64,000 nt of DNA from Tremella fuciformis. Taxonomy: Eukaryota > Basidiomycota > Tremellomycetes > Tremellales > Tremellaceae. The DNA lies in NCBI GenBank assembly GCA_032768795.1, contig CP136491.1:2480001-2544000 (forward strand). Reading direction: 5' to 3'. Positions 1-64,000 of the stretch are shown in pieces (positions within the stretch are counted from its first letter, which is position 1; the number at the start of each line of letters is the position of its first letter). The position numbers were made by a program, and so were the translations under genes. The notes under the pieces are model-generated. The model saw only the letters and a list, made by a program, of their open reading frames with translations. It searched no databases and was not told the origin of the DNA.

Positions 1-250
1 ACATCCTCGAACCCCCCTCGGAGCCTCAGGCCGGGCTTCAGCTCGTCCTTCTCGGCGCTTTCGTCCTCGACGACCGGCACCACCCGGATCCGCGCCTTGT
101 CCTCGGGCGCAAGGGTCTGCCGCGCCAGCTCCTCGACCATGCGGGGGTACGGCTGGGGATGGCACACCGCGGTCAGGTTGCATCGCGGAGAGAGGCGCAG
201 GAAAGTCAGGCCTGTGCGAAGTGAAGCGCGCAGGCGGCCCCTGTTCCATG
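1..250 (-). CDS. Possible 5' part of an unidentified gene, cut by the window edge
   Basis: The minus strand stays open from about 230 to position 1. One frame reads as a charge-balanced protein containing the segments CHPQPYPRMVEELARQ and KPGLRLRGGFED. There is no in-frame ATG at its upstream end, so it would have to follow an intron (a CACAG acceptor lies near 215). A second frame does start with ATG near 265 but is very rich in Arg, Gly and Ala and looks like a shadow of GC-rich DNA. I do not recognise the family. Confidence 0.3.
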
Positions 251-865
251 AGCCACCTCCCGGGTTGGCTTGAGGGTAGGACAACACACCAGCCCGGCGC
301 GGGGATAAGTACCAGGTGAGGCGTGTCCGTGTTGCTCGTCATCGTCGAGAAGCGGGTGCATCACCGTCCGCCTGCATCTCTCTCTGAGTTATATCGGGAC
401 ACTCGGTCGCGGATTCGGTTTGCGAAATCATGCTACTGGACACTAGGTATCGGTGTCGCGTGAAACACCACCGCATGACATCATTCAACGCGACTGAATT
501 TGATGAGATGGGTCTCGCTTATAGCAGGCCGACTCCGTTCGCTTTCCGGACCGGTATCGATATCGGCCCCATCTAATCAATGCCGCTCTGCAACTCCCAG
601 CAGTACAATTAACTTACCACGTCGCATGAACAAAAGACTCATACAGCTGACGGGGTCCAATTACCCCGACGCACTGACCGTCCATGCGTGTGTCCGTGTG
701 TGTGTGTGTGTGTTGCCGATCAGTGATGGGCGTTTCAAGGAGTATCGCCGATCAAGGTACCCTCGATCACCTCCGTGTCGCCGAAATCTCGTTCATGCGC
801 ATGTTCATTGAGCGTTGACATTGTCAGGTCGTCGGAAGGCGTTAAAAAAGTGACAACACTGCCAC
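251..865. other. Intergenic, no gene seen
   Basis: Only short frames with no protein-like composition. It holds a TG dinucleotide run (listed separately) and the upstream flank of the tRNA-Val 3' end. Confidence 0.5.
696..713. repeat. (GT)n microsatellite
   Basis: About nine GT units in a row, directly visible in the sequence. Confidence 0.8.
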
Positions 866-950
866 TGATCTCGGGCGGGCTCGAACCGCCGGCCTCCCGC
901 GTCTTCACCACGTGTGAAGCGGGCGCTATGACCAACTAAGCCACAAGACC
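866..950 (-). tRNA. tRNA-Val (CAC) with 11-nt intron
   Basis: The minus strand folds into a full cloverleaf. The acceptor GGTCTTG pairs with CGAGATC (with G-U pairs) and A is the discriminator. The anticodon stem is CCCGC/GCGGG, and the T arm is GGCGG-TTCGAGC-CCGCC. The loop reads TT-CAC-A, giving a valine anticodon. An 11-nt intron follows position 37, the canonical place for eukaryotic tRNA introns. Total length is 85 nt. Confidence 0.9.
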
Positions 951-1723
951 ACCGCCTGTGGACGGTGTGCCTGCGACGTGATCACTGGCGGCATGGCTTC
1001 CACCGTCCGTGCACCGTCCGTGCGAAACAATAGCAACAACACGAACCTCGTTTCGCGAACAATACGAACTCGACTTGAACATCGCCCGAAGTGCATACGA
1101 CTTGTTGTCCGCTAGTGATCAGTGCGGGCTCCGTGTCCGAGCGAGACCTTTTGTGCACGTTTCTCACTCAGGTCGGATCGGATGATACAGAGCCATGGCG
1201 ATGGCCTTTCCACGCCCATCACTCAAACGACTCTCTGCCTCGATGCAATATCATAGGTTGCAAACCGGGAATCAAGCAGTAAGGTCATCGACACACGATG
1301 CGCAAGGGCTACACAGTCAATCACGGCCCTACAGGCTACGAGATCGAGAGACGGACATCCAGTAGACGCTGCGACGGTTCACCGAGACATGGACCAACAA
1401 CAGGCCGCAGACTGAGGATAATCTGCGCTCGACGCGAGATGAGCGGAGCGCCGAGCTTGTTGATCAGCCGACCTCGGACCCGTCACAACCGGCACCGTTC
1501 TACCCCGTTCGCCCTCATTCTTAGTCACCTATTGCATCGACGCCGATGGCGTGTTAATCATGTACACCACCCGAGCGGCGTAAAAATTGCCAAAATGGCA
1601 ATTATGCAGTGTCTCTCATCTATTAAGAGGCTATTTTGCAGTCTGAGCACCTGCACTCAATTGCCCTCTTGTTCTCCTGTGCATAACTTGAGTTTCCTAC
1701 ACGCTATGATCCCTTGCATGGCT
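951..1723. other. Intergenic, no supported gene
   Basis: A 185-codon plus-strand frame covers much of this stretch (1298-1855). It is Arg/Ser/His-rich, has no domain and overlaps an antisense paralogous gene fragment, so I do not accept it as a gene. Confidence 0.5.
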
Positions 1724-2031
1724 CTACGCGGCCGCCCCAATGCCCTGCCTTCCTCTGCAGAGCAGCTGCGGCCTCTGTCCTTTGGTCGCGACGCCCTTTC
1801 GCTCAAACGACCTAAGCCCGACAACCACAGCCATCACGGTGAGGGCGATCGTTGACCCCACGAGAAATGGACGCTGTCGCAGCTGAAAGAAGTTGGCAGC
1901 CTCCTGGAGACGCCGTCGTAAACGGAGCTGACCGGTGATGCCGCCATAGAGGTAGCGTCATCGTTCTTGGGGTGTGAGAGCAGAGCGATAGGCATGTACA
2001 CGGCGCGAGCAGCATGCATCCGGCGCTCCAC
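1724..2031 (-). pseudogene. Partial paralogue of the neighbouring small membrane protein
   Basis: The minus strand reads KNDDATSMAASPVSSVYDG, closely resembling DDDDATSTAGSLVSSVSNS in the gene at 2062-2542. The DNA also shares stretches such as AACGGAGCTGACC. If a short phase-0 intron (weak GTCTCC donor, GACAG acceptor) is removed, the frame continues into a hydrophobic segment, GSTIALTVMAVVVGL, and a basic tail ending at TAG 1724-1726. This is the same architecture as the neighbour. The upstream part matches nothing in the neighbour, so this is probably a truncated tandem copy. Function is unknown. Confidence 0.4.
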
Positions 2032-2061
2032 AAGATCATAACGCTACATGGTGTCCAAATC

Positions 2062-2542
2062 CTACGACCCCGCCGTGGCCGCCTTCGCCTCCGCTCTCGG
2101 CGCCAGCAGTTTCCGCTTGCGATAATAGTGCACCGCCAACCACCCGAAGAACAGCGCGGCAGTCACCGAAATACCGATGATCACTGGATGTGAGCGAGGC
2201 CCACGACGCACTCAACGCCCGCATCCGAGAAGGTAACGAGCGGGGATGGGGCAGGCGACACCCACACCCGATTGTAGTAGTCGACATCCCCTTGACCTCG
2301 TTATCCACGCTATTGGAAACGGAGCTGACCAATGATCCTGCTGTGGATGTCGCGTCGTCGTCGTCTCCGCCAAACAGGGCGATAGTCGTCGAGCCGATGG
2401 TGCCGCTCGTTCCTGTGTACGCGGTGGCCGTGATGTCTCGCGGCCGTGGCATGGTCCCTGGCTGCTGGCTGCAGATTGTTGTGGAGGCAGGCGGACGACT
2501 AGCGAGTGCGGCGCGGGGAGCCGCCGCCGGCGCTACCGCCAA
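2062..2542 (-). CDS. Small Ser/Thr-rich single-pass membrane protein, 5' end unresolved
   Basis: The first part is Ser/Thr/Gly-rich with a run of four Asp, as in an extracellular stalk. An intron with a GTGGGT donor and ATCCAG acceptor (about 2190-2270) joins it in phase to one strong transmembrane segment, VIIGISVTAALFFGWLAVHYY. A basic cytosolic tail RKRKLLAPR follows, with stop TAG at 2062-2064. The first in-frame ATG is near 2452, but protein-like sequence continues upstream to about 2540, so an upstream exon is likely. A second, shorter copy lies directly downstream. The family is not recognised; a cell-surface role is inference from architecture only. Confidence 0.45.
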
Positions 2543-2811
2543 GGAAGGGCGAAAGGATTAGCGTCAAAGGAGCCACAAACGAGCGTCCCGGATGCCAGCT
2601 GTGCGGTCGTGTGAGAGGTGGTGATCCTTTTGACCAGAGTCTCACGGGCACAGCCACGCATGTGACCCTCTGGTCAGGCATCATGAAAGGTCATATGCAT
2701 GGTCGGAGGCTTACGTATGTACAACACTCGATCTCTTTAGGTGGTCATTCGCTCGCTCGGAGTCGCTTGGTGATTCGTGGGTCGAGATCGGCATGGCTTG
2801 TGCTTCCCAGT

Positions 2812-3911
2812 CTACCTAGACTGCTATGGGTATCAGCTATGATCCACAAACAAGTAGATGGGCGTACCCACATGCCGGGTCCGGCGGGACCGCCAACTCT
2901 GGTACCGTTCGGCCCCCCTTCGCGTCGACGTGAACGCGCGTCAGTCTGCGGGCGTCGGGAGCCGCTCTTTGACGCTTCGGCACGTCTTTCCTTGGCTTCT
3001 TGGGCAAGCTGCGCGGCATAGCGTTCCTCTTGTCGCGCCTTGTACAGCTCCAATCGTACGGCCTCGGTGGCTGTGGCCAACTGCGTCACTCGGATCTCGT
3101 CGTGGAGCGCTTGAAGCAGATTAGCGGCGGTGATAGCCCTTATGCGTCAGCATGTCCCTTCGCTACATGGGCAAGCGTACCAGTTCTGGACGCTGGTATG
3201 CAGGGTTGGGAGAGCGTTTGGGCGCACGTCCCGCCCGGCGACCCAGTCCACATGCAAGATCTTCCCGTGATGGTACATCTTGCCCGCAAGCAGTCCGGCG
3301 TTTATGACATCGATGATGAGGTCCTCGAGCGCTCGCTCGCAGGACATCTCGAGAGCCCCCAGGAGCTCAGTGTAAGGCAGGGTCTGTCGCATCAGCTGTT
3401 CGCCGAGCAGGCCGAGGGCTGCGTACACGATTGTGGCTCGCCAGGGTCATCAGCGTGAGGTGTTTGAGCTTTGTCTCCTGAGCCGGCGATAGAGCAGGGA
3501 AGGAGGAGGACCGTTCTGCAAGTTATCCGCGAGCCCGAATCGCATCATGGCATCACGGACCCCGATAGTGGACCCAGATACCATATGCGAAGAGATGGAG
3601 CAGCGCAAGAGGTCGGCCCTCGTCGACGTTGGCGAGCTGACCGTCAGCTGCGTCCCATAGAGTTGAGATGAATAACCTTACCTCTTGAATGCTGGGTACG
3701 TCCAAGAGCTCCGCGAAGACGTAGACACCGGGCTGTGCGTCAGCTCGCCTGCTCCTCCTCCTTTGGACATAAAGAGAGGTATCCACAAGTGGGATGAGGG
3801 GGAACGTACCGCTGACGTGGCGTCTGTCGCAACTTGGGCCGCTGCCGCTCCTCTTGCGCTCTTTGCAAGTAGGACGAACGGCTCCAGCTTGGCCGAGAGG
3901 TCGTTGTTCAT
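2812..3911 (-). CDS. CSN7: COP9 signalosome subunit 7 (PCI domain)
   Basis: CSN7 is a scaffold subunit of the COP9 signalosome, which removes NEDD8 from cullins in the nucleus and cytosol. Six exons can be joined in phase from ATG 3909-3911. The N-terminus reads MNNDLSAKLEPFVLLAKSA and PGVYVFAELLDVPSIQE. The core reads FPALSPAQETKLKHLTLMTL, then LPYTELLGAL and ALEDLIIDVINAGLLAGKM, then HVDWVAGRDVRP. This is the winged-helix part of the PCI domain as known from CSN7 and eIF3/proteasome relatives. A C-terminal coiled coil (TEAVRLELYKARQEERYAAQ) follows, then a basic tail, ending at TAG 2812-2814. The start lies 189 bp from the divergent BRD8-like gene. Confidence 0.8.
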
Positions 3912-4100
3912 CACCGTTGATGATGAGGAAGTGGAAAAGGAATCCAACATGCAACCTGTCCTATCCTCGGCCTGATGGCCGGCCTCGACAACGAGACGCA
4001 CGTGAATCTTTATTCGCGCCTCCCACCTGTATCCTCTTACAACGGAGATGAGATGAATGGTCTTGCCTTTGTGTTTTGACGCACTTCTTGGAAAGACGAG

Positions 4101-6529
4101 ATGGCAGAGGTGCAGACGGTCGAGCAGGAGGCAGCGTCCCGCCTGACAACCCAGGAGAAGCTGCTCCTCGCCCAGGCTGTGCACAAGGTCGGCGCTGCCA
4201 ACTGGCCGGCTATCTCCAAGCTGCTCGTCTCGCATCCATGTTGCAAAGCTCGGCCGGGGGAGCTGTTCACACCCGAGGCATGCGAGGCAGAGTACGTGGG
4301 GTTGATGCAGACCATAGGGCAGAACGTGTGAGCATCGCTCACCACATGCCAGGGCGGGTCAAGCTGACTGCAGTCCGGCCGAGGGAGGTGCCAAACCTCA
4401 AGGCGCGTTCCTCCAATACTCAAGCTTGTCTCGCTGACCCACAGCCAAGGTCCATCTTCGCCTCGCCCAGACTTTCTACGTCGCTCGTATGGAGGAGCTC
4501 AAGTCGACCATTGCTGCGATCGAGACGCGCTTCACGGCGCTCGTCCAGGAGATAAGCGACATCAAGGCTGGTAAACTCGATGCGGCCATGTTGGCGGAAC
4601 TCCGAGCGGTGTTGGAGAGAAAGTATGGCAAAAAGCTGCTTGATAGCTGGGTGCCGCATCCAGAAGATATTGCCAAAGCCGTGGAAGCTGGACCGCCTAC
4701 CGATGACGAGCTTGCAAAGGCAGCCGAGCCGACTCCAGTCGCGAGTTCTTCTCCTTCGACCCCTATCGCGAAGTCTTCTTCTTCGACCCCTGTCGCGATG
4801 CCTGTCCCGGAAGAGCCCACTGTGGAAGAAGAGGAGGCCAGGACTGAAGTTGACGAGGAGATGTCGGAAGCAGTAGTAGCAGAACCGGAAGCACAACCCG
4901 AACCCGAGCTAGAACCCGAGCCAGAACCCGAGCCAGAACCCGAGCCGGAACAAGAACAAGTACAAGAACCAGGACCAGAACCAACACCAGAGCCAGAAGC
5001 ACAACCAGAACCAGAACCAGAACCAGAAGCAGAACCAGAGATTGCAACACCGGTGGCAGTGGCGGCAGAGGAAGAAGAAGAAGAAGATGAGAGAGAGAAA
5101 GAGAATGAAGAAGACCAAGAAGATCAAAAAGAATCAATCCAGGAGCCGCAGGAGAGTGATCAACCTGAAGACTTCCCAGCAAAGGAAGAGGCGAAAGATG
5201 CCTCGCCTGTCCCTTCGGTGCATTCCGAACTCACTCCCGAGCCCTCCTCGCCACCGTTATCCGCTGCGCCTCCAGTAGCCGCAGAGTCAGAGCCAGGACC
5301 GTCAACAAGACGAGGGAAGCGGAAGGCATCCCTACCGTTGCAAGAACCACCCAAATCAAAGCGCACAACCAGGAGAGGAGGAAACTCTCCCATGCCACCT
5401 CCCGAGGTCCCGTCACCTGTCGCTGAACCGGAAGACGAGGCAGCCTCTGAGCCCGAAGCCGAAACCGGAGCAGAGGCGGTAGAGGCGGACGAAGAGGACG
5501 AGCGACCCAGATCGTCGCGGCGTCGAACGCAGCGCAACTCAGTGGCGAGAAAGGAGTCCCCAGCACCTTCGACAACGCGCACTCGTAATTCGTCTCCGGC
5601 TGCGTCGCGCCGAACGCCATCCGTCATGTCGCGTCAATCCGCCACGCCCGTCCCAGAGGAAAAGCCCAGGCGAGGACGTCCTCCGCGGAATAGTCGAGTC
5701 ATGCGAGATGAGATCGTCAGCAAATCAGTACGGGAGCAGACAGTCGAGTCGGTCAAGGAGGAAGAGGAGGAGGAACGCCCGACCACGCGACCGACCCGCA
5801 AAAAGGCAGCTGCAGAGGAGACGCCTGCTAGAGAAGAGAAGAAGGCTCGAGCGGGTGCCAAGCGTGAGTATCCTCATACTTATCCGGATGGCGATTGTAG
5901 CTGACAGGCGATCTTTTCAGTGAGACGAGATCACGCCGAGGATGACGCATCTGCCACCGGTGATGGCGAGCTTGAAGAACCTGACAAGGACGAAGGGCGT
6001 ACGACCAGGGCGAGCGCGTCGGAACAGCCCGCCGAGACTCCTGTGCCGTCTTCCAGACGAGCGCCCCGCGGCAGCTTGCCAAAGGAGCAGAAAAACGCTC
6101 AGAAGATGTTGATTTCGTTGTTGGAGCAAGTCAATCAGCACAAGTGGGCCCCGGTTTTCATGAACCCGGTCAAGAGGGTGAGCCGTTACCAAGACTCAGA
6201 AGGGCTTGAGGAAGCTGAGGAAACAGTCTGATGCAAGCGACTATTACGATATCATCAAGCGTCCCATGGATCTCAAGCAGGTCCGTACGAGGATCAGAGA
6301 GGGCATCATCACGACGATTGCAGAGTGTGAACGTGACATCCTCCTGATCTTTGCGTGGGCAATTTGTCATCGATCAATCCGCACAGTGCTGACAGTAAGA
6401 AACGCCATGATGTACAACAATGAGGGCACCGAGGTCTACGAGATGGCCGAGAACATGCTCAAGAGCGTCGAGTCTACCATTGCGCATTTCCGCTCGATGC
6501 AGCACGAGATGAGTCGAGAGGGGCGGTGA
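4101..6529 (+). CDS. BRD8-like bromodomain protein (NuA4 complex)
   Basis: The N-terminus ([20 protein letters not shown], then [14 protein letters not shown]) matches the SANT-like start of BRD8. After an intron comes a coiled coil ([20 protein letters not shown]). A long low-complexity region follows, with about 35 alternating Glu-Pro pairs near 4890-5040, acidic blocks and basic NLS-like blocks. The C-terminus is a bromodomain: [34 protein letters not shown], then the acetyl-lysine-binding Asn region [16 protein letters not shown]. Introns near 4329, 5865, 6178 and 6353 join in phase. BRD8 is a subunit of the NuA4 histone acetyltransferase, and nuclear acetyl-lysine reading is the inferred role. 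The SANT-plus-bromodomain pairing separates it from BDF1-type double-bromodomain proteins. Confidence 0.7.
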
Positions 6530-6845
6530 GGGGGAGGGGAAGGACGGATGACAGTAACAGCAACGTCACCTGTAGCCAAAGAGAACAGAAGAGCAGCTAT
6601 CACATGCTGGTTGGTATGCAAGCCCTCCGCTTGTACAGTTGCACCAGCTGGCGTTCGCTTTGCGCTAAGACTCTCGGCGGTACCATGAGTAGTTATGCGT
6701 AGTTATGTAGTTAGTGAAGGCGGTGCCTGAAAAGACGAAAGTACGCGAGAAACGCGTCGTGCAATGTGTCCGTTATAATCGATCTTGTGAATAGACTCTT
6801 CGAGTTGCTGAGGTGCCATCGCAAGCGCAAGACCGAGCAGGCAGC
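6530..6845 (+). other. Intergenic between BRD8-like and RNase H2B genes
   Basis: No protein-like frame. It holds the 3' flank of the first gene and the promoter of the second, both on the plus strand. Confidence 0.5.
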
Positions 6846-8097
6846 ATGGACCACATCACCATCCTGCCCGAGGGTGCGTGCTTCGTGTGGCTCTCACAAC
6901 GGCGCTAAACACTAGATGTCGACCTCTCCGAACCTCAGCGATACCTCCGCCTCCCACACCCCCGGACCGGCCAGCCTCAGCTATATCTGCTCACAGCGAC
7001 GGGCGTGCTCGAGGTCGTCCGGCTCCAAAAGGGCAGGACGTGGTTCCTCCCACCCGGCACCGTGCAGAGTGAGCCCCGCCTTTACCTACGGCGAGATCCG
7101 AGTCCAGTGTGGGGAAGTAGCTGACTCGAAGCTGGCTCGATCCTGCTGCACATACCCGTCGACCCGCTCTTCCTTCTTGTCCCCATCCTCCTGCTCCTCG
7201 CGGGCGCGAACGCGAACGCGAGCGCGTCCGCCTCCACGCCCCTGGCGGCCGAACCTACGGCGCCGTTCCAGCCGCTCGCGGACCTCGTCGCTGCCGCCTC
7301 GACCCACCCGGCGTTCGGGCTCGCGCCTGCTTTCTCGCCAGAGGGGAAGACGGAGGGGTACAACGCGGACGTTGCGCGGCTGCTAGCTCACAAGCCCGTC
7401 AGGCGGACATTTCGTCTCGCGTGCGAGAGGAAGCGTGCGTCTCCTCTCTACCCCCGCCTGACGCGTCGCTGAGCTCCAGTCGTGCCCTCCGCCGCACCGC
7501 CCTCTCCGCCAGCCGACGACGCTACACCTGCCGCGACGAGCAGAGGGCGTGGCACGGCGTACTACCGCCCGAGTGTCCCGCGACTGGTCCATCTCCTTCG
7601 GGGCAAGGTGGAGCACATGGCCCATCCGGGCCAGTGGAACAAGTTCGACCACCTCGTGCGCGCACAACACCGCGATGGCCTCACCGGGCCGGGCGAGGCG
7701 ATGGACGAGCTGCGCGCACAGGCAAGACGGAAGAGCGCGATGGAGCACCTGGGACAGTGGCTGCCCAAGCCCATCATGGACGCCTTGGAGAGCACATATG
7801 AGTACGCGCGCTCACTGCTGTTTCTTCGTGGTCTGGAGCTGACAGCAGCTTTGTCCAGCTCAGGGATTACCTCGCCAATAGGACGGCGGCCGCCGCGGCC
7901 GCAGCTGCACCTGTGATCAGTGAGAAGCAGGCCGGGCCCAAAGCAGGGGCGAAGCGCAAGGCCCCGCCCGCCTCACGAGGCGTCGAGGTGAGTGTTAGCG
8001 CGTCGAGGTGAGGCAATCTGACAGCCAGTCGCTGAAAAAGGTCAATACGACCTCGATGAGCAAGCTCACCAGCTTTTTCAAGCCAAAGGACAAGTGA
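6846..8097 (+). CDS. Ribonuclease H2 subunit B
   Basis: RNase H2 removes ribonucleotides from DNA, and subunit B links the complex to the replication clamp. The first coding exon is 28 nt (MDHITILPE) and joins DVDLSEPQRYLRLPHP across an intron. Two further exons carry the family core: LLHIPVDPLFLLVPILLLLA, then HPAFGLAPAFSPEG, then RPSVPRLVHLLRGKVEHMA. The protein ends SKLTSFFKPKDK, with LTSFF resembling a PCNA-interacting (PIP) box, which RNase H2B is known to carry. Stop is at 8095-8097. The GC-rich middle exon (about 7190-7380) encodes an Ala-rich insert. Converges with GWT1. Confidence 0.7.
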
Positions 8098-8320
8098 CCC
8101 CACAGGACCGTCCCCCAGTTGCGATCATGCCTGCATCTTTCGGGTCTCTAGGCAGACCAGGCAGCCGGCGCGTCGCACGGTTGATGAGTCTCATTCAAGA
8201 ACGGACCGCAGCCCGCAGTTACAGCTGTAGGAAGGATCTGTCGCCGTGACATGCCGTGCACTTCTATATGACACCAAGATGCCCAATGCCCGATGCATAA
8301 TCAGATGCCGTCCATGCAGC

Positions 8321-10303
8321 CTATAGGCGAAGTCTGACCCCCCTCCCCACCCACGCAACGGCACAAACACCGATGCTGTACAGCAACAGCACGCACATAC
8401 TGAGGCCAGTCCCCGCATACATCGTCTGCATCGACACGTTGACGAGGCCCGTCGCCAAGTTGGCGACGAGAAACACTGCCAGCCCATTCGCATTGATCGC
8501 TCCCAGCAGGCGGGGACACGCTCGGTGAGCCAGCGGCGTGGGGAAGAGCTGCAGTCCGATGGCGAGGTAGCCGAAGAGGAACGTGGTGTTGTACGCCGCA
8601 ATCCAGAGGACGTATGCAAGGTTTGCCTGGAGATAAGCATCGCTCGGCGGCGTCCACGGCTTGCAGACCACTGACCAAACGTCTCGAAACATCCATGCCA
8701 GCGATCCGGAGGCCCCAGAGCCCAAGCCACAACACGACAGCATTGCTGAACAGCTCGAGCGCCAATTCGGTGCGCCTCTTCTCGAAGTGCGCCTCGGCGG
8801 CCTTGCCCGCGTCGCCCTCCCCGAGGCGGGTGGCAGAGGTGGTGAGGCGAAGCACCTGCTCGCCGAGCGCCAGGCCGGCCAGGTAGATCGCGGCGTATCC
8901 GGGCAGCGAGACCAGCCCCTCCTTGTTCAGCCCGACGAGTCCGACTCGCGCCGGCGAGAGGATCCAAGCTTGCAGACCGAGGAAGCGAAGGGCGCATTCG
9001 TGGGCTGCCAATCAGTCTCGCACATGTCAGATATGTCCGTCCAGCTGACCACACGCCAGCACGACAGAGAGGAGTGACCACGACATGCGGTAGACTCTGA
9101 GAGGGCGGAGGATGACGCCGAAAACGGGGAGAAGGCCAAGCGTGAAGAAGAAGTTCCAGTGGACCCCGTACTCTGTCACATGTTCCTGCCATCAGCCTAG
9201 TATCGTCTCTCATACGACTGAGCTAACGGGGTATTCCGCGCCCTTGACCATGATGACGCGGACCACACCAAGGATGAGGACGGGGAGAGACTTTCGTACT
9301 GCTCGATACACGTCGGCGTAGAATGTCCCAGTCGTATATGCTAGGGATTTCGGCGAGATGAGTCCGAGGGAGAAGACAAACGACCCGACTCCAACGTCCA
9401 TCTGCATTCAGTAACAAGAATCGAGGGACGACTCACAAGGCTGGTGCCAAAGTTCTCGCATTTCCCTTGAGCTCTCGGGAAGACGGGAAAGTCGACGGCA
9501 AGAATACAGTGCACGGTCATGATCATCATATGTGCCCGATATACAGTCAAGAATGGCAGCCGCGCCTCTTGGCGAGCCCCTGCCGCTGCGCTCGCCTCGT
9601 CGGCGATCTGCCGTCGTGGCAGGCGCGAAGGGTCTCCGTCGAATCCAAATGTCGCCGCCTCGGGCGTGGACAGTATGCTGATCCCCACATGCGTGTGCGT
9701 GCTCGGCGTGGGCGAGTGCCGTCTCTTTCGGGATGAAGAGGGCGCATCATCCTTGACGGACAGGCCGGACGAGGTGCGCGAGATGTCCGCGGCAGGCTGC
9801 AGGACCTGCGAGGGGAGCCGGGCGTGGTTGACGGAACTGGAGCCGGACGAGAGGGTGGAGATGGGCGAAGAGAGATATGCACGGTCGGGTCGGGCGGGGA
9901 CAGACGGCTCCTCGTCCGAGTCGCTCTCTTCGAGCCATTCGCCCTTTGGCTTTGCCCGTTGCGTGCCGTCATGCGCAACGGCCCGAGTCGGGCGGAAGGC
10001 GTATAATATGGCAGCGAGCGAGAGGAGGGCGACGTTGACGAGGAGTGCTTGAGACGAGAGGACGGTGACGGCGACGAGGAGAGGCAGCGCGAGCGATGCG
10101 TACTCTGCCGACAGCGCCGCTGGACGGCTGTACGAGCTGAGCACGGCATACAGGGCATACCCAGACTGCTCATCAGCTGTGCGGGTGGACTAGTTGGCCT
10201 GCAGACTTGCCAGGGCGGTCAACGAGGTCAGGTTGATGCTCCATATCGACTGCCCCAGGTTGTCGCTCACAAATGCCTCCTTGGCCAGCTTGTATCCCTC
10301 CAT
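8321..10303 (-). CDS. GWT1: GPI inositol acyltransferase GWT1/PIG-W
   Basis: GWT1 acylates the inositol of glucosaminyl-phosphatidylinositol in the ER membrane, an early step of GPI-anchor synthesis. From ATG 10301-10303 the protein begins [18 protein letters not shown] then IWSINLTSL, a close match to known GWT1 N-termini. Next come several hydrophobic segments, a Ser-rich loop, the family block [20 protein letters not shown] then DFPVFPR, and later [20 protein letters not shown]. The C-terminal membrane segments include [20 protein letters not shown]. Stop is at 8321. At least five introns are needed. The first is a GC-AG intron (10166-10210). All membrane topology is inferred from hydrophobicity. 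Confidence 0.85.
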
Positions 10304-11361
10304 CTCGCCATCGCCGTGCTCTGTTACAATCCGACGCGGTCAAAATCAGGCCCGTCGTCGTCGCGGGCAGCTTTCGTCACGTGAGCAACTCGACGAGGGA
10401 GTAGCGATGCAGAGAAGACACGAGCACAAATATCATACCATGACATGCGGGGAACAGCCTTAGCACATCTTGGTCGAGTCTCATTGAGACCATGCTCTAC
10501 TTCAATCAGTAGTGTGGTTGGTCTCCCGACGTACGATGACATTTACGTCTATCGACACACAATTCATCACGCATCCACCCAGCGGTCTCAACTTATGTCT
10601 CAAGCCACTACTGATAACCCTCGCCCTCGGCTTCATGGCTCCCGCATGGAGTAGTGATGGGCGATGACACAAAACCACACTTGTATGTCTTTGGCAGCGG
10701 ACGAACTTCGCTCATTTACAGCTTATCCCGCTTCACCATGAGCCTGACGATGCGCAGTCAACTGCTCGTTGACCCGTCGACTGAGGATCCCCCGGAGACA
10801 CGCCTTTCAGGCTGCGAGGACTCTCAAAGAGACACAAAGCGTGACTGAGGGGTGTACAGCAATCCGAGTGAGAATGACGAAGAGCTTGGGACGCCCCGTT
10901 GTGATCCGGCGAGAAGAGGGAGAAGACGGGCAAGGTGAAAGAGTGGATCGTCAAGTGCGCAATGATGAATGAGGGAGAGCAGAAGCGAGACGACCAGCGG
11001 GAACGAGCGCCGCAGACTCATTGTCGCGCAGACGTGGGCAGTGTTGCCTTGTTGTTGCGATACGCCCAGGTATGATCGGGGTCATATTGATGACGATGCC
11101 GAAGCCAGCCTTGTCGCATGCATCGAGGCAGCGGATATCGATGATGCCTGCCTGCCAGCCATTATCTTGCGCTCCTCGTCATCTGGACATGTCTGCTTCG
11201 ATAGCAAGAAGCAAGAGACGCAGCTAGCTAGCTACAGCTACAGGAGTAGGAGCGTAGAGGCGGATAACGCCGCAATCTCCGTTCGGAGGCGGAATTTTGC
11301 GACTGGGAGTTCAGTTGCAGAGATGAGATTCGTTTCTCAAACTCGAACTGCAACTACGAAA
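10304..11361. other. Divergent promoter region of GWT1 and GAR1
   Basis: About 1.06 kb separates the two start codons. Short frames on both strands lack protein-like composition. No RNA gene was recognised. Confidence 0.5.
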
Positions 11362-12111
11362 ATGAGTAGAGGATTCTCAAGAGGCGGCGGCGGCGGCGAC
11401 AGAGGACGAGGTGGCTTCAGCCGCGGAGGCGGGCGAGGCGGCGGCAGAGGCGGATACCAACAACGCGACTTTGGGCCTCCGGCCGAGGTACTCGGTCAGT
11501 CTCCCTTCCTCCCCCTCGCAGAGCCCGCGCTGAATGTCGATCGATAGAGATTGGATCCTTCCTGCACCCCGTCGAGTCCGAGATGCTGTGCTCTCTCGTC
11601 TCGCCGCAGCGCATCCCGTACTTCAACGCGCCCATCTACCTCTCGAACAAGACGCAGATCGGCAAGATCGACGAGATACTCGGCCCGATAAACGAGGTGT
11701 ACTTTACCGTCAAGATGGACGCAGGGATGCAGGCGGCGAGTTTCAAGAAGGACGACAAGGTGTTCATTGGCGGGGACAAGCTCTTGCCGATAGAACGCTT
11801 CTTGCCGAAACCTAAAGTGCCGGGAGCCAAGCGTGAGTGTGCTCGTCGTCTTTCGGCAGTAGCAGCAGCGGTGGGCTGCGCAGGTGGATGCGTGCTGATT
11901 TGCAGCCGAGAAGCGCGGTGGTGCACGGGGGGGTGGGCGCGGCGGCGCGCGAGGACGAGGTGGACCGCCTGGACGCGGCCGAGGCGGGTTCTCGAGTCGA
12001 GGCGGACCCGGTGGTCGCGGCGGCTTCTCATCACGGGGCGGAAGCGGTTTCAGCAGCAGGGGCGGCGCATCGCGCGGCGGTCGAGGAGGGTTCAGAGGCC
12101 GAGGCCAATAA
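11362..12111 (+). CDS. GAR1: H/ACA ribonucleoprotein subunit GAR1
   Basis: GAR1 is a core protein of H/ACA snoRNPs that guide rRNA pseudouridylation in the nucleolus. The first exon encodes an RGG-type arm ([18 protein letters not shown]). Exon 2 holds the GAR1 core: [52 protein letters not shown] and [16 protein letters not shown]. Exon 3 is a second glycine/arginine-rich tail with FSSRGG repeats, ending at TAA 12109-12111. Both introns (11495-11548 and 11832-11905, approximate) join in phase with standard donors. Confidence 0.9.
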
Positions 12112-12184
12112 GTCCTCACTCAGTACATGTACATCAGCGCCCGGACACTCGGGCATGTATACCATCTATCCCATCTTGACTTTT

Positions 12185-13756
12185 CTAACTGCTCATGATC
12201 CCTGATTCTACAGGCCGAGGAGATTCCAGCCAAGCCCGGATAGCGTCAACAAGCCTTCTCGACGGTTCCCAGAGTTCGGCAGGCAAGACGCAAGGCTCTA
12301 TGTGATATCCGCCTCGCTGCTCTCGCATCTGCACGTCCATCCCAACCTTCTCTGCCCGACGGTACAGGCGCAGCGTATCCGGGTAGAACCATTCTGCTGT
12401 TCCCGCGTACAGCAGCATTCTGGTCCCACAGCTCGCCAGCCGCCTCAACACATCGACGACAAATGGCGAGTCCGGGTCCGAAGATGGCGAGATGAGAGGA
12501 TGATGCGAGGATAGCCGCTCAAACACCGATTGACGTAGCCAGTCTTCCAGATCCGCCTCGACTTGGCGGGACTTGCTGTTCTTGCTTTCCGAGACGCAGC
12601 GGTCGGAACTGAAAATCGCTTTGACTGCCGACTTGATCGGCATGAACGGGTCGACATCATCTATTGGATACCGAGCGAGATAACACCTCGCCGCTGTATT
12701 CAAATGTGGCGTGTCTACTAAGTCGGGATACGGCGAGTGGGAACAAGGCGGCAACGACAGCCAAGGCTTGCCATGAGCTTCTCGTCATTGATTTAGGACA
12801 GCGATCCTCACCGAGATCAAGACGAGTCCGCCCGGAACACCTAACGGACATTCGGGACGGCTTGTCTGCAGGATCGCCAGATATGCGCTGAGACTCCATG
12901 ACAGTCCGCCGCCTGCAGAGTCGCCCATGACGATGATATCTTCCGCTGCCCAACCTTCCTTGCGAAGCTTCTCGTACCCTGCCAGAGCGTCCAGAAGCGG
13001 CGACGGGAACGATCGGTCTCGGGAGAGCGCCCGGCGCACCGAGGGGGCGAAAAGCACAAACTCCGCTCCTGTTCGTACTTCTGATGACGGTAGCAGCCAA
13101 ACCAGGGAAAAGAGGAAGGGGTGTACGAGGGGATAGCCGGTGATATACCCTCCTCCAGCCAGCCAGAGGATAACTTTCTTCTGGCTTGCCCGGTTCCCAG
13201 GTCGGCAATGCCCTGCTTCTACGTTCTGCGCGGAGGTCGCTTCCCGTAGCCAGTACCCCTCGATTGCGACCGCGATGCCATCTTGGAGTACACCCAGTGT
13301 CGGCCCGGTGTAAGGTGGCACGCGGTCGACGTCGACAACGAGTCGATTCGGGGCGCCAAAGTGCAGCAGATTGATGATGAGGCACATGACCCGCGCGAGG
13401 CCCTCGTCGAGCCATCGCAGCTGTTCCGGGGGCAGGCCGACGGACGTGATCGCCCATATCGCTGCCGAGACGTAATAGGCGACTATCCCACGGATGGACG
13501 CCCGCACGATGGTCAGCTGGGGAGGCAGGTTGTCGGGATGGAGCGGTAACGGCGCCAACCGCCGGACTGACTTGATGTCTGCGCTGTGCAGCACGACGCT
13601 GACAGGGATCAGGATGAGCAAGACAGGCAGCGATATAGCGGTGGTCAGGAGGAGCAGGACCAGGCGGGGGACCCAGAGGAGAGGGGAGGCAGGGTGAAGG
13701 CGGAGTAGGATGGGAGGAATAGGGGGCTGGAAGAGGGTGTGCGGAAGCAGCGCCAT
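12185..13756 (-). CDS. Alpha/beta hydrolase, hormone-sensitive-lipase type, membrane-anchored
   Basis: The protein starts at 13756 with a hydrophobic N-terminus (VLLLLTTAISLPVLLILIP), probably a signal anchor. The oxyanion block reads WLAGGGYITGYPL, a GGGY variant of the usual HGGG. The nucleophile elbow is VMGDSAGGGLSWSL, so Ser of GDSAG is catalytic. An intron with GTGAGG donor and GGCAAG acceptor joins LVLIS to PWLSLPPCSHSPYPDL. The C-terminal half has LLYAGTAEWFYPDTLRL, expected to bring the acid, and GGYHIEPCVLPA, expected to bring the catalytic His. This layout fits fungal esterases/steryl deacetylases of the Abhydrolase_3 group; the substrate is not predictable. Converges with GAR1, 73 bp between stops. 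Confidence 0.7.
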
Positions 13757-14518
13757 GCTGCCGGGGGCGATGGACCTCCCGCACCTGCCCCACTGATGGT
13801 CAACAGTACCGAGTTATGGGATATGCAGATGCGATGAGAGGTGAGTCACGATCGGACTACCTCCACCTCATGTCGAATGTGGCATTCCAGTCATGTGGCA
13901 CAGCAGTCTTGTTGTGGGAATTGTGGACAAGATGAATGCATGCGATGAAGCGTGAAGAGCTAACGGGCTCCAACGTCGGATTGTGCACATAAATAACGAA
14001 TCAGATCCGCCTTTGAGTCGATGTCTGACTCGGAGGCGCCGGCGAAGGAAAGAACGCGAGCGTCCAATCCATTAGGATGACATTCCTATGGCTCTGTCAG
14101 ATGTACTGTTGACGTATTTGTGTGTAGCATCTCTATGGGGCCGCCTGCCTACGAGGGTCTCTAAAGGTGTGCAGTGCGGACTGAAATATGGCTTAGATGA
14201 TCGGAAGGCACTGGGCGGGCAAGCCTGTGGGACGGGCTGAGGTCTGGACAAAAAGCAGAATTATAGACATACATGAAGGAACGCATATTACAGCACGCAG
14301 ACGCCGAGGCGAGACGCGTGACGCGTGACGGTCAGAGCGCATCGTTGACGGCTATGAGCTCGTCTCAAAACGCACCGCCCTGTCCCATCGTTCAAGCACA
14401 GTCACCATCGGTGCTGCGAGTCTGCAGGCAAGGTTATCTCCTTATCGTCGGTACCCCAGAGCGAATGATGGACTGGGCCGTCCTGAAAGTGCTTCTCCCA
14501 GTAATTTGATTCCTCCGG
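13757..14518. other. Intergenic, no gene seen
   Basis: AT-richer than the flanking genes, with only short frames. It contains the hydrolase promoter and the 3' flank of the small gene at 14519. Confidence 0.5.
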
Positions 14519-14851
14519 TCAGCGGTGAGTGTGGCCGCCGCAGAAGGCGTCCTCGTCGAAGGTCCTAATCTCTTTGTCGGTCTCATATTTGGTATCGCGA
14601 AAGGAGTCCAGGAGCGTTCGCCGCATACTGCTCATTGCACCCATCTCTGTCAGCTCTGCCGACAGCGCAGCCCTCTCGTATGTACCTGGTTTGGTGATCT
14701 CGTGGAGCATCCGAGCTCTGCACTGCTGGGGTGCCCAGAGTGAGTTGTTCGCGGTGGGTTTGAATCACTCGCTCACACTTACAGCCTTGAACCCGCCCAG
14801 GACATCCTTCTCAAGATCGCCGAACAGTCCGTCGAAAACAATGAAAGCCAT
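14519..14851 (-). CDS. Small hypothetical protein
   Basis: Two exons join in phase through a GTAAGT donor and a CAGCAG acceptor (about 14723-14783). They give roughly 90 residues beginning MAFIVFDGLFGDLEKDVLGG and continuing RMLHEITKPGTYERAALSAE, with an acidic C-terminus ending at TGA 14519. The frame stays open upstream of this ATG (a segment with THSKSPSTPSKQ), so a further 5' exon is possible. No family recognised. The predicted product is soluble and charged, with helical character. Confidence 0.4.
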
Positions 14852-15249
14852 CTGTTTGGACGGCGTAGAGGGAGATTTTGAGTGGGTGGGGACGTCTGGA
14901 TGGTCTCGGAAGACATGTTGACGATGCGTCCTAAATGAGTCGGTGCTGATGCAGGCTGCAATGATATGTACAGTAAGAGCCAGAAGCTAAGCGGCGACGA
15001 GAGAGAACGCCGCAGTCTACCCTATCAGGACTGTTCGCTTCGCTCCAGAGAAAGGAGGCAGGGCCCGACACATGGAGTCACCTCACATGCAACGCCTTGA
15101 TCGAGGTGGACGACTTGATATGCAGCATGTGCAATCCAGAAACAGGTGCATGGTCATGCAATCGAGCATATCAACAGAAGAGATGCCAGGTGATCATATA
15201 AGATACTTCGGAACGGAATTGTGAGGGAAGCGGTTGGGCGCGAAGTCAT
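14852..15249. other. Intergenic, may hold a 5' exon of the small gene
   Basis: The minus-strand frame next to 14851 stays open for about 90 nt after a candidate TTTAG acceptor. Otherwise no gene is seen. Confidence 0.35.
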
Positions 15250-16307
15250 CTACGCTCCTTCATCTGATGCCGTAGAAGCAATTGCAGTGTCAGGAGGAGT
15301 CTCCCGGGCAGCTGCATCGGTCGTAGGTGCGTCAGCAGTGGCTGAGCCAGCCCCACTTCCAGCGCGTCCGGCAAAGTCGATCGCTGCCGTATCCGTGGGA
15401 GGAAGAACAGAGCGAGCTCCAACGGGGTGGTCCTTATACCACTGGAGTTCTATGTTCAGTTTGAATTTTTCCTCAAAATACATAGGGAGCCAATCGTCCG
15501 GGAGTCGTCGCTTTAAGCCTCGCTCGTCACGGAGCTCTATGCTTACATCATATGACCCCTTACCAGGGTGCTCCTCCTCGTGGTAGGCCGCGAGGCCGGG
15601 GCGCGTCATGTGGAAGGATTGCACGCGCTCGCCCGCGTCGATCGAGTCTTCACGTACGGACCATTCGCCCATTCCGTGCGCCAAACGGAAGGTGAAGGAC
15701 GATAATCTTCTCACCTCCTCGCCTTGCTCGGTAGTCAGAGTCCCGGCATCATCGGGCGCGAACTCGATTATAATGACGTGAACATTGTCCCCACTGACAC
15801 CGCCCGGCGACGGCTCAGAGTCGCCAGTCGGGATCGCCGTCACGTTGGGCGTTGGGTTGCTTTGAGCCTTCATAGCATTTCGTAAGAGCCGCGACTTCCC
15901 TTTGGCTACGAATCTCGAAAAGCGCGAACGCTTGCGCTGGGTGGACGAAGAGTCGCCGGAGGCGGAAAGACTTGGCAGGTCCGCCTGTGCAATCGGTGGT
16001 CAGTTGAAGATTCCACATCACTGTGGTCGAGGGCACCTTGGTGCTCTACCTGCGAGTCTTGCGTCGCTTCTGTGCTGTGCGTTTCATCGCCATCAAGCTG
16101 TGGCGTCGTATGGAACACCATCTCAGTGCGTGTATCGCTGACCAAGACCGAGTCTGGGTCGTCTTTGACCTGCTCGCGGTATAGCGGTACTAACACTGCC
16201 ATTCGATCCAGTGGGATTGGCCCCCACCCGGCTTCCAGCGTCTCCAGATGCGCTGCAAACAATTTCTGGAAAGCCGCTCTCGGATCCGGTTGATCTTGTG
16301 TGGACAT
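15250..16307 (-). CDS. Hypothetical two-exon protein
   Basis: From ATG 16307 the first exon reads MSTQDQPDPRAAFQKLFAAH and LEAGWGPIPLDRMAVLVPLY. A 65-nt intron (GTAGAG donor, TTGCACAG acceptor) joins it in phase 0 to ADLPSLSASGDSSSTQRKRS, a basic patch RFSRFVAKGKSRLLRNAMK, and a larger part with VHVIIIEFAPDDAG, FTFRLAHGMGEWSV and LPMYFEEKFKLNIELQWYKD. The tail is Ala/Thr-rich. It appears soluble with no signal peptide or membrane segment. I do not recognise the family. Reading the second exon as a separate gene is possible, but the clean splice favours one gene. Confidence 0.55.
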
Positions 16308-16749
16308 TGTCTGCGCCTGCCTTCTCACTTTGGAATTGATGGGTTTGACTTAGAGAGTCCGGGTCCAGCGAGAATATGTCGATGGCGTAGGTCAGATGTT
16401 GAATGTATTTGAGAAGCTACTCTGCACGCTTACGGACTTGCGCGAGAAGACGAGCAGGTTGAAAGGAGCTGGTGCGCAGCCTTACAAAAGAAGAGACACT
16501 TGAGACGGTGGCCAGATTTGATATGCGTGTCGCTATCGCGAGGGGCTGCTCATGCTTGGAGCAAATGTTGAGGACCGCATCTCGTCAATTTCCACCTGCT
16601 TCAGCCTCTGATGCAGGGGGAGGATTGCCAAATCAGTCAAAATGACGATAGTCAGCGAGCTTCGTCCCAAGGAGAATGCATGTCGTGACAAGGACTAAGC
16701 AGTACACCCAAGCTGACTTCTGACGCCTATCGCGAGACCGCCATCGAAC
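16308..16749. other. Intergenic, no gene seen
   Basis: Holds the promoter of the hypothetical gene and the 3' flank of SDH1. Only short frames. Confidence 0.5.
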
Positions 16750-19192
16750 TTAGTAGGTTCTGATCGTCAGCGACATTCCACACGTTGGCAAGAGAGGCGC
16801 ACCGCTTGAAAGGCGGAACAGGCTTGCATTCTGCCTCGTCCAGTGTCGTGCTGATGACGCCGCGGTACTTGAGCTCGACATCCGGTGAGTTCGGGTCATG
16901 TTGGAAGGAAAGGGTGTGCTTCATCCATTTCTCGCTGCGCAGTTAGCATGACGTCCTTGATGGCCGGCCTCGCACTCACTCGTCTCGGTCGGGGAAGTCC
17001 TCGCGGGCATGAGCACCGCGCGACTCTTTCCGCGCCGCGGCCGAAACGACAGTCTGCATTGCGTTCTGCATGATGTTGCGCAGCTCAAGGGTCTCAATGA
17101 GGTCGCTGCACGTCAGCTACACGTTCAATACCCGTGACAGCACTCACGAGTTCCAGATCATGCTGCGGTCCTTGATGCCGACCTGGTCGTACGACTTGTA
17201 CACATCGGTCATCCGTCTCACACCCTCGTCAAGTGAGTCCTGGGTTCTGAAGACTGCGGCCTCAGTCTGCATGGTCTTCTGCATGTCGAGCCTGATCTTG
17301 GCGGTCGACAGAGGTCCAGACGAGTTCCTAATCTTGTCCAGCTCATCAATCGACTCCTTGCCCAAGTCACCCTTCATGGGTTTGTGAGGGGTGTTGGGAG
17401 CAAGTGTCTCGCGAATGTGGTTGGCGCAAGCTCGGCCGAAGACGACGATGTCGAGAAGGGAGTTGGCACCGAGACGGTTGGCGCCGTGTACGGACACACA
17501 AGCGGCCTCGCCAGCGGCGTAAAGACCGGGGACGACCTTGTCGTTCCCTTCCTTGTCCACTGTCAAGACCTCACCGGTGTACTTCGTGGGAATACCACCC
17601 ATGCTGTCAGATTTAGCTCAAATCCTGTTGACCGGCAGAAGTGGACACTCACTTGTAGTGAACAGTGGGAAGCACAGGAATGGGCTCCTTGGTCACGTCG
17701 ACACCAGCGAAGATGGCCGCGGTCTCAGAGATACCGGGCAATCGCTCGTGAAGGACTTCAGGAGGAAGGTGGGAGAGCTGCAGGTAGATGTGGTCCTTGT
17801 CCGGCCCGACACCACGTCCCTCGCGGATCTCCAGAGTCATGGATCGCGAGACGACATCACGAGATGCCAAGTCCTTGGCAGTTGGGGCATATCGCTCCAT
17901 GAATCGTTCACCCTCGGAGTTGAGCAAGTAGCCACCTTCTCCTCGAGATCCTGCAGATCAGCAACGACCGTGACTGGGAGATGAGGGCTCACCCTCAGTG
18001 ATCAGACAGCCTGCTCCGTAGATACCGGTGGGGTGGAACTGCACGAACTCCAAGTCCTGAAGGGGCAGACCAGCACGCACGACCATCGCGTTGCCGTCGC
18101 CGGAGCAAGTGTGGGCGGAAGTGCACGAGAAGTAGGCGCGACCGTAGCCGCCAGTGGCAAGAACGGTCTTGTGTGACCGGAAGCGATGCAGTGTACCGTC
18201 CTCCATGTTGAGGGCGAGAACACCAACACACTCGCCGTCCTGCATCAAGAGATCGAGGGCAAAGTACTCGATGAAGAAATTGGTGTTGTGGCGGAGTGAC
18301 TGGCCGTAGAGGGTGTGAAGGATGGCGTGGCCGGTACGATCGGCAGCGGCGGCGCAGCGATAGGCCTGACCACCCTTGCCGTATTTGAGGGATTGACCAC
18401 CGAAAGCTCTTTGGTAGATCTTGCCCTCTTTTGTCCGGGAGAAGGGGACACCGAAGTGCTCGAGCTATGCATTGTCAGCGCTCCGCGAATACTCATAATG
18501 GGCCTTGGCTCACCTCAATGACAGTGTTGGGCGCCTCTCTGCACATGTAGTGAATGGCGTCCTGGTCGCCGAGCCAGTCCGATCCCTTGACGGTGTCGTA
18601 CATGTGCCATCGCCAGTCGTCCTCGGTCATGTTACCAAGAGCAGCGTTCACACCGCCCTGTGCGGCCACAGTGTGGGATCGGGTCGGGAAGAGCTTGGTG
18701 ATACAAGCAGTCTTGAGACCACCCTCGGCTGCGAGTGAGCAAGCCGCCCAAATTCGGTATAGGAGATGCAAGTGAGAGAGGACGTACCGAGACCGAACGC
18801 AGCACGGAGACCAGCACCGCCCGCACCACTGCAGGTCAGCCTCTACGCCAAACGGACCACAGCTGCCGCCCAATGTCTCCGTCGCAATGCCAGATTACGC
18901 AGAGGCAGCTCGATGGCACTCACACTACGACAGCATCGAACCTGCCTGTCAGCTCGAAGCTCTGCAACGAGACGGCAGCACGGACTCATGATCGATGATG
19001 GGGTACCCCTTCTTCTGCCCAAAATCCTATCACAACATCAGCGCCTTCCCCGCCATTCCGCTCCAAACTCACGGGCGCCTCCTGAGCACGATGCGTCTGG
19101 GAAGCGGCAACGTAGCCCCGCTTGCTCCCCGACGCGGCGAGCGATCGCGATACGGCCGAGGCAGGCCTGAAAGTCCTCGTGAGACGCATCAT
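16750..19192 (-). CDS. SDH1: Succinate dehydrogenase flavoprotein subunit, mitochondrial
   Basis: The catalytic subunit of respiratory complex II oxidises succinate to fumarate with covalent FAD. The N-terminus [20 protein letters not shown] is an Arg/Ser/Ala-rich mitochondrial presequence. The covalent-FAD histidine lies in [20 protein letters not shown]. Other family blocks are [80 protein letters not shown] and [20 protein letters not shown]. At least seven short introns interrupt it. The last one joins PPFKR to the terminal Thr-Tyr, giving a stop at 16750-16752. Alternative readings that run past PPFKR are intron read-through. Confidence 0.93.
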
Positions 19193-19552
19193 CTTGACAC
19201 CGAGCAACAAGAGGCTTTGCCAGGTGCGTCGACGAGTGAGGATGTGAAGATGAAAGAGAGAGAATGGTCGTTCCCCGATCCTGGCTGCCCAAAGATCACT
19301 CTCTCGGGACCTTCCGGAGCGTTTGATCGACACTCCGGCGATCGCCGCTGAATGTGCGGCCCCGGATCCCTCCGGCCAATAGCATCGCAGCTAATGCGAC
19401 GACCCACTTCTACGTCGACAATGGACGATGCATGACAACATGTTGATGGGCTTTGTAGCGTCCCGCTATACTTGATGCTAAGTGTGTCTCGCATGGTCGA
19501 ATTCCCTCTTTCTGCTCCACTTCGATCGCTCCTGAATGCTCGCAGACGCTCC
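19193..19552. other. Between SDH1 start and TOP1 end
   Basis: The 360 bp act as SDH1 promoter and TOP1 3' flank. No gene seen. Confidence 0.5.
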
Positions 19553-22500
19553 TAGAAGACCCAGTCGGCGTCTGCCTCCGCCTCGGCCCAAGGGAACTTT
19601 TCCCGTCTATTGCAAGTCAGCGCGAACCATGTCGAGGAATCTTATGGGGATTCGAGGTCTCTGACTTACAGCGTCTTCGAAAACAGCTTCTCAAGCGGCA
19701 CCTCATATTTGCGTGCCCACGCCACTGTCAATCGAGGGTCGATGTAGTTGATCTTACTTGTCCCAAGAGCCACATCCTTTAGCTTGTCACGATCGCCCAT
19801 TTGGATCTTGGCCGTTGCTATTCGTTCGTCCATCTTGGCAATGGCGTCAAGCAATCTCTCCTCGGTTGCCCCACGACGAGGTTCGACCTTCTTTGTCTTG
19901 CGCTCTTTCGCCAATTCCTTATACTCGGCTTTGATCTCTTTCAATCGCTCGTCGAGGACGGCCTTGGGCTTCTTCTCTTCTTTCTCCTCCTCAAGCTTCA
20001 CGTTATCCTTCTCCCACTTCTTTTTAGCCGCCTCGAGAGCTTTCTCCAGCAATTCCGTCTCATGCCGTTCAATAAACTCGTCATCTACATCCGACTCGTC
20101 TTCGGCTAGTTCGGGTCGCTTCTTCTTGTACTTGGGGTCCAAGTTGAACAACTGATAGCGCAGTTTCATGCGTTGGTATTTGAGTCCCCGGACCTTCACT
20201 TGAGCTAGACCCTAATCATGTTCACCAGACTCACCTTGTCTCCCATCTTCGCGAAACTCTCTGCGAAGCCTTTGCTAACCGTCTTTTGGTGATTGCACAA
20301 GATAGCCACATCGCGATTTGCAGTGTTGTACGCAGCGATCTTTTCGGCGACCGTCCCATCCTTCGGAGTGTTCTTGAGCTGCTGCTGGAAGGTCCACGAG
20401 GCATTGTAGGTACGGAACACTTTGGCTGTAAGACCTTTCATCTGGTCGTTGAGGTATTTGTTGAGGCCTTGAGTCTATGGATCAGCTATATGCTTGGTGG
20501 TCGTGCCGTCGGCCGTCGGACCTGCACGAGCATTGAGAAGAGAGACTCACCGTTAAGCGGTCAAAGAGGTCATCGCCTTTTTGCTTCGGCTCAGCTTTGA
20601 AGATCTTGATGTTTTTGAACACCTGCTGGTCCACCTCGACCTCCTGGTGAAATCGCATTGAGTCTTTACCGAGGAAGTCGAAGACAACCTTGTTCGGAGG
20701 CTCGAGTGTAACGTGCTCGTACCGAAGAGAGCAGCAGCCAACAGTGTCGGCCTCATCTTCTCCCTTCTCGTTTCCCGCACGAAGCGCGAGTCGATCGATA
20801 AAGTACAGCGCAGTCGCTCGTTGCCGATCCGCCATGACTTTGGATTTGAGGTCGACAGTGTAGTCTTTGCGGATGCGGTCGACGTGTTTCTGCCTCATCA
20901 ACACACTCACGCAGAGGCCAAAAACAGGGATACTCACGATGAGCTCTCGAGCCTTCTCGAACTTCGCTCGATCACTCTGTCCCTTCCAGCTACTTCCAGC
21001 GGACAAGAAGACGTATTTGCTTTGGCCATTGACATTCTCCTTCCAATGCGCCAACCATGTGACTGTGTTGTCGTGCTGTACAGTTCTCCAATTCCCAGGT
21101 ATATTTGGTATTGGGACTTTGGCATCCTGACCAAGGTTCAGGATTATATCCTCGGGCTTCAGGCGAAGTTTGAGCGTGCCCTTCTTTGGGTGTTCACCTC
21201 GCCCTCTGAACAGTCCAGGAGGCTCCGCACGGAAATTGCCGACTTTCTCCTTTCGCCCGTCGATGGTCGCGAAGAGGTACGGCTCCTCCAGCTTCTCTTT
21301 GTCCTCCTTGACTCTGCTGGTCAGCTTTGGAGGTACTGCAACCGGAGCTACAAACTTTTTCTTCTCGTCTTTCGTCATTGCTTTCTTCTTCTCCTTCTCT
21401 TTCTCAAAATGTTCAAACATTGGCTTAAAATCACATTTTTCGAGCGACTTGACTTTGATACCCTCTTTCTGGTCTGTCAGCCACCGCACAGAGCGGGGTC
21501 TCCGCACGATAGCTTTGCACTTACGGGTGGATATTCGGCGAGCACAGCCTGGAAGTCTCGGAAGAAGTTTTCTCTGAATTTGGCATCCTGTGCGTGGTCT
21601 GTCTCCAGCATAGCCCCGAAGAAGCCGGCCACCTCCTCGGATTCGGGCGGCAGGGTCAACGGCGTGCCTGTTGATCAGAGTCATCAACGCGGCCAACGCA
21701 TCCCACTCACCATCATACTTCATCTTCACACCCTTGGGCAGAGGAATGTAAGGAGGAGGGAAGAGGATTCCGTTGTGCTCGAAGGTTTGCCACTTGACCG
21801 AGCCGTCTCCGAGCCCTTCCTGCTCCCACCACTTGTACTTGTCGTCTTCCTCCTCTTCCCTGCTGCGTCAGCCATTCTGCCGAATGGCGCGCACGAGCTG
21901 GATAGGTGCGACTCACTGTTTCACTTTCTCCTTCTTGACCTTAACGTCCTTCTTCTCCTTCTTCCCATTCACTGCGGGCTTGCTCTTCTTGGCAAGTGGC
22001 ACATCGCTCTCTTCCTCGCTTTTGACCTCCTTCTTCACCTTCTTTTTGGATGCCGGAGCGGCCGAGGAACTGTCACTCTTCCTCGGCTTGGCGACGGGGA
22101 CCTTCCTCGCTTTCGCGAGCGGCTTGTCGTCCTCGCTCGAATCATCGCTGCTCGGAGCCTTTTTCGGCGCCTTTTTGGGCTTGCCGTTAGACAGCGACGC
22201 CCGTTTCTTCGCTGCAAGGGGTTTCTCATCGTCTGACGAGGAGAGCTCGGAGTCAGAGTCGTCTTTGTACTGCTTGCCGTTCGATACTCGGCGACTGGAC
22301 CCATTGACCGCCGGCCTTGCCTGGTGCCTCAGTTACCAGATCTTGATATGTGCGCCAAGACTGCTTACTGGCGAGGGCAGCTCTTTTTTCACGCTGGGGC
22401 CTGCGTCCGACTCGGAATCGCTGTCGAGAACGCGTTTCTTCGGTTTGCCTACAGAAGCACGCGGCTTTTTCGCCTGCGAGATCAGCTCGCCGCTTCGAGG

Positions 22501-22763
22501 AATGCAGACGCCCCGGCCTCTTCCGTGGAGCGTGAAGCAAACGAGCGAGTATGGCGGATACGCACCAGAGGCTTGTCATCTTCGCTACTGTCACTGTTCT
22601 CGAGCCTCCTCCGAGCTCCATTGACAGCCTTCCGCGCGAGGGGCATCTCTTCATCGTCGTCCGAATCTTCCGGATGTTGAGGTGTGTTCACGACCGGAGG
22701 ATGGATCGCCGAGGGGACAGTCGGAGCGTGAACGGCCAGAGGGTCAGGCGCGGCGGACGACAT
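19553..22763 (-). CDS. TOP1: DNA topoisomerase I (type IB)
   Basis: TOP1 relaxes supercoils in the nucleus through a 3'-phosphotyrosyl intermediate. From ATG 22761-22763 the protein has a long acidic/basic, Ser- and Lys-rich N-terminal domain with NLS-like clusters (about 22763-21800). The core follows: [16 protein letters not shown] region, [40 protein letters not shown] and [21 protein letters not shown] charged linker lies near 20130-19900. The C-terminal domain carries the active-site Tyr in [20 protein letters not shown] final exon joins SKT to [18 protein letters not shown], ending at TAG 19553-19555. Multiple short introns. Confidence 0.93.
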
Positions 22764-23189
22764 GGTGCGAATTATGAGCGAGGATTCGTTGCGCAATAAG
22801 GCGTTCCGCAGAGTCAGCGGCAAGTGGAGACGTGGCGAGGGTGCTTGGACAAAGAGGGGATGGGCCGGTGGGGTGTGTGGCTGCGGGCGGAGGTCTTTGC
22901 GGTACACGCGGGCGATGAACCTCTTGTAGGAGAGGCTTGTTGGTCGTATTGTAGCGCGCCAGCGAGCTGCTTTTGGGAGGGTCGGACAAAGGAGAGACGG
23001 CGCGTTTGGCTGGGGGAATGGACAAGTTGAGACGCGGTGCGATTATATACGGTTGAGTGGATCCCCCGGGGGCTGGACCAGCGGCGAATTTGACCAAGTC
23101 CCCATTTCCCCTTCCTGGCTGGTGAGGCGGATTTGATCCCGCTCGTCCCGGCTCGGCGAGTGTGGAGGTGATCACTTGCCACGGCGTCA
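22764..23189. promoter_or_regulatory. TOP1-ARL5 divergent promoter remnant
   Basis: This 426-bp stretch lies between the TOP1 start and the left end of a Helitron-like insertion. Together with 23873-23907 it would have formed one divergent promoter of about 460 bp before the insertion. No individual factor sites can be claimed. Confidence 0.45.
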
Positions 23190-23872
23190 TCAGCGTAGCT
23201 CTTACGGGGCGAATTTCTGCGGGTGTCCCTGGAACGAAAACGGTAAATGGGGGAATTAAATAAGAAAATTCCGGCCATTCTGATTTCATCAGCACAATCC
23301 TAATATGCATTGTGTCCTTGCCAAATTGCCTTTCATCAGAGAATAAAGATCTATGCATGAGGCTGATGCATGGAATGATCTCTGTAGCAGAACCAATCGC
23401 CTACATAGCTACTGCCATACCCTGCCCTATCATTGCACCAAAATGGTTACAATAGCGCAAGTCTGACAAGACTGCAATAGGCTTGCCAGGTGGCAGCTGT
23501 GACATAGCCCCTGTGACCAGCTTGGCATGCCTATGATCATCTGATCAGCCTAGCATGCCCAACAAGCACTTGCGCATCTCTTGATGAAGTGCTTTAGCTT
23601 GCAACTAATCAATGTTCTACAGTACATCCGGCTTTGCCGGATGCTTGACCCGTAAGGGCTGCGATGGCTGCGCCGCTAGGCGCAAGGGGGGGTCTTGGGG
23701 GGGTGTCCCACCCCCCCATGTCTAACGGAACCAAAGAACAAGGAATTGCATTAGGTTTTCCAAATTGCCTGAGAACCAATAACTTGAATACCTGATTAGA
23801 AATTCAGAGCTAAAAAAGAATTGAAATAACGAGCTACGCCCTATCGCGCACTTTCCTGCACGATCTACCTAG
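23190..23872 (+). mobile_element. Non-autonomous Helitron-like element, copy 1
   Basis: The 683-bp unit starts TCAGCGTAGCTC and ends CTACCTAG. It is preceded by A and followed by T, as expected for Helitron insertion between A and T. Eight nt before the end sits a hairpin, ATCGCGCA-CTTTCC-TGCACGAT (one C-A mismatch). There are no terminal inverted repeats and no target duplication. An internal palindrome CATCCGGC-TTT-GCCGGATG and a G-rich/C-rich stretch near 23690-23720 are visible. It carries no replicase or helicase. Same-length copies lie at 54172 and, inverted, at 58896. The 3' end is 35 bp before the ARL5 start codon. Confidence 0.75.
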
Positions 23873-23907
23873 TGTCCTATGTGAAGTCTCATCTCCCACC
23901 TGACAGC

Positions 23908-24592
23908 ATGGGAGGTGAGTGATATGTGCATGTACGAGGGAGGCGTGAGGATAACACGCAGTCACATTCTCGACATTATGGTCCCGGCTGTTCATGCGGA
24001 AAGAGACAAAAGTGCTCATACTCGGGTTGGACAATGCGGGCAAGGTGAGTGGCGCATGAACAATTCTCGTCCAAGTCCACTGACCAGTAGTCGACAATAC
24101 TCTATCGCATTACCATGGGCTCGGTAGTAGCCTCGGCTCCGACTGTTGGCAGCAATCACGAAATATACGACTACAAAGGCGTCCGGTTCGGCCTTATCGA
24201 TATCGGCGGCCAGACGAGTCTGCGGAATAGCTGGAGTCAATATTTTCTCGGGACCGAGGCTATCATACTGGTCATCGACTCGAGCGACAGTGCGCGCTTG
24301 AGCCTGGCCAAGTCCGAGTTGGGCAAGCTGGTCAAAGACGAGGCGAGTCTGCGGCCAGCGTGGGGTTGTGGGCTGATGATAGACTCTGTCTACTGCTCTT
24401 TTGCTGGTCCTGGCAAACAAGCAGGATCTTCCTGTCGCACAGGGTCGCCTCACGCCCGCACAGGTCTCGGATGCACTGGGCCTGACGGATTTGCGGGAAC
24501 GCGAGTGGCAAATAATGGGATGTAGTGCTCTGACGGGAGAAGGGCTGTTCGAGGGCATGGACTGGCTCGTCGGCAAGCTGGCCGCCAGATGA
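23908..24592 (+). CDS. ARL5-like small GTPase
   Basis: ARF-family GTPase; ARL5 recruits tethers at the trans-Golgi. The first coding exon is only ATG-GGA-G, giving Gly2 for N-myristoylation (M-G-V-T-F). Exon 2 carries the P-loop [10 protein letters not shown] and continues after an intron as [20 protein letters not shown]. The switch region [20 protein letters not shown] and the guanine motifs VIDSSD and LANKQDLP follow. The C-terminus [20 protein letters not shown] matches ARL5 better than ARL1 or ARF. The junction near 24345-24395 (third intron) could not be fixed by eye. Its upstream region was invaded by a Helitron-like element. Confidence 0.8.
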
Positions 24593-24759
24593 CGGACATG
24601 ACGTGCAGGAAGCCATCGCGAGGCTTCGCAACGATATGGTGACGCCACGTCCTCGAGGGCTCCCATCAGCATCAGCACGACTCGCAGTCCCGAGAAACAC
24701 GTTGTAACGATATCACGACCACATGCATGATGATGATGGGTACTGTGACCATGCTGCAT

Positions 24760-26054
24760 TCAGAACCCTCCGCTCAGACCCACTCGACCGGCGCCACTGC
24801 TGGAAGACCCTCTCAACCACGAGCCAAGACCGAACACGCCGCGCCCTTCTCTCCACGCAATCCTGGACACTTTGATGATTTCCCTCGCGAAGATCTCGCC
24901 GAAGCCCAACATGATGCCGTTGACGAACGGCAGGACAAGGTTGATGCCGATGACTGCCATGACTCTGCCAAAGGACAGGTGGGAGGGCATGGTGAAGATG
25001 CTCAAGGTGAGACTCGGCGGCTGAGCAGGAGATGGGTTGCCCCCGGCCTCCCGCTGACTGGGAGCCCTCGGGGCGGTGACTGCGGAGTCGGCTTTGGACA
25101 AGCCAGACGGTGTGCTGGCGGACGGAACGGGATCCGTTGCTGCTTGGCCGAGAGCATTCGACGACCGCGGGACAGACATCATGTCCTCTCCTGAGCGGTC
25201 GGACGACGATCGCGGAGGCGAAAGATCCTCTCCCGAGGACGGTGTGACCGAGATCTCCTCCCAAGCCTGCGAAGTCGCCGAGTGCCTCGAGGTAGCCGAG
25301 GACTGCGGGAGCGGGAGAGATGGGGACGACGGCGCCGTGTCCTGCAAAGACGGCGGCAGGGGGTCTTTCGACGTGGTCGGATCGTAGCCTCTCGACACGT
25401 GCTGCGGGCGGTGTTCGCCAACGGGGATGGCCTGACCAGCCCTGATGTCCGCATCGGTGACACCGCGGCCGTCGACCACGCTGCCCGTCGCACCCGCCGG
25501 CGTGTCCCCTTTGACCATTTCCCAGGCCTCCTTAACCTTCCTGCCGCGCTCGCCCGTGGCCCTGCCCACATCACTCTTCTTGCTCGGGCCAGCCTCGCTG
25601 AGCTCCTCGTCGAGCTTACGCTTCCGCCGTTCCGCCTCGTCCTTGTCCTTCTTCGCCTTGCGCTCTGCAGCCGCTCGGTCCTTGATGACTTTCTCCTTCG
25701 CTTCGGCTTCTTTCTCCAGAGCGGTCCGGATGGCCAGGGCCTTCTCGCGCGCGACCTTGGACTCGGCCTGCCAGTGCTCGACGTAGGACTCGTATGTCTG
25801 CTGCCATGTGTCTAGCCCCTCCACCTGGTCTTCGGGGCGCGGAGGCGCAGGCTCGCTCAGCGCGTCAGGGCCGAGCACATTGACCGACTCGGGCGCCGAA
25901 GATTGGGGCGGTAGGGGCGAGGGAGAGAAGGAGGACGAGAGGGAGGACTGGGCGTCAGCTCGCTGTTACCCGCCGTGAGGGCGTCGCTCACACCCAGGGC
26001 GTCTTCCATGTTGTCGGATAGGTCCTTTTGTGCTTCCTGACGAGTGTCCGACAT
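24760..26054 (-). CDS. MIM1/TOM13-type mitochondrial outer-membrane import protein with long N-terminus
   Basis: A 63-nt first exon from ATG 26052-26054 (MSDTRQEAQKDLSDNMEDAL) joins through a 44-nt intron to a large exon. The middle is Ser/Pro-rich with a strongly charged helix (EKEAEAKEKVIKDRAAAERK). Near the C-terminus lies the TOM13/MIM1 signature, INLVLPFVNGIMLGFGEIFA, one hydrophobic helix. MIM1 inserts alpha-helical proteins into the mitochondrial outer membrane. The product is about 420 residues, whereas the yeast protein is near 113, so most of it is lineage-specific extension. Its start faces the transposon insertion 243 bp away. Confidence 0.7.
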
Positions 26055-26291
26055 TATCCTCAGTGATCAGTGAAGTTTAGCCTTCCTTGATGCTTCCGAC
26101 TGGTTTTTCCGAATAATCAATCAGTTTGGAAGACGCCATCACATCGGCAGAGGTCGTGAGCGTGTGGAGCCCCGCGAATGACACTTACTCGAGTACCCTT
26201 TCAGCGTCGACAAATGCAGTGCAGGTCGGTTGTTGCATACGTTCGGTCATATGAGGTGTCGCAACTCGAAACCTAGCTGAGTCAGTTGACA
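26055..26291. promoter_or_regulatory. Former shared promoter of MIM1 and the ZUP1-like gene
   Basis: Before the 5.9-kb insertion, the sequence ending at the GCATG target site would have been continuous with the ZUP1-like start codon (32236). That makes a divergent promoter of roughly 240 bp. The insertion left it joined only to MIM1. Confidence 0.5.
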
Positions 26292-26296
26292 GCATG
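26292..26296. repeat. Target-site duplication GCATG, left copy
   Basis: The same five bases occur at 32234-32238, directly outside the right inverted repeat and in the same orientation. Confidence 0.8.
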
Positions 26297-26317
26297 TACG
26301 GCGTCGAGATCGTCCCA
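26297..26317. repeat. Left 21-bp terminal inverted repeat
   Basis: Begins TACG and continues GCGTCGAGATCGTCCCA. The reverse complement of 32213-32233 begins TACC and continues with the same 17 bases, so 20 of 21 match. Confidence 0.8.
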
Positions 26318-26483
26318 TCGGCGTTTTCTTTTCTCTCAACGCACACTTCTCTTTTCATGATGTACATTGAATGAACTTCTACGGCTTGTTCGACTGCAAG
26401 ATGCATCAACTGTGCTCAGCTTGCCGAGTGACACTCACCATCTTCCCCCCAACCTTGCATGAACATTGTGCTGCTCAATCAAT

Positions 26484-29033
26484 ATGACCAAGTGCAGCTC
26501 CTGCAATTGTGATCGTCCTGCCATGCCCGCCAACAGTGATGTCTGCGGGCTTTGCAAAGCGATGGCCATGGCAATGGACAAGCCTCAAATGCTGCCAATG
26601 GTGACGGGTGTGAGCAATCTCTGTCAGCTTTATGCAAAAGGCTGACTTTAGCTACGTGCTCGCTGCTGTCAACAGTGCGGGGCTTTTGGTCTTGCAGATA
26701 TAGATGGCACATCAACCGATCTTTGGACATGCCCGGCATGCAACACTCCTGGTATGCACGTTCTGGGCAGCAATAGCCGCACAGCACCGGTTTACCAACA
26801 GATGTTTCCGCACACCCCCGTTCTTTTGGAGCCATTGCAGAGGAGCGTCAATCAAATGCAGCTTCTCGGCAAACTTTCAATGCCCTCACTTCCAAGCAGA
26901 TCATCAGCAGTCGCGCAACTCGCAAAGCTGGCATGGATCAGGGTGTTCCTCATCATCCCGCGGTGAAAATCAGTGTCTTTGTGGCCGGTAAGTGGTGTGT
27001 GGCAGTGTTTCCTGCAAAGCCTGATGCATCAGACTCTTCTAAAAAGCCTCGACCTTGGAATTACCAGGTGCCGGACCTTCACCCAGATTGGAACATGCTC
27101 GTCAAGGAGATGCTGCTGGCTGCATGGGAGAAAGTGGTTGTCTGTTGGAATGGGCCCGGTCAGGGCTTTGCCACATATGGGTTTGAGCTAGTCTAGTCAG
27201 TGTTCCCTCTCCTGAGAAGGGATCAAGGCGTTAACATGCAAGCGGGTTGGCATCAAAGGCTTTGCACGACAAAGCCGGCAAGCCTGCTATTCTTGACAAC
27301 GACTTTGAGGAGGGTGACCTGCTTCTTGCGACATTCTTTCGCAAACGTTTCAAGCCAAAAGAAGGCTTCTACGGAAAACCTTTAGACGTTGCACATGGAT
27401 ATATCCACCTCATGTTCACTGTTCGGCCAGCTGTTCTTACACGGGTGTGTAATGTTGGCAGATTGCTTATCTGTAAGCTGACCAGCAGAAGCGGGGCCAT
27501 AGTCCTGATTCTTCTGTCGAGGATCTCACACCAATCAAGTTGCTGAAAGGGGCCAAAAGCATGTCCGTGTCAACACATACCTCCCAGACTGTCAATGAGC
27601 TTCTTCCGTCATACATCACCAACAGTAAGTCAGAAGATTTGGGAAGACAGCATGCTGATCAGCTTAGCACTTCCCCCCTCGCAAAGCCTCTTTCAAAGCA
27701 TGTTCATTCCTTCAACTTCTCGAGCTCGGAACAGCGGCGGACAAATTGGGCCAACTATCCCCAGTGGCTTTGAGAAGGTTCACATCCGACGGATCTATCC
27801 CCGCTTTGTAGAGTTGGAGGACAACATTGTCAGAGTCGGGCATGATATTGTGGAGGAAGCTTTTGTTGCAAAGAAGCATTTTGCCGAGGGTATGTTCAGG
27901 CTGGCATACAAGGTGAGTTGTGTGTACAGAATGGCAGTGTCTGATAGCTCTTCAGATGCGGCTTGCCAGCAATACAGAGACTCATTGGGTGGCTAAACGC
28001 TATTTCACAATGCAAGCCACGCTCCAGGCTCCATTTTCGATCACAAACCCTAAAGCTCCACTTGACGAGGATCAGCAGCTGCATCTCAACTGGCTTGATG
28101 TGACCCATGGTGTCTATCTTGCTCGGTCCCTTGACGAGTTCCTGGGGGGGCTGAAGAGGAAGAAGAACGCTCGCACTGCACACAGTGAGCCATTCAATTG
28201 CAGCAGCAAGGCGACTCATGGGCCAGGCTTTGGGATCACCCCATGTTTCATTGCCATGGAGTGCTCTCGAGAAAATGGCCTGCCCTTAAGGAGCTGGTTG
28301 ATTGAGCCCGACCTTTCTGTTGCCCCTCCTGGACACTATGTCCGCGAACAGAAGTTCTTCGGATCCTTTTACGAAGGCATCCAACGGCAGACCACGCAGC
28401 CGGCTCATGAGGAGTATGTGCCAATGGTACTTCAGCAAGAGCTACATGCGTGGCTGCATTATCATTTTGAGAAGGCAACAAATGGAGAATGCGTTCCAGC
28501 AGATATACAAGGTATGTCGCGTGACTCTTCAGTGGCTATGCTAATGTCAGGCTTTGTGTATTGGCCCAATGAAGCAGCCAGGTCTCGTAATATAGGAAAG
28601 GCAACAAACACCTATCAAGTCAGGCTTTTTGATCTGATGGCTCACTCGTTTGTTGTCATCAAGCACCCATCAGCAGATAACTGACCAGACGCGTAGCTTT
28701 GCTCGAACTCTTGGCCCAGGTGATGCAGGCAATCCCGGGGTGAAGGCATTTCTTTATGGGCACAAGTGCAATCTGGTCTGCAAGGAGGCCAAGCTCAAAC
28801 CTTTCACCGACCCATCTGAACTCCTTTATGAGTATGTGTGTGATCCAGCAGACATTCCATTTTGGCGACAAGAGGAAGGAGAAGCAGAATTGTGGCAGAG
28901 CAACCCGGAGATCAGTGAGGCCTGGCGGAAAACAGGTCAGTGTGTGTATGACCATATCCCCATTGGCCCAAGACCACCTTCGGCTTTGATATGTGAGGTA
29001 CTGGATTTGAACGAGCCATTTGGGCTGAAATGA
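26484..29033 (+). CDS. Alpha-kinase-like protein with N-terminal zinc clusters (transposon-borne)
   Basis: Exon 1 from ATG 26484 encodes a Cys cluster (MTKCSSCNCDRPAM, then CGLCK). A GTGAGC intron joins it to a second cluster (CCQQCGAF, then WTCPACN). The C-terminal part matches alpha-kinases (MHCK/EF2K type): FTMQATLQAPFSI, HGVYLARSLDEFLGG, FIAMECSRENGLPLRSWLIE, HAWLHYHFEKA, VPADIQG (catalytic-loop DxQG), RLFDLMAHS, then GPGDAGNPGVKAFLYGHKCN and LVC, where His/Cys residues bind zinc in the family. Several introns interrupt it; junctions near 26930, 27490 and 28510-28720 were not all resolved. Stop 29031-29033 if the last intron is not used. Alpha-kinase genes are expanded in basidiomycetes. 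Activity is inferred. Confidence 0.65.
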
Positions 29034-29111
29034 CGCGTCTATGCATGTCTTTTGTGCTGAACGCGTCCTGCACAGGCATGGTGCTTGTTTGACAAAGTTG
29101 ACATAATATCT

Positions 29112-30726
29112 ATGTTATGCACCGCCCCTGAATGGGCGACTAGCATGGAGGATCCCATCAATTGTTTCTTCTCACCTACCTCATATCCCACAAATATGTC
29201 TATCCCTCGAAACCAAGGCAAGCACGCGCCAAAGATTCACTCAGCTGTTGACCATGCAGTTGATCCCAAGGACGATACCATCATACTACAAACCTTGATC
29301 AACAAACATCATGGAGTTTTCAAGGCAATCAATGACGAGTTGAAACAGAAGTATCCTCATCTGTCATTTGGGTACGCATACACTTACCCCAATATATTGT
29401 AAACTCATCTCAGCGGGAGGTCTACATTCTTTCGACGCTTAGAGCAGCTTGGCATCGAGGGGTATAGAAAGGCTTCTTTACGAGGAGCAGACCTGGAACA
29501 AGCACTGACGTTGCTCCCGCTCTACCATCAAGGACGAGGATTCCGTGGTTCACAGCATGCTTTGAGCCTTGTCGGAGTCCACACAACTCAGTGAGTACAC
29601 TGAAATACAATGGAGCTCACAGCAGAGCTGCCGTTCTACAAGCTTTACGCCATATGGACCCAGCTGCCCTTGTTGCTCGACAGCTTGGGCAAAAGGGCCG
29701 TACTCACCGATGCCCTATTGTCTCGGCAGGAGCAAATGAGCAGTGGTCAGTTGACGGACATGATAAACTGTCAAAGCATGGGTTTGGGATATACGGCATC
29801 CGAGATGTGTATTCCGGCAAATTCCTTGCCCTCCATGTGTTCCCCAGCAACAGACTTGCGTCCAATATCAAATGGTTGTTTCTTAAGACCGTACGAGCAA
29901 CTCATGGTGTGTAACAACAGAAGAGGGTGCATATGCGGCTGATTAGAACAGGCTTTCCTGTGCAGATTGCCGCAGACAGAGGTTCGGAATGTGGGCTCAT
30001 GTTTCAATGCCAGGCGCATCTTCGGTGAGGCGAAAGACTACCGTGCTCTGTCCTAAACGTACTGCAAGGGCTGAAAAGGCAGAACAACTTATTCACACCA
30101 AGATCTCAGCGAGATTCCCTCCCATATTCAACTGCCATCAGTTCGCAACATCACAATTGAGCGTGCATGGGGTGTGATCTGCAAGGAGATAGACAGACTT
30201 GTGGAGAAGAAACTTGACGAGGGGATGTCCGGGGGATTTGTCCCGACAAATGGAACTCACAGGTGACCTTCTCTCTCATTCTTCCGCATGCTTGTCAGCT
30301 TGCCGCCAGCTCACAGACAGTGCATTGTTCTGGTGGATATTTGCACCACTGCTGCAAGAGACTCTCAACGAGCACTGTCTTTTTCACAACACGTACAAGG
30401 TTCGAAAGCAGCGTGACAAACTGAATCCATCTGGAGGTCGGCGAGAAAGCTTCTGGGCAAATCCTCAGCATTGGGGAGGAGATCAATGCCTACAATCTAT
30501 ACCGCCGGAGGAGGAGGAGAATCTGTTACAATGTATGACAGACATAGAGGCGGACGGTCATCTCCAGTGGCTACCTGTTGCGGCTAGCAACTTGCTGGAA
30601 GAAACAAGGCTTGGTCTGGGTGCTACATGCCCGCCTCTCAGGTGGGAAACGGCTTGGGAGGTGTTTTATCTTGTACTACCATGGGTTCGTGACAAACTCC
30701 CGCCCCTTATTGAACACGAGTTGTGA
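29112..30726 (+). CDS. Integrase-core (DDE) transposase of the element
   Basis: Five exons are joined in phase over most of the gene. The N-terminal part (LQTLINKHHGVFKAINDELK, FFRRLEQLGIEGYRKASL) looks like a DNA-binding region. The catalytic core is retroviral-integrase-like: first Asp in EQWSVDGHDKLSKHGFGIYG, second Asp in QIAADRGSECGLM, Glu in VRNITIERAWGVICKEIDR. The C-terminal part (WWIFAPLLQETLNEH, YKVRKQRDKLNPSGG) matches a basidiomycete family annotated as integrase core proteins. Introns begin near 29372, 29591, 29907 and 30028. The junction at 30262-30296 does not keep frame in my reading. The start is the first ATG; an upstream exon from 29076 is possible through fusion with the kinase. 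Confidence 0.7.
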
Positions 30727-30752
30727 CGTGGGAACCTGTCAAGATTTGTACA

Positions 30753-32150
30753 TCACTCATCAAGTATATGAATATCGTGGTCAGCAAGTCCAGCAAAGAC
30801 CCCCTCTGTGATTGTTCCATCCAAGGATTTCCCAACTAGGTTCTCCATGTGCCGACAGGTGTAGAACACTGCCGTCACCCTTTCCTCTGTGACGCTCCCA
30901 GCACCCAGACCATGGTGAATGAGGGATCTTGTTGGTGCAATGATGGCATCGCCAGCACACAGTTTGACATCAAGATTGAGCTGGGGAAAACGGGTGAAAG
31001 CCGGAGGACCGTCCAGCTGGACAATGAGGGAGGGGATCCCGGGGGAGTCATTGGTATCAAGGTGAGGCTTTCGAGCTTCCCCATAACCAAATGCCACGCC
31101 TGAGGCCAGACCGCCAAATCGAAGTTGTTGATTGAGTGGCTGAGTGTTGTTGGCATCGGCAGCAATGTTGGCAAAGTGACCAACATGGAAGGCATAGTCG
31201 GTGGTGGTGGGATCCAGCTTTGCATAGTAGCGTCGGATAGGTGTTGCTACCAGCCGGTCCAAGGTGTTGGTGAGGTGATATGCAGCTTGACGTCGTCGAA
31301 GCTCTGATGAAGCCGGCTTGTGCAGAGCCTTCCGAGCTGATTGTAGGGTGTCTTTGGTGGTGCCCAGTGTGTTGCTCTGCCGTTTGATGATGGCAAAGTG
31401 GTAAGGGTGGAAGTGATTGTCGGAGTCATGTGTTGTCCGGCTCTTTGTCTTGGGAACATGCTTGCTCGGACCATATGAATCGAATCTTCGAAAGGCTCCA
31501 AGGATCTCCCTCCGACTGGCCCGCCCAATGATCTTCTCTAGGCGGATAATGTGATAGGGGAGTGTCAAATGGGAAGAGCGGATGGCTTGATTGCCAGGGC
31601 CAGCAATAACTTGTCGAGGGATGTTTGCGTAGGCAAGCTGAAGCTCTTGCAGTGTAGCATTGACTCGTTGCGAGCTGCGTGGGTGATTTGCATCAAGAAA
31701 GCGGTGGAGAAGCTCAAGGAGCACCGGATTGCTTGGCTCTGTGAAGGTCGTGACGTCGAGAGGGTGTTTGTTGAACACTTGTTCCGAGTAGAGGTGCCGG
31801 GAGGGGCGAGGGTTTTTCCTAAGTCCAGTCAGCCTTGACCTCGGCACAGGATTTTGGCATGGCTTCGCCTGGCCCTGCAAGGGGCAGTGAGGGAGAGATG
31901 GATGACGAAGAAGCCTGGTGATGAGCAGAGAGCGTACTCACTTTGCCCCTCCTGGCACTCCTTGCACTCCTTGGTCTATCGGTCGCGCTTGTTTGCTCGG
32001 GCGGTCGCTCGCTCGTTTGCTCGGGCGGTTGTGGCTGCGTTTCAATGCATGGCGGGTCAGGCCAGAGGCATTGCCATCAAGGGGGGGAGCCGGGGATTCA
32101 CTGGTCTGCCCCCCCTGTCCCTTGGTCGTGGATGTTGGTGAAATGAGCAT
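30753..32150 (-). CDS. TET/JBP-like 2-oxoglutarate/Fe(II) dioxygenase (transposon-borne)
   Basis: Exon 1 runs from ATG 32150 to 31942 (a basic Ser/Arg/Pro-rich leader). The intron 31819-31941 has a GTGAGT donor and CTGAC branch with TTAG acceptor. Exon 2 runs 31818-30753, and the joined frame is 424 codons plus stop. Without this splice the long frame has no Met before its C-terminus, so the intron decides the start. The C-terminal double-stranded beta-helix shows the metal ligands HxD in ARKPHLDTND, His in RSLIHHGLG, and the 2-oxoglutarate Arg in EERVTAVFYT. Fungal TET/JBP proteins oxidise 5-methylcytosine or thymine. Substrate here is inferred. Start lies 63 bp inside the right inverted repeat. 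Confidence 0.65.
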
Positions 32151-32212
32151 TGGCGGAGGCGAAGAGGCGAATGAACGAAGTGAACGGACGGGCGAAAAAA
32201 TTTCAACCGGCG

Positions 32213-32233
32213 TGGGACGATCTCGACGCGGTA
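32213..32233. repeat. Right 21-bp terminal inverted repeat
   Basis: Reads TGGGACGATCTCGACGC followed by GGTA, the inverse of the left repeat with one mismatch. GCATG follows at 32234-32238. Confidence 0.8.
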
Positions 32234-32235
32234 GC

Positions 32236-34207
32236 ATGCCTCTCTGCCCTGTCTGTGGTGAAGATGTCGATGCGGACTCGCATGCCTTCCAGTATCATGT
32301 GAACAGCCACCTCGATGAGCCCTCCTCTTCTCGCCCCCGCCGACCGACACCGCCCGGACCAAGCAGACCTCACTCGCCCCCGCCTGCCTTCGAAGACACT
32401 TCAGCAGCTTGCATAGTCTGTAGCTATCCCCTGGATGGACTGCCCGCGGAGCAAAGGCACAGGCATGTGAATACGTGTCTTGGTGCGTACCCGCTCAAAC
32501 ACATGGCCCGTGAGGGAGGCGCTGAGCAACAGACGAGGGGTTCCGGGCCGCCCGGCCTTCCGATCCTGCTGCAAATGGCAGCTTTGCACTCCAGACAATG
32601 AGGGCGGATGAATTTCACCAGGACCGCGATCTGGACTGGAGTCAAATGATGGAGGAGCAGCCTCGCGATGACGACTGGGTAGAGGTGGAATGGGATGGAC
32701 CGGCGAAGCCAGGCGGATGGCACGGATGGGTGGACAAGAAGCCTCACAAGGGCGACGGATGGTACGTCTGGGTCTGACCACAATACTACATAGCTCATCC
32801 CCTAAGGTGGGACCCTGTCACATCTTCCAGCCGGACCCGCGACATTCCCAGCAACTTCTCGCCTGGGCTGCTAGATGTCATGACGGATCTCCTGCGAAAG
32901 TCGATTGTGCAGGGAAACACTCGCTCTGCTGTTCTTTGCCGATATACGGTGCACATGAAGGGGTATTGGATGTTTGACATGGGTGAGCGAGGTATCAATG
33001 CCGTCATATTGTTCGCGGCGGTGTAGGTCTCGTGCTCATCGCCAGGCTGGGGATGTGGCTATCGCAATGCGTTGATGGCGCTCTCTTCCCTACTGGCCGC
33101 ATGCCCTGAATATCGTCCGGCCTTTTCTCGAGATCTCAACGGAGCAGACCCCGGTGTTCGTCGATTGCAAGGCTGGATAGAAGAAGCTTGGGGAGCCGGG
33201 CATGACCCGCCAGGCCGCGCGCACTTTCGAGGTAAAGTCCTCGGGACGCGCAAATGGATCGGCACTTCCGACCTGTACGCCATGTACACCTACAAAGGGG
33301 TCCCGTGCAATTTGTACGACTTCCCAAAGGCGAAAGATAAGGAGAAGACCTCGAAGGCCAGCTGGCATCTCCAACAATACGTCAAGGAGTATTTCTCGGA
33401 TCGCCCACCCAGGCCGAATGGCGCCAACGCTTTCGACATGCTCATGCGGGTAAACGAGGGCGGACAGGGCAGAGGCGAGGCTGTGCGCCGGTCGAACAAG
33501 CTCCCACTCATACTACAGGTCAGCTATGTCGCTGCCAGTAGTCCACCTGCCTTGGCTGACAAGCAGCATGCCGGTCACTCGCGTACCATCGTCGGGTACG
33601 AGGAGACCACAGGTGGCACGATCAACCTGTTGCTCTTCGATCCAGGCAGATCCGTCCCGAGATCTCTGCGATCCGAAGCCATATCCCGCCTGGCGGGCCC
33701 GCCCAAGGCAAAACCCAGACTACAGACCGAGCCGGGTCTGCGGAGATCCCTGACAGAGTCGCACGAGACACTGCGTTTCTCCCGGCCGTACAGCAACGGG
33801 GCCTCGGAAATCATCACACCGGTCCTCGAGGTCACAGTGCCTCCTCGGGATGCCAGCGGGGACGATGAGGTGAACAGATTGAATGGCGGCAGCGCTCTGC
33901 TCGAGTCCGACGAGGAGATTGACCAAGGTGGGTGGGTCAGGAAGAAGATTGCGAAGAGTGTCAGGCGGGCCATAGGTGGGGTGACGGGGAAACGCAAGGA
34001 GAGGGAGGAGGTTGGTGTGGACTGCCTGGACAAGTTCCGGGTGGGCTTGGGAGGACTCAAGTGCATTCACTCGCCTTTCTCACTCGGAGACCGCGCTGAC
34101 TGTTCAGCTGGAACTCGGAGTTTCAGGTTTTGGCATTCACGGGCGGGCCGCTGCTCACTCCTTCACAGCGAGAGCAGAGGAAAATTCTGAGCAGCACGGT
34201 AAGATAG
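32236..34207 (+). CDS. UFM1-protease-fold (C78/ZUP1-MUG105 type) cysteine peptidase with zinc fingers
   Basis: The N-terminus has two C2H2/C2HC-like fingers (MPLCPVCGEDVDADSHAFQY, then ACIVCSYPLDG with a distal His). A plausible third segment around 32610-32780 is joined by introns. The peptidase core shows the catalytic Cys in GWGCGYRNALMALSSLL (created by splicing near 33030), and His and Asp in AGHSRTIVGYEET and LLLFDPG. The C-terminus (EFQVLAFTGGPLLTPSQREQ) is spliced on at 34067-34107. ZUP1 cleaves Lys63-linked ubiquitin chains in genome maintenance; fungi keep this branch without UFM1. The start ATG lies inside the transposon target duplication, and the frame stays open into the transposon to 31918, so a chimeric leader is possible. 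Confidence 0.75.
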
Positions 34208-34374
34208 AAAGGTATGTTGTAGCCAAACAAGTGCTTGTTTGTAGCATTACAGGGTATTTGTTGCATTCAGTTTCAGATGAGGGGTATCGCCGTGAGGTTT
34301 ATCTCGACCCTACAACGCGCTCACTCCGAGCTCGTACAACGCGCATGTCTATTCCCGAAACTACCACCTCCCTG

Positions 34375-35154
34375 TCAGTTTGCCGCCGCTGCCGCGTAGC
34401 TCTTCTTCCCGGCAGGCCTCGTCGGGGCGACTGCTGCCTTGGCCTTGGGGTCCATGGCAGTGCCGTCGTCTTCCAGCTCGAGCTCGCCAAGGATGATGAC
34501 GTCGCTGTCGTCGTCCTCGTCTCGCGAGACGTGCGCGGTCGGACCGGCTTCCGCCCGCTCATCGTCCATCGCCACATGCTCCCAGTCATCATCGAGATCG
34601 TCCTCGTCTCCAGACACATGAGCCACCAGGCCGGGCGTGCTGGGCGTGGCGCTCAGTCCGCCGCTCGAGACCGTACGCTGGCGGGCATCCGAAGTTGGTG
34701 GCGCAGGGCGTGGGACCGAGGGCTCGTCGGGCAGAGCGAGGACGGAGGGGTTGGGGATAAAGTCGAACCCGAGGCTGGTGGCGACGGTCGCTGCCCATCA
34801 GCACTGCGGGCGGCATTGTATTCCGAGCTGATGCTCACCTTGCTTGACGCGGCCCTTGCTCTCCCTGACCAGCTCGCCCAGCTGCATCTCCCTGCTTCCC
34901 TTTGCACCTGCATTGCCTTCCTTGCCCTTGGCGCTGGCCGACGCCGCCGCCGCTGCTGCCGCGGCGTCGGCCCCGATGATGCGGAGGGCAGAGTGGGACT
35001 GTTGGGGGTTGGGCAATGAGCGGGGGAGGTGGGCGATGAGGTCGAGCTCGGCGCGTGGGTCGAATGACGAGGTCTGGAGTTTGCGCGGGACGCCCTGACC
35101 GGGTCGCTGGGCGTTCGGGTGGGGGCGCGGGATGGGACGGGGCGGGACGGGCAT
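34375..35154 (-). CDS. Acidic, Ala-rich hypothetical protein with a LIR-like motif
   Basis: From ATG 35152-35154 the protein begins MPVPPRPIPRPHPNAQRPGQ, followed by SSFDPRAELDLIAHLPRSLP. An alanine run (about 34930-34965) precedes a basic helix ending ELVRESKGRVKQ. A GTGAGC intron with a GCTGAT branch joins TVATSLGFDFIPNPSVLALP. Near the C-terminus DEDDLDDDWEHVAMDDE is an acidic W-x-x-V motif resembling an Atg8-interacting (LIR/AIM) motif. A second acidic stretch with DSDVIILGELELEDD follows. The end is a lysine/alanine tail (KSYAAAAAN). No family recognised and no membrane segment; the Atg8 link is only motif-level inference. Confidence 0.55.
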
Positions 35155-36183
35155 GCTGATGGGTGGTGGCGGTGGTGTCTCCAAACGGCGGCGGTGAGGT
35201 GAACAAGGTGGGTGGCAAATGGCGAATGGGGCTGTAGAAGTAGACGAGAGACGAGGAACGAGTCGAATGGAAGTGGTACTCGAGTCGACTCGTCCACAGG
35301 CGAGAGGGACACTAGTGATGCGGAAGGCGTGTGGGTTTCACGGCGGAAAGACAAAAGACGAATGGGGAGCTGGCTGGCTGCTCGGGTCCCCACTCGAAGC
35401 CTCTGCGCACACCGGGTCCGAATGGATCCAAGGGGTGATGGCTGCGAGGAATCGTGATGCGAGTCAAGAGTGAAGGGTGCGATGATGTTGCGGTGGTACT
35501 GCTATACGGAGCCGTGTACGTGTCCGAGAAAAGACAACATCGCGTGTTGTGGTTCTAGTCGCCACTGCACAGATAAGCAACGCGCGCCGACCGGGTGGCG
35601 GCCGGGGCGGAATGCGATGACGGCATCGCCTTTCCGGTGACGCGTTTTCGCCCACAGTAACAGAAGATTCTTTCCGTTAAAGACCTGTTGCCCGCTCAGC
35701 ACTTGCTATGAGTGATGAGACCGTCGAGAGATGGCGTTATGAGCCGAGCTCAAGTCGAGCTAGTGGCACTATTCTGTCTCGTCGAGCCTCATCAAACTCG
35801 TCAAGGCAGGTCAAGGCTCGTCGAGGTTGACTTGATGATGTGAGCGTATTGCCCGATCCCAACGAGGACCTTGACAGCAAAGACCAGTAGCGCGAGTGAA
35901 GGCCATGCGTCGCTGGTCCCTGTCCTTGTCATCACAGGTCAGTCTCGTCGAAGTAGACCACCGATTCGGGGCTCCTGGATTGTCACAGTTAGGCTCTGTG
36001 GACCTGACTCTCCCTGCCCTCAAATTGCACCACTGTCCCCTCAAGAAGCCATACTGTCAGTCGAGCGACACACAGCGTCGGTCGGGACGTCGTGGGCCCA
36101 ACAGAGGAAGCTTTGCCTTGGAGAGACAGTTGCATCTAGCATATATCACAAAGGCGGCATAAGGCTTGCGCTACGAAGGTGTC
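35155..36183. other. Intergenic, no gene seen
   Basis: About 1 kb between the start of the acidic protein and the 3' end of FGAM synthase. Only short, composition-biased frames on both strands. Confidence 0.5.
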
Positions 36184-39100
36184 TTAGCTGGCCGACGTCG
36201 TAGCAAACGTATAGGCATTCTGGAACAGCCTGAACCACGGCCCTTTGCCTGCCCACTCCTTTCTCTTGTCCGCCGGGAACCAGCTGTTGCTCTCGGCGGC
36301 GACCACCCTCTCTGGATGTGGCATTATCGCCAGCACACGCCCGTTGGCAGCCGAGACCGCCGCAATACCCGCAGGCGATCCATTAGGATTGGCTGGGTAG
36401 GTCGTGGCAACCTCGCCTTTGCCTGTGACGTAACGAACAACGATGCCGCCCTCTGCGTCGAGCTCGGCCAGGGATCCGGTCGAATCGAATGAAGCTCGAC
36501 CTTCGCCATGAGCGACAGCCACAGGAATTGTCGAGCCAGCCATGTCCTTGAGGAAAATGGACTTTTGGGCCTCGGCCGAAGAGATGTGCACCAGAGAAAC
36601 TCGACCCTCAAATCGCTCGCTACGATTCGTCTTGAATTCGGGCCAATGCTCGGCGCCAGGGATGATCTCTTTCAGCTGTGAAAAGAATTGACAGCCGTTG
36701 CACACCCCAAGGGCGAACGTAGTCTCGCGGGCGAAGAACGCAGCGAATTCTCCCCGGGCGATTTCGTTGAGAAGCACCGACTTTGCCCAGCCATTTCCTG
36801 CGCCCAGAACGTCTCCGTACGAGAAGCCCCCGCAAGCGGCCAAACCAGCGAAGGACAACAGGCTGACTCGTCCCGAGAGGATGTCGGACATGTGAACGTC
36901 CACAGACTCGAAACCGGCGGCATGGAATGCCCAAGCCATCTCGACGTGCCCGTTGACACCTTGTTCTCGCAATATGGCGACCCGAGGTGCCGAAGACAGC
37001 CGTGGAGTGGAGGCGAGGGGAGGGGCAGTAATGTTGTATACAATCCCAGGGTCGGAGCTGTCCAGAATGGACTCAAATTCTTCCTTGGCTCCGACCGGGT
37101 TGTCGCGGAGGGCTTGCATGCGATACGATGTCTCCGCCCAGATTTGCTGAAGAGCGGGCCGAGTGGAGGTGTATATCGCCTCTGATCGATGTATAAGCGT
37201 CATGGTTTCGTCGCCGACGGGTAGCACTTTGGCCACGACATGCAAGTACTGAGTGGGGAAGCCGGCGTGGACGAAGATCTCTGTCAGACGTGCCATGTCT
37301 GCCGAGCGGACTTGCAAAACTGCGCCCAGCTCTTCGTTGAACAGTGCAGCCACATAGTCGTCTGTGTTGGACATAGCGTCAAGCGAGACCTCAAGCCCTG
37401 CTCTGCCCGCGAAAGACATCTCGGCCAACGTCGCCAATAAACCGCCATCTGATCGGTCATGGTAGGCCAGGACGATATCGGCGTCTTTCAGAAGTCGAAC
37501 GGCAGCAAAGAAAGCCTTCAGATCCGCCGCGTGTTCGACGTCGGGTGCCTCCGAGCCGAGCTGCCTGAACGCTTGGGCCAAAGCGGAACCGCCCAGGCGC
37601 TGTTGGCCACGCGCGAGATCGACGAATACGAGTACGGTGTCTGGCTCCTCCCTCTTGATTTGGGGTGTCCACGTCTTTTCGACGTTGTCCACCGGTGCGA
37701 ATGCGGTCACGATGAGCGACAGCGGCGCAGTCACCTGTTTGGCTTCGCCATGATCGCCTGCCCAGCGCATCGACATGGACATGGAGTCCTTCCCGACCGG
37801 CACTCCGACGCCCAATGCGGGGCAGAGATCCATGCCGACTGCGTGAACTGCCTCGTATAGCTTGGCGCCTTCGCCCTCGTGGCCCGCCGCAGACATCCAG
37901 TTGGCCGACAGTTTTACCTTGCCTATGGCCTCGACAGAAGCGGCTGCCAGGTTGGTCAATGCCTCGCCGATGGCCATGCGGGCCGAGGCGCCGGCATTGA
38001 GGAGAGCCAATGGTGTCCGTTCACCCATCGCCATAGCCTCTCCAACCAAGACATCGAAGCCATATGAAGACCGCGTGACTGCGACGTCCGCCACGGGCAC
38101 CTGCCATGGACCCACCATCTGATCACGAGTAACAAGACCGGAGATAGTCCTGTCTCCAATGGTGATAAGGAAAGACTTGCTGCCAACACTGGGTAGACGT
38201 AGAACCCGATTGATAGTCTCTGCCAACAAAGATGTCGTGGGAGCTCCTCGATAGGAAGGTAAATACGTAAACAGCGAAGAGTCGAAAGCATCGCGAGGAG
38301 GAGTGGCTGTCACCGCATGGCGATGCATCCGAGGAGGCTTGCCGAAAAGCACCGACATTGAGATGTCTATCGGCCTCTCGCCCAGAAGTCGGTCTGTGAG
38401 CACGAGTCGCTCTTCCTCTGTTGCTGTGCCGACGACAGAAAATGGACATCGTTCTCGTTTGGCGATCTGCTCAAAAATGGATAGGTTCTCTGGTGCCACT
38501 GCAAGCACATAACGCTCCTGAGATTCGTTGCACCAGATTTCCATAGGCGACATCCCAGGGTCGTCCACAAGGACGTCTCGTATCTCGAAAACGGCTCCCA
38601 GACCGGAGTCGTGCACGAGCTCTGGCAGTGCATTCGAAAGACCGCCAGCTCCGACATCATGGATAGACTGAATGGGGTTGGACAATCCTTCTTCGCCGCC
38701 ACGATTGATGCAAGCGTCGATGACTTGCTGGCATCGCCTTTGCATTTCCGGATTTTCACGTTGAACTGAAGCGAAATCTAAATCGGCGGAGGAAGCACCG
38801 GAAGCCATCGATGACGCAGCACCACCCCCAAGGCCGATCAACATGCCAGGCCCCCCTAGAACGATGACTTTGGCGCCTGCGCTGATTTTGTCTTTCCTCG
38901 CAAATTTCGATCGAACATTACCGAGACCGCCGGCAATCATGATCGGCTTGTGGTAGCCCCGCCATTCGCTGCCACTCGCAGTCGGGGTGTCCAGCAAGAA
39001 CGTGCGGAAATAGCCGCCAAGGGCTGGTCGACCAAACTCGTTGTTGAACGCGGCGGCACCCAGTGGTGCTTCTAGCATGATGTCCAAAGCGGACGCGATA

Positions 39101-40254
39101 TGCGAAGGCTTGCCAACATCTGTCTCCCAAGGTTGAGTGAATTCGGGGATAAGCAGATCCGAGGTTGTGAAGCCCGCTAGACCGGCTTTTGGCCTCGAGC
39201 CTCGTCCGGTAGCGCCCTCATCGCGAATCTCTCCACCTGACCCTGTAGCAGCTCCAGGATACGGGGAAACGGCGGTGGGGTGATTGTGCGTCTCGACTTT
39301 AATCAGGATTGGCATATCTTCCTCGTGTGCCCCGTATTCTCCCATGGATCCAGCGACAGCGAATCGAGGGGCAGAATAGCCTTCAAGGACAGCTGCGTTG
39401 TCCTCGTACGCCGATAGAGTACCAGCCGAAGAGATGCTCTTTTCGGTGTTCCTAATCATACCGAAAAGAGAGTTGTCCTGGTCTTTCCCATCAATTGTCC
39501 ATTTGGCGTTGAAGATCTTGTGACGACAATGCTCCGAATTGACCTGGGCAAACATAAACAGTTCCGCATCTGTCGGATTTCGACCAGCGGCAGTGAAAGC
39601 CTCGACGAGATATGGTATCTCCGCATCTGAGAGAGCAAGGCCGAGACGAGCATTGGCTTCACCCAGGAGGGCGATTGGATCTTGAGCACCGAGAATTGGT
39701 ACTGATACCAGAGGGTTCGGGTGAGGTGGCGAGGGCGGGAAAACGGAGGCGGATGCAGGCAGCGTGGTATGCACCAACTGTGTCATACGATCGTGGACGA
39801 GGTGCAACAGAGGGAGGAGCGCCGGAAGCGAGAGTCGAGCAGTAGACTTGATCAGGTAGAGTGTGCCACGTTCGATACGCGCAACATGCTCAGAGAGTCG
39901 ACATATCTTCGCAATATCTGTGGCTTTGGACGACCAGGGGGAGATAGTTCCTGCTCGAGGAAGAACATAGATGGGCAAGATGGACTCCTCAGATTCAGCC
40001 CTGAAACCGGCTTCAATCCAGGCCGTTGTCGATGACAATTGGTCGTTGTCGCCGTACTTCAACAGCGCATCTAGGATCGCCCGCTCGCCACCGTTGCTCT
40101 CGAGTATAGCTTGAGAAGCCGAAGACGTTGGATTGATCAGATGGAGATGCACGGCATCTAGCGAGGTAATGGACGGCAGTGCAGCCTTGAAGGACGCCAG
40201 GAGGGTGGTACGCCGGGTTGGCGTGATGGCCGAGCTGCCAGTGAGGACAAGCAT
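36184..40254 (-). CDS. ADE6: Phosphoribosylformylglycinamidine synthase (FGAM synthase)
   Basis: This cytosolic enzyme performs step four of purine synthesis, converting FGAR, glutamine and ATP to FGAM. It is a single uninterrupted exon of about 1356 codons, the normal size for the eukaryotic one-chain enzyme. Start is ATG 40254; an in-frame GTG 6 nt upstream is ignored. N-terminal PurS-like region, then the linker and synthase blocks: [60 protein letters not shown]. The C-terminal class-I glutaminase has its nucleophile in [13 protein letters not shown] and its His-Glu in [12 protein letters not shown]. Intron-free, unlike its neighbours. The symbol follows S. cerevisiae naming. Confidence 0.95.
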
Positions 40255-40484
40255 AGCCACTGTATCGAATCAGCCGGAGCTTCCAGCATTTTCACCACAA
40301 CGCACCTCGGGACTGCCCAGGCGCAAGGCACCTGGTCTGCTGTCTACGCTGTGAATTGTAACGCGAGAAGCCAACAAGTGCTTCGCGACTTGAAAATCTC
40401 TGCAGCTTATACCCAGTCGTGCCTGGCGGTAGCGGAGGCAAATTCTACGTCACGTGAATTCGTACCGTGGGCGCGTCCGTGCAA

Positions 40485-40489
40485 GCAAG
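40485..40489. repeat. Target-site duplication GCAAG, left copy
   Basis: Repeated at 41010-41014 on the other side of the TRIM-like element. Confidence 0.75.
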
Positions 40490-40623
40490 TGTTGGAATAG
40501 CCTCCACGCGAGAGCTAATCTCCCTAATGGGTATTTAGTGTAATAGTAACACACCGGTAATCTGGGTGCGACTCCCGGAATATCCGATTACCTTTTAAGC
40601 CAACCCACGTTCAAATCCCAACA
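40490..40623 (+). repeat. 5' LTR of the TRIM-like element
   Basis: 134 bp, beginning TGTTGG and ending CCAACA (a 6-bp inverted repeat with TG...CA ends). It shows no difference from 40876-41009 by eye. Confidence 0.85.
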
Positions 40624-40639
40624 TGGCGGATATTCCGCG
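40624..40639 (+). other. Candidate primer-binding site of the TRIM-like element
   Basis: Starts TGG directly after the LTR. The 11 bases CGGATATTCCG (40627-40637) are the exact reverse complement of 40576-40586 inside the LTR, which would allow self-priming as in Tf1-type elements. No matching tRNA was identified. Confidence 0.5.
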
Positions 40640-40875
40640 CGAGTAGGACAAAAAGGGTCCGCAGATAGGCGCGCTGGGAGCCTAAGAACGGGGCTGCACT
40701 ACCACTGGTGTGTAGGCAGGCAGGGGAGGAAACTAGGCGTGCCAAGCCCCAAAGTCAGGGGAGGCGACGCTCCGGAAGTGTCCGGGTCTGACGGAGCCAG
40801 GGGAGCCCGTGCAGATTAGTCCCTGAGGCTATTAGGTACTTTCAAATCCTTGGGCGGATTAGAAAGTAAGGGGAG

Positions 40876-41009
40876 TGTTGGAATAGCCTCCACGCGAGAG
40901 CTAATCTCCCTAATGGGTATTTAGTGTAATAGTAACACACCGGTAATCTGGGTGCGACTCCCGGAATATCCGATTACCTTTTAAGCCAACCCACGTTCAA
41001 ATCCCAACA
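40876..41009 (+). repeat. 3' LTR of the TRIM-like element
   Basis: Same 134 bp as the 5' LTR, followed by the GCAAG duplication at 41010-41014. Confidence 0.85.
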
Positions 41010-41140
41010 GCAAGCATGGTCGCTGGCGATCATATACGTTCAACATGACCTTGAACATCAACTAGGACCGAGAGAGCTGTGCTTGAGGGCAAGGTCAGAT
41101 TGTCTGCGAGTGTTCCCGCCAGATCTCGCCTCGGATCGCC

Positions 41141-44100
41141 ATGAACTACCTCAAGTCGATCACCACTACTGTTCTGAATTCCACTGGCGTAGCATTCCCC
41201 TTCTCTATAGGCGAGCGCATACCCGGGGTCGCGGCGGGAAACAGCATATGGGATATTAGGGAAGGTACCAAGCGGGTGAGGAGGTTGAGACTGCTGTGGA
41301 TGTCTCGTTGATCGTCCAGGATGATGGGACGCCCCTCACGCTCTTCATTTTCGATGGCACCTTGCCACCCTTCCAGCCTGGTAACAAGGACCGACGGACC
41401 TTGATGCAGCTGGCGAGAAATGCGCTGAAGAAGCTCCGCACCATCAGACATCCCGATGTGTTGGTGGACCGGATCCGAAAACAGCGTGAAGCTGACATGA
41501 AGCATCAAATACATCGATTCAGTGGAGACGGACACGCATGTGTACATTGCAACGGAACGGGTGCGACCCCTCGAGGCCGTTCTTCGGGATTGGGAGACGG
41601 GAGGTGCACTCGCAAGCTCAGGTTCAGCGAAAGGAAAAGGTCGAGAGGACTGGATAGGTTGGGGCGTCAAGAGTGTAGCTGTGTGTCTCAGTGATCTATG
41701 ACGGTCCGGACTCTGATGTGCAGACTGCAATCGCCTTCCTCAACTCGCCGCCTTTGTCCCTTCATCACTCTTACCTCTTACCCTCGACAATCTTTGTGAC
41801 ACCTGCCATGGAGTGGCGGCTAGGCGGCTTTGACCTGCTGACGGCCCGAGATGACGCGGCGGGGGTGCTTTGGGGACTCGGGGGTGTGGCTCCTGGAGAT
41901 GCAGGAGAGCGTTGTGCACCTGAGGTCCGCAAGGGTGGTTGGGTCGTTCTTAGAGAGTGTGTCTACATTGTCAGGTTGGTGAGACGATAGCTGATGTGGC
42001 AGTACGGATCCTGCACAGTCTGATACCTATCTTCTGGCCTTGCTTTTGTTCGCCCTCTACAACCCCACCGCTCCCTTGCCGCCTCTTTCTGCTCAACCCT
42101 CACCGTCTTCCTCGGGCAAACTCCCCAAGACCCTCTTTCCTCTATGGAAGCGTATGCTCAACCCAAATCCTCGAACACGCCTGGCGACTACATCGTTTGT
42201 TACCGAGGCCACCCAAAACGGGTTTTGGGCCGACAATCCCTTGACGAGCCTGATCACCGGTTTGGACGGATTCGAACTGCTCTCCGAAGGCGACAAGTTG
42301 AGCTTGCTACGCACGATCAAAGATGCGGCTACAACAGGAGCCATTCCTTCGCCCTTCCTGCTTTACAGGGTATTGCCATCATTGCTACATTCTCTCTCAC
42401 TTCCATCGGCACCGAGTGGGGCAATGCTGCCGCTTGTTCTGGAGCTTGGCAAGTTGGTTCCACCAGGCGATTATGGAAAGCTAGTCCTCGATCCAGTCGT
42501 CAGGCTATACGCAAGTCCTGATCGTGGGACACGCATGGCTCTTCTTGATGGCTTGGCCGAGTACGCAGAGAAGATGGATCCGCGGATGGTACAGGAGCGA
42601 GTCTGGCCTCATTTGGTGAGTGATTCCAACCGCGACGAGGTCTCTTTTGATGCGGCACAGATCACTGGATTCGCTGATACGGTCCCCGTCATTCGTGAAG
42701 CCACAGTCAAGGCTGTGTATCCACTGGCATCAAAGGTGGGTGTCATAACGGATGCATTCACTCACAGGCCAGCTGTCGGACCGCATCCTGAATAACGACC
42801 TTCTTCGGCTTTTGGCGAAAATGCAAACGGATACTGAGCCTTCTATTCGCACAAATACCTGCATTTTGATCGGGAGGTTGGCTCCCTCCCTGGGTCCGAA
42901 TACCAAGAAAAAGGTCCTGGTCCCAGCGTTTGCGAGAAGCCTTAAGGATCCCTTCGTTCACGCGAGGGTGGCTGGGTTGATGGCCCTCATGGCGACTGTG
43001 GAACTGTTCGATAGGGATGACCTAGCTGGAAAGGTAATGCCCAACATGGCATTCACCTTGGTCGATAAGGAGAAGTACGGTCTTCAATCAGATTCGCACC
43101 GAGCTAACAGGCAGGTTGGTGCGCGATCAAGCTTTCAAGGCCATGAATATGTTCATGAAAAAGGTTGAGGGCATGGTGGCTTCCATGGCAAGTCTCTTCC
43201 ATGACAACCGCTATTTACTAATGTCTAGCCCGACACAGTACTGGAGAACCAAGGCGCCAATGGCAATTACGGTCCGATCACAACTTCAGCTCCATCAACA
43301 GCAGCGAATCAGGCCGGTCTTGTGACATCCGCCACGGGAGCAGCGGGCGCATTGGCAGGTTGGGCAATTGCATCGCTAGGCGCTCAACTCTCGTCAAAAG
43401 AGCAGCACTCCTCGCTGTCAGCGTCCCCAGCAAACACATTAGCTATCCCTGCTTTGGCTACAAATGGCTCATCTCGAAGCTCACCAACGAGTAGTCCTCG
43501 CCCTTCGTCAGACTCAACCGGCATTTTTGAGAGCACACCGCCGGCTGCATCCAGTTCAAAGCTTCCCGGCGTTAGACACGCAGCATCGAGATCTTCAGCA
43601 CAAGCTTCGAACGGTCGGGCTGGAATGAAGCTGGGAGGCTCGAAGAAGCCCACAAGCGGACTTGCCGAGGAGCTTGCAGCCGAATGGGACGACGATGACG
43701 TGGGCAACGCATGGGGGAACGATGATTTGATAGATGTCAACGCTGATGCCGACGATTGGGGTAAATGCGTCTTTCTCCACATGTTCTAAGCTCAAAACAG
43801 CCGCTTTCGAGAGTGCGCCGGCTCCTGCGACTGCCCCTCCCCCAGAACAATCATATTATGTTACACCCTCCCCTGCACCGGTCATCGCCACGAAAACGAC
43901 CACACAGGCCAGCCCTCCGATGCCAAGAACGAAGACCTCGTCAGTAGTACCAAAGCCGGCTCCATCCTCGAAGGTACCTGTCCATGCCGACATTTCATTC
44001 GACGGATGGGGCGACGAAGACGCCACACCTGTCGTCATGAGCCATTCAAACGGCTCAAGGGATCCCTCGCCAGCTCCCGCAGGTCCGAGTCTTGCCAGCA

Positions 44101-44198
44101 TGACAAAGGAGGAGAAAGACAGGGAGATGGCTCGAAGACGAGAGGAGAGGAAGGCACGGATAGCGGCGATGAAGGAGCAGAAGAAGGGGAAGCCTTAA
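41141..44198 (+). CDS. SCY1-like pseudokinase (SCYL1/Cex1 family)
   Basis: SCYL1/Cex1 proteins bind COPI coats and take part in tRNA export. The start MNYLKSITTTVLNSTGVAFP then GNSIWDIREGTKR matches the family N-terminus. The inactive kinase fold includes LARNALKKLRTIRHPDVL, VETDTHVYIATERVRPL, WGVKSVAV and TIFVTPAMEWRLGGFDLLTA. HEAT-like repeats span about 42040-43200 (LLAKMQTDTEPSIRTNTCIL and similar). The C-terminus is Ser-rich with acidic Trp-containing repeats (EWDDDDVGNAWGNDD, ADISFDGWGDEDA) and ends in a basic Arg/Lys helix at 44196-44198. About ten short introns. The catalytic HRD and DFG motifs are absent, as usual in SCYL proteins. Confidence 0.8.
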
Positions 44199-45286
44199 GA
44201 GGTAGCTTGCCGGCGTGAGATCGCCCTTGCACCAGGAGGGATACCGTGCACGCATGGTCATCACATTGACGCAGCCAGCGTATAGCCTCATGGCTTGGCG
44301 ACGAGTTCCCCTTACTACGATTAGTGCGCTGTAATTACAATGCTGACTACAGTGGATTTCAATCTGATGACTGAAGCCTTCTTACAAGATCGCCATCTGT
44401 CTCGACTACTGAGAAGTAGAGTACAGTCGATAAGCGCATGCGCAAATGCGTAAAAAGAACGTCAAAGCGCAAGCAATATCTGCAAAGGGCACAGGCAAGC
44501 CCCACGGATCGTTCACTATAAGCCAACACAATTATGCCCTAATCGAGAGTGTTCCGACGTTTCGGGACAGAAGAAAACTACTTCGTTCGACTCTACCCTG
44601 TATTCTCTAACACGAAGAGCACTGTCGACCGAGTGGTCACCACTTGTCTCACAAAGAACGTGAGAATGCTTTGGGCTGCGCAGCGCACAGCAGCGTCACA
44701 GTTGCTCCGATTGCGACACTGTAGACAGACTGACGATGGGCCTTCTGAGGTGCTTGCGTTTGAATATTACGAGAGATCGCCTCCCTTCGGCTTTGAAATG
44801 GCAGACGAGTCGAATTTCACCGTCTGGACTGCAGCTCATACAAAGGCAGAGGAGGGTCATAAGTACTCTGAAAGCTGTGAGAGCGGGGCCAATAAAACCC
44901 AAGGGACGGTGTTCTTGGTACGCCGCGGCAACGTCAAGAGTGAGCAAAGTCTCACGAATGATAAGTATCTGCGCAAGATGCATACAGAGATTGCGAAATC
45001 CTCCCAGGTAGCACCAGCCTGAGTTTGTATCTGAGGCGTCAGACCTGTTGGTATGAGCGACAGATGAAGAGCTGATTGTATTCACCCATCCTCAGCCCGT
45101 TCTCTACTCGTCATTGATTCTTGTCCCAAACTTGCTGAGATTCTGCTAATTGTATTCACCCGCATCCTCATATTGTGTCTCATTATGCACTATATCGCCC
45201 TTGTCGATGCACAAGATCCCTCGACGACCAATGTTCAACTACTGACATGCCTGTCAAGGGCATCCGCGGAATCTCAACCCAGATTC
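44199..45286. other. Intergenic, one doubtful ORF
   Basis: Holds the 3' flanks of SCYL1 and of the Zn2Cys6 gene. A 157-codon plus-strand frame (44549-45022) and a 129-codon minus-strand frame (44696-45085) overlap each other. Neither has a recognisable domain and the longer one begins with GTG, so neither is accepted as a gene. Confidence 0.4.
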
Positions 45287-48200
45287 CTAGATGTTGAATG
45301 GCACAGTAGGGTCCGCCCCCCAGTCAAAGCTGTTGCCCGCGACCTGACTCCATTCTCCGTCACCTGGCCCATTCGCCTCCCCGCCGCTCACACGACCGCT
45401 CTGGACAGGCATATACCACCCAGCCCCCCCGTTGCCGCTTGCACCGTGCTGCCACAACGGCGTCGGGGCACCCTGGCCCGCGACAGGCTGCACAAGACCT
45501 CCTTGCGCATGCCCAGGCGTGGTGGGAGGCTGCATGGTACCCGCATTGGCGGTTGCAGATCCGCTGACGCTACCACTCATACTGGCGGGTGTTGAGTGAT
45601 TGGAGGGATGCAGATAGGAAGTCGTCGCGCCCGGGGTCGGCTGAGGATCGGTAAGGAAAGCTGCAGACATGGCTTGCCAGATGGACGCGGTGTCCATCCC
45701 GGAGAAGCCTTGCAACATCTCGAGCCCGTCGAATGTGACACCGCCCAAATCGAATGAGTCGAGTCCGAAGCCCATGCCGGGCGTGCCGGCGATACCAGAC
45801 AGTTGATTTGAGGTTGTACCGCTGGGCGTCGAGTTTCCGAAACTGAATGAGCCGTTGTTCGTAGGATTCGGCGCTGGAAAGGCGGGAGAAGACATGTAGC
45901 TTTGGGGGACGGGAGGATGGAGGGGCACAGTGGAAGGTAAAGGAGCCGAATACGGGGGTATCGCTACTTCAGCAGCGGACCCTGCTGAAGTAGGACGTTC
46001 ACGCATAGACGAAGTCTCGTACCGTCCCGCCGTGGCCGTCGGCTGCAGCCTCGGCCGCTTCTCCTGCGATGTCGGCGAAGCTGACGGTTCGATTGCTGGC
46101 TTCCCCGACTCAGTGGTACCCAAGGCTGAGGATGGTCGAGGCTTCACGGACGCGTCTCGCGAGGTCGATTTGCGTTTCTTGTTGCCTGGGAGTCCATGAA
46201 CTTCGCCAGTTTCCTTCGCCTCGACCACCTCCTTGGCACGCGTCTCCACGTCATTCAACAGCTCCTTCAGCTTCCGGCTGCCGGGCCAGACTGGTTCAAG
46301 AGCCTGCAATACCCTTCTGCAGCTCTCAACTTGACCTCCAACTGCCTCCTCGATGATGTGGTCTCTGGCTTGAACCTCGCAGAGAAGTAGAATGACCGCC
46401 GAGGACCACAGAAACTGGCAGAAGAGGGCGAGGTGATGTGAGGGCGGGACGATGACCCGGGACTGGGCTGCCACATGTATAACCGATCTCGCCGCATCCA
46501 CGCAATGCTTGAGCGACTCGGAGGAAGGAGGCGGCCTTGGTCTGGGGAACTCGCGGGACGGAGGCAGGAAATTGCGATGAAGCGTGATGAGAATGGAGAA
46601 GTAACAGTTGGAGAGGGTGGCAGCCACGAGCTGAACAGGACGCGAGGCAGCTGGATCTTTGTATTTTGGCGGCTTCGTGTCAGAAGATTCATGCACACTA
46701 GTGGAGCACTGACCACATCGTGGGCGAGCCAATCTCGAATGGCCTTGTGGAGCTTTGTGATACTGGCCTGCTGGCTCTCGGCCCATTTGGGATCGGCGAC
46801 GCTCCTGCCGTGACTTGGTCGATACAGTAGCTGCCCCACTTTGCCGGCAATCTTACACAGCTTTGTCAAGGCGATAAAGCCAGACATCGTAGACTCGGGC
46901 GGCTCCTCGTAAGTCGCCGGAGGTTGAGTGGCGCCTTGGAGTGATAGGCGATGCAGCGTCTCGTCATCGACATTGAGCGGATAGCTGATGTCGACATCGA
47001 GGTCATCCACCCCTAACGGTCGCCCAAGAGCAATCGAGACGAGCCTCTCCAGACCATAGATGGACCACCAGCAGCGATGTGCGACCTGCCGTTGCTCCAA
47101 GGTCATGGCGAACGTTGTCGCTCGCTACCCCATCAGCTAGGATCGAGGTAAAGGAGCGCGAGGGTCTTACAGGTAGCCCAATGTCCTGACCGATGCGCAA
47201 AGCCTGGCCAGCGAGAAGCCACGCCATCGGCATGGCGTTGACGCTTGCTTGGAAAGCGGCCAATAAAGTGAGGCATTGAACCTGTCGGATCGTGACATCG
47301 CGAACCGTGGAATAGTGAAGTATCTCTGCGCGTTCATACCAGACAACGCCTGCTTCTGCTTCTCCCGGAAGGATGGTCTCGGCTTGGCCTGGTCCAGAGC
47401 TGGAATTCCACTTTGCGCGTTCGCGATGCCAGGCCGCGGACGACACGAGCACACGCTCGCCCAGGGCGAAGATGGCGAAGACAACGGAGACGAACTGTAC
47501 TTCAGCTTTGTACAGATGCTGCTGTCGCCTGACTCACGCCCTTGTCCGCCGTCTCGTGCACGCCCTCTCGTCGGCGGCGCATCAATTCCGCAAACTCCGC
47601 GCGGAACTCGTATTCCAGTACCAAGGGCAGGACCGGGTAAACCTCGTGGAAGAAGGCTTCCACCATCGCTTCGGCGGCCTCAGGCGGGGGATAGTTGACC
47701 TCGTCGACACTCGGCAGGGCCATGACTACTCCACTTCCAGCCACAGGCCCAAAGATGACCTTGCCGCCACTCTCATCGCCGCTGTCCCCGTCCTGCGCTT
47801 CCGTCCCGACGCCGTCCTCGCCCACATCCTGCTGTAACGACTTTTGCGAATGTCCCGAGTTGTTTCGGTGTGGTTGCGGGTGGAACTCGCCCAACAATGA
47901 CAAGGTATTGGAGCTGCCGATCCAGCGATAGTTGCCCCTGTCATCCTGGGTGAGCTGACCCGTGATCTCCTCATCGGCATCGTCGCCTTCCTCGCCCATG
48001 CCGCTGTCTATAGTCTCGTCTCCTGCGGCGTAGTCCGCCTCGTCGGCCCTGTCATCCGAAGGTAGCCCGTTTGTTTTACCCACGCCCGAGAGCCCACTGC
48101 CATCGTGGTTTGCAGCCTCGGGTATAAGGTCGGCCAAAGCTCCCCTTTCATACGCTTCCAGCAAAGGGCCAAGACGTCCGCTCAGCTGCTCAAGCACCTG

Positions 48201-48530
48201 CACCCTGCTCTCGAGGTTCTGGACATACTGCCGCGAGTACGCGGCGCGGTCCCTCGTGGCAGGGTAGACGCACTCGCTGCTGGTCTGCAGACACTGCTGG
48301 CAAGTGCCGAATGCCGGCGCACCATCCGCGTTGGACGCCGATGTGGGGAGGGTCGGTCCAGGGAGACACTTGATCTTCTTGGTGCGACACGATCTGCACG
48401 CCACGTACGTGCGCGTCTTGGCCAAGTCTTGATTGGCGGGGTTGTCGAGCACGGCGGAATGTGAGGAGGTGGATTGCTCGCGCTTCTTTTGGGGATGCTT
48501 CGGCGGCGCCGAGCCGGATGACGAGGGCAT
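45287..48530 (-). CDS. Zn2Cys6 transcription factor with fungal-specific middle domain
   Basis: From ATG 48528-48530 the N-terminus carries the binuclear zinc cluster: CRSCRTKKIKC, a loop of about 24 residues (longer than usual), then CQQCLQTSSECVY. A coiled dimerisation helix follows (YVQNLESRVQVLEQLSGRL). After an acidic stretch comes the Fungal_trans domain, recognisable at VAHRCWWSIYGLERLVSIAL and GRPLGVDDLDVDISYP. The C-terminal 400 residues are Ser/Pro/Gly-rich with likely activation regions, ending FDWGADPTVPFNI. Three or more introns. Zn2Cys6 proteins bind CGG-type sites as regulators; targets cannot be deduced. The MFS carrier gene lies upstream in the same orientation. Confidence 0.85.
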
Positions 48531-49000
48531 GTTGGCGAGGGAGATGGGACAGGGTGATGGGAGACGGGGGTGTCAAGACCCGGGAGGAAGCCAGTGTGGA
48601 AGGCGATGAGGACGGAGGTTCCGGCCGAGAGAGGGAGCGGGGGTCGAGGGCGGAGCTCGATGGATTGTTTCTATCTTGCCATGCCTGGAGATCGAAAGGT
48701 CGTCTCGCTTGGAGAACTATGCTCGGGGCTAGAAGAATGGATCGCTTGTGGGGGCCCTTGGGGACCCAATAGGAGTGGGGACGATGCTTTCGACGAAAGG
48801 GATGAGAAAGATGGGGAGAGAGAAGATGAGCAAGTAGTCGAGGAAAGTGGCCTTCGGCAATCAGTCACACCCGACGCCGAGCACGCGTATGACGACGGTG
48901 ACGACCACAGGCGGGGCGGCGCCGAGCCGAGTGCTGCAATGACAACTGTTCAAGGAATCGTCGATGGTGTACATTCGCATCCACAACATGGCAATCCCCA
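48531..49000. other. Between MFS 3' end and Zn2Cys6 start
   Basis: 470 bp on the promoter side of the regulator. A 150-codon plus-strand frame (48570-49022) is antisense to the MFS end, lacks a domain and is rejected. Confidence 0.5.
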
Positions 49001-50783
49001 TCATACAACTTGTGATCTATGAGCTGTGCCCGTCCGTACGACATCGAGTGAGTCAAAGGAGTCTGGTCGACTGCCGCCGACGTCGTCGCCAACCCCTTCC
49101 TGCATCGGCAACGCCTCGTAGACGCCGGCGGTATCCTCGCTAGCGTCTGGTCCTCCCTCGCTTAACGTCGTAGGCAAGAGCCTGAGGAGGGCTAAAGGCG
49201 GCACGGCGAGGGCCAGCATATACAACCAAGCCGTCTGCCTGCCCAGCGATCCTGCGGAATATTCGGTGGACGACGAATACACCCAGCCCGATAGCGCTGG
49301 ACCGAAACCTCGCCCAAAAGCCTAAAGGATCAGCCCTTGGCAGCAAAAAGGATGGTACAAGTGGTCGACTCACCCCTGCGATTAGGGAGATCGCACTTCC
49401 TGTCGCCCGAAGGTGGGGGAAGGGGTCAAAGACTGCCATTGTGAGTATATCACACATTCTGCCTTTCAGTTCCGCTTCAGACCGTCAAGGACTGATCTAC
49501 GGCCAGGCGACGCTCATAAAGTTGCGAAAGAGGGTTGAAGCCCCCAAGGTCGCCCACATTGCCCATCGAGCGTTGACGGCAAAGAACTGCAGCATAGGAA
49601 TAGATAGTGCCAATGCGACGCAAGCCGAGAAGACGACAACAAGGGTTCTATTGGTCCCGAAGCGAGCTTTCATCCATGGCAGCGTGAGAGGTGTAGTGAT
49701 GATGTACAGAGCCGAGCCGAATGTGTAGATGAGACCGATGAGCTGAACCGGGAGACCCAGGCCGCCTCGCTCGACAGATGTGTAGGTCATTACGGTCCAG
49801 ATGCCGTCAAAAGAGGACAACGCTATGGCTGTGTCAGCGCGCAGATCGTTTGTACTGATTCGACTCACCAAGTTGAAAGAAGCCAAAGATGAGGGTGATA
49901 ACGGAAAAGCCAGGGACTTTAAAGGACAGAGCGATATTGCGAGACCCGTGTTGTGCTTCTCGTCCTGTATCACCTTCCTTGTGCATGACAGCTGGGTTTG
50001 TCTGGAAAGTTCAGTCATGTTACGCGAGCAGACAGACACCCACCTCGGGCAGCTCAAAATATCCATACACGCAGGTGGCAATGCCGCTATGCTTGTCAGC
50101 GAGGGATTGTCCGGCTTCTTGAGATGCCTCTCACCAAGCTCCAGCGACCAGCATAGGCAGTGCGTAAGGCTTAGCCTGCCATAGCTGACTATCCCGTCCC
50201 AGCCAGCCCGGAAGCCGGCCGTAAGGGTTGGACAGCTGTCCGCCGATCAAAGATCCTAGAAGGAACCCAGTCGAAAAGGAAGGCGAAAAGAGCGAGAAGA
50301 CTCGGTCTCTGTTACTTGGCTGCGTTATCTCGCCGACAACAATCTTGGCCAGCACCGGTATGGGACCGAGACCGCCTGTCGCATCAGCTCGGCCCCGCCC
50401 ATCGTCTGAAAGAGCTCACCGACTCCGCGCCAAAAGATAACGTGCCAGACCTTCCCGCTCAGACCCACCATGCAACTCGCAAGAGAGACGAAGGTCACGC
50501 CGAGAATCAAGCAGGGCTTGCGTCCGTACCGATCCGCCAGCCTTGCCCATGTTGTCGCGACGATCGCCTCGACGATCATGAACATGCCTTCTGCCGTGCC
50601 GGCATAGAGGCCAACCTTGTCGAGCGGTACGTCGAAGGTCATGATGAACTCTGTGATGAAGGGGAAGACGACGCTGTATGATATGCCATCGATGATTCTG
50701 AAGGCGAGGACCGGAAGCAGAGAGCGCCATGGTATAGCAGATCCGTCAATATTGGATTCCTCACGCATTACCCTATGCCCCAT
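49001..50783 (-). CDS. Major facilitator superfamily transporter
   Basis: From ATG 50781-50783 the product starts MGHRVMREESNIDGSAIPWR, then the first membrane helix with the family segment PVLAFRIIDGISYSVVFPFI. The MFS motif A is WARLADRYGRKPCLILGV. A second conserved block is FSLFSPSFSTGFLLGSLIGG. The second half includes GLIYTFGSALYIITTPLTLP and ALALSIPMLQFFAV. The C-terminal tail is acidic and cytosolic. Around ten to twelve helices are expected, with several introns. It resembles the fungal YCR023C-type/drug-proton antiporter group in the plasma or vacuolar membrane. The substrate is unknown. Confidence 0.75.
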
Positions 50784-51225
50784 CGTATAAGATCATCGCA
50801 CCGCAAGATTGATCTTACGCTCGACGACGGAGGGCTTGATTCAAATCGAAGCTCCGTATCAGCAAGCTGAGCCGACGATGAAAATCGTCATGACGGGGCA
50901 CGGGGTCCGCACGATTGCGACCTCATGCTACCTGGAGGTACTATCTTGCGGGTCCTCTATCATCGCTTTCCCCACCATCCCCACCTGTTCAGGTTTCTCA
51001 CGGTGTACCGTAACACGTGGACGTCGGCCCTGATCGGACCTGGCGGAAGTAAATGTCCGGTACCGGTAAAAGGTAAAACAGAGTTACCGGGAGTCGACTT
51101 CTCCGTCGATCACCTTAAAAGACGTAACACGGATTCAGTACTGTCCTGCATTCAACACCTGTCAATACCACTTCTCAAAAGGCTCAAAAGCCCCTGTACA
51201 TAGCCCCTCTTCCCACAAATTTATC
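50784..51225. promoter_or_regulatory. Divergent promoter region of MFS and first SET-like gene
   Basis: 442 bp without protein-like frames. Repeated TACCGG-type words occur near 51058-51092; no factor can be assigned. Confidence 0.4.
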
Positions 51226-51990
51226 ATGCCCTCCAACTACTCTTTCCTCCCCCTCGACCCGCCCGTCGCGTATGTCAAGCCGACACCGTCCAACACACAC
51301 GGAGGCAAGACTTATGTCCCGACCCATCCCCAGCTATTCCGAGTCGAGTTCAGCACCTCAGCAGGAGCAGAAGAGAGCTTCTCAAGCCGGCTGGTGGCTT
51401 CCAGAGTCAGTGGCCTGATTTACAGACCGTATGGAGCTGATCGTCAGGAATACGGCGCCGGCGAAGTCATCTGCCATCTTGAAAACGTCAGTCAGGCGCA
51501 CGAGAAGGCGTACAGCTCGGTTCAGTATGGACCTGGAGAGACGGATCACCTCGAGCTGAATTCTGATCTCCTTTTCAGTGAGTCTTTGTGATCTTCCGAG
51601 CTTGGCGTCTCCCCACGGTACGAAGCAGCTTCGAAAACGGCTGATCACAGTGAACCACTCCTGCGCGCCAACGGTGGAGCTGGACCTATCCTCTCCACGC
51701 CCAGAACACTGGTCTGTACGGACATTGCAGGTAGTTCGAACGGGAGAACCTCTGACTTTCTTCTACCCTTCGACAGAGTGGAATATGGCGCAGGGATTCG
51801 ACTGCAGCTGCGGCGCTGAGGTGAGCATACGCGCACGATTGCGCTTGGGATAGCTCGTGCTTACGACCAGACCTGTCTCGGCCGCATCAGCGGGGCCAAG
51901 TGTCTGTCCTCGGATGAGCTAGAACGGAGAGGCGGCCTCAGTCGGCATATTCGGACTCTGAAACGAGAACAGGACACCGCCCGCGCATAA
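51226..51990 (+). CDS. SET-domain-like protein with post-SET cysteines
   Basis: Three exons join in phase: introns begin at GTGAGT near 51579 and GTGAGC near 51821, with CACAG and ACCAG acceptors. The SET C-terminal core is visible: HLELNSDLLF, then MNHSCAPTVELDL (the NHSC motif of the pseudoknot), and GEPLTFFYPSTEWNMAQGFD. The post-SET region CSCGAE then TCLGRISGAKCL keeps three zinc-type cysteines. The product is about 210 residues, short for a chromatin methyltransferase because pre-SET and the N-terminal SET strands are weak. Such small SET-like proteins are common in fungi and their substrates are unknown. A divergent paralogue lies downstream. Confidence 0.7.
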
Positions 51991-52716
51991 TTTGGTCAAA
52001 TGCATTGCACTGCTTGTGGCGTTCATCGCCGCATCAGCCCTACGCACGCGGCGGGGAGATCACCTGTGCCAATTCACTCGTATTGAGTTGCCGCTTTCTG
52101 GCGCTCGACTTATGATCGTTGTCCTCGTCGAAGCCGTTTTGGTGCCCGACCGTGACGCTCAGAGCTACGAACAGTTTTAGACAGCTCGAACGGTGCGGCA
52201 ATCCCACGATCTCACATCGCCCGGTCATGTCTCAGCATTAGACCAGGTACCCACAAACTTCGAATCCGAGCCGGCTCTTGTGAGGCTGGGCTCTGATTGT
52301 GCTACCTCGTCAATCATATGGACCGCCTTCTCACAGAGTTCTGAAGCGCTCGCCAAGCTTCTCGGCGATGAGCATCTTGCTTGGCAAGATCAGAACTGGT
52401 CGGCTGTCGCAAGAAGTCGTTCGGCCCGTGTAAGGCGACTCGAGCACTGACCCGTCTCACTGCGGGCTCGCTCGCTTCGCATTGTTTCATCACTGGGATA
52501 AGGGCCTTCTGAAGATGAGAGGAAGATCGCGAAGCTCACAAAGGCCGGGCATTTCCTTTCGGGTGTCTTGGAGCTGTTTGCCACGGCCCTCAGCCGTCGA
52601 GCCTCCCCATGTTCGCCCTCGTTACTTGCAAGCATCTATATACCTCTTGCACAGTCGCAGCTCGGATTGACTTCCATTTCTCTTCACATCTACGTCAAGC
52701 ATTGATCACGTTAGCC
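51991..52716. other. Intergenic between the two SET-like genes
   Basis: About 0.7 kb. Short frames on both strands, none with a domain. Confidence 0.45.
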
Positions 52717-53678
52717 ATGTCCTCTAAGGACACCAGCCAGAATGCCTCGGAAGTGCGAACAAAGCAGCTATCTGCTTTCCTACAGCGTGTCACCGACGTT
52801 CCGACAGAGACCCATGAGCTCTCCGAGCTCATTGCGAGTATGCCAGAGGGGGCTTTCCGGCCTGTGCGCCACGATCTGCCAGGGCAAGAATGGATGAAGT
52901 GGACTAAAGTCGAGAAAGACACTAGAGACCAGTATAAGCCCTCTCATCCAGACGTCATGGTGGCCGAATTCAAAAAGACAGGTGGTGGGGATCTCAAGGC
53001 CTCTAAGGTCAGTCGGTTTGAAATCGTTGTAAACTATTGATTGCGCACTTATGCTCAGAAGTTTGGAAAAGGCGACAAGATTTGCGATTTGGCCAATATC
53101 ACCATATCTGAACCTTCCTGGGGCTCGTTGCAGGTCTCTTGTGACCAACATATCAAGTTCAACTCGGACCTCTTTTACAGTCAGTCCCCTTTAGGCGAAA
53201 CGTATCGGGAGATTTGCGGGCGAGGTTGTCCTCTTAATAGCGCTGACGGCAGTGAACCACTCGTGTTGCCCCAATGTAGGGTTCTCGCTGTCGGGCGGAC
53301 CTGACGACTGGTATGCTTATGCGTTGTGCGACATTGCATCCGGGGATCGCCTGACTTTCTGTTATCCCGCAACGGAGTTTCACATGGCGTGCGCCTTTGA
53401 TTGCAGGAACAGTGCCGAAGAGCGAGGGGTGAGTCGAGGATCATCGGCGTGTCAAGACTGTGGCTTACCGATAGTCGTGTCACAAGCATATCGCGGGTGC
53501 CGCCTCGCTGCCCTTGTCTACGCTGCTGGAGCACAGGGAAGGTTGGGGAGTCACTGATCATGTCTTGACCTGCAAGCTCATGCAATTGGCCGTGAACAGC
53601 GCACTCGTCAAAGACTATGTGATAAGCAGGACCAAAGAGCTGCTACATGGCACAAGAGATGAAGTCACAAATGCCTAG
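52717..53678 (+). CDS. Divergent SET-domain-like paralogue
   Basis: From ATG 52717 the N-terminus (TKQLSAFLQRVTDVPTETHE) differs from the upstream paralogue. After two introns the shared core appears: DQHIKFNSDLFY, then NHSCCPNVGFSLSGGPDDWY, then GDRLTFCYPATEFHMACAFD. The post-SET cysteines CSCG are replaced by CRNS, and the final CLGRI-type zinc motif is missing. The last exon (SLPLSTLLEHREGWGVTDHV) resembles the C-terminal helix of the family, ending at TAG 53676-53678. Zinc binding and catalysis are therefore doubtful. Tandem placement and a shared splice position before NHSC indicate duplication. Confidence 0.6.
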
Positions 53679-54171
53679 ACTTCTGATCAGTCACACATAT
53701 TGCAGCACAGCGTGGCGCTTTGCGTCTACCTTCCTGTACTTCAGCAACATGTATCGTGTACAGATGTGATCGTGAACGATTCGAGGCCCATCTCGGTTTC
53801 CTTCTCAACTGGGTCAGAATTTTGTCAGGGAGTACCGACCATGCTTTGGTCTTAACAAGTCCCGACCAGCCAGCTGCACACCCCACCGTTCCTCACACAA
53901 GTGGTCAGGATGCCTGTGCTCGTTGCAGAATCAGTGTGGATGAATGAGCGGCGGCCACCACCAAAGGGCCGAGCTTGCTTTGTGCCACTGCTTGTTCGAG
54001 TCAAGTCATGGGCGTGGATTGGAGGGTTCGAGGATCAGACGTTCGCCGAGGCAGGGTAACACTGGCGAAAGCTATCGGCAAAGGTGGATGACGCTTCGTG
54101 AAAACGCATTCGAGGTGGTCGGTCTTGCTGATGGAGGTGGAGGTTGACCACGTCAACCCGAGGTGGGATAA
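53679..54171. other. Intergenic, no gene seen
   Basis: Region between the second SET-like gene and Helitron-like copy 2; only short frames. Confidence 0.45.
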
Positions 54172-54854
54172 TCAGCGTAGCTCTTACGGGGCGAATTTCT
54201 GCGGGTGTCCCTGGAACGAAAACGGTAAATGGGGGAATTAAATAAGAAAATTCCGGCCATTCTGATTTCATCAGCACAATCCTAATATGCATTGTGTCCT
54301 TGCCAAATTGCCTTTCATCAGAGAATAAAGATCTATGCATGAGGCTGATGCATGGAATGATCTCTGTAGCAGAACCAATCGCCTACATAGCTACTGCCAT
54401 ACCCTGCCCTATCATTGCACCAAAATGGTTACAATAGCGCAAGTCTGACAAGACTGCAATAGGCTTGCCAGGTGGCAGCTGTGACATAGCCCCTGTGACC
54501 AGCTTGGCATGCCTATGATCATCTGATCAGCCTAGCATGCCCAACAAGCACTTGCGCATCTCTTGATGAAGTGCTTTAGCTTGCAACTAATCAATGTTCT
54601 ACAGTACATCCGGCTTTGCCGGATGCTTGACCCGTAAGGGCTGCGATGGCTGCGCCGCTAGGCGCAAGGGGGGGTCTTGGGGGGGTGTCCCACCCCCCCA
54701 TGTCTAACGGAACCAAAGAACAAGGAATTGCATTAGGTTTTCCAAATTGCCTGAGAACCAATAACTTGAATACCTGATTAGAAATTCAGAGCTAAAAAAG
54801 AATTGAAATAACGAGCTACGCCCTATCGCGCACTTTCCTGCACGATCTACCTAG
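54172..54854 (+). mobile_element. Non-autonomous Helitron-like element, copy 2
   Basis: Same 683-bp unit as copy 1, TC... to ...CTAG, preceded by A and followed by T. No base difference from copy 1 was seen when read through. Its 3' end lies 37 bp before the start codon of the GFA-domain gene. Confidence 0.75.
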
Positions 54855-54891
54855 TGCTTGACATCCTTCTTTACGATTCGTCGTCATCATC

Positions 54892-55683
54892 ATGCCGGTC
54901 CTGCTGGAGGGGTACGTGTCCTGACAGCTGAGTTTCTGACATGCAGGTCGTGCCACTGCAAGGCGGTCAAGTACACTCTCGAGGTGAGTTGTGCGACTCT
55001 GCGGGGTCCAGCGTCATAGCGCTAATGCTTCAGTCGAATACGCCAGTGCCTTTCATGGTGAGCCTGACCTGTCCATTCAAGTCGCCGCCGACGGGCAGAT
55101 ATGCCAGTGCTCCATCTGCCGCAAGGTGGGCGGGTACATGGGGTCGTGCAACATCATGGGCAACACGGACACGCTGAAGATCTTGCGCGGGGAGGACAAG
55201 ATCAAGTAGGTCCCCCTCCACCCCACCCAACCTATCGGCTGCCCCTGCCCTTGTGCGAGGGCTGACTGTAGGGTGTACAAGGCGTGCATGAAGTTTGACA
55301 AGGACGACAACTGCACCGAGCGGTCCGAGTCGAAACGGTCTTTCTGCTCCGAGTGTTCTTCCATGCTGTGGAACTACCACGACGAATGGCCGCATGCGAG
55401 TTACGCCTGCGGTGCAGGCGGTCGCTTCTGACACTCAGTGGATCTACCCTTTTGCGTCGAATGTCGACAAGCCGAACCCTCTGCCCGATCTCCCTGCCGG
55501 GCAGCACCTGTTCGCTATCAAGCGCGATTCGTGCCCGAGCTATGTACCCCTGCCGCAGGGCTCCAAGGCGTACAAGGGCTACGGTCCGGCGAAAGGCATT
55601 GAGGTGAGTGGATGAATACTCTCGTCTGAGTTCGAGCTACCGAGCAGGCATGGCACAAGGAAACGGGGGCCTGGGTAGACTAG
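54892..55683 (+). CDS. GFA-domain (CENP-V/Gfa-type) zinc protein
   Basis: The short first exon MPVLLEG (ATG 54892) is spliced to SCHCKAVKYTLE. Later exons give YASAFHGEPDLSIQVAADG, then QCSICRKVGGYMGSCNI, FCSECSSMLWNYHDEWP and WIYPFASNVDKPNPLP. This is the GFA fold: CHC and CSIC plus CSEC cysteines bind structural and catalytic zinc. The last exon (AWHKETGAWVD) ends at TAG 55681-55683. Members include glutathione-dependent formaldehyde-activating enzymes, but most fungal ones have unknown substrates. Four introns. The upstream 37 bp end abruptly in a Helitron-like element. Confidence 0.7.
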
Positions 55684-55887
55684 GCGAGTCCCTAGTCGCA
55701 TCAAAGACAGTAGCAGCGCAGTTAGTACCAGTCGGTATGCCAGATGTACGTTTCCCTGATGTCTCATTACAAGCGACCAGCGCTTTGCATATCAACGCCG
55801 AAAGGGCGGGTCATTATACTTGACTACAGAAGCTACCTACGAAAATGTCCAGAAACCATGATCACCGCACTGCAAGCGAGTGGCGGA

Positions 55888-58458
55888 TCAGATAAGGATT
55901 TCCCAGTCGGGCTGAATGTCCTGCTCGTCCACCCAGACAACCTCGTACTCATCCTCGCCATCTCGGCGGCAGAGCGAGCCGTCGTCACCGGTCTCGGTAG
56001 CCGTCTCGGCGGAGACGGTGCTGGAAGCGGTGACCGCGTCACCGGCGGAGGAAGTGACGGGATCTGATGCGGCTGAGGTGGCAGCGGAAGCAGTGCTAGA
56101 GGCGGTGACAGAAGAGGTCATGGCAGAGCTGGAGGCCGCGATGCTCGAAGATGAGGACTCAGCGGAGGGGGAAGCTGAGGTGACGGTGGAAGCCGCTACG
56201 GACGAAGAAGAGGACGCGGCCGTAGACGAAGAAGAGGGAGCCGAGGAGGTCATGGTGATGTTCACCGTGGTCCAGTCGGTCTCGTAGATGGTCTCAACGC
56301 CAGTATCGTTCTCAGTCACACTCCCCGTGGCAGATGGGGCGGATGTAATGGACGAGTCGGAGGCGGAGCTGGAAGATGAAGCTGTGGCACTAGCGGACGG
56401 CGTTGCACTGTCCGTCGCAGTGGCGGACGACGAGTCCCAGTCGGAGACCGTAGAGCTCGAGGTTGCCTCGCTGGCCGAGGGCGAGCTGTCGGAGGCGGAA
56501 GCGGTCTGCGTGGATGTGTCCGGGGATCCTCCTGTTATCGAAGTGGACGAAGACGTAGGGGCGGCTGTGAGTTCAGACGAGGACGACGCCACAGCAGTCG
56601 GGTCAGACGAAATGGTCGCAGAGGAAGGGGTGGCAGATGCGGATTCACTCGGGCCGACAGAAGCCGACACGGAGCTGTTCGACCCAGGGATGCTGTAGCC
56701 TGGAGGGTAGCCGTGGGTCACGCCAAGGCTCCCGTTACCAGCTGGGGTGGTCGAGTTGCCGGACACGGTGGCATTTGGCGGGTAAGGCGGGAGGACGCCG
56801 GTCGGAATGGCAGTGGGGACTCCGGTAATTGGCGCAGTCGCGTTGGCAAATATCGAGGTGGCATTGGAGGTCATTCCGCCTGTGGGGAACGACGCGTCGC
56901 TGCTCACGCCCGAAGAAGATGTAGCTGATGCGTTCGACGCCGAACCGGGGTAGTCCCCGAAGCTGCCAGAGGGTTGGGCAGAGGCGGACGCCGCGGCGGA
57001 CAGGGTGTACGATGCGGTGGGTCCCGCGTCGCCATACGAGCCCGATGGGAGTGCAGATCCCGAAGCCACCGCGGACGAGGCGGCTGCCGAAGAGAAGCTG
57101 GACGAAACGTCAGTCGAATAGGAAGTCTCGTCCGAAGGAGTGGTTTCAGAGCCGGTATGGCCAAAGCCGTGTCCTACAGGTCCAGTGTAGGTCGAAGAAG
57201 CAGTGACGGCGGATGATGTCACAGACGCGGTCGCAGAAGAGGAACCATCCTCCGAACCTCCAGTCACACTGGATGCCTCGGCCGAGGAGGTGTCGGACGA
57301 GCCAGAATTTGAATCCGAATCGTCAGATCCAGTGCCCGATGAGGTCGACGTGCTGCTCGACGAGTCTGTTGCTGACGCAGTCGCAGATGAAGCGGTAACA
57401 GAGGGAGTTGCGGTATCGGCGGAGCTAGAGGAGCCCTCGTCATCAGACGAAGACGATGAGCTCGACGAGTCGGAGTCTCCCGAGTGGTCAGAGCTCGACC
57501 CAGAGCTGCTGCTCCCGGTCGACTCGGCCGTCGCGGAGGAGGAAGTGCTGGTCGGTGTACCGCCCAGGTCAGCAGACACGGTGATGGGTCCCCCAGAATA
57601 GGGATTGGTGCTTGTTGTCGCGACGGACGTGGCGGTTGCTGTTGCCGCTGCGGAGGCCGGGCTGGACGTCACAGTGGAACCAGATGAAGAAGCGGTGGCA
57701 GAAGCGTAGTAGGTGGGAGAAGCTGTCGCTGTGCCGTCTGATCCGACTTGAATGATGTAGTCCCAGTGCCCATCGGCTTCCTGCGAGTCAGCTCACGCGT
57801 CCCGGTTCCTCCTTCAGCAAGCGGGGGCAGGGAGACAACGCACCTGCGTGGGGACCAGCACGACCTCAAGGGTCACGGTCGGCAACATTGTAGAGAGCAT
57901 ACTGTCCGCATAGCTCTCCGCAGCTTCCTTGATCTTCTCAGCCAAATATCCATCTCCGTAGCCGTCCTGCTCCTCGTCGCCATCCTCGCTGCTCACGCTG
58001 CCAGCATCATCGTCATCCCCATCTTCATCCGACGCCGATGCTGTCGCTGAGGCCGTCACGGCCGACGAGCTCGCAGAGCTGGTCGGCGAGTATTCGGTAT
58101 AGGTATAGGTATCATATGCCGTCGTGCTCGCCAGGAGCGCAGACACTTCCGATCCCGCTGGCTGGGAGATGTTCGCCACCGGGACCTTTGAAGCCGCGGC
58201 ATACGCTTCGGCTGGAGCGGTGGACGTTGCCACTGGAATCTCATCCAGGCTGCTCCCGCCACTGCTGCTTGCACTGCTGGTGGCCGGGTCCGTAGAGACT
58301 GCAGTGCTGCTAGCAGTCATCGAGATGGCCGACGACGTCTCGGCATCGTCTCGCTTGCCGTAAATGTGTCGAAAGTAGCCTCTGCGGGGCTTCATCGAGG
58401 GTATCGCCAGCGATCCCGAGGCCAGCAAGAGGGGAAGGAGAGTGTGCTGAGTGCGCAT
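55888..58458 (-). CDS. Secreted Ser/Thr-rich (mucin-like) protein
   Basis: From ATG 58456-58458 a signal peptide is clear (MRTQHTLLPLLLASGSLAIP), followed by KR dibasic processing-like sites. A conserved-looking block AEKIKEAAESYADSMLSTML then VTLEVVLVPTQ is spliced (GTGCGT donor, CTGACTCGCAG acceptor) to EADGHWDYIIQVGSDGTATA. Almost 550 residues of Ser/Thr/Ala-rich sequence with acidic patches follow, suited to heavy O-mannosylation. The end is unusual: LCRRDGEDEYEVVWVDEQDI then QPDWEILI, not a GPI-attachment hydrophobic tail. It is probably a secreted or wall-associated protein. Its biased codons create long acidic shadow frames on the other strand. Confidence 0.7.
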
Positions 58459-58895
58459 GTCGGCGTTGCTGTTGCTGCTAGCTGTCGAGGGGAAAAGAGG
58501 GTGGGCCACCTGGGCGAGAAGAGGATCGATGCCGGTCGTCAAGACTCGGACAGTCGGCGAGGGCTAGCCTACGAGAGGGAGAGGGGAGACGAGGAATGTC
58601 AGTGATAGATGAAAGAAGCAATGATCAGCACTGGTCGTAGGCTTCCAGCAAAATCAGTAGACCCAGTCGACGACCCGGTCGTGCGCCATCCAGCGATCCA
58701 TCGGTCCATCCATGAGCCGCGGCGCAGCCCAGGACCCGATGCCCCACGCATGTTGTCAGTCACTTGTCCAGCTAAGCTGTGGCGAGGGGGGAGGCAAAGT
58801 AGGATCTACATGAGATGGCTCGTCGGTTGGTGCGCAGGAGGAGAGATTAGATGACATTCGCAGGGTCAGCGGTGACGCCTGTGGCATCGCTCGAA
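58459..58895. promoter_or_regulatory. Upstream region of the Ser/Thr-rich gene
   Basis: 437 bp between the start codon and the 3' end of the inverted Helitron-like copy. No gene seen. Confidence 0.45.
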
Positions 58896-59578
58896 CTAGG
58901 TAGATCGTGCAGGAAAGTGCGCGATAGGGCGTAGCTCGTTATTTCAATTCTTTTTTAGCTCTGAATTTCTAATCAGGTATTCAAGTTATTGGTTCTCAGG
59001 CAATTTGGAAAACCTAATGCAATTCCTTGTTCTTTGGTTCCGTTAGACATGGGGGGGTGGGACACCCCCCCAAGACCCCCCCTTGCGCCTAGCGGCGCAG
59101 CCATCGCAGCCCTTACGGGTCAAGCATCCGGCAAAGCCGGATGTACTGTAGAACATTGATTAGTTGCAAGCTAAAGCACTTCATCAAGAGATGCGCAAGT
59201 GCTTGTTGGGCATGCTAGGCTGATCAGATGATCATAGGCATGCCAAGCTGGTCACAGGGGCTATGTCACAGCTGCCACCTGGCAAGCCTATTGCAGTCTT
59301 GTCAGACTTGCGCTATTGTAACCATTTTGGTGCAATGATAGGGCAGGGTATGGCAGTAGCTATGTAGGCGATTGGTTCTGCTACAGAGATCATTCCATGC
59401 ATCAGCCTCATGCATAGATCTTTATTCTCTGATGAAAGGCAATTTGGCAAGGACACAATGCATATTAGGATTGTGCTGATGAAATCAGAATGGCCGGAAT
59501 TTTCTTATTTAATTCCCCCATTTACCGTTTTCGTTCCAGGGACACCCGCAGAAATTCGCCCCGTAAGAGCTACGCTGA
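58896..59578 (-). mobile_element. Non-autonomous Helitron-like element, copy 3 (inverted)
   Basis: Reverse complement of copies 1 and 2, 683 bp, ending CTAG before T. Its 5' TC end is preceded by T rather than A, so the insertion dinucleotide reads TT. The CTAG end again points to a gene start, here the Ser/Thr-rich gene 437 bp away. Confidence 0.75.
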
Positions 59579-59783
59579 AAAGAGATGGCTGGTCGACAAG
59601 GGTTCGGGCGGACAATGCCGCTTTGCTTCTTCCAACGATCCCCCTGGGCGCCTGGGTCGCTGCGATGATTGCAGAGTCTCAGCCTAGACTAGCCAGCTGG
59701 GCTTTGTCGTCCGTCCATCGCAGCAAAATGAATTGACCTCGTCCGCAAGGGATGTCGATGTTTTATCGGCAAAAGTATTTTCC

Positions 59784-59891
59784 TGCGGCGGGGGCGATTC
59801 GAACGCCCGCGGACAATTGTCCATTGACAGGCCCCCGATTTCGGGAAAGAATGACTTGAGATCAACACGATAACCACTACGTGACCGCCGC
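59784..59891 (-). tRNA. tRNA-Leu (CAA) with intron
   Basis: The minus strand gives acceptor GCGGCGG/CCGCCGC, discriminator A, D arm with TAGTGGTTA, anticodon stem TTGAT/GTCAA and loop CT-CAA-G. After position 37 there is an intron of about 25 nt. The long class-II variable arm GGAC-AATT-GTCC and the T arm GGGCG-TTCGAAT-CGCCC settle leucine identity. Introns in tRNA-Leu(CAA) are widely conserved in eukaryotes. Confidence 0.9.
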
Positions 59892-60025
59892 GACAGCTCA
59901 ACCCTGAGGTTTTGCACTGATATGAAGCGTGATTACCACGTGGGCCCGTCTCGAAACCGTCTGAGTGCTGCCACAGCTCGCTTCATCGTCGCCAACTCTC
60001 TCAGCACAAGTCAAAGTCAAAAGAG

Positions 60026-60732
60026 ATGTTGTCGGCCGCTTCAAGCTCTCGGCTACAGCTTTGTGGTCTGCAGAACATCACACGACGAGGTGTAGTGCAT
60101 CATGCGCGACCAACCAGATTGCCGATCCTGCCGTCGCCGCATCAACCGAAAGCTCCTCGACCCACCGCTGGCACTTCGTCTCCTCACCCACCAGTCGCCG
60201 CGGAAGCAAGACCTTCAAGTCTTCGCTCCACCCTCCTAGATGGCACAAATCTCTCATTGCATCACGCTCCACCTCCCTCAGCGCCGACCTACACGACGGG
60301 TTCCGTACCCCCTCTATTGCAATGGCTTGGGGGAAAGAGCGTCAGTCTGACAGGTGAAGAAGTCGCCTCCAAGAGGCGAGAGAGGCAGTACCAGGGCACC
60401 GAGAGCATTGCGTGGTCCGAAGACGTGTTGGAGCGGATGAGGGAGATGAGAGCAGAGGGATTGTCGAGAAAAGCCATCGGCGAGAGGTGAGCGATTGTGC
60501 ATGCGCCCGTCCATATGAGCCTCTGATCATGTTTCTTCTACGTCCGTCTCGGGGCTGATCACCCAGTCTTGGACTCCCAGCAAATCAACATCACCTGATT
60601 GCTCGAGTGGCGCCTCTCAGCTCAGAGCAGGCAAAGTCAAAAGAAGCTGCATTCGAGGATCAGCAGGCGAAATGGGGTTTCAAGAAACGCCTAGAGCGGG
60701 CAAAGAGGGAGAGGCGGAAGGGATTCTGGTAG
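60026..60732 (+). CDS. Mitochondrial large-subunit ribosomal protein, mL58-like
   Basis: The N-terminus (MLSAASSSRLQLCGLQNITR then RGVVHHARPTR) is a mitochondrial presequence type. The core reads VLERMREMRAEGLSRKAIGE and is spliced in phase (GTGAGC donor, TCACCCAG acceptor) to SLGLPANQHHLIARVAPLSS. The end is FKKRLERAKRERRKGFW, a basic helix typical of mL58/MRPL20 proteins. The assignment rests on the pattern of an HTH-like 'RK-IGER-lgv' block followed by a C-terminal W-G-x-K-K-R helix. Another mitoribosomal protein is possible. Confidence 0.5.
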
Positions 60733-60887
60733 TCTCTATACACATATTGCACCCTTCGTGCCCTCCCATGCATGCACGAAGCCATCACTGCACTGGAAAC
60801 ACGATGAAGGACGGAAGCAAATTTGTGCCGCGTTGACCGAGACCGTCAGTGTCTTGTATCTTCCTCCGTCTGCGAATCAGTAGGAAC

Positions 60888-62065
60888 ATGAAGTGAGTCG
60901 TCGAGGTTCGTAGCGCGACCTCTCTAATCTCAGCGCGGTCAAAGAAATTGCTCGGATCAACCAGCGCGAGCTAGAGCTTGGGCTGGGCGAGAAGGGGAGC
61001 TGGCACGACGAATACCGAGGTGGGCTTTCCTCCTGTACCTGTATCAAGCCTGACAACAGATTCCGCCTATGTTTTCATTGGAGGCCTCAACTACGACCTG
61101 ACTGAAGGGGACGTGGTCACCATCTTCTCACAGTCAGTCCCTCTCGCCGCATGCACCGTCCGCTCATAGCAGATGGGGAGAAGTGGTGGATATCAACCTG
61201 CCTCGCGACAAGGAGTCGGGAAAGGCAAAAGGCTTCGGCTTCCTGATGTACGAAGATCAGCGCAGTACAGTACTGGCCGTGGACAACATGAATGGGGCGC
61301 AAGTACTGGGCCGAACAATCAGGGTGGACCATTGCAAGAAGTACAAGCAGGCCGGCACGAAGAACGAGGCCGGAGAACACATTGAACCGGAGGAGCCGAG
61401 CTACAACGTGATGCCTCCTCTACTGGAGGGTGAGCGTTGGTCTCCGACCGTATGATCTAGTGCTCACCGCAGACTCTGGAGACGAGTCGTCCGACTCCGA
61501 GCCAGCAGACGATCTGGATGAGGAAGACCCGATGGCGGCTTTCATCAGAGCAGAGAAGAAGAAGGAGAAGGCCCAGCGCAAAGCAATCACATCTCATGCG
61601 GGAGAGGGAGAATCGAAAGAAGAGAGAAGAGCGAGAAGGGACGCCAAAAGGGCACGAAAGGAGGAGAGGGACCGCAAAAGGAGAGACAAGCAACATCGCG
61701 CGGAAGCCAAGATCGACCAAAGTCGTAGATCACCTCATCGAGACGCGGTGCGGGAGGCGAGGGGCGATCGCCCAAATGACCGCAAACCTGCAGAGCGTCC
61801 GCGGGCGGGAGATGGGGAACGGCGGCGAGAGGACGAGCGGGCTCGCGAAAACCGATTCGCATCTCGCGAGGAACGATATGGCGAATCAGCACGTTTGAGG
61901 GAAACCCAAGACGACCGCCTCGGGGCCCGCAGTCCTGTCAGGGGCAGTAGAGATCGCTATAGCGAGAGAGATGACGCTCGAAGCGACTCGCGGTTCCGTT
62001 CCCAGCGAGACCACCCATATGCCTACGACGACGAGCGTGATTCACGGCGACGACCCCCACATTGA
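60888..62065 (+). CDS. IST3: Pre-mRNA splicing factor IST3/Snu17 (RBMX2), RES complex
   Basis: IST3 is the RRM subunit of the RES complex, which stabilises the activated spliceosome. The first coding exon is only five nucleotides (ATGAA), spliced to give [20 protein letters not shown] then SWHDEYR, the family start. The RRM follows: [20 protein letters not shown] (RNP2) and [20 protein letters not shown] (RNP1), [20 protein letters not shown]. After [10 protein letters not shown] comes a long acidic then Arg/Glu/Asp-rich tail (about 61470-62062), much longer than in S. cerevisiae and like RBMX2. Stop is at 62063-62065. Confidence 0.85.
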
Positions 62066-62837
62066 GCGATGCAAGTCAATCTTTCTCGCTTCCATGGCAT
62101 GAAGGCAACACTGTTCGCTGCTCGAGAAGATCAAATCCCGGTCATGAGATCTGGACAATCCTGAGCAAGCCTACAAACGCCTGCCCATGCGCCGCTTCGG
62201 CTCGTGGAACAACGATACTCAGAGTGGCGGTCAATCAACATGATTGTTTCCCGTCGGGATCGCAAACACAGATGCATCAACCTAACACCCCATTCCTAGT
62301 CGACTCTTGCTCATGGTACTGAATTCGGCGGGTCATCGTTTCGTCTGTCGAAACTCGCAAATCACACTATGACACACAGATTATCAATCCCCGAGCTTGG
62401 CAACTTTAGTTCTGCTTTCCGCGCGAAATCACTTTTCGGACGGGTGGAGACCTGCGCTGGCCGCTGCGCGAATTCCGATGACTCAATCCCGGTCTCGATG
62501 AGCGACTCGTGGACTCCATGGCCGGACAGCATTCTCGCCCGCTTCCAACTTTAGGCTCGCAATGCGCGCTGAGACAAGCACGATCTCGCTGTCCCGGGAG
62601 CAACGAGTCAGATGTTTGTGCGGTCGAATCCGCCCGACAAATGAATCGAAGGCAAGCAGCGCGAAGGCGATCGACTTGACGGCCCCCTTTGACAACGGAC
62701 CCCTTCAGAAGTCTCTGTCAGGCGAGCTGGTCTGAGTCTGAGCAAACTATTGACGACTTCTTTTCGTCGACAACAACAAGACATTCGCCTGTTCGCTTCT
62801 TCTTAAGATTTCAAAGCGGAACTCGCCACCAGAAGTC
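62066..62837. other. Intergenic, no gene seen
   Basis: 0.77 kb, relatively AT-rich, with a long upstream region for the gene at 62838. The pyrimidine-rich sequence just before 62838 fits a 5' leader. Confidence 0.45.
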
Positions 62838-64000
62838 ATGAGCTTTGGAGATATCAACGAAATCCGTGGGGAGGAGGCATGGATGTGCCCTACCACAACC
62901 TCAGCTCAGATCGGATGGCAACAACCGGGATTTGAGCCCCACCCTCAAATGGTGCGGTATGGGAATGTAGTTTGGGCTGATTTGGGGCAAGCCAAAGATC
63001 CACATAGCTACAATTCCGGCGAAGTCAGCTTGGCCAGACAAGCTCACGCTTCCGATGGAGAGTGGGAGGTCTACCCAGGCCTTTTCGAGACGCCAAGCAG
63101 GCCAGATGTTTCACCGACTATTGTGGACTCGCTGCATAGTGGACTTGCTTTGCCCTACCACGCCCCTCAAGGAGAAGGCTTTGCCACCATGGACCCCATG
63201 ATACCCGGGCTTTCTCAGCAAATGTCTCAGACCGTCTATAAGTCTTCACCCAGATTACGGGGAATACAACACGTTTTCAGTGGCGCAGCAATCAACGAGG
63301 CTTGACCTTCCTGAATCGTCCTCTTCGCCTGCAGTCAAGAACTCAGAGAACGCGCCGATGAGCTTGGAAATAGCGCAGTCACCACATGCTGGCTGGAATG
63401 TACCTCCTGCAGACATTCCAGCCAGCAAGGACATTTCCATACAGCAAGGATCCCGGCAACAAATAATGGTGCCAACACAATGGCTGACAGGGACTCGTGG
63501 AACCTCGCTGTGTGCGCGGCTCGGGTTGGACCTTGCGGGTAGCGGGAGTGTAGTCCCTTTGAACATTGCAGGTTCTTGTCATGAGCCCAGTTGTCGCACT
63601 CCGGGACAAAGCTCCGTTTGGCTTCCAAAGACGGATGCCCCTTCAAGCAGGTCTAGCTTTCGGTCCTCTAACGTCAAAGATTTCGCTTATCTTTGTTCAG
63701 ATCATCTACGCCGGGGTAGCTCGCAATGGAGGCGGGTCGACCGTTGTCGCTCTATCGGGTGCCAAAGACCTGGGTTACGAAGCGAAGTTTCTCAATTTGC
63801 TTGTGTCGTACATTATACTAAGTACAAAAGGAGTTCGCCCCACTCGGAAAAGAAGCCGAAGGATTTGCGCCGACTGCCAGTGCCAGCAAGTTGGCTCTCT
63901 GATGAAGCTGAGGAAGGGAAATTTGAGTCGATGCCAAATTTAAGCAAGTGCGCCGACCCATCCTGTACGGCGCTCGGTCACATGTACGGGAGTCTCGCGA
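62838..64000 (+). CDS. Unknown protein with C-x4-C / C-x2-H repeats, 3' end beyond the window
   Basis: The first exon starts MSFGDINEIRGEEAWMCPTT and is hydrophilic. A frame change near 63150-63255 implies an intron; CAT-A/GTGGAC to CACCCAG is phase-compatible. The following frame then stays open to the window end. It contains SCHEPSC ... YLCSDH, then RCRSIGC ... FACVVH, then KCADPSC at the edge. This is three units of C-x4-C followed by C-x2-H, suggesting a zinc-binding repeat. The spacing resembles EsV-1-7 repeats of algae and viruses, but that family is not established here. A Lys/Arg cluster (KYKRSSPHSEKKPKD) could be an NLS. Nuclear regulator is inference. Confidence 0.5.

Follow-up and report, generated by a model that had tools for sequence, protein, structure and literature searches.

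Positions 26297-32233 of the window, the 64,000-nucleotide stretch of Tremella fuciformis DNA analysed here, hold a recently active transposon with genes for a predicted alpha-kinase, a predicted integrase-type DDE transposase and, probably, a TET/JBP-like dioxygenase. Taken as a whole, this is probably an autonomous cut-and-paste element of the IS3EU/GingerRoot kind, in which the dioxygenase and the kinase would aid the element. The initial annotation had proposed a separate transposon group that couples the three genes, a claim that we retain only in part: the coupling itself is not new, because Kojima reported DDE, TET/JBP and alpha-kinase genes together in TET+ IS3EU transposons in 2025 (PMC12730594, available portion). 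What is new is the Tremellomycete host, target-site duplications of 5 bp rather than 6 bp, a dioxygenase missed by Pfam and a different arrangement of the genes.

The element has 21-nt terminal inverted repeats with one mismatch, which enclose 5,895 nt. The left repeat (TACGGCGTCGAGATCGTCCCA, 26297-26317, plus strand) and the right repeat (TACCGCGTCGAGATCGTCCCA as read on the minus strand, 32213-32233) are common to five full-length copies in the genome, of which the window element is one. These ends, their 17-base core and the GCATG beside each of them (26292-26296 and 32234-32238) had all been described in the initial annotation, and all are borne out, as is its view that the interval is a mobile DNA transposon. 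The ATG of the right GCATG (32236-32238) is also the first codon of an adjoining plus-strand frame. Within the window, the 17-mer core occurs only at the two arms, exactly in both; with up to three mismatches allowed, shuffled sequences contained a mean of 0.31 matches, and two matches were reached in 2 of 100 shuffles. Across the genome, 34 places matched the core with up to two mismatches, compared with 4 for the reversed pattern, and 10 of the 13 exact matches pair into five 5.94-kb elements.

Two of these copies are identical over 5,937 bp and the other three over 5,942 bp, with 91.8% identity between the two groups, which we treat as subfamilies. All five copies end in TACGG..GGTA and are flanked by a perfect 5-bp duplication (CAAGG, GCATG, CACGA, ACGTG and GCCGC in the orientation of the window). 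The identical copies and target duplications show that the element is a recently active transposon. A chance inverted repeat is ruled out because five copies share the ends and carry target duplications, and a segmental duplication or host gene cluster is ruled out because the copies are spread over five contigs and every copy is flanked by a different duplicated 5-mer. Including the other lineages and relatives described below, all 13 insertions with both ends found have 5-bp duplications (CCACG/CCACG at L021, for instance). We rejected a 6-bp reading because the sixth base fits one side in only 3 and the other side in only 4 of these 13 insertions.

All three gene models start inside the ends and are open in both subfamilies. 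The kinase gene (26484-29033, plus strand; 726 aa) was modelled by hand with nine exons (26484-26609, 26652-26751, 26802-27180, 27243-27444, 27486-27624, 27668-27912, 27956-28511, 28551-28647 and 28697-29033) and eight introns. Its product matches the alpha-kinase family PF02816 (E = 1.1e-9, 39.1 bits against a cut-off of 21.3) and contains the lysine, GN and HxCNxxC motifs of alpha-kinases (WVAKRY at 27986-28003, GNPGV at 28728-28742 and GHKCNLVCK at 28758-28784); its N terminus carries two CxxC pairs. Matches to PDB sequences were weak (eEF2K, MHCK-A and TRP kinase, E = 0.17-1). The transposase gene (29196-30726, plus strand; 431 aa), also modelled by hand, has six exons (29196-29371, 29414-29590, 29623-29906, 29952-30024, 30083-30262 and 30321-30726) and five introns. 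It matches rva_4 (PF24764; E = 1.3e-12, 48.2 bits, cut-off 26), with a putative DDE triad of D162, D221 and E263 assigned by motif. A PDB sequence search returned no integrase structure for this protein, and a protein search found 14 relatives, with Tremella mesenterica and Agaricomycetes among the hosts. Both identities are firm predictions from sequence.

The third gene lies on the minus strand (30753-32150). Its core open frame spans 30753-31937 and its first exon was placed at 31942-32150, with the exon and splice uncertain. A single-exon gene is ruled out, as a stop follows GGAK and a splice is therefore needed, but the modelled 27-bp 'intron' is a placeholder too short to trust. The expectation of three intron-containing genes holds for the kinase and the transposase but is uncertain for the third gene, which would contain one intron at most. 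Likewise, two of the three protein identities first proposed were recovered by family matches, and the dioxygenase was recovered by motif and indirect homology. The predicted product contains an HxD (in PHLDTND, 31047-31067), a distal H (in SLIHHG, 30909-30926) and an R (in EERVTAVF, 30864-30887), and this HLD...H...R pattern is kept across four related sequences. Together with indirect homology, it points to a probable TET/JBP-type 2OG-Fe(II) dioxygenase.

The homology that supports this assignment runs through the dioxygenases of two other elements in the genome. In Pfam, the window protein had no Tet_JBP match and only below-cut-off matches to unrelated families (NCAB1, E = 0.0056; FdhE_N, E = 0.06). 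Profile comparison linked it to the two other dioxygenases with probabilities of 30% and 45%, and these in turn point weakly to Tet_JBP and to Naegleria Tet. The sister element's dioxygenase reached Tet_JBP at E = 0.0012 (18.5 bits, below the cut-off of 34.9); the Naegleria Tet matches (E = 0.08-0.32) are singly not significant. A search of the PDB with the A2 profile at E up to 10 gave only two matches, both Naegleria Tet-like dioxygenases (E = 0.23 and 0.32), and in these alignments the HxD and H are in register. PDB sequence searches with the window dioxygenase, alignment A1 or the sister's dioxygenase found nothing. Protein searches recovered no relative, whether run with the window dioxygenase by itself (0 of 7,996 scored candidates at E up to 0.001) or with an alignment of four rows (0 of 7,998 at E up to 1). 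The AlphaFold models, one from 4 rows and one from 8, were of insufficient quality for use (mean pLDDT 32.5 and 39.4), and Foldseek searches with them gave no match at E < 1 and 3 and 18 matches at E = 1.6 to 10. The third element's dioxygenase provided the one match in PHROGs (phrog_24024, E = 1.4e-4, function unknown), and a search of viral contigs found no match.

A 2OG-Fe(II) enzyme with this motif could instead have an RNA base, a protein or some other modified base as its substrate. The window protein's failure to match Tet_JBP directly would agree with such an activity, as would the third element's weak match to the WelO5 halogenase (E = 0.15), and Kojima states that other activity cannot be excluded for the PU and PE types of TET protein (PMC12730594, available portion). 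We nevertheless consider such an activity unlikely, given the sister homologue's Tet_JBP score, the restriction of the A2 profile's PDB matches to Naegleria Tet-like proteins and the recurrence of the gene in transposons, like that of published TET genes.

The trio is not confined to the window's lineage. A search of this one genome for further copies with the three genes between the same ends, of the kind suggested at the outset, found them, and two further lineages in it carry the same trio and 5-bp duplications. One, of 6,165 bp, has two copies with no difference between them; the other, of 6,868 bp, has one. In both, the kinase gene is followed by the DDE gene on one strand, with the dioxygenase gene past the 3' end of the DDE gene. 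The DDE enzyme of the 6,868-bp element is also known in intron-less form, as P0001 is identical to it at 423 of 423 amino acids once six GT-AG introns are removed. In addition, one locus (L015, on C5), cut by the contig end, has the kinase and the same end with no DDE or dioxygenase match. Single ends were seen on C10 (L016 and L017), the latter near a weak DDE match (26%, E = 8.5e-4) and a weak dioxygenase match (36%, E = 0.008), and two ends with one mismatch lie at C1:8327358 and C7:1443280. A further 17 DDE matches are more remote (26-34% identity), and none of these sits at a locus where the kinase was also matched.

Transposons often capture passengers, and the kinase and dioxygenase genes might be mere passengers between the ends, of no matter to the element; five non-autonomous relatives do keep the ends while matching none of the three proteins. 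Between the window's two subfamilies, dN/dS (Nei-Gojobori, hand-made models) is 0.134 for the kinase, 0.106 for the transposase and 0.145 for the dioxygenase, with dS of 0.212, 0.232 and 0.216 and substitutions at the three codon positions of 27/16/95, 13/12/59 and 16/7/65, respectively. Hence, all three genes are under purifying selection, as measured in the window's lineage, and the constraint on the kinase and dioxygenase is little weaker than that on the transposase. The trio also recurs in three lineages despite kinases (25-43%) and dioxygenases (26-30%) that are far apart. These observations make passengers highly improbable. Because of this selection and recurrence, the three genes, inherited together, would all be useful to the element.

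Classification of the element rests on comparison with published systems. IS3EU/GingerRoot transposons have an integrase-like DDE enzyme, TA..TA termini and usually, not always, 6-bp duplications (PMC10045372, available portion); the first two features recur here, whereas the duplications are 5 bp. We set the element beside IS3EU by description, our DDE tree being composed of 16 fungal rva_4 proteins. According to the available portion of PMC12730594, IS3EU ends read TAYGG..CCRTA, and TET+ IS3EU families occur in seven Pucciniales species and Tuber indicum, with the TET/JBP gene always between transposase and kinase, transposase and kinase in opposite orientations and, in Pucciniales, 6-bp duplications and repeats of over 30 bp. 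The window element shares the trio (its dioxygenase by motif and indirect homology) and the TA..TA ends, and its left TACGG fits TAYGG. By contrast, its right TACCG does not fit, its repeats are 21 bp (23 bp in the sister), and its genes run kinase (+), DDE (+) and dioxygenase (-), the last at the far end. Its Tremellomycete host also differs from those published; 'Tremell' and 'Cryptococcus' have no occurrence in the main text of that article. We found nothing on the trio in the available part of a Cryptococcus transposon paper (PMC12810828) or in a literature listing on Tremella methylation.

The constant 5-bp duplications, the right terminus and the gene order could mean that these rva_4 transposons form a separate eukaryotic superfamily. 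We consider this somewhat unlikely, as the TA..TA ends and the trio are those of TET+ IS3EU elements and the sister's TACGG..CCGTA fits the published consensus. Placement with IS3EU is the reading that we prefer. TET genes on KDZ transposons in basidiomycetes were reportedly described by Iyer et al. in 2014; there, too, a TET/JBP gene is coupled to a transposase in a basidiomycete, but the transposase here is of another kind. Target duplications are 8 bp in Zisupton and Dileera and 7 bp in Kyakuja (PMC12730594, available portion).

Like the PU, AG and PE types of TET/JBP protein, the window dioxygenase has a two-His-one-carboxylate motif, a location in a DNA transposon and sharing with a Helitron, as a relative sits in a Helitron-like element of the same genome. 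It is not of the PE type because it has HxD (HLD), whereas HxE is the PE hallmark (PMC12730594, available portion), and it differs from all three types, PU and AG being compared by description, in having no Pfam Tet_JBP match. We tentatively propose, as possible but short of probable, that a Tremellomycete transposon lineage already had the trio when its three present lineages diverged and has kept it, that its dioxygenase is a fourth type of TET/JBP enzyme, which bears HxD, escapes Pfam and also moved between the element and a Helitron in this genome, and that dioxygenase and kinase form an anti-silencing module.

The host genome encodes a cytosine DNA-methylase (PF00145, E = 2.3e-7); a second DNA-methylase match lies at C1:7103433. 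The CpG observed/expected ratio is 0.62 in the element, compared with 0.99 elsewhere in the window, and transitions affect 10.1% of CpG cytosines compared with 2.7-5.2% at CA, CT and CC. This depletion may stem from base composition (GC 0.51 versus 0.57) as well as from methylation; together with the host methylase gene, it fits, indirectly, the anti-silencing role that the initial annotation had suggested. By analogy with its family, the DDE enzyme would bind the 21-bp ends and insert the element into staggered 5-bp cuts. The reverse-strand gene product, most likely a 2OG-Fe(II) dioxygenase, would oxidise 5-methylcytosine on the element's own DNA, relieving methylation silencing, and the alpha-kinase would most likely phosphorylate a host or element protein, favouring expression or transposition.

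The arms race between mobile DNA and epigenetic defence could be tested directly in transposons equipped with enzymes that counter silencing by DNA methylation. With copies identical within groups, open gene models and a host cytosine-methylase gene, the methylation and activity of the eight located copies are measurable. An alpha-kinase accompanies all TET+ IS3EU families (Kojima, PMC12730594, available portion) and recurs here in three lineages. The alpha-kinase family is highly expanded in rusts (PMC4469406, available portion), an expansion that such transposons might explain.

A search of the host genome (28.14 Mb in 11 contigs) with the 17-base core of the element's ends gave 13 exact places. 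Ten of these 13 pair, pointing inward, to delimit five elements, one each on C1, C2 (the window copy), C3, C4 and C8, and comparison of all five sequences revealed both orientations. The window and C3 copies do not differ over 5,937 bp, those on C1, C4 and C8 are mutually identical across 5,942 bp, and identity between the two groups is 91.8%. A perfect 5-bp duplication, at a different site each time, flanks all five. The window element is a transposon that has moved recently and comprises two subfamilies. The coordinates in the initial annotation proved exact (arms at 26297-26317 and 32213-32233); its 21-nt inverted ends with one mismatch are borne out by both arms, GCATG is present on the outer side of each, and the further copies with conserved ends and 5-bp duplications that it proposed to look for exist, making five full copies in the host genome with the window's own. 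The ATG in the right-hand GCATG is also the start codon of a plus-strand frame (32236-32601, 121 aa) with zinc-finger-like CPVCG..H..H motifs, at the exact start of which the element is inserted; on the opposite side lies a minus-strand frame with its ATG at about 26054.

Gene models were assembled manually, using open frames and introns with GT-AG borders. The plus strand encodes an alpha-kinase (726 aa, nine exons; PF02816, E 1.1e-9) whose N terminus carries two CxxC pairs, followed by a DDE transposase (431 aa, six exons; rva_4 PF24764, E 1.3e-12) with a triad assigned by motif to D162, D221 and E263. The third gene, for a putative dioxygenase, runs in the opposite direction, its 3' end facing that of the DDE gene; it comprises a 394-aa minus-strand open frame that ends at 30753 and needs an upstream exon. 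All three models are open in both subfamilies, and the differences between subfamilies fall mostly at third codon positions (first/second/third: kinase 27/16/95, DDE 13/12/59, third gene 16/7/65), with dS of 0.212, 0.232 and 0.216 and dN/dS of 0.134, 0.106 and 0.145, respectively. Together, the open models, the third-position bias and the low dN/dS indicate that the trio has been co-inherited and selectively kept since the subfamilies split.

Two other elements of the same genome carry this trio. The sister element (6,165 bp) is present as two copies without difference, at C1:2515240-2521404 (loci L073 and L071) and C8:1341104-1347268 (L074 and L072), with duplications CAGTG and GCAGC and 23-bp ends (TACGGTGGCCCGTTAGTTTCACG; termini TACGG..CCGTA). 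Its kinase, DDE and dioxygenase (FHRDTRD) genes follow one another on one strand. The third element (6,868 bp; G000 C1:5708373-5715240; L076, L069, L068 and L075) is a single copy with duplication TACCC and ends TACCGCGTCGA[A/G]TTGGTGCCAAAAT; its kinase and DDE genes share a strand, and the dioxygenase gene lies past the DDE gene on the opposite one. DDE core segments of both elements are 59-62% identical to those of the window element, and kinase segments 25-43%. In this genome, every complete copy found to have this kinase and DDE, eight in all, contains a dioxygenase gene too. Near its 5' part, the third element's dioxygenase gene has 74 bp at 86% identity to the window's, and the protein cores share only about 26%. 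P0001, a protein from the relative search (423 aa; source code 'lgn', 1,356-base contig), is identical to the third element's DDE over its whole length (423 of 423 residues) when six GT-AG introns are spliced out of the latter's gene; an intron-less P0001 beside an intron-bearing gene points to an RNA origin.

The identity of the third protein was approached in several ways. Against Pfam, the window protein yielded unrelated families only, below threshold (NCAB1, E 0.0056; FdhE_N, E 0.06), and its 204-aa core gave no match up to E 1; PDB sequence searches with the protein alone or with a multiple alignment (A1) returned nothing, and two structure predictions reached mean pLDDT of only 32.5 and 39.4. 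Its C-terminal part contains, in order, PHLDTND, FPQLN...AGDA, SLIHHG and RVTAVFY, an arrangement that we take to be that of a two-histidine-one-carboxylate 2OG-Fe(II) dioxygenase. The DDE-adjoining genes of the two other elements encode related proteins (BLASTP E 1.8e-9 and 5.2e-8 in a search space of one sequence; none of 200 shuffles reached either score), with weaker hhalign profile comparisons (30% and 45% probability). The sister dioxygenase matched Pfam Tet_JBP at E 0.0012, under the curated cut-off, and no PDB sequence. A profile of eight sequences or fragments, searched against the PDB up to E 10, matched only two entries, both Naegleria Tet-like dioxygenases (E 0.23 and 0.32), with the HxD and second H in register; the third element's dioxygenase on its own hit both of these entries (E 0.08 and 0.12). 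On the motif order, the homologous genes and the Tet_JBP and Naegleria matches, we therefore call the window protein a probable TET/JBP-type dioxygenase. That it acts as something other than a DNA oxidase is rather unlikely. The PE type of transposon TET/JBP was ruled out by the HLD present in the window protein, the PE hallmark being HxE according to Kojima 2025 (PMC12730594).

Relatives of the window dioxygenase also occur outside this kind of element. Two loci (L027:1-3663, from C1:2381400; L028:1-3663, from C1:4690936) encode proteins 63% and 62% identical to it. Over their first 3,663 positions as retrieved, the loci are 99.4% identical to each other; there both terminate in a GC-rich hairpin and CTAG (final 68 bases of L027, -31.4 kcal/mol with RNA parameters), an arrangement typical of a Helitron 3' end, and beyond it they diverge. 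Upstream lies the end of a Pif1-type helicase (PF21530, E 2.6e-7); a small extra open frame has no Pfam match. A dioxygenase in this Helitron-like element fits the passage of TET genes between transposon superfamilies described in Kojima 2025 (PMC12730594).

Further relatives were incomplete or distant. L015:3997-9775 (C5:2351722 to the contig end), a ninth kinase-bearing locus, shares the 24-bp end of the window element. Its alpha-kinase gene shows 35-46% identity, and neither a DDE nor a dioxygenase match was found in this locus, which is cut by the contig end. Among its other open frames, one has an OTU-like DGSCMFRA motif. Five non-autonomous relatives (L014 and L018-L021; 553-2,923 bp) with like ends and 5-bp duplications are perhaps mobilised by the autonomous elements. 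All 13 insertions with both ends found have 5-bp duplications. Another 17 DDE matches were more distant (26-34% identity), none near kinase matches. A decayed dioxygenase gene copy with stops lies at C9:410936-411431 (L029; pieces 65-78% identical). The third-element dioxygenase matched C2:3627642-3627872 (36%, E 4.1e-9) and C2:3119574-3119795 (35%, E 2.5e-4), one of them near a contig end, suggesting that the genome may contain additional TET-like genes.

Kojima 2025 (PMC12730594) describes TET+ IS3EU transposons from seven Pucciniales species, with 6-bp duplications, repeats >30 bp and ends TAYGG..CCRTA, and one family in Tuber indicum; in all, the TET gene sits between an oppositely oriented transposase and alpha-kinase. 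For IS3EU as a whole, TA..TA termini and, as a rule, 6-bp duplications are described (PMC10045372). The window element shares the genes and type of termini of TET+ IS3EU, yet its duplications and repeats are shorter and its genes are ordered differently; we therefore file it as a new variant rather than a proven IS3EU member. The proposal of a separate transposon group is only partly supported, since Kojima 2025 already places the trio in IS3EU. In the literature consulted on IS3EU, alpha-kinase and TET/JBP transposons, mostly outside subscription journals, that paper alone reports the trio.

A tree of 16 DDE proteins, rooted for drawing only and carrying a long-branch warning from the tool, places the window and third elements with two Tremella mesenterica sequences (support 99/98), nested in a wider Tremella group (100/100) separate from five Agaricomycete sequences. 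TTAGGGGG repeats occur at 455 places (control 0), including, among the matches listed, ends of C1, C2 and C3; the Cryptococcus/Kwoniella motif is given as TAAC(4,5) (PMC11185503), and TTAGGGGG is also proposed for Agaricus bisporus (PMC10100673). Taken together, this makes a Tremellomycete host probable.

A host cytosine-5 DNA-methylase gene was found at C3:1694400-1696200 (L077), where PF00145 is matched by three translated pieces out of four (one over the cut-off, E 2.3e-7, the others under it) and the remaining piece has no match; the methylases reported for Kwoniella are Dnmt5 and DnmtX (PMC11185503). The CpG observed/expected ratio is 0.62 for the window element and 0.99 for the window outside it; the sister has 0.60, and L018-L021 have 0.61-0.84. 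Transitions between subfamilies affect 10.1% of CpG cytosines versus 2.7-5.2% in other contexts.

Insertion with 5-bp duplications, selection on three genes and CpG loss are direct observations. The CpG loss may be a trace of methylation, the putative dioxygenase would oxidise 5mC on the element's DNA, and the alpha-kinase may adjust a host or element protein. As a whole, the element is quite probably best explained as a transposon that would combine DDE-mediated insertion with a 5mC-oxidising dioxygenase and a helper kinase.
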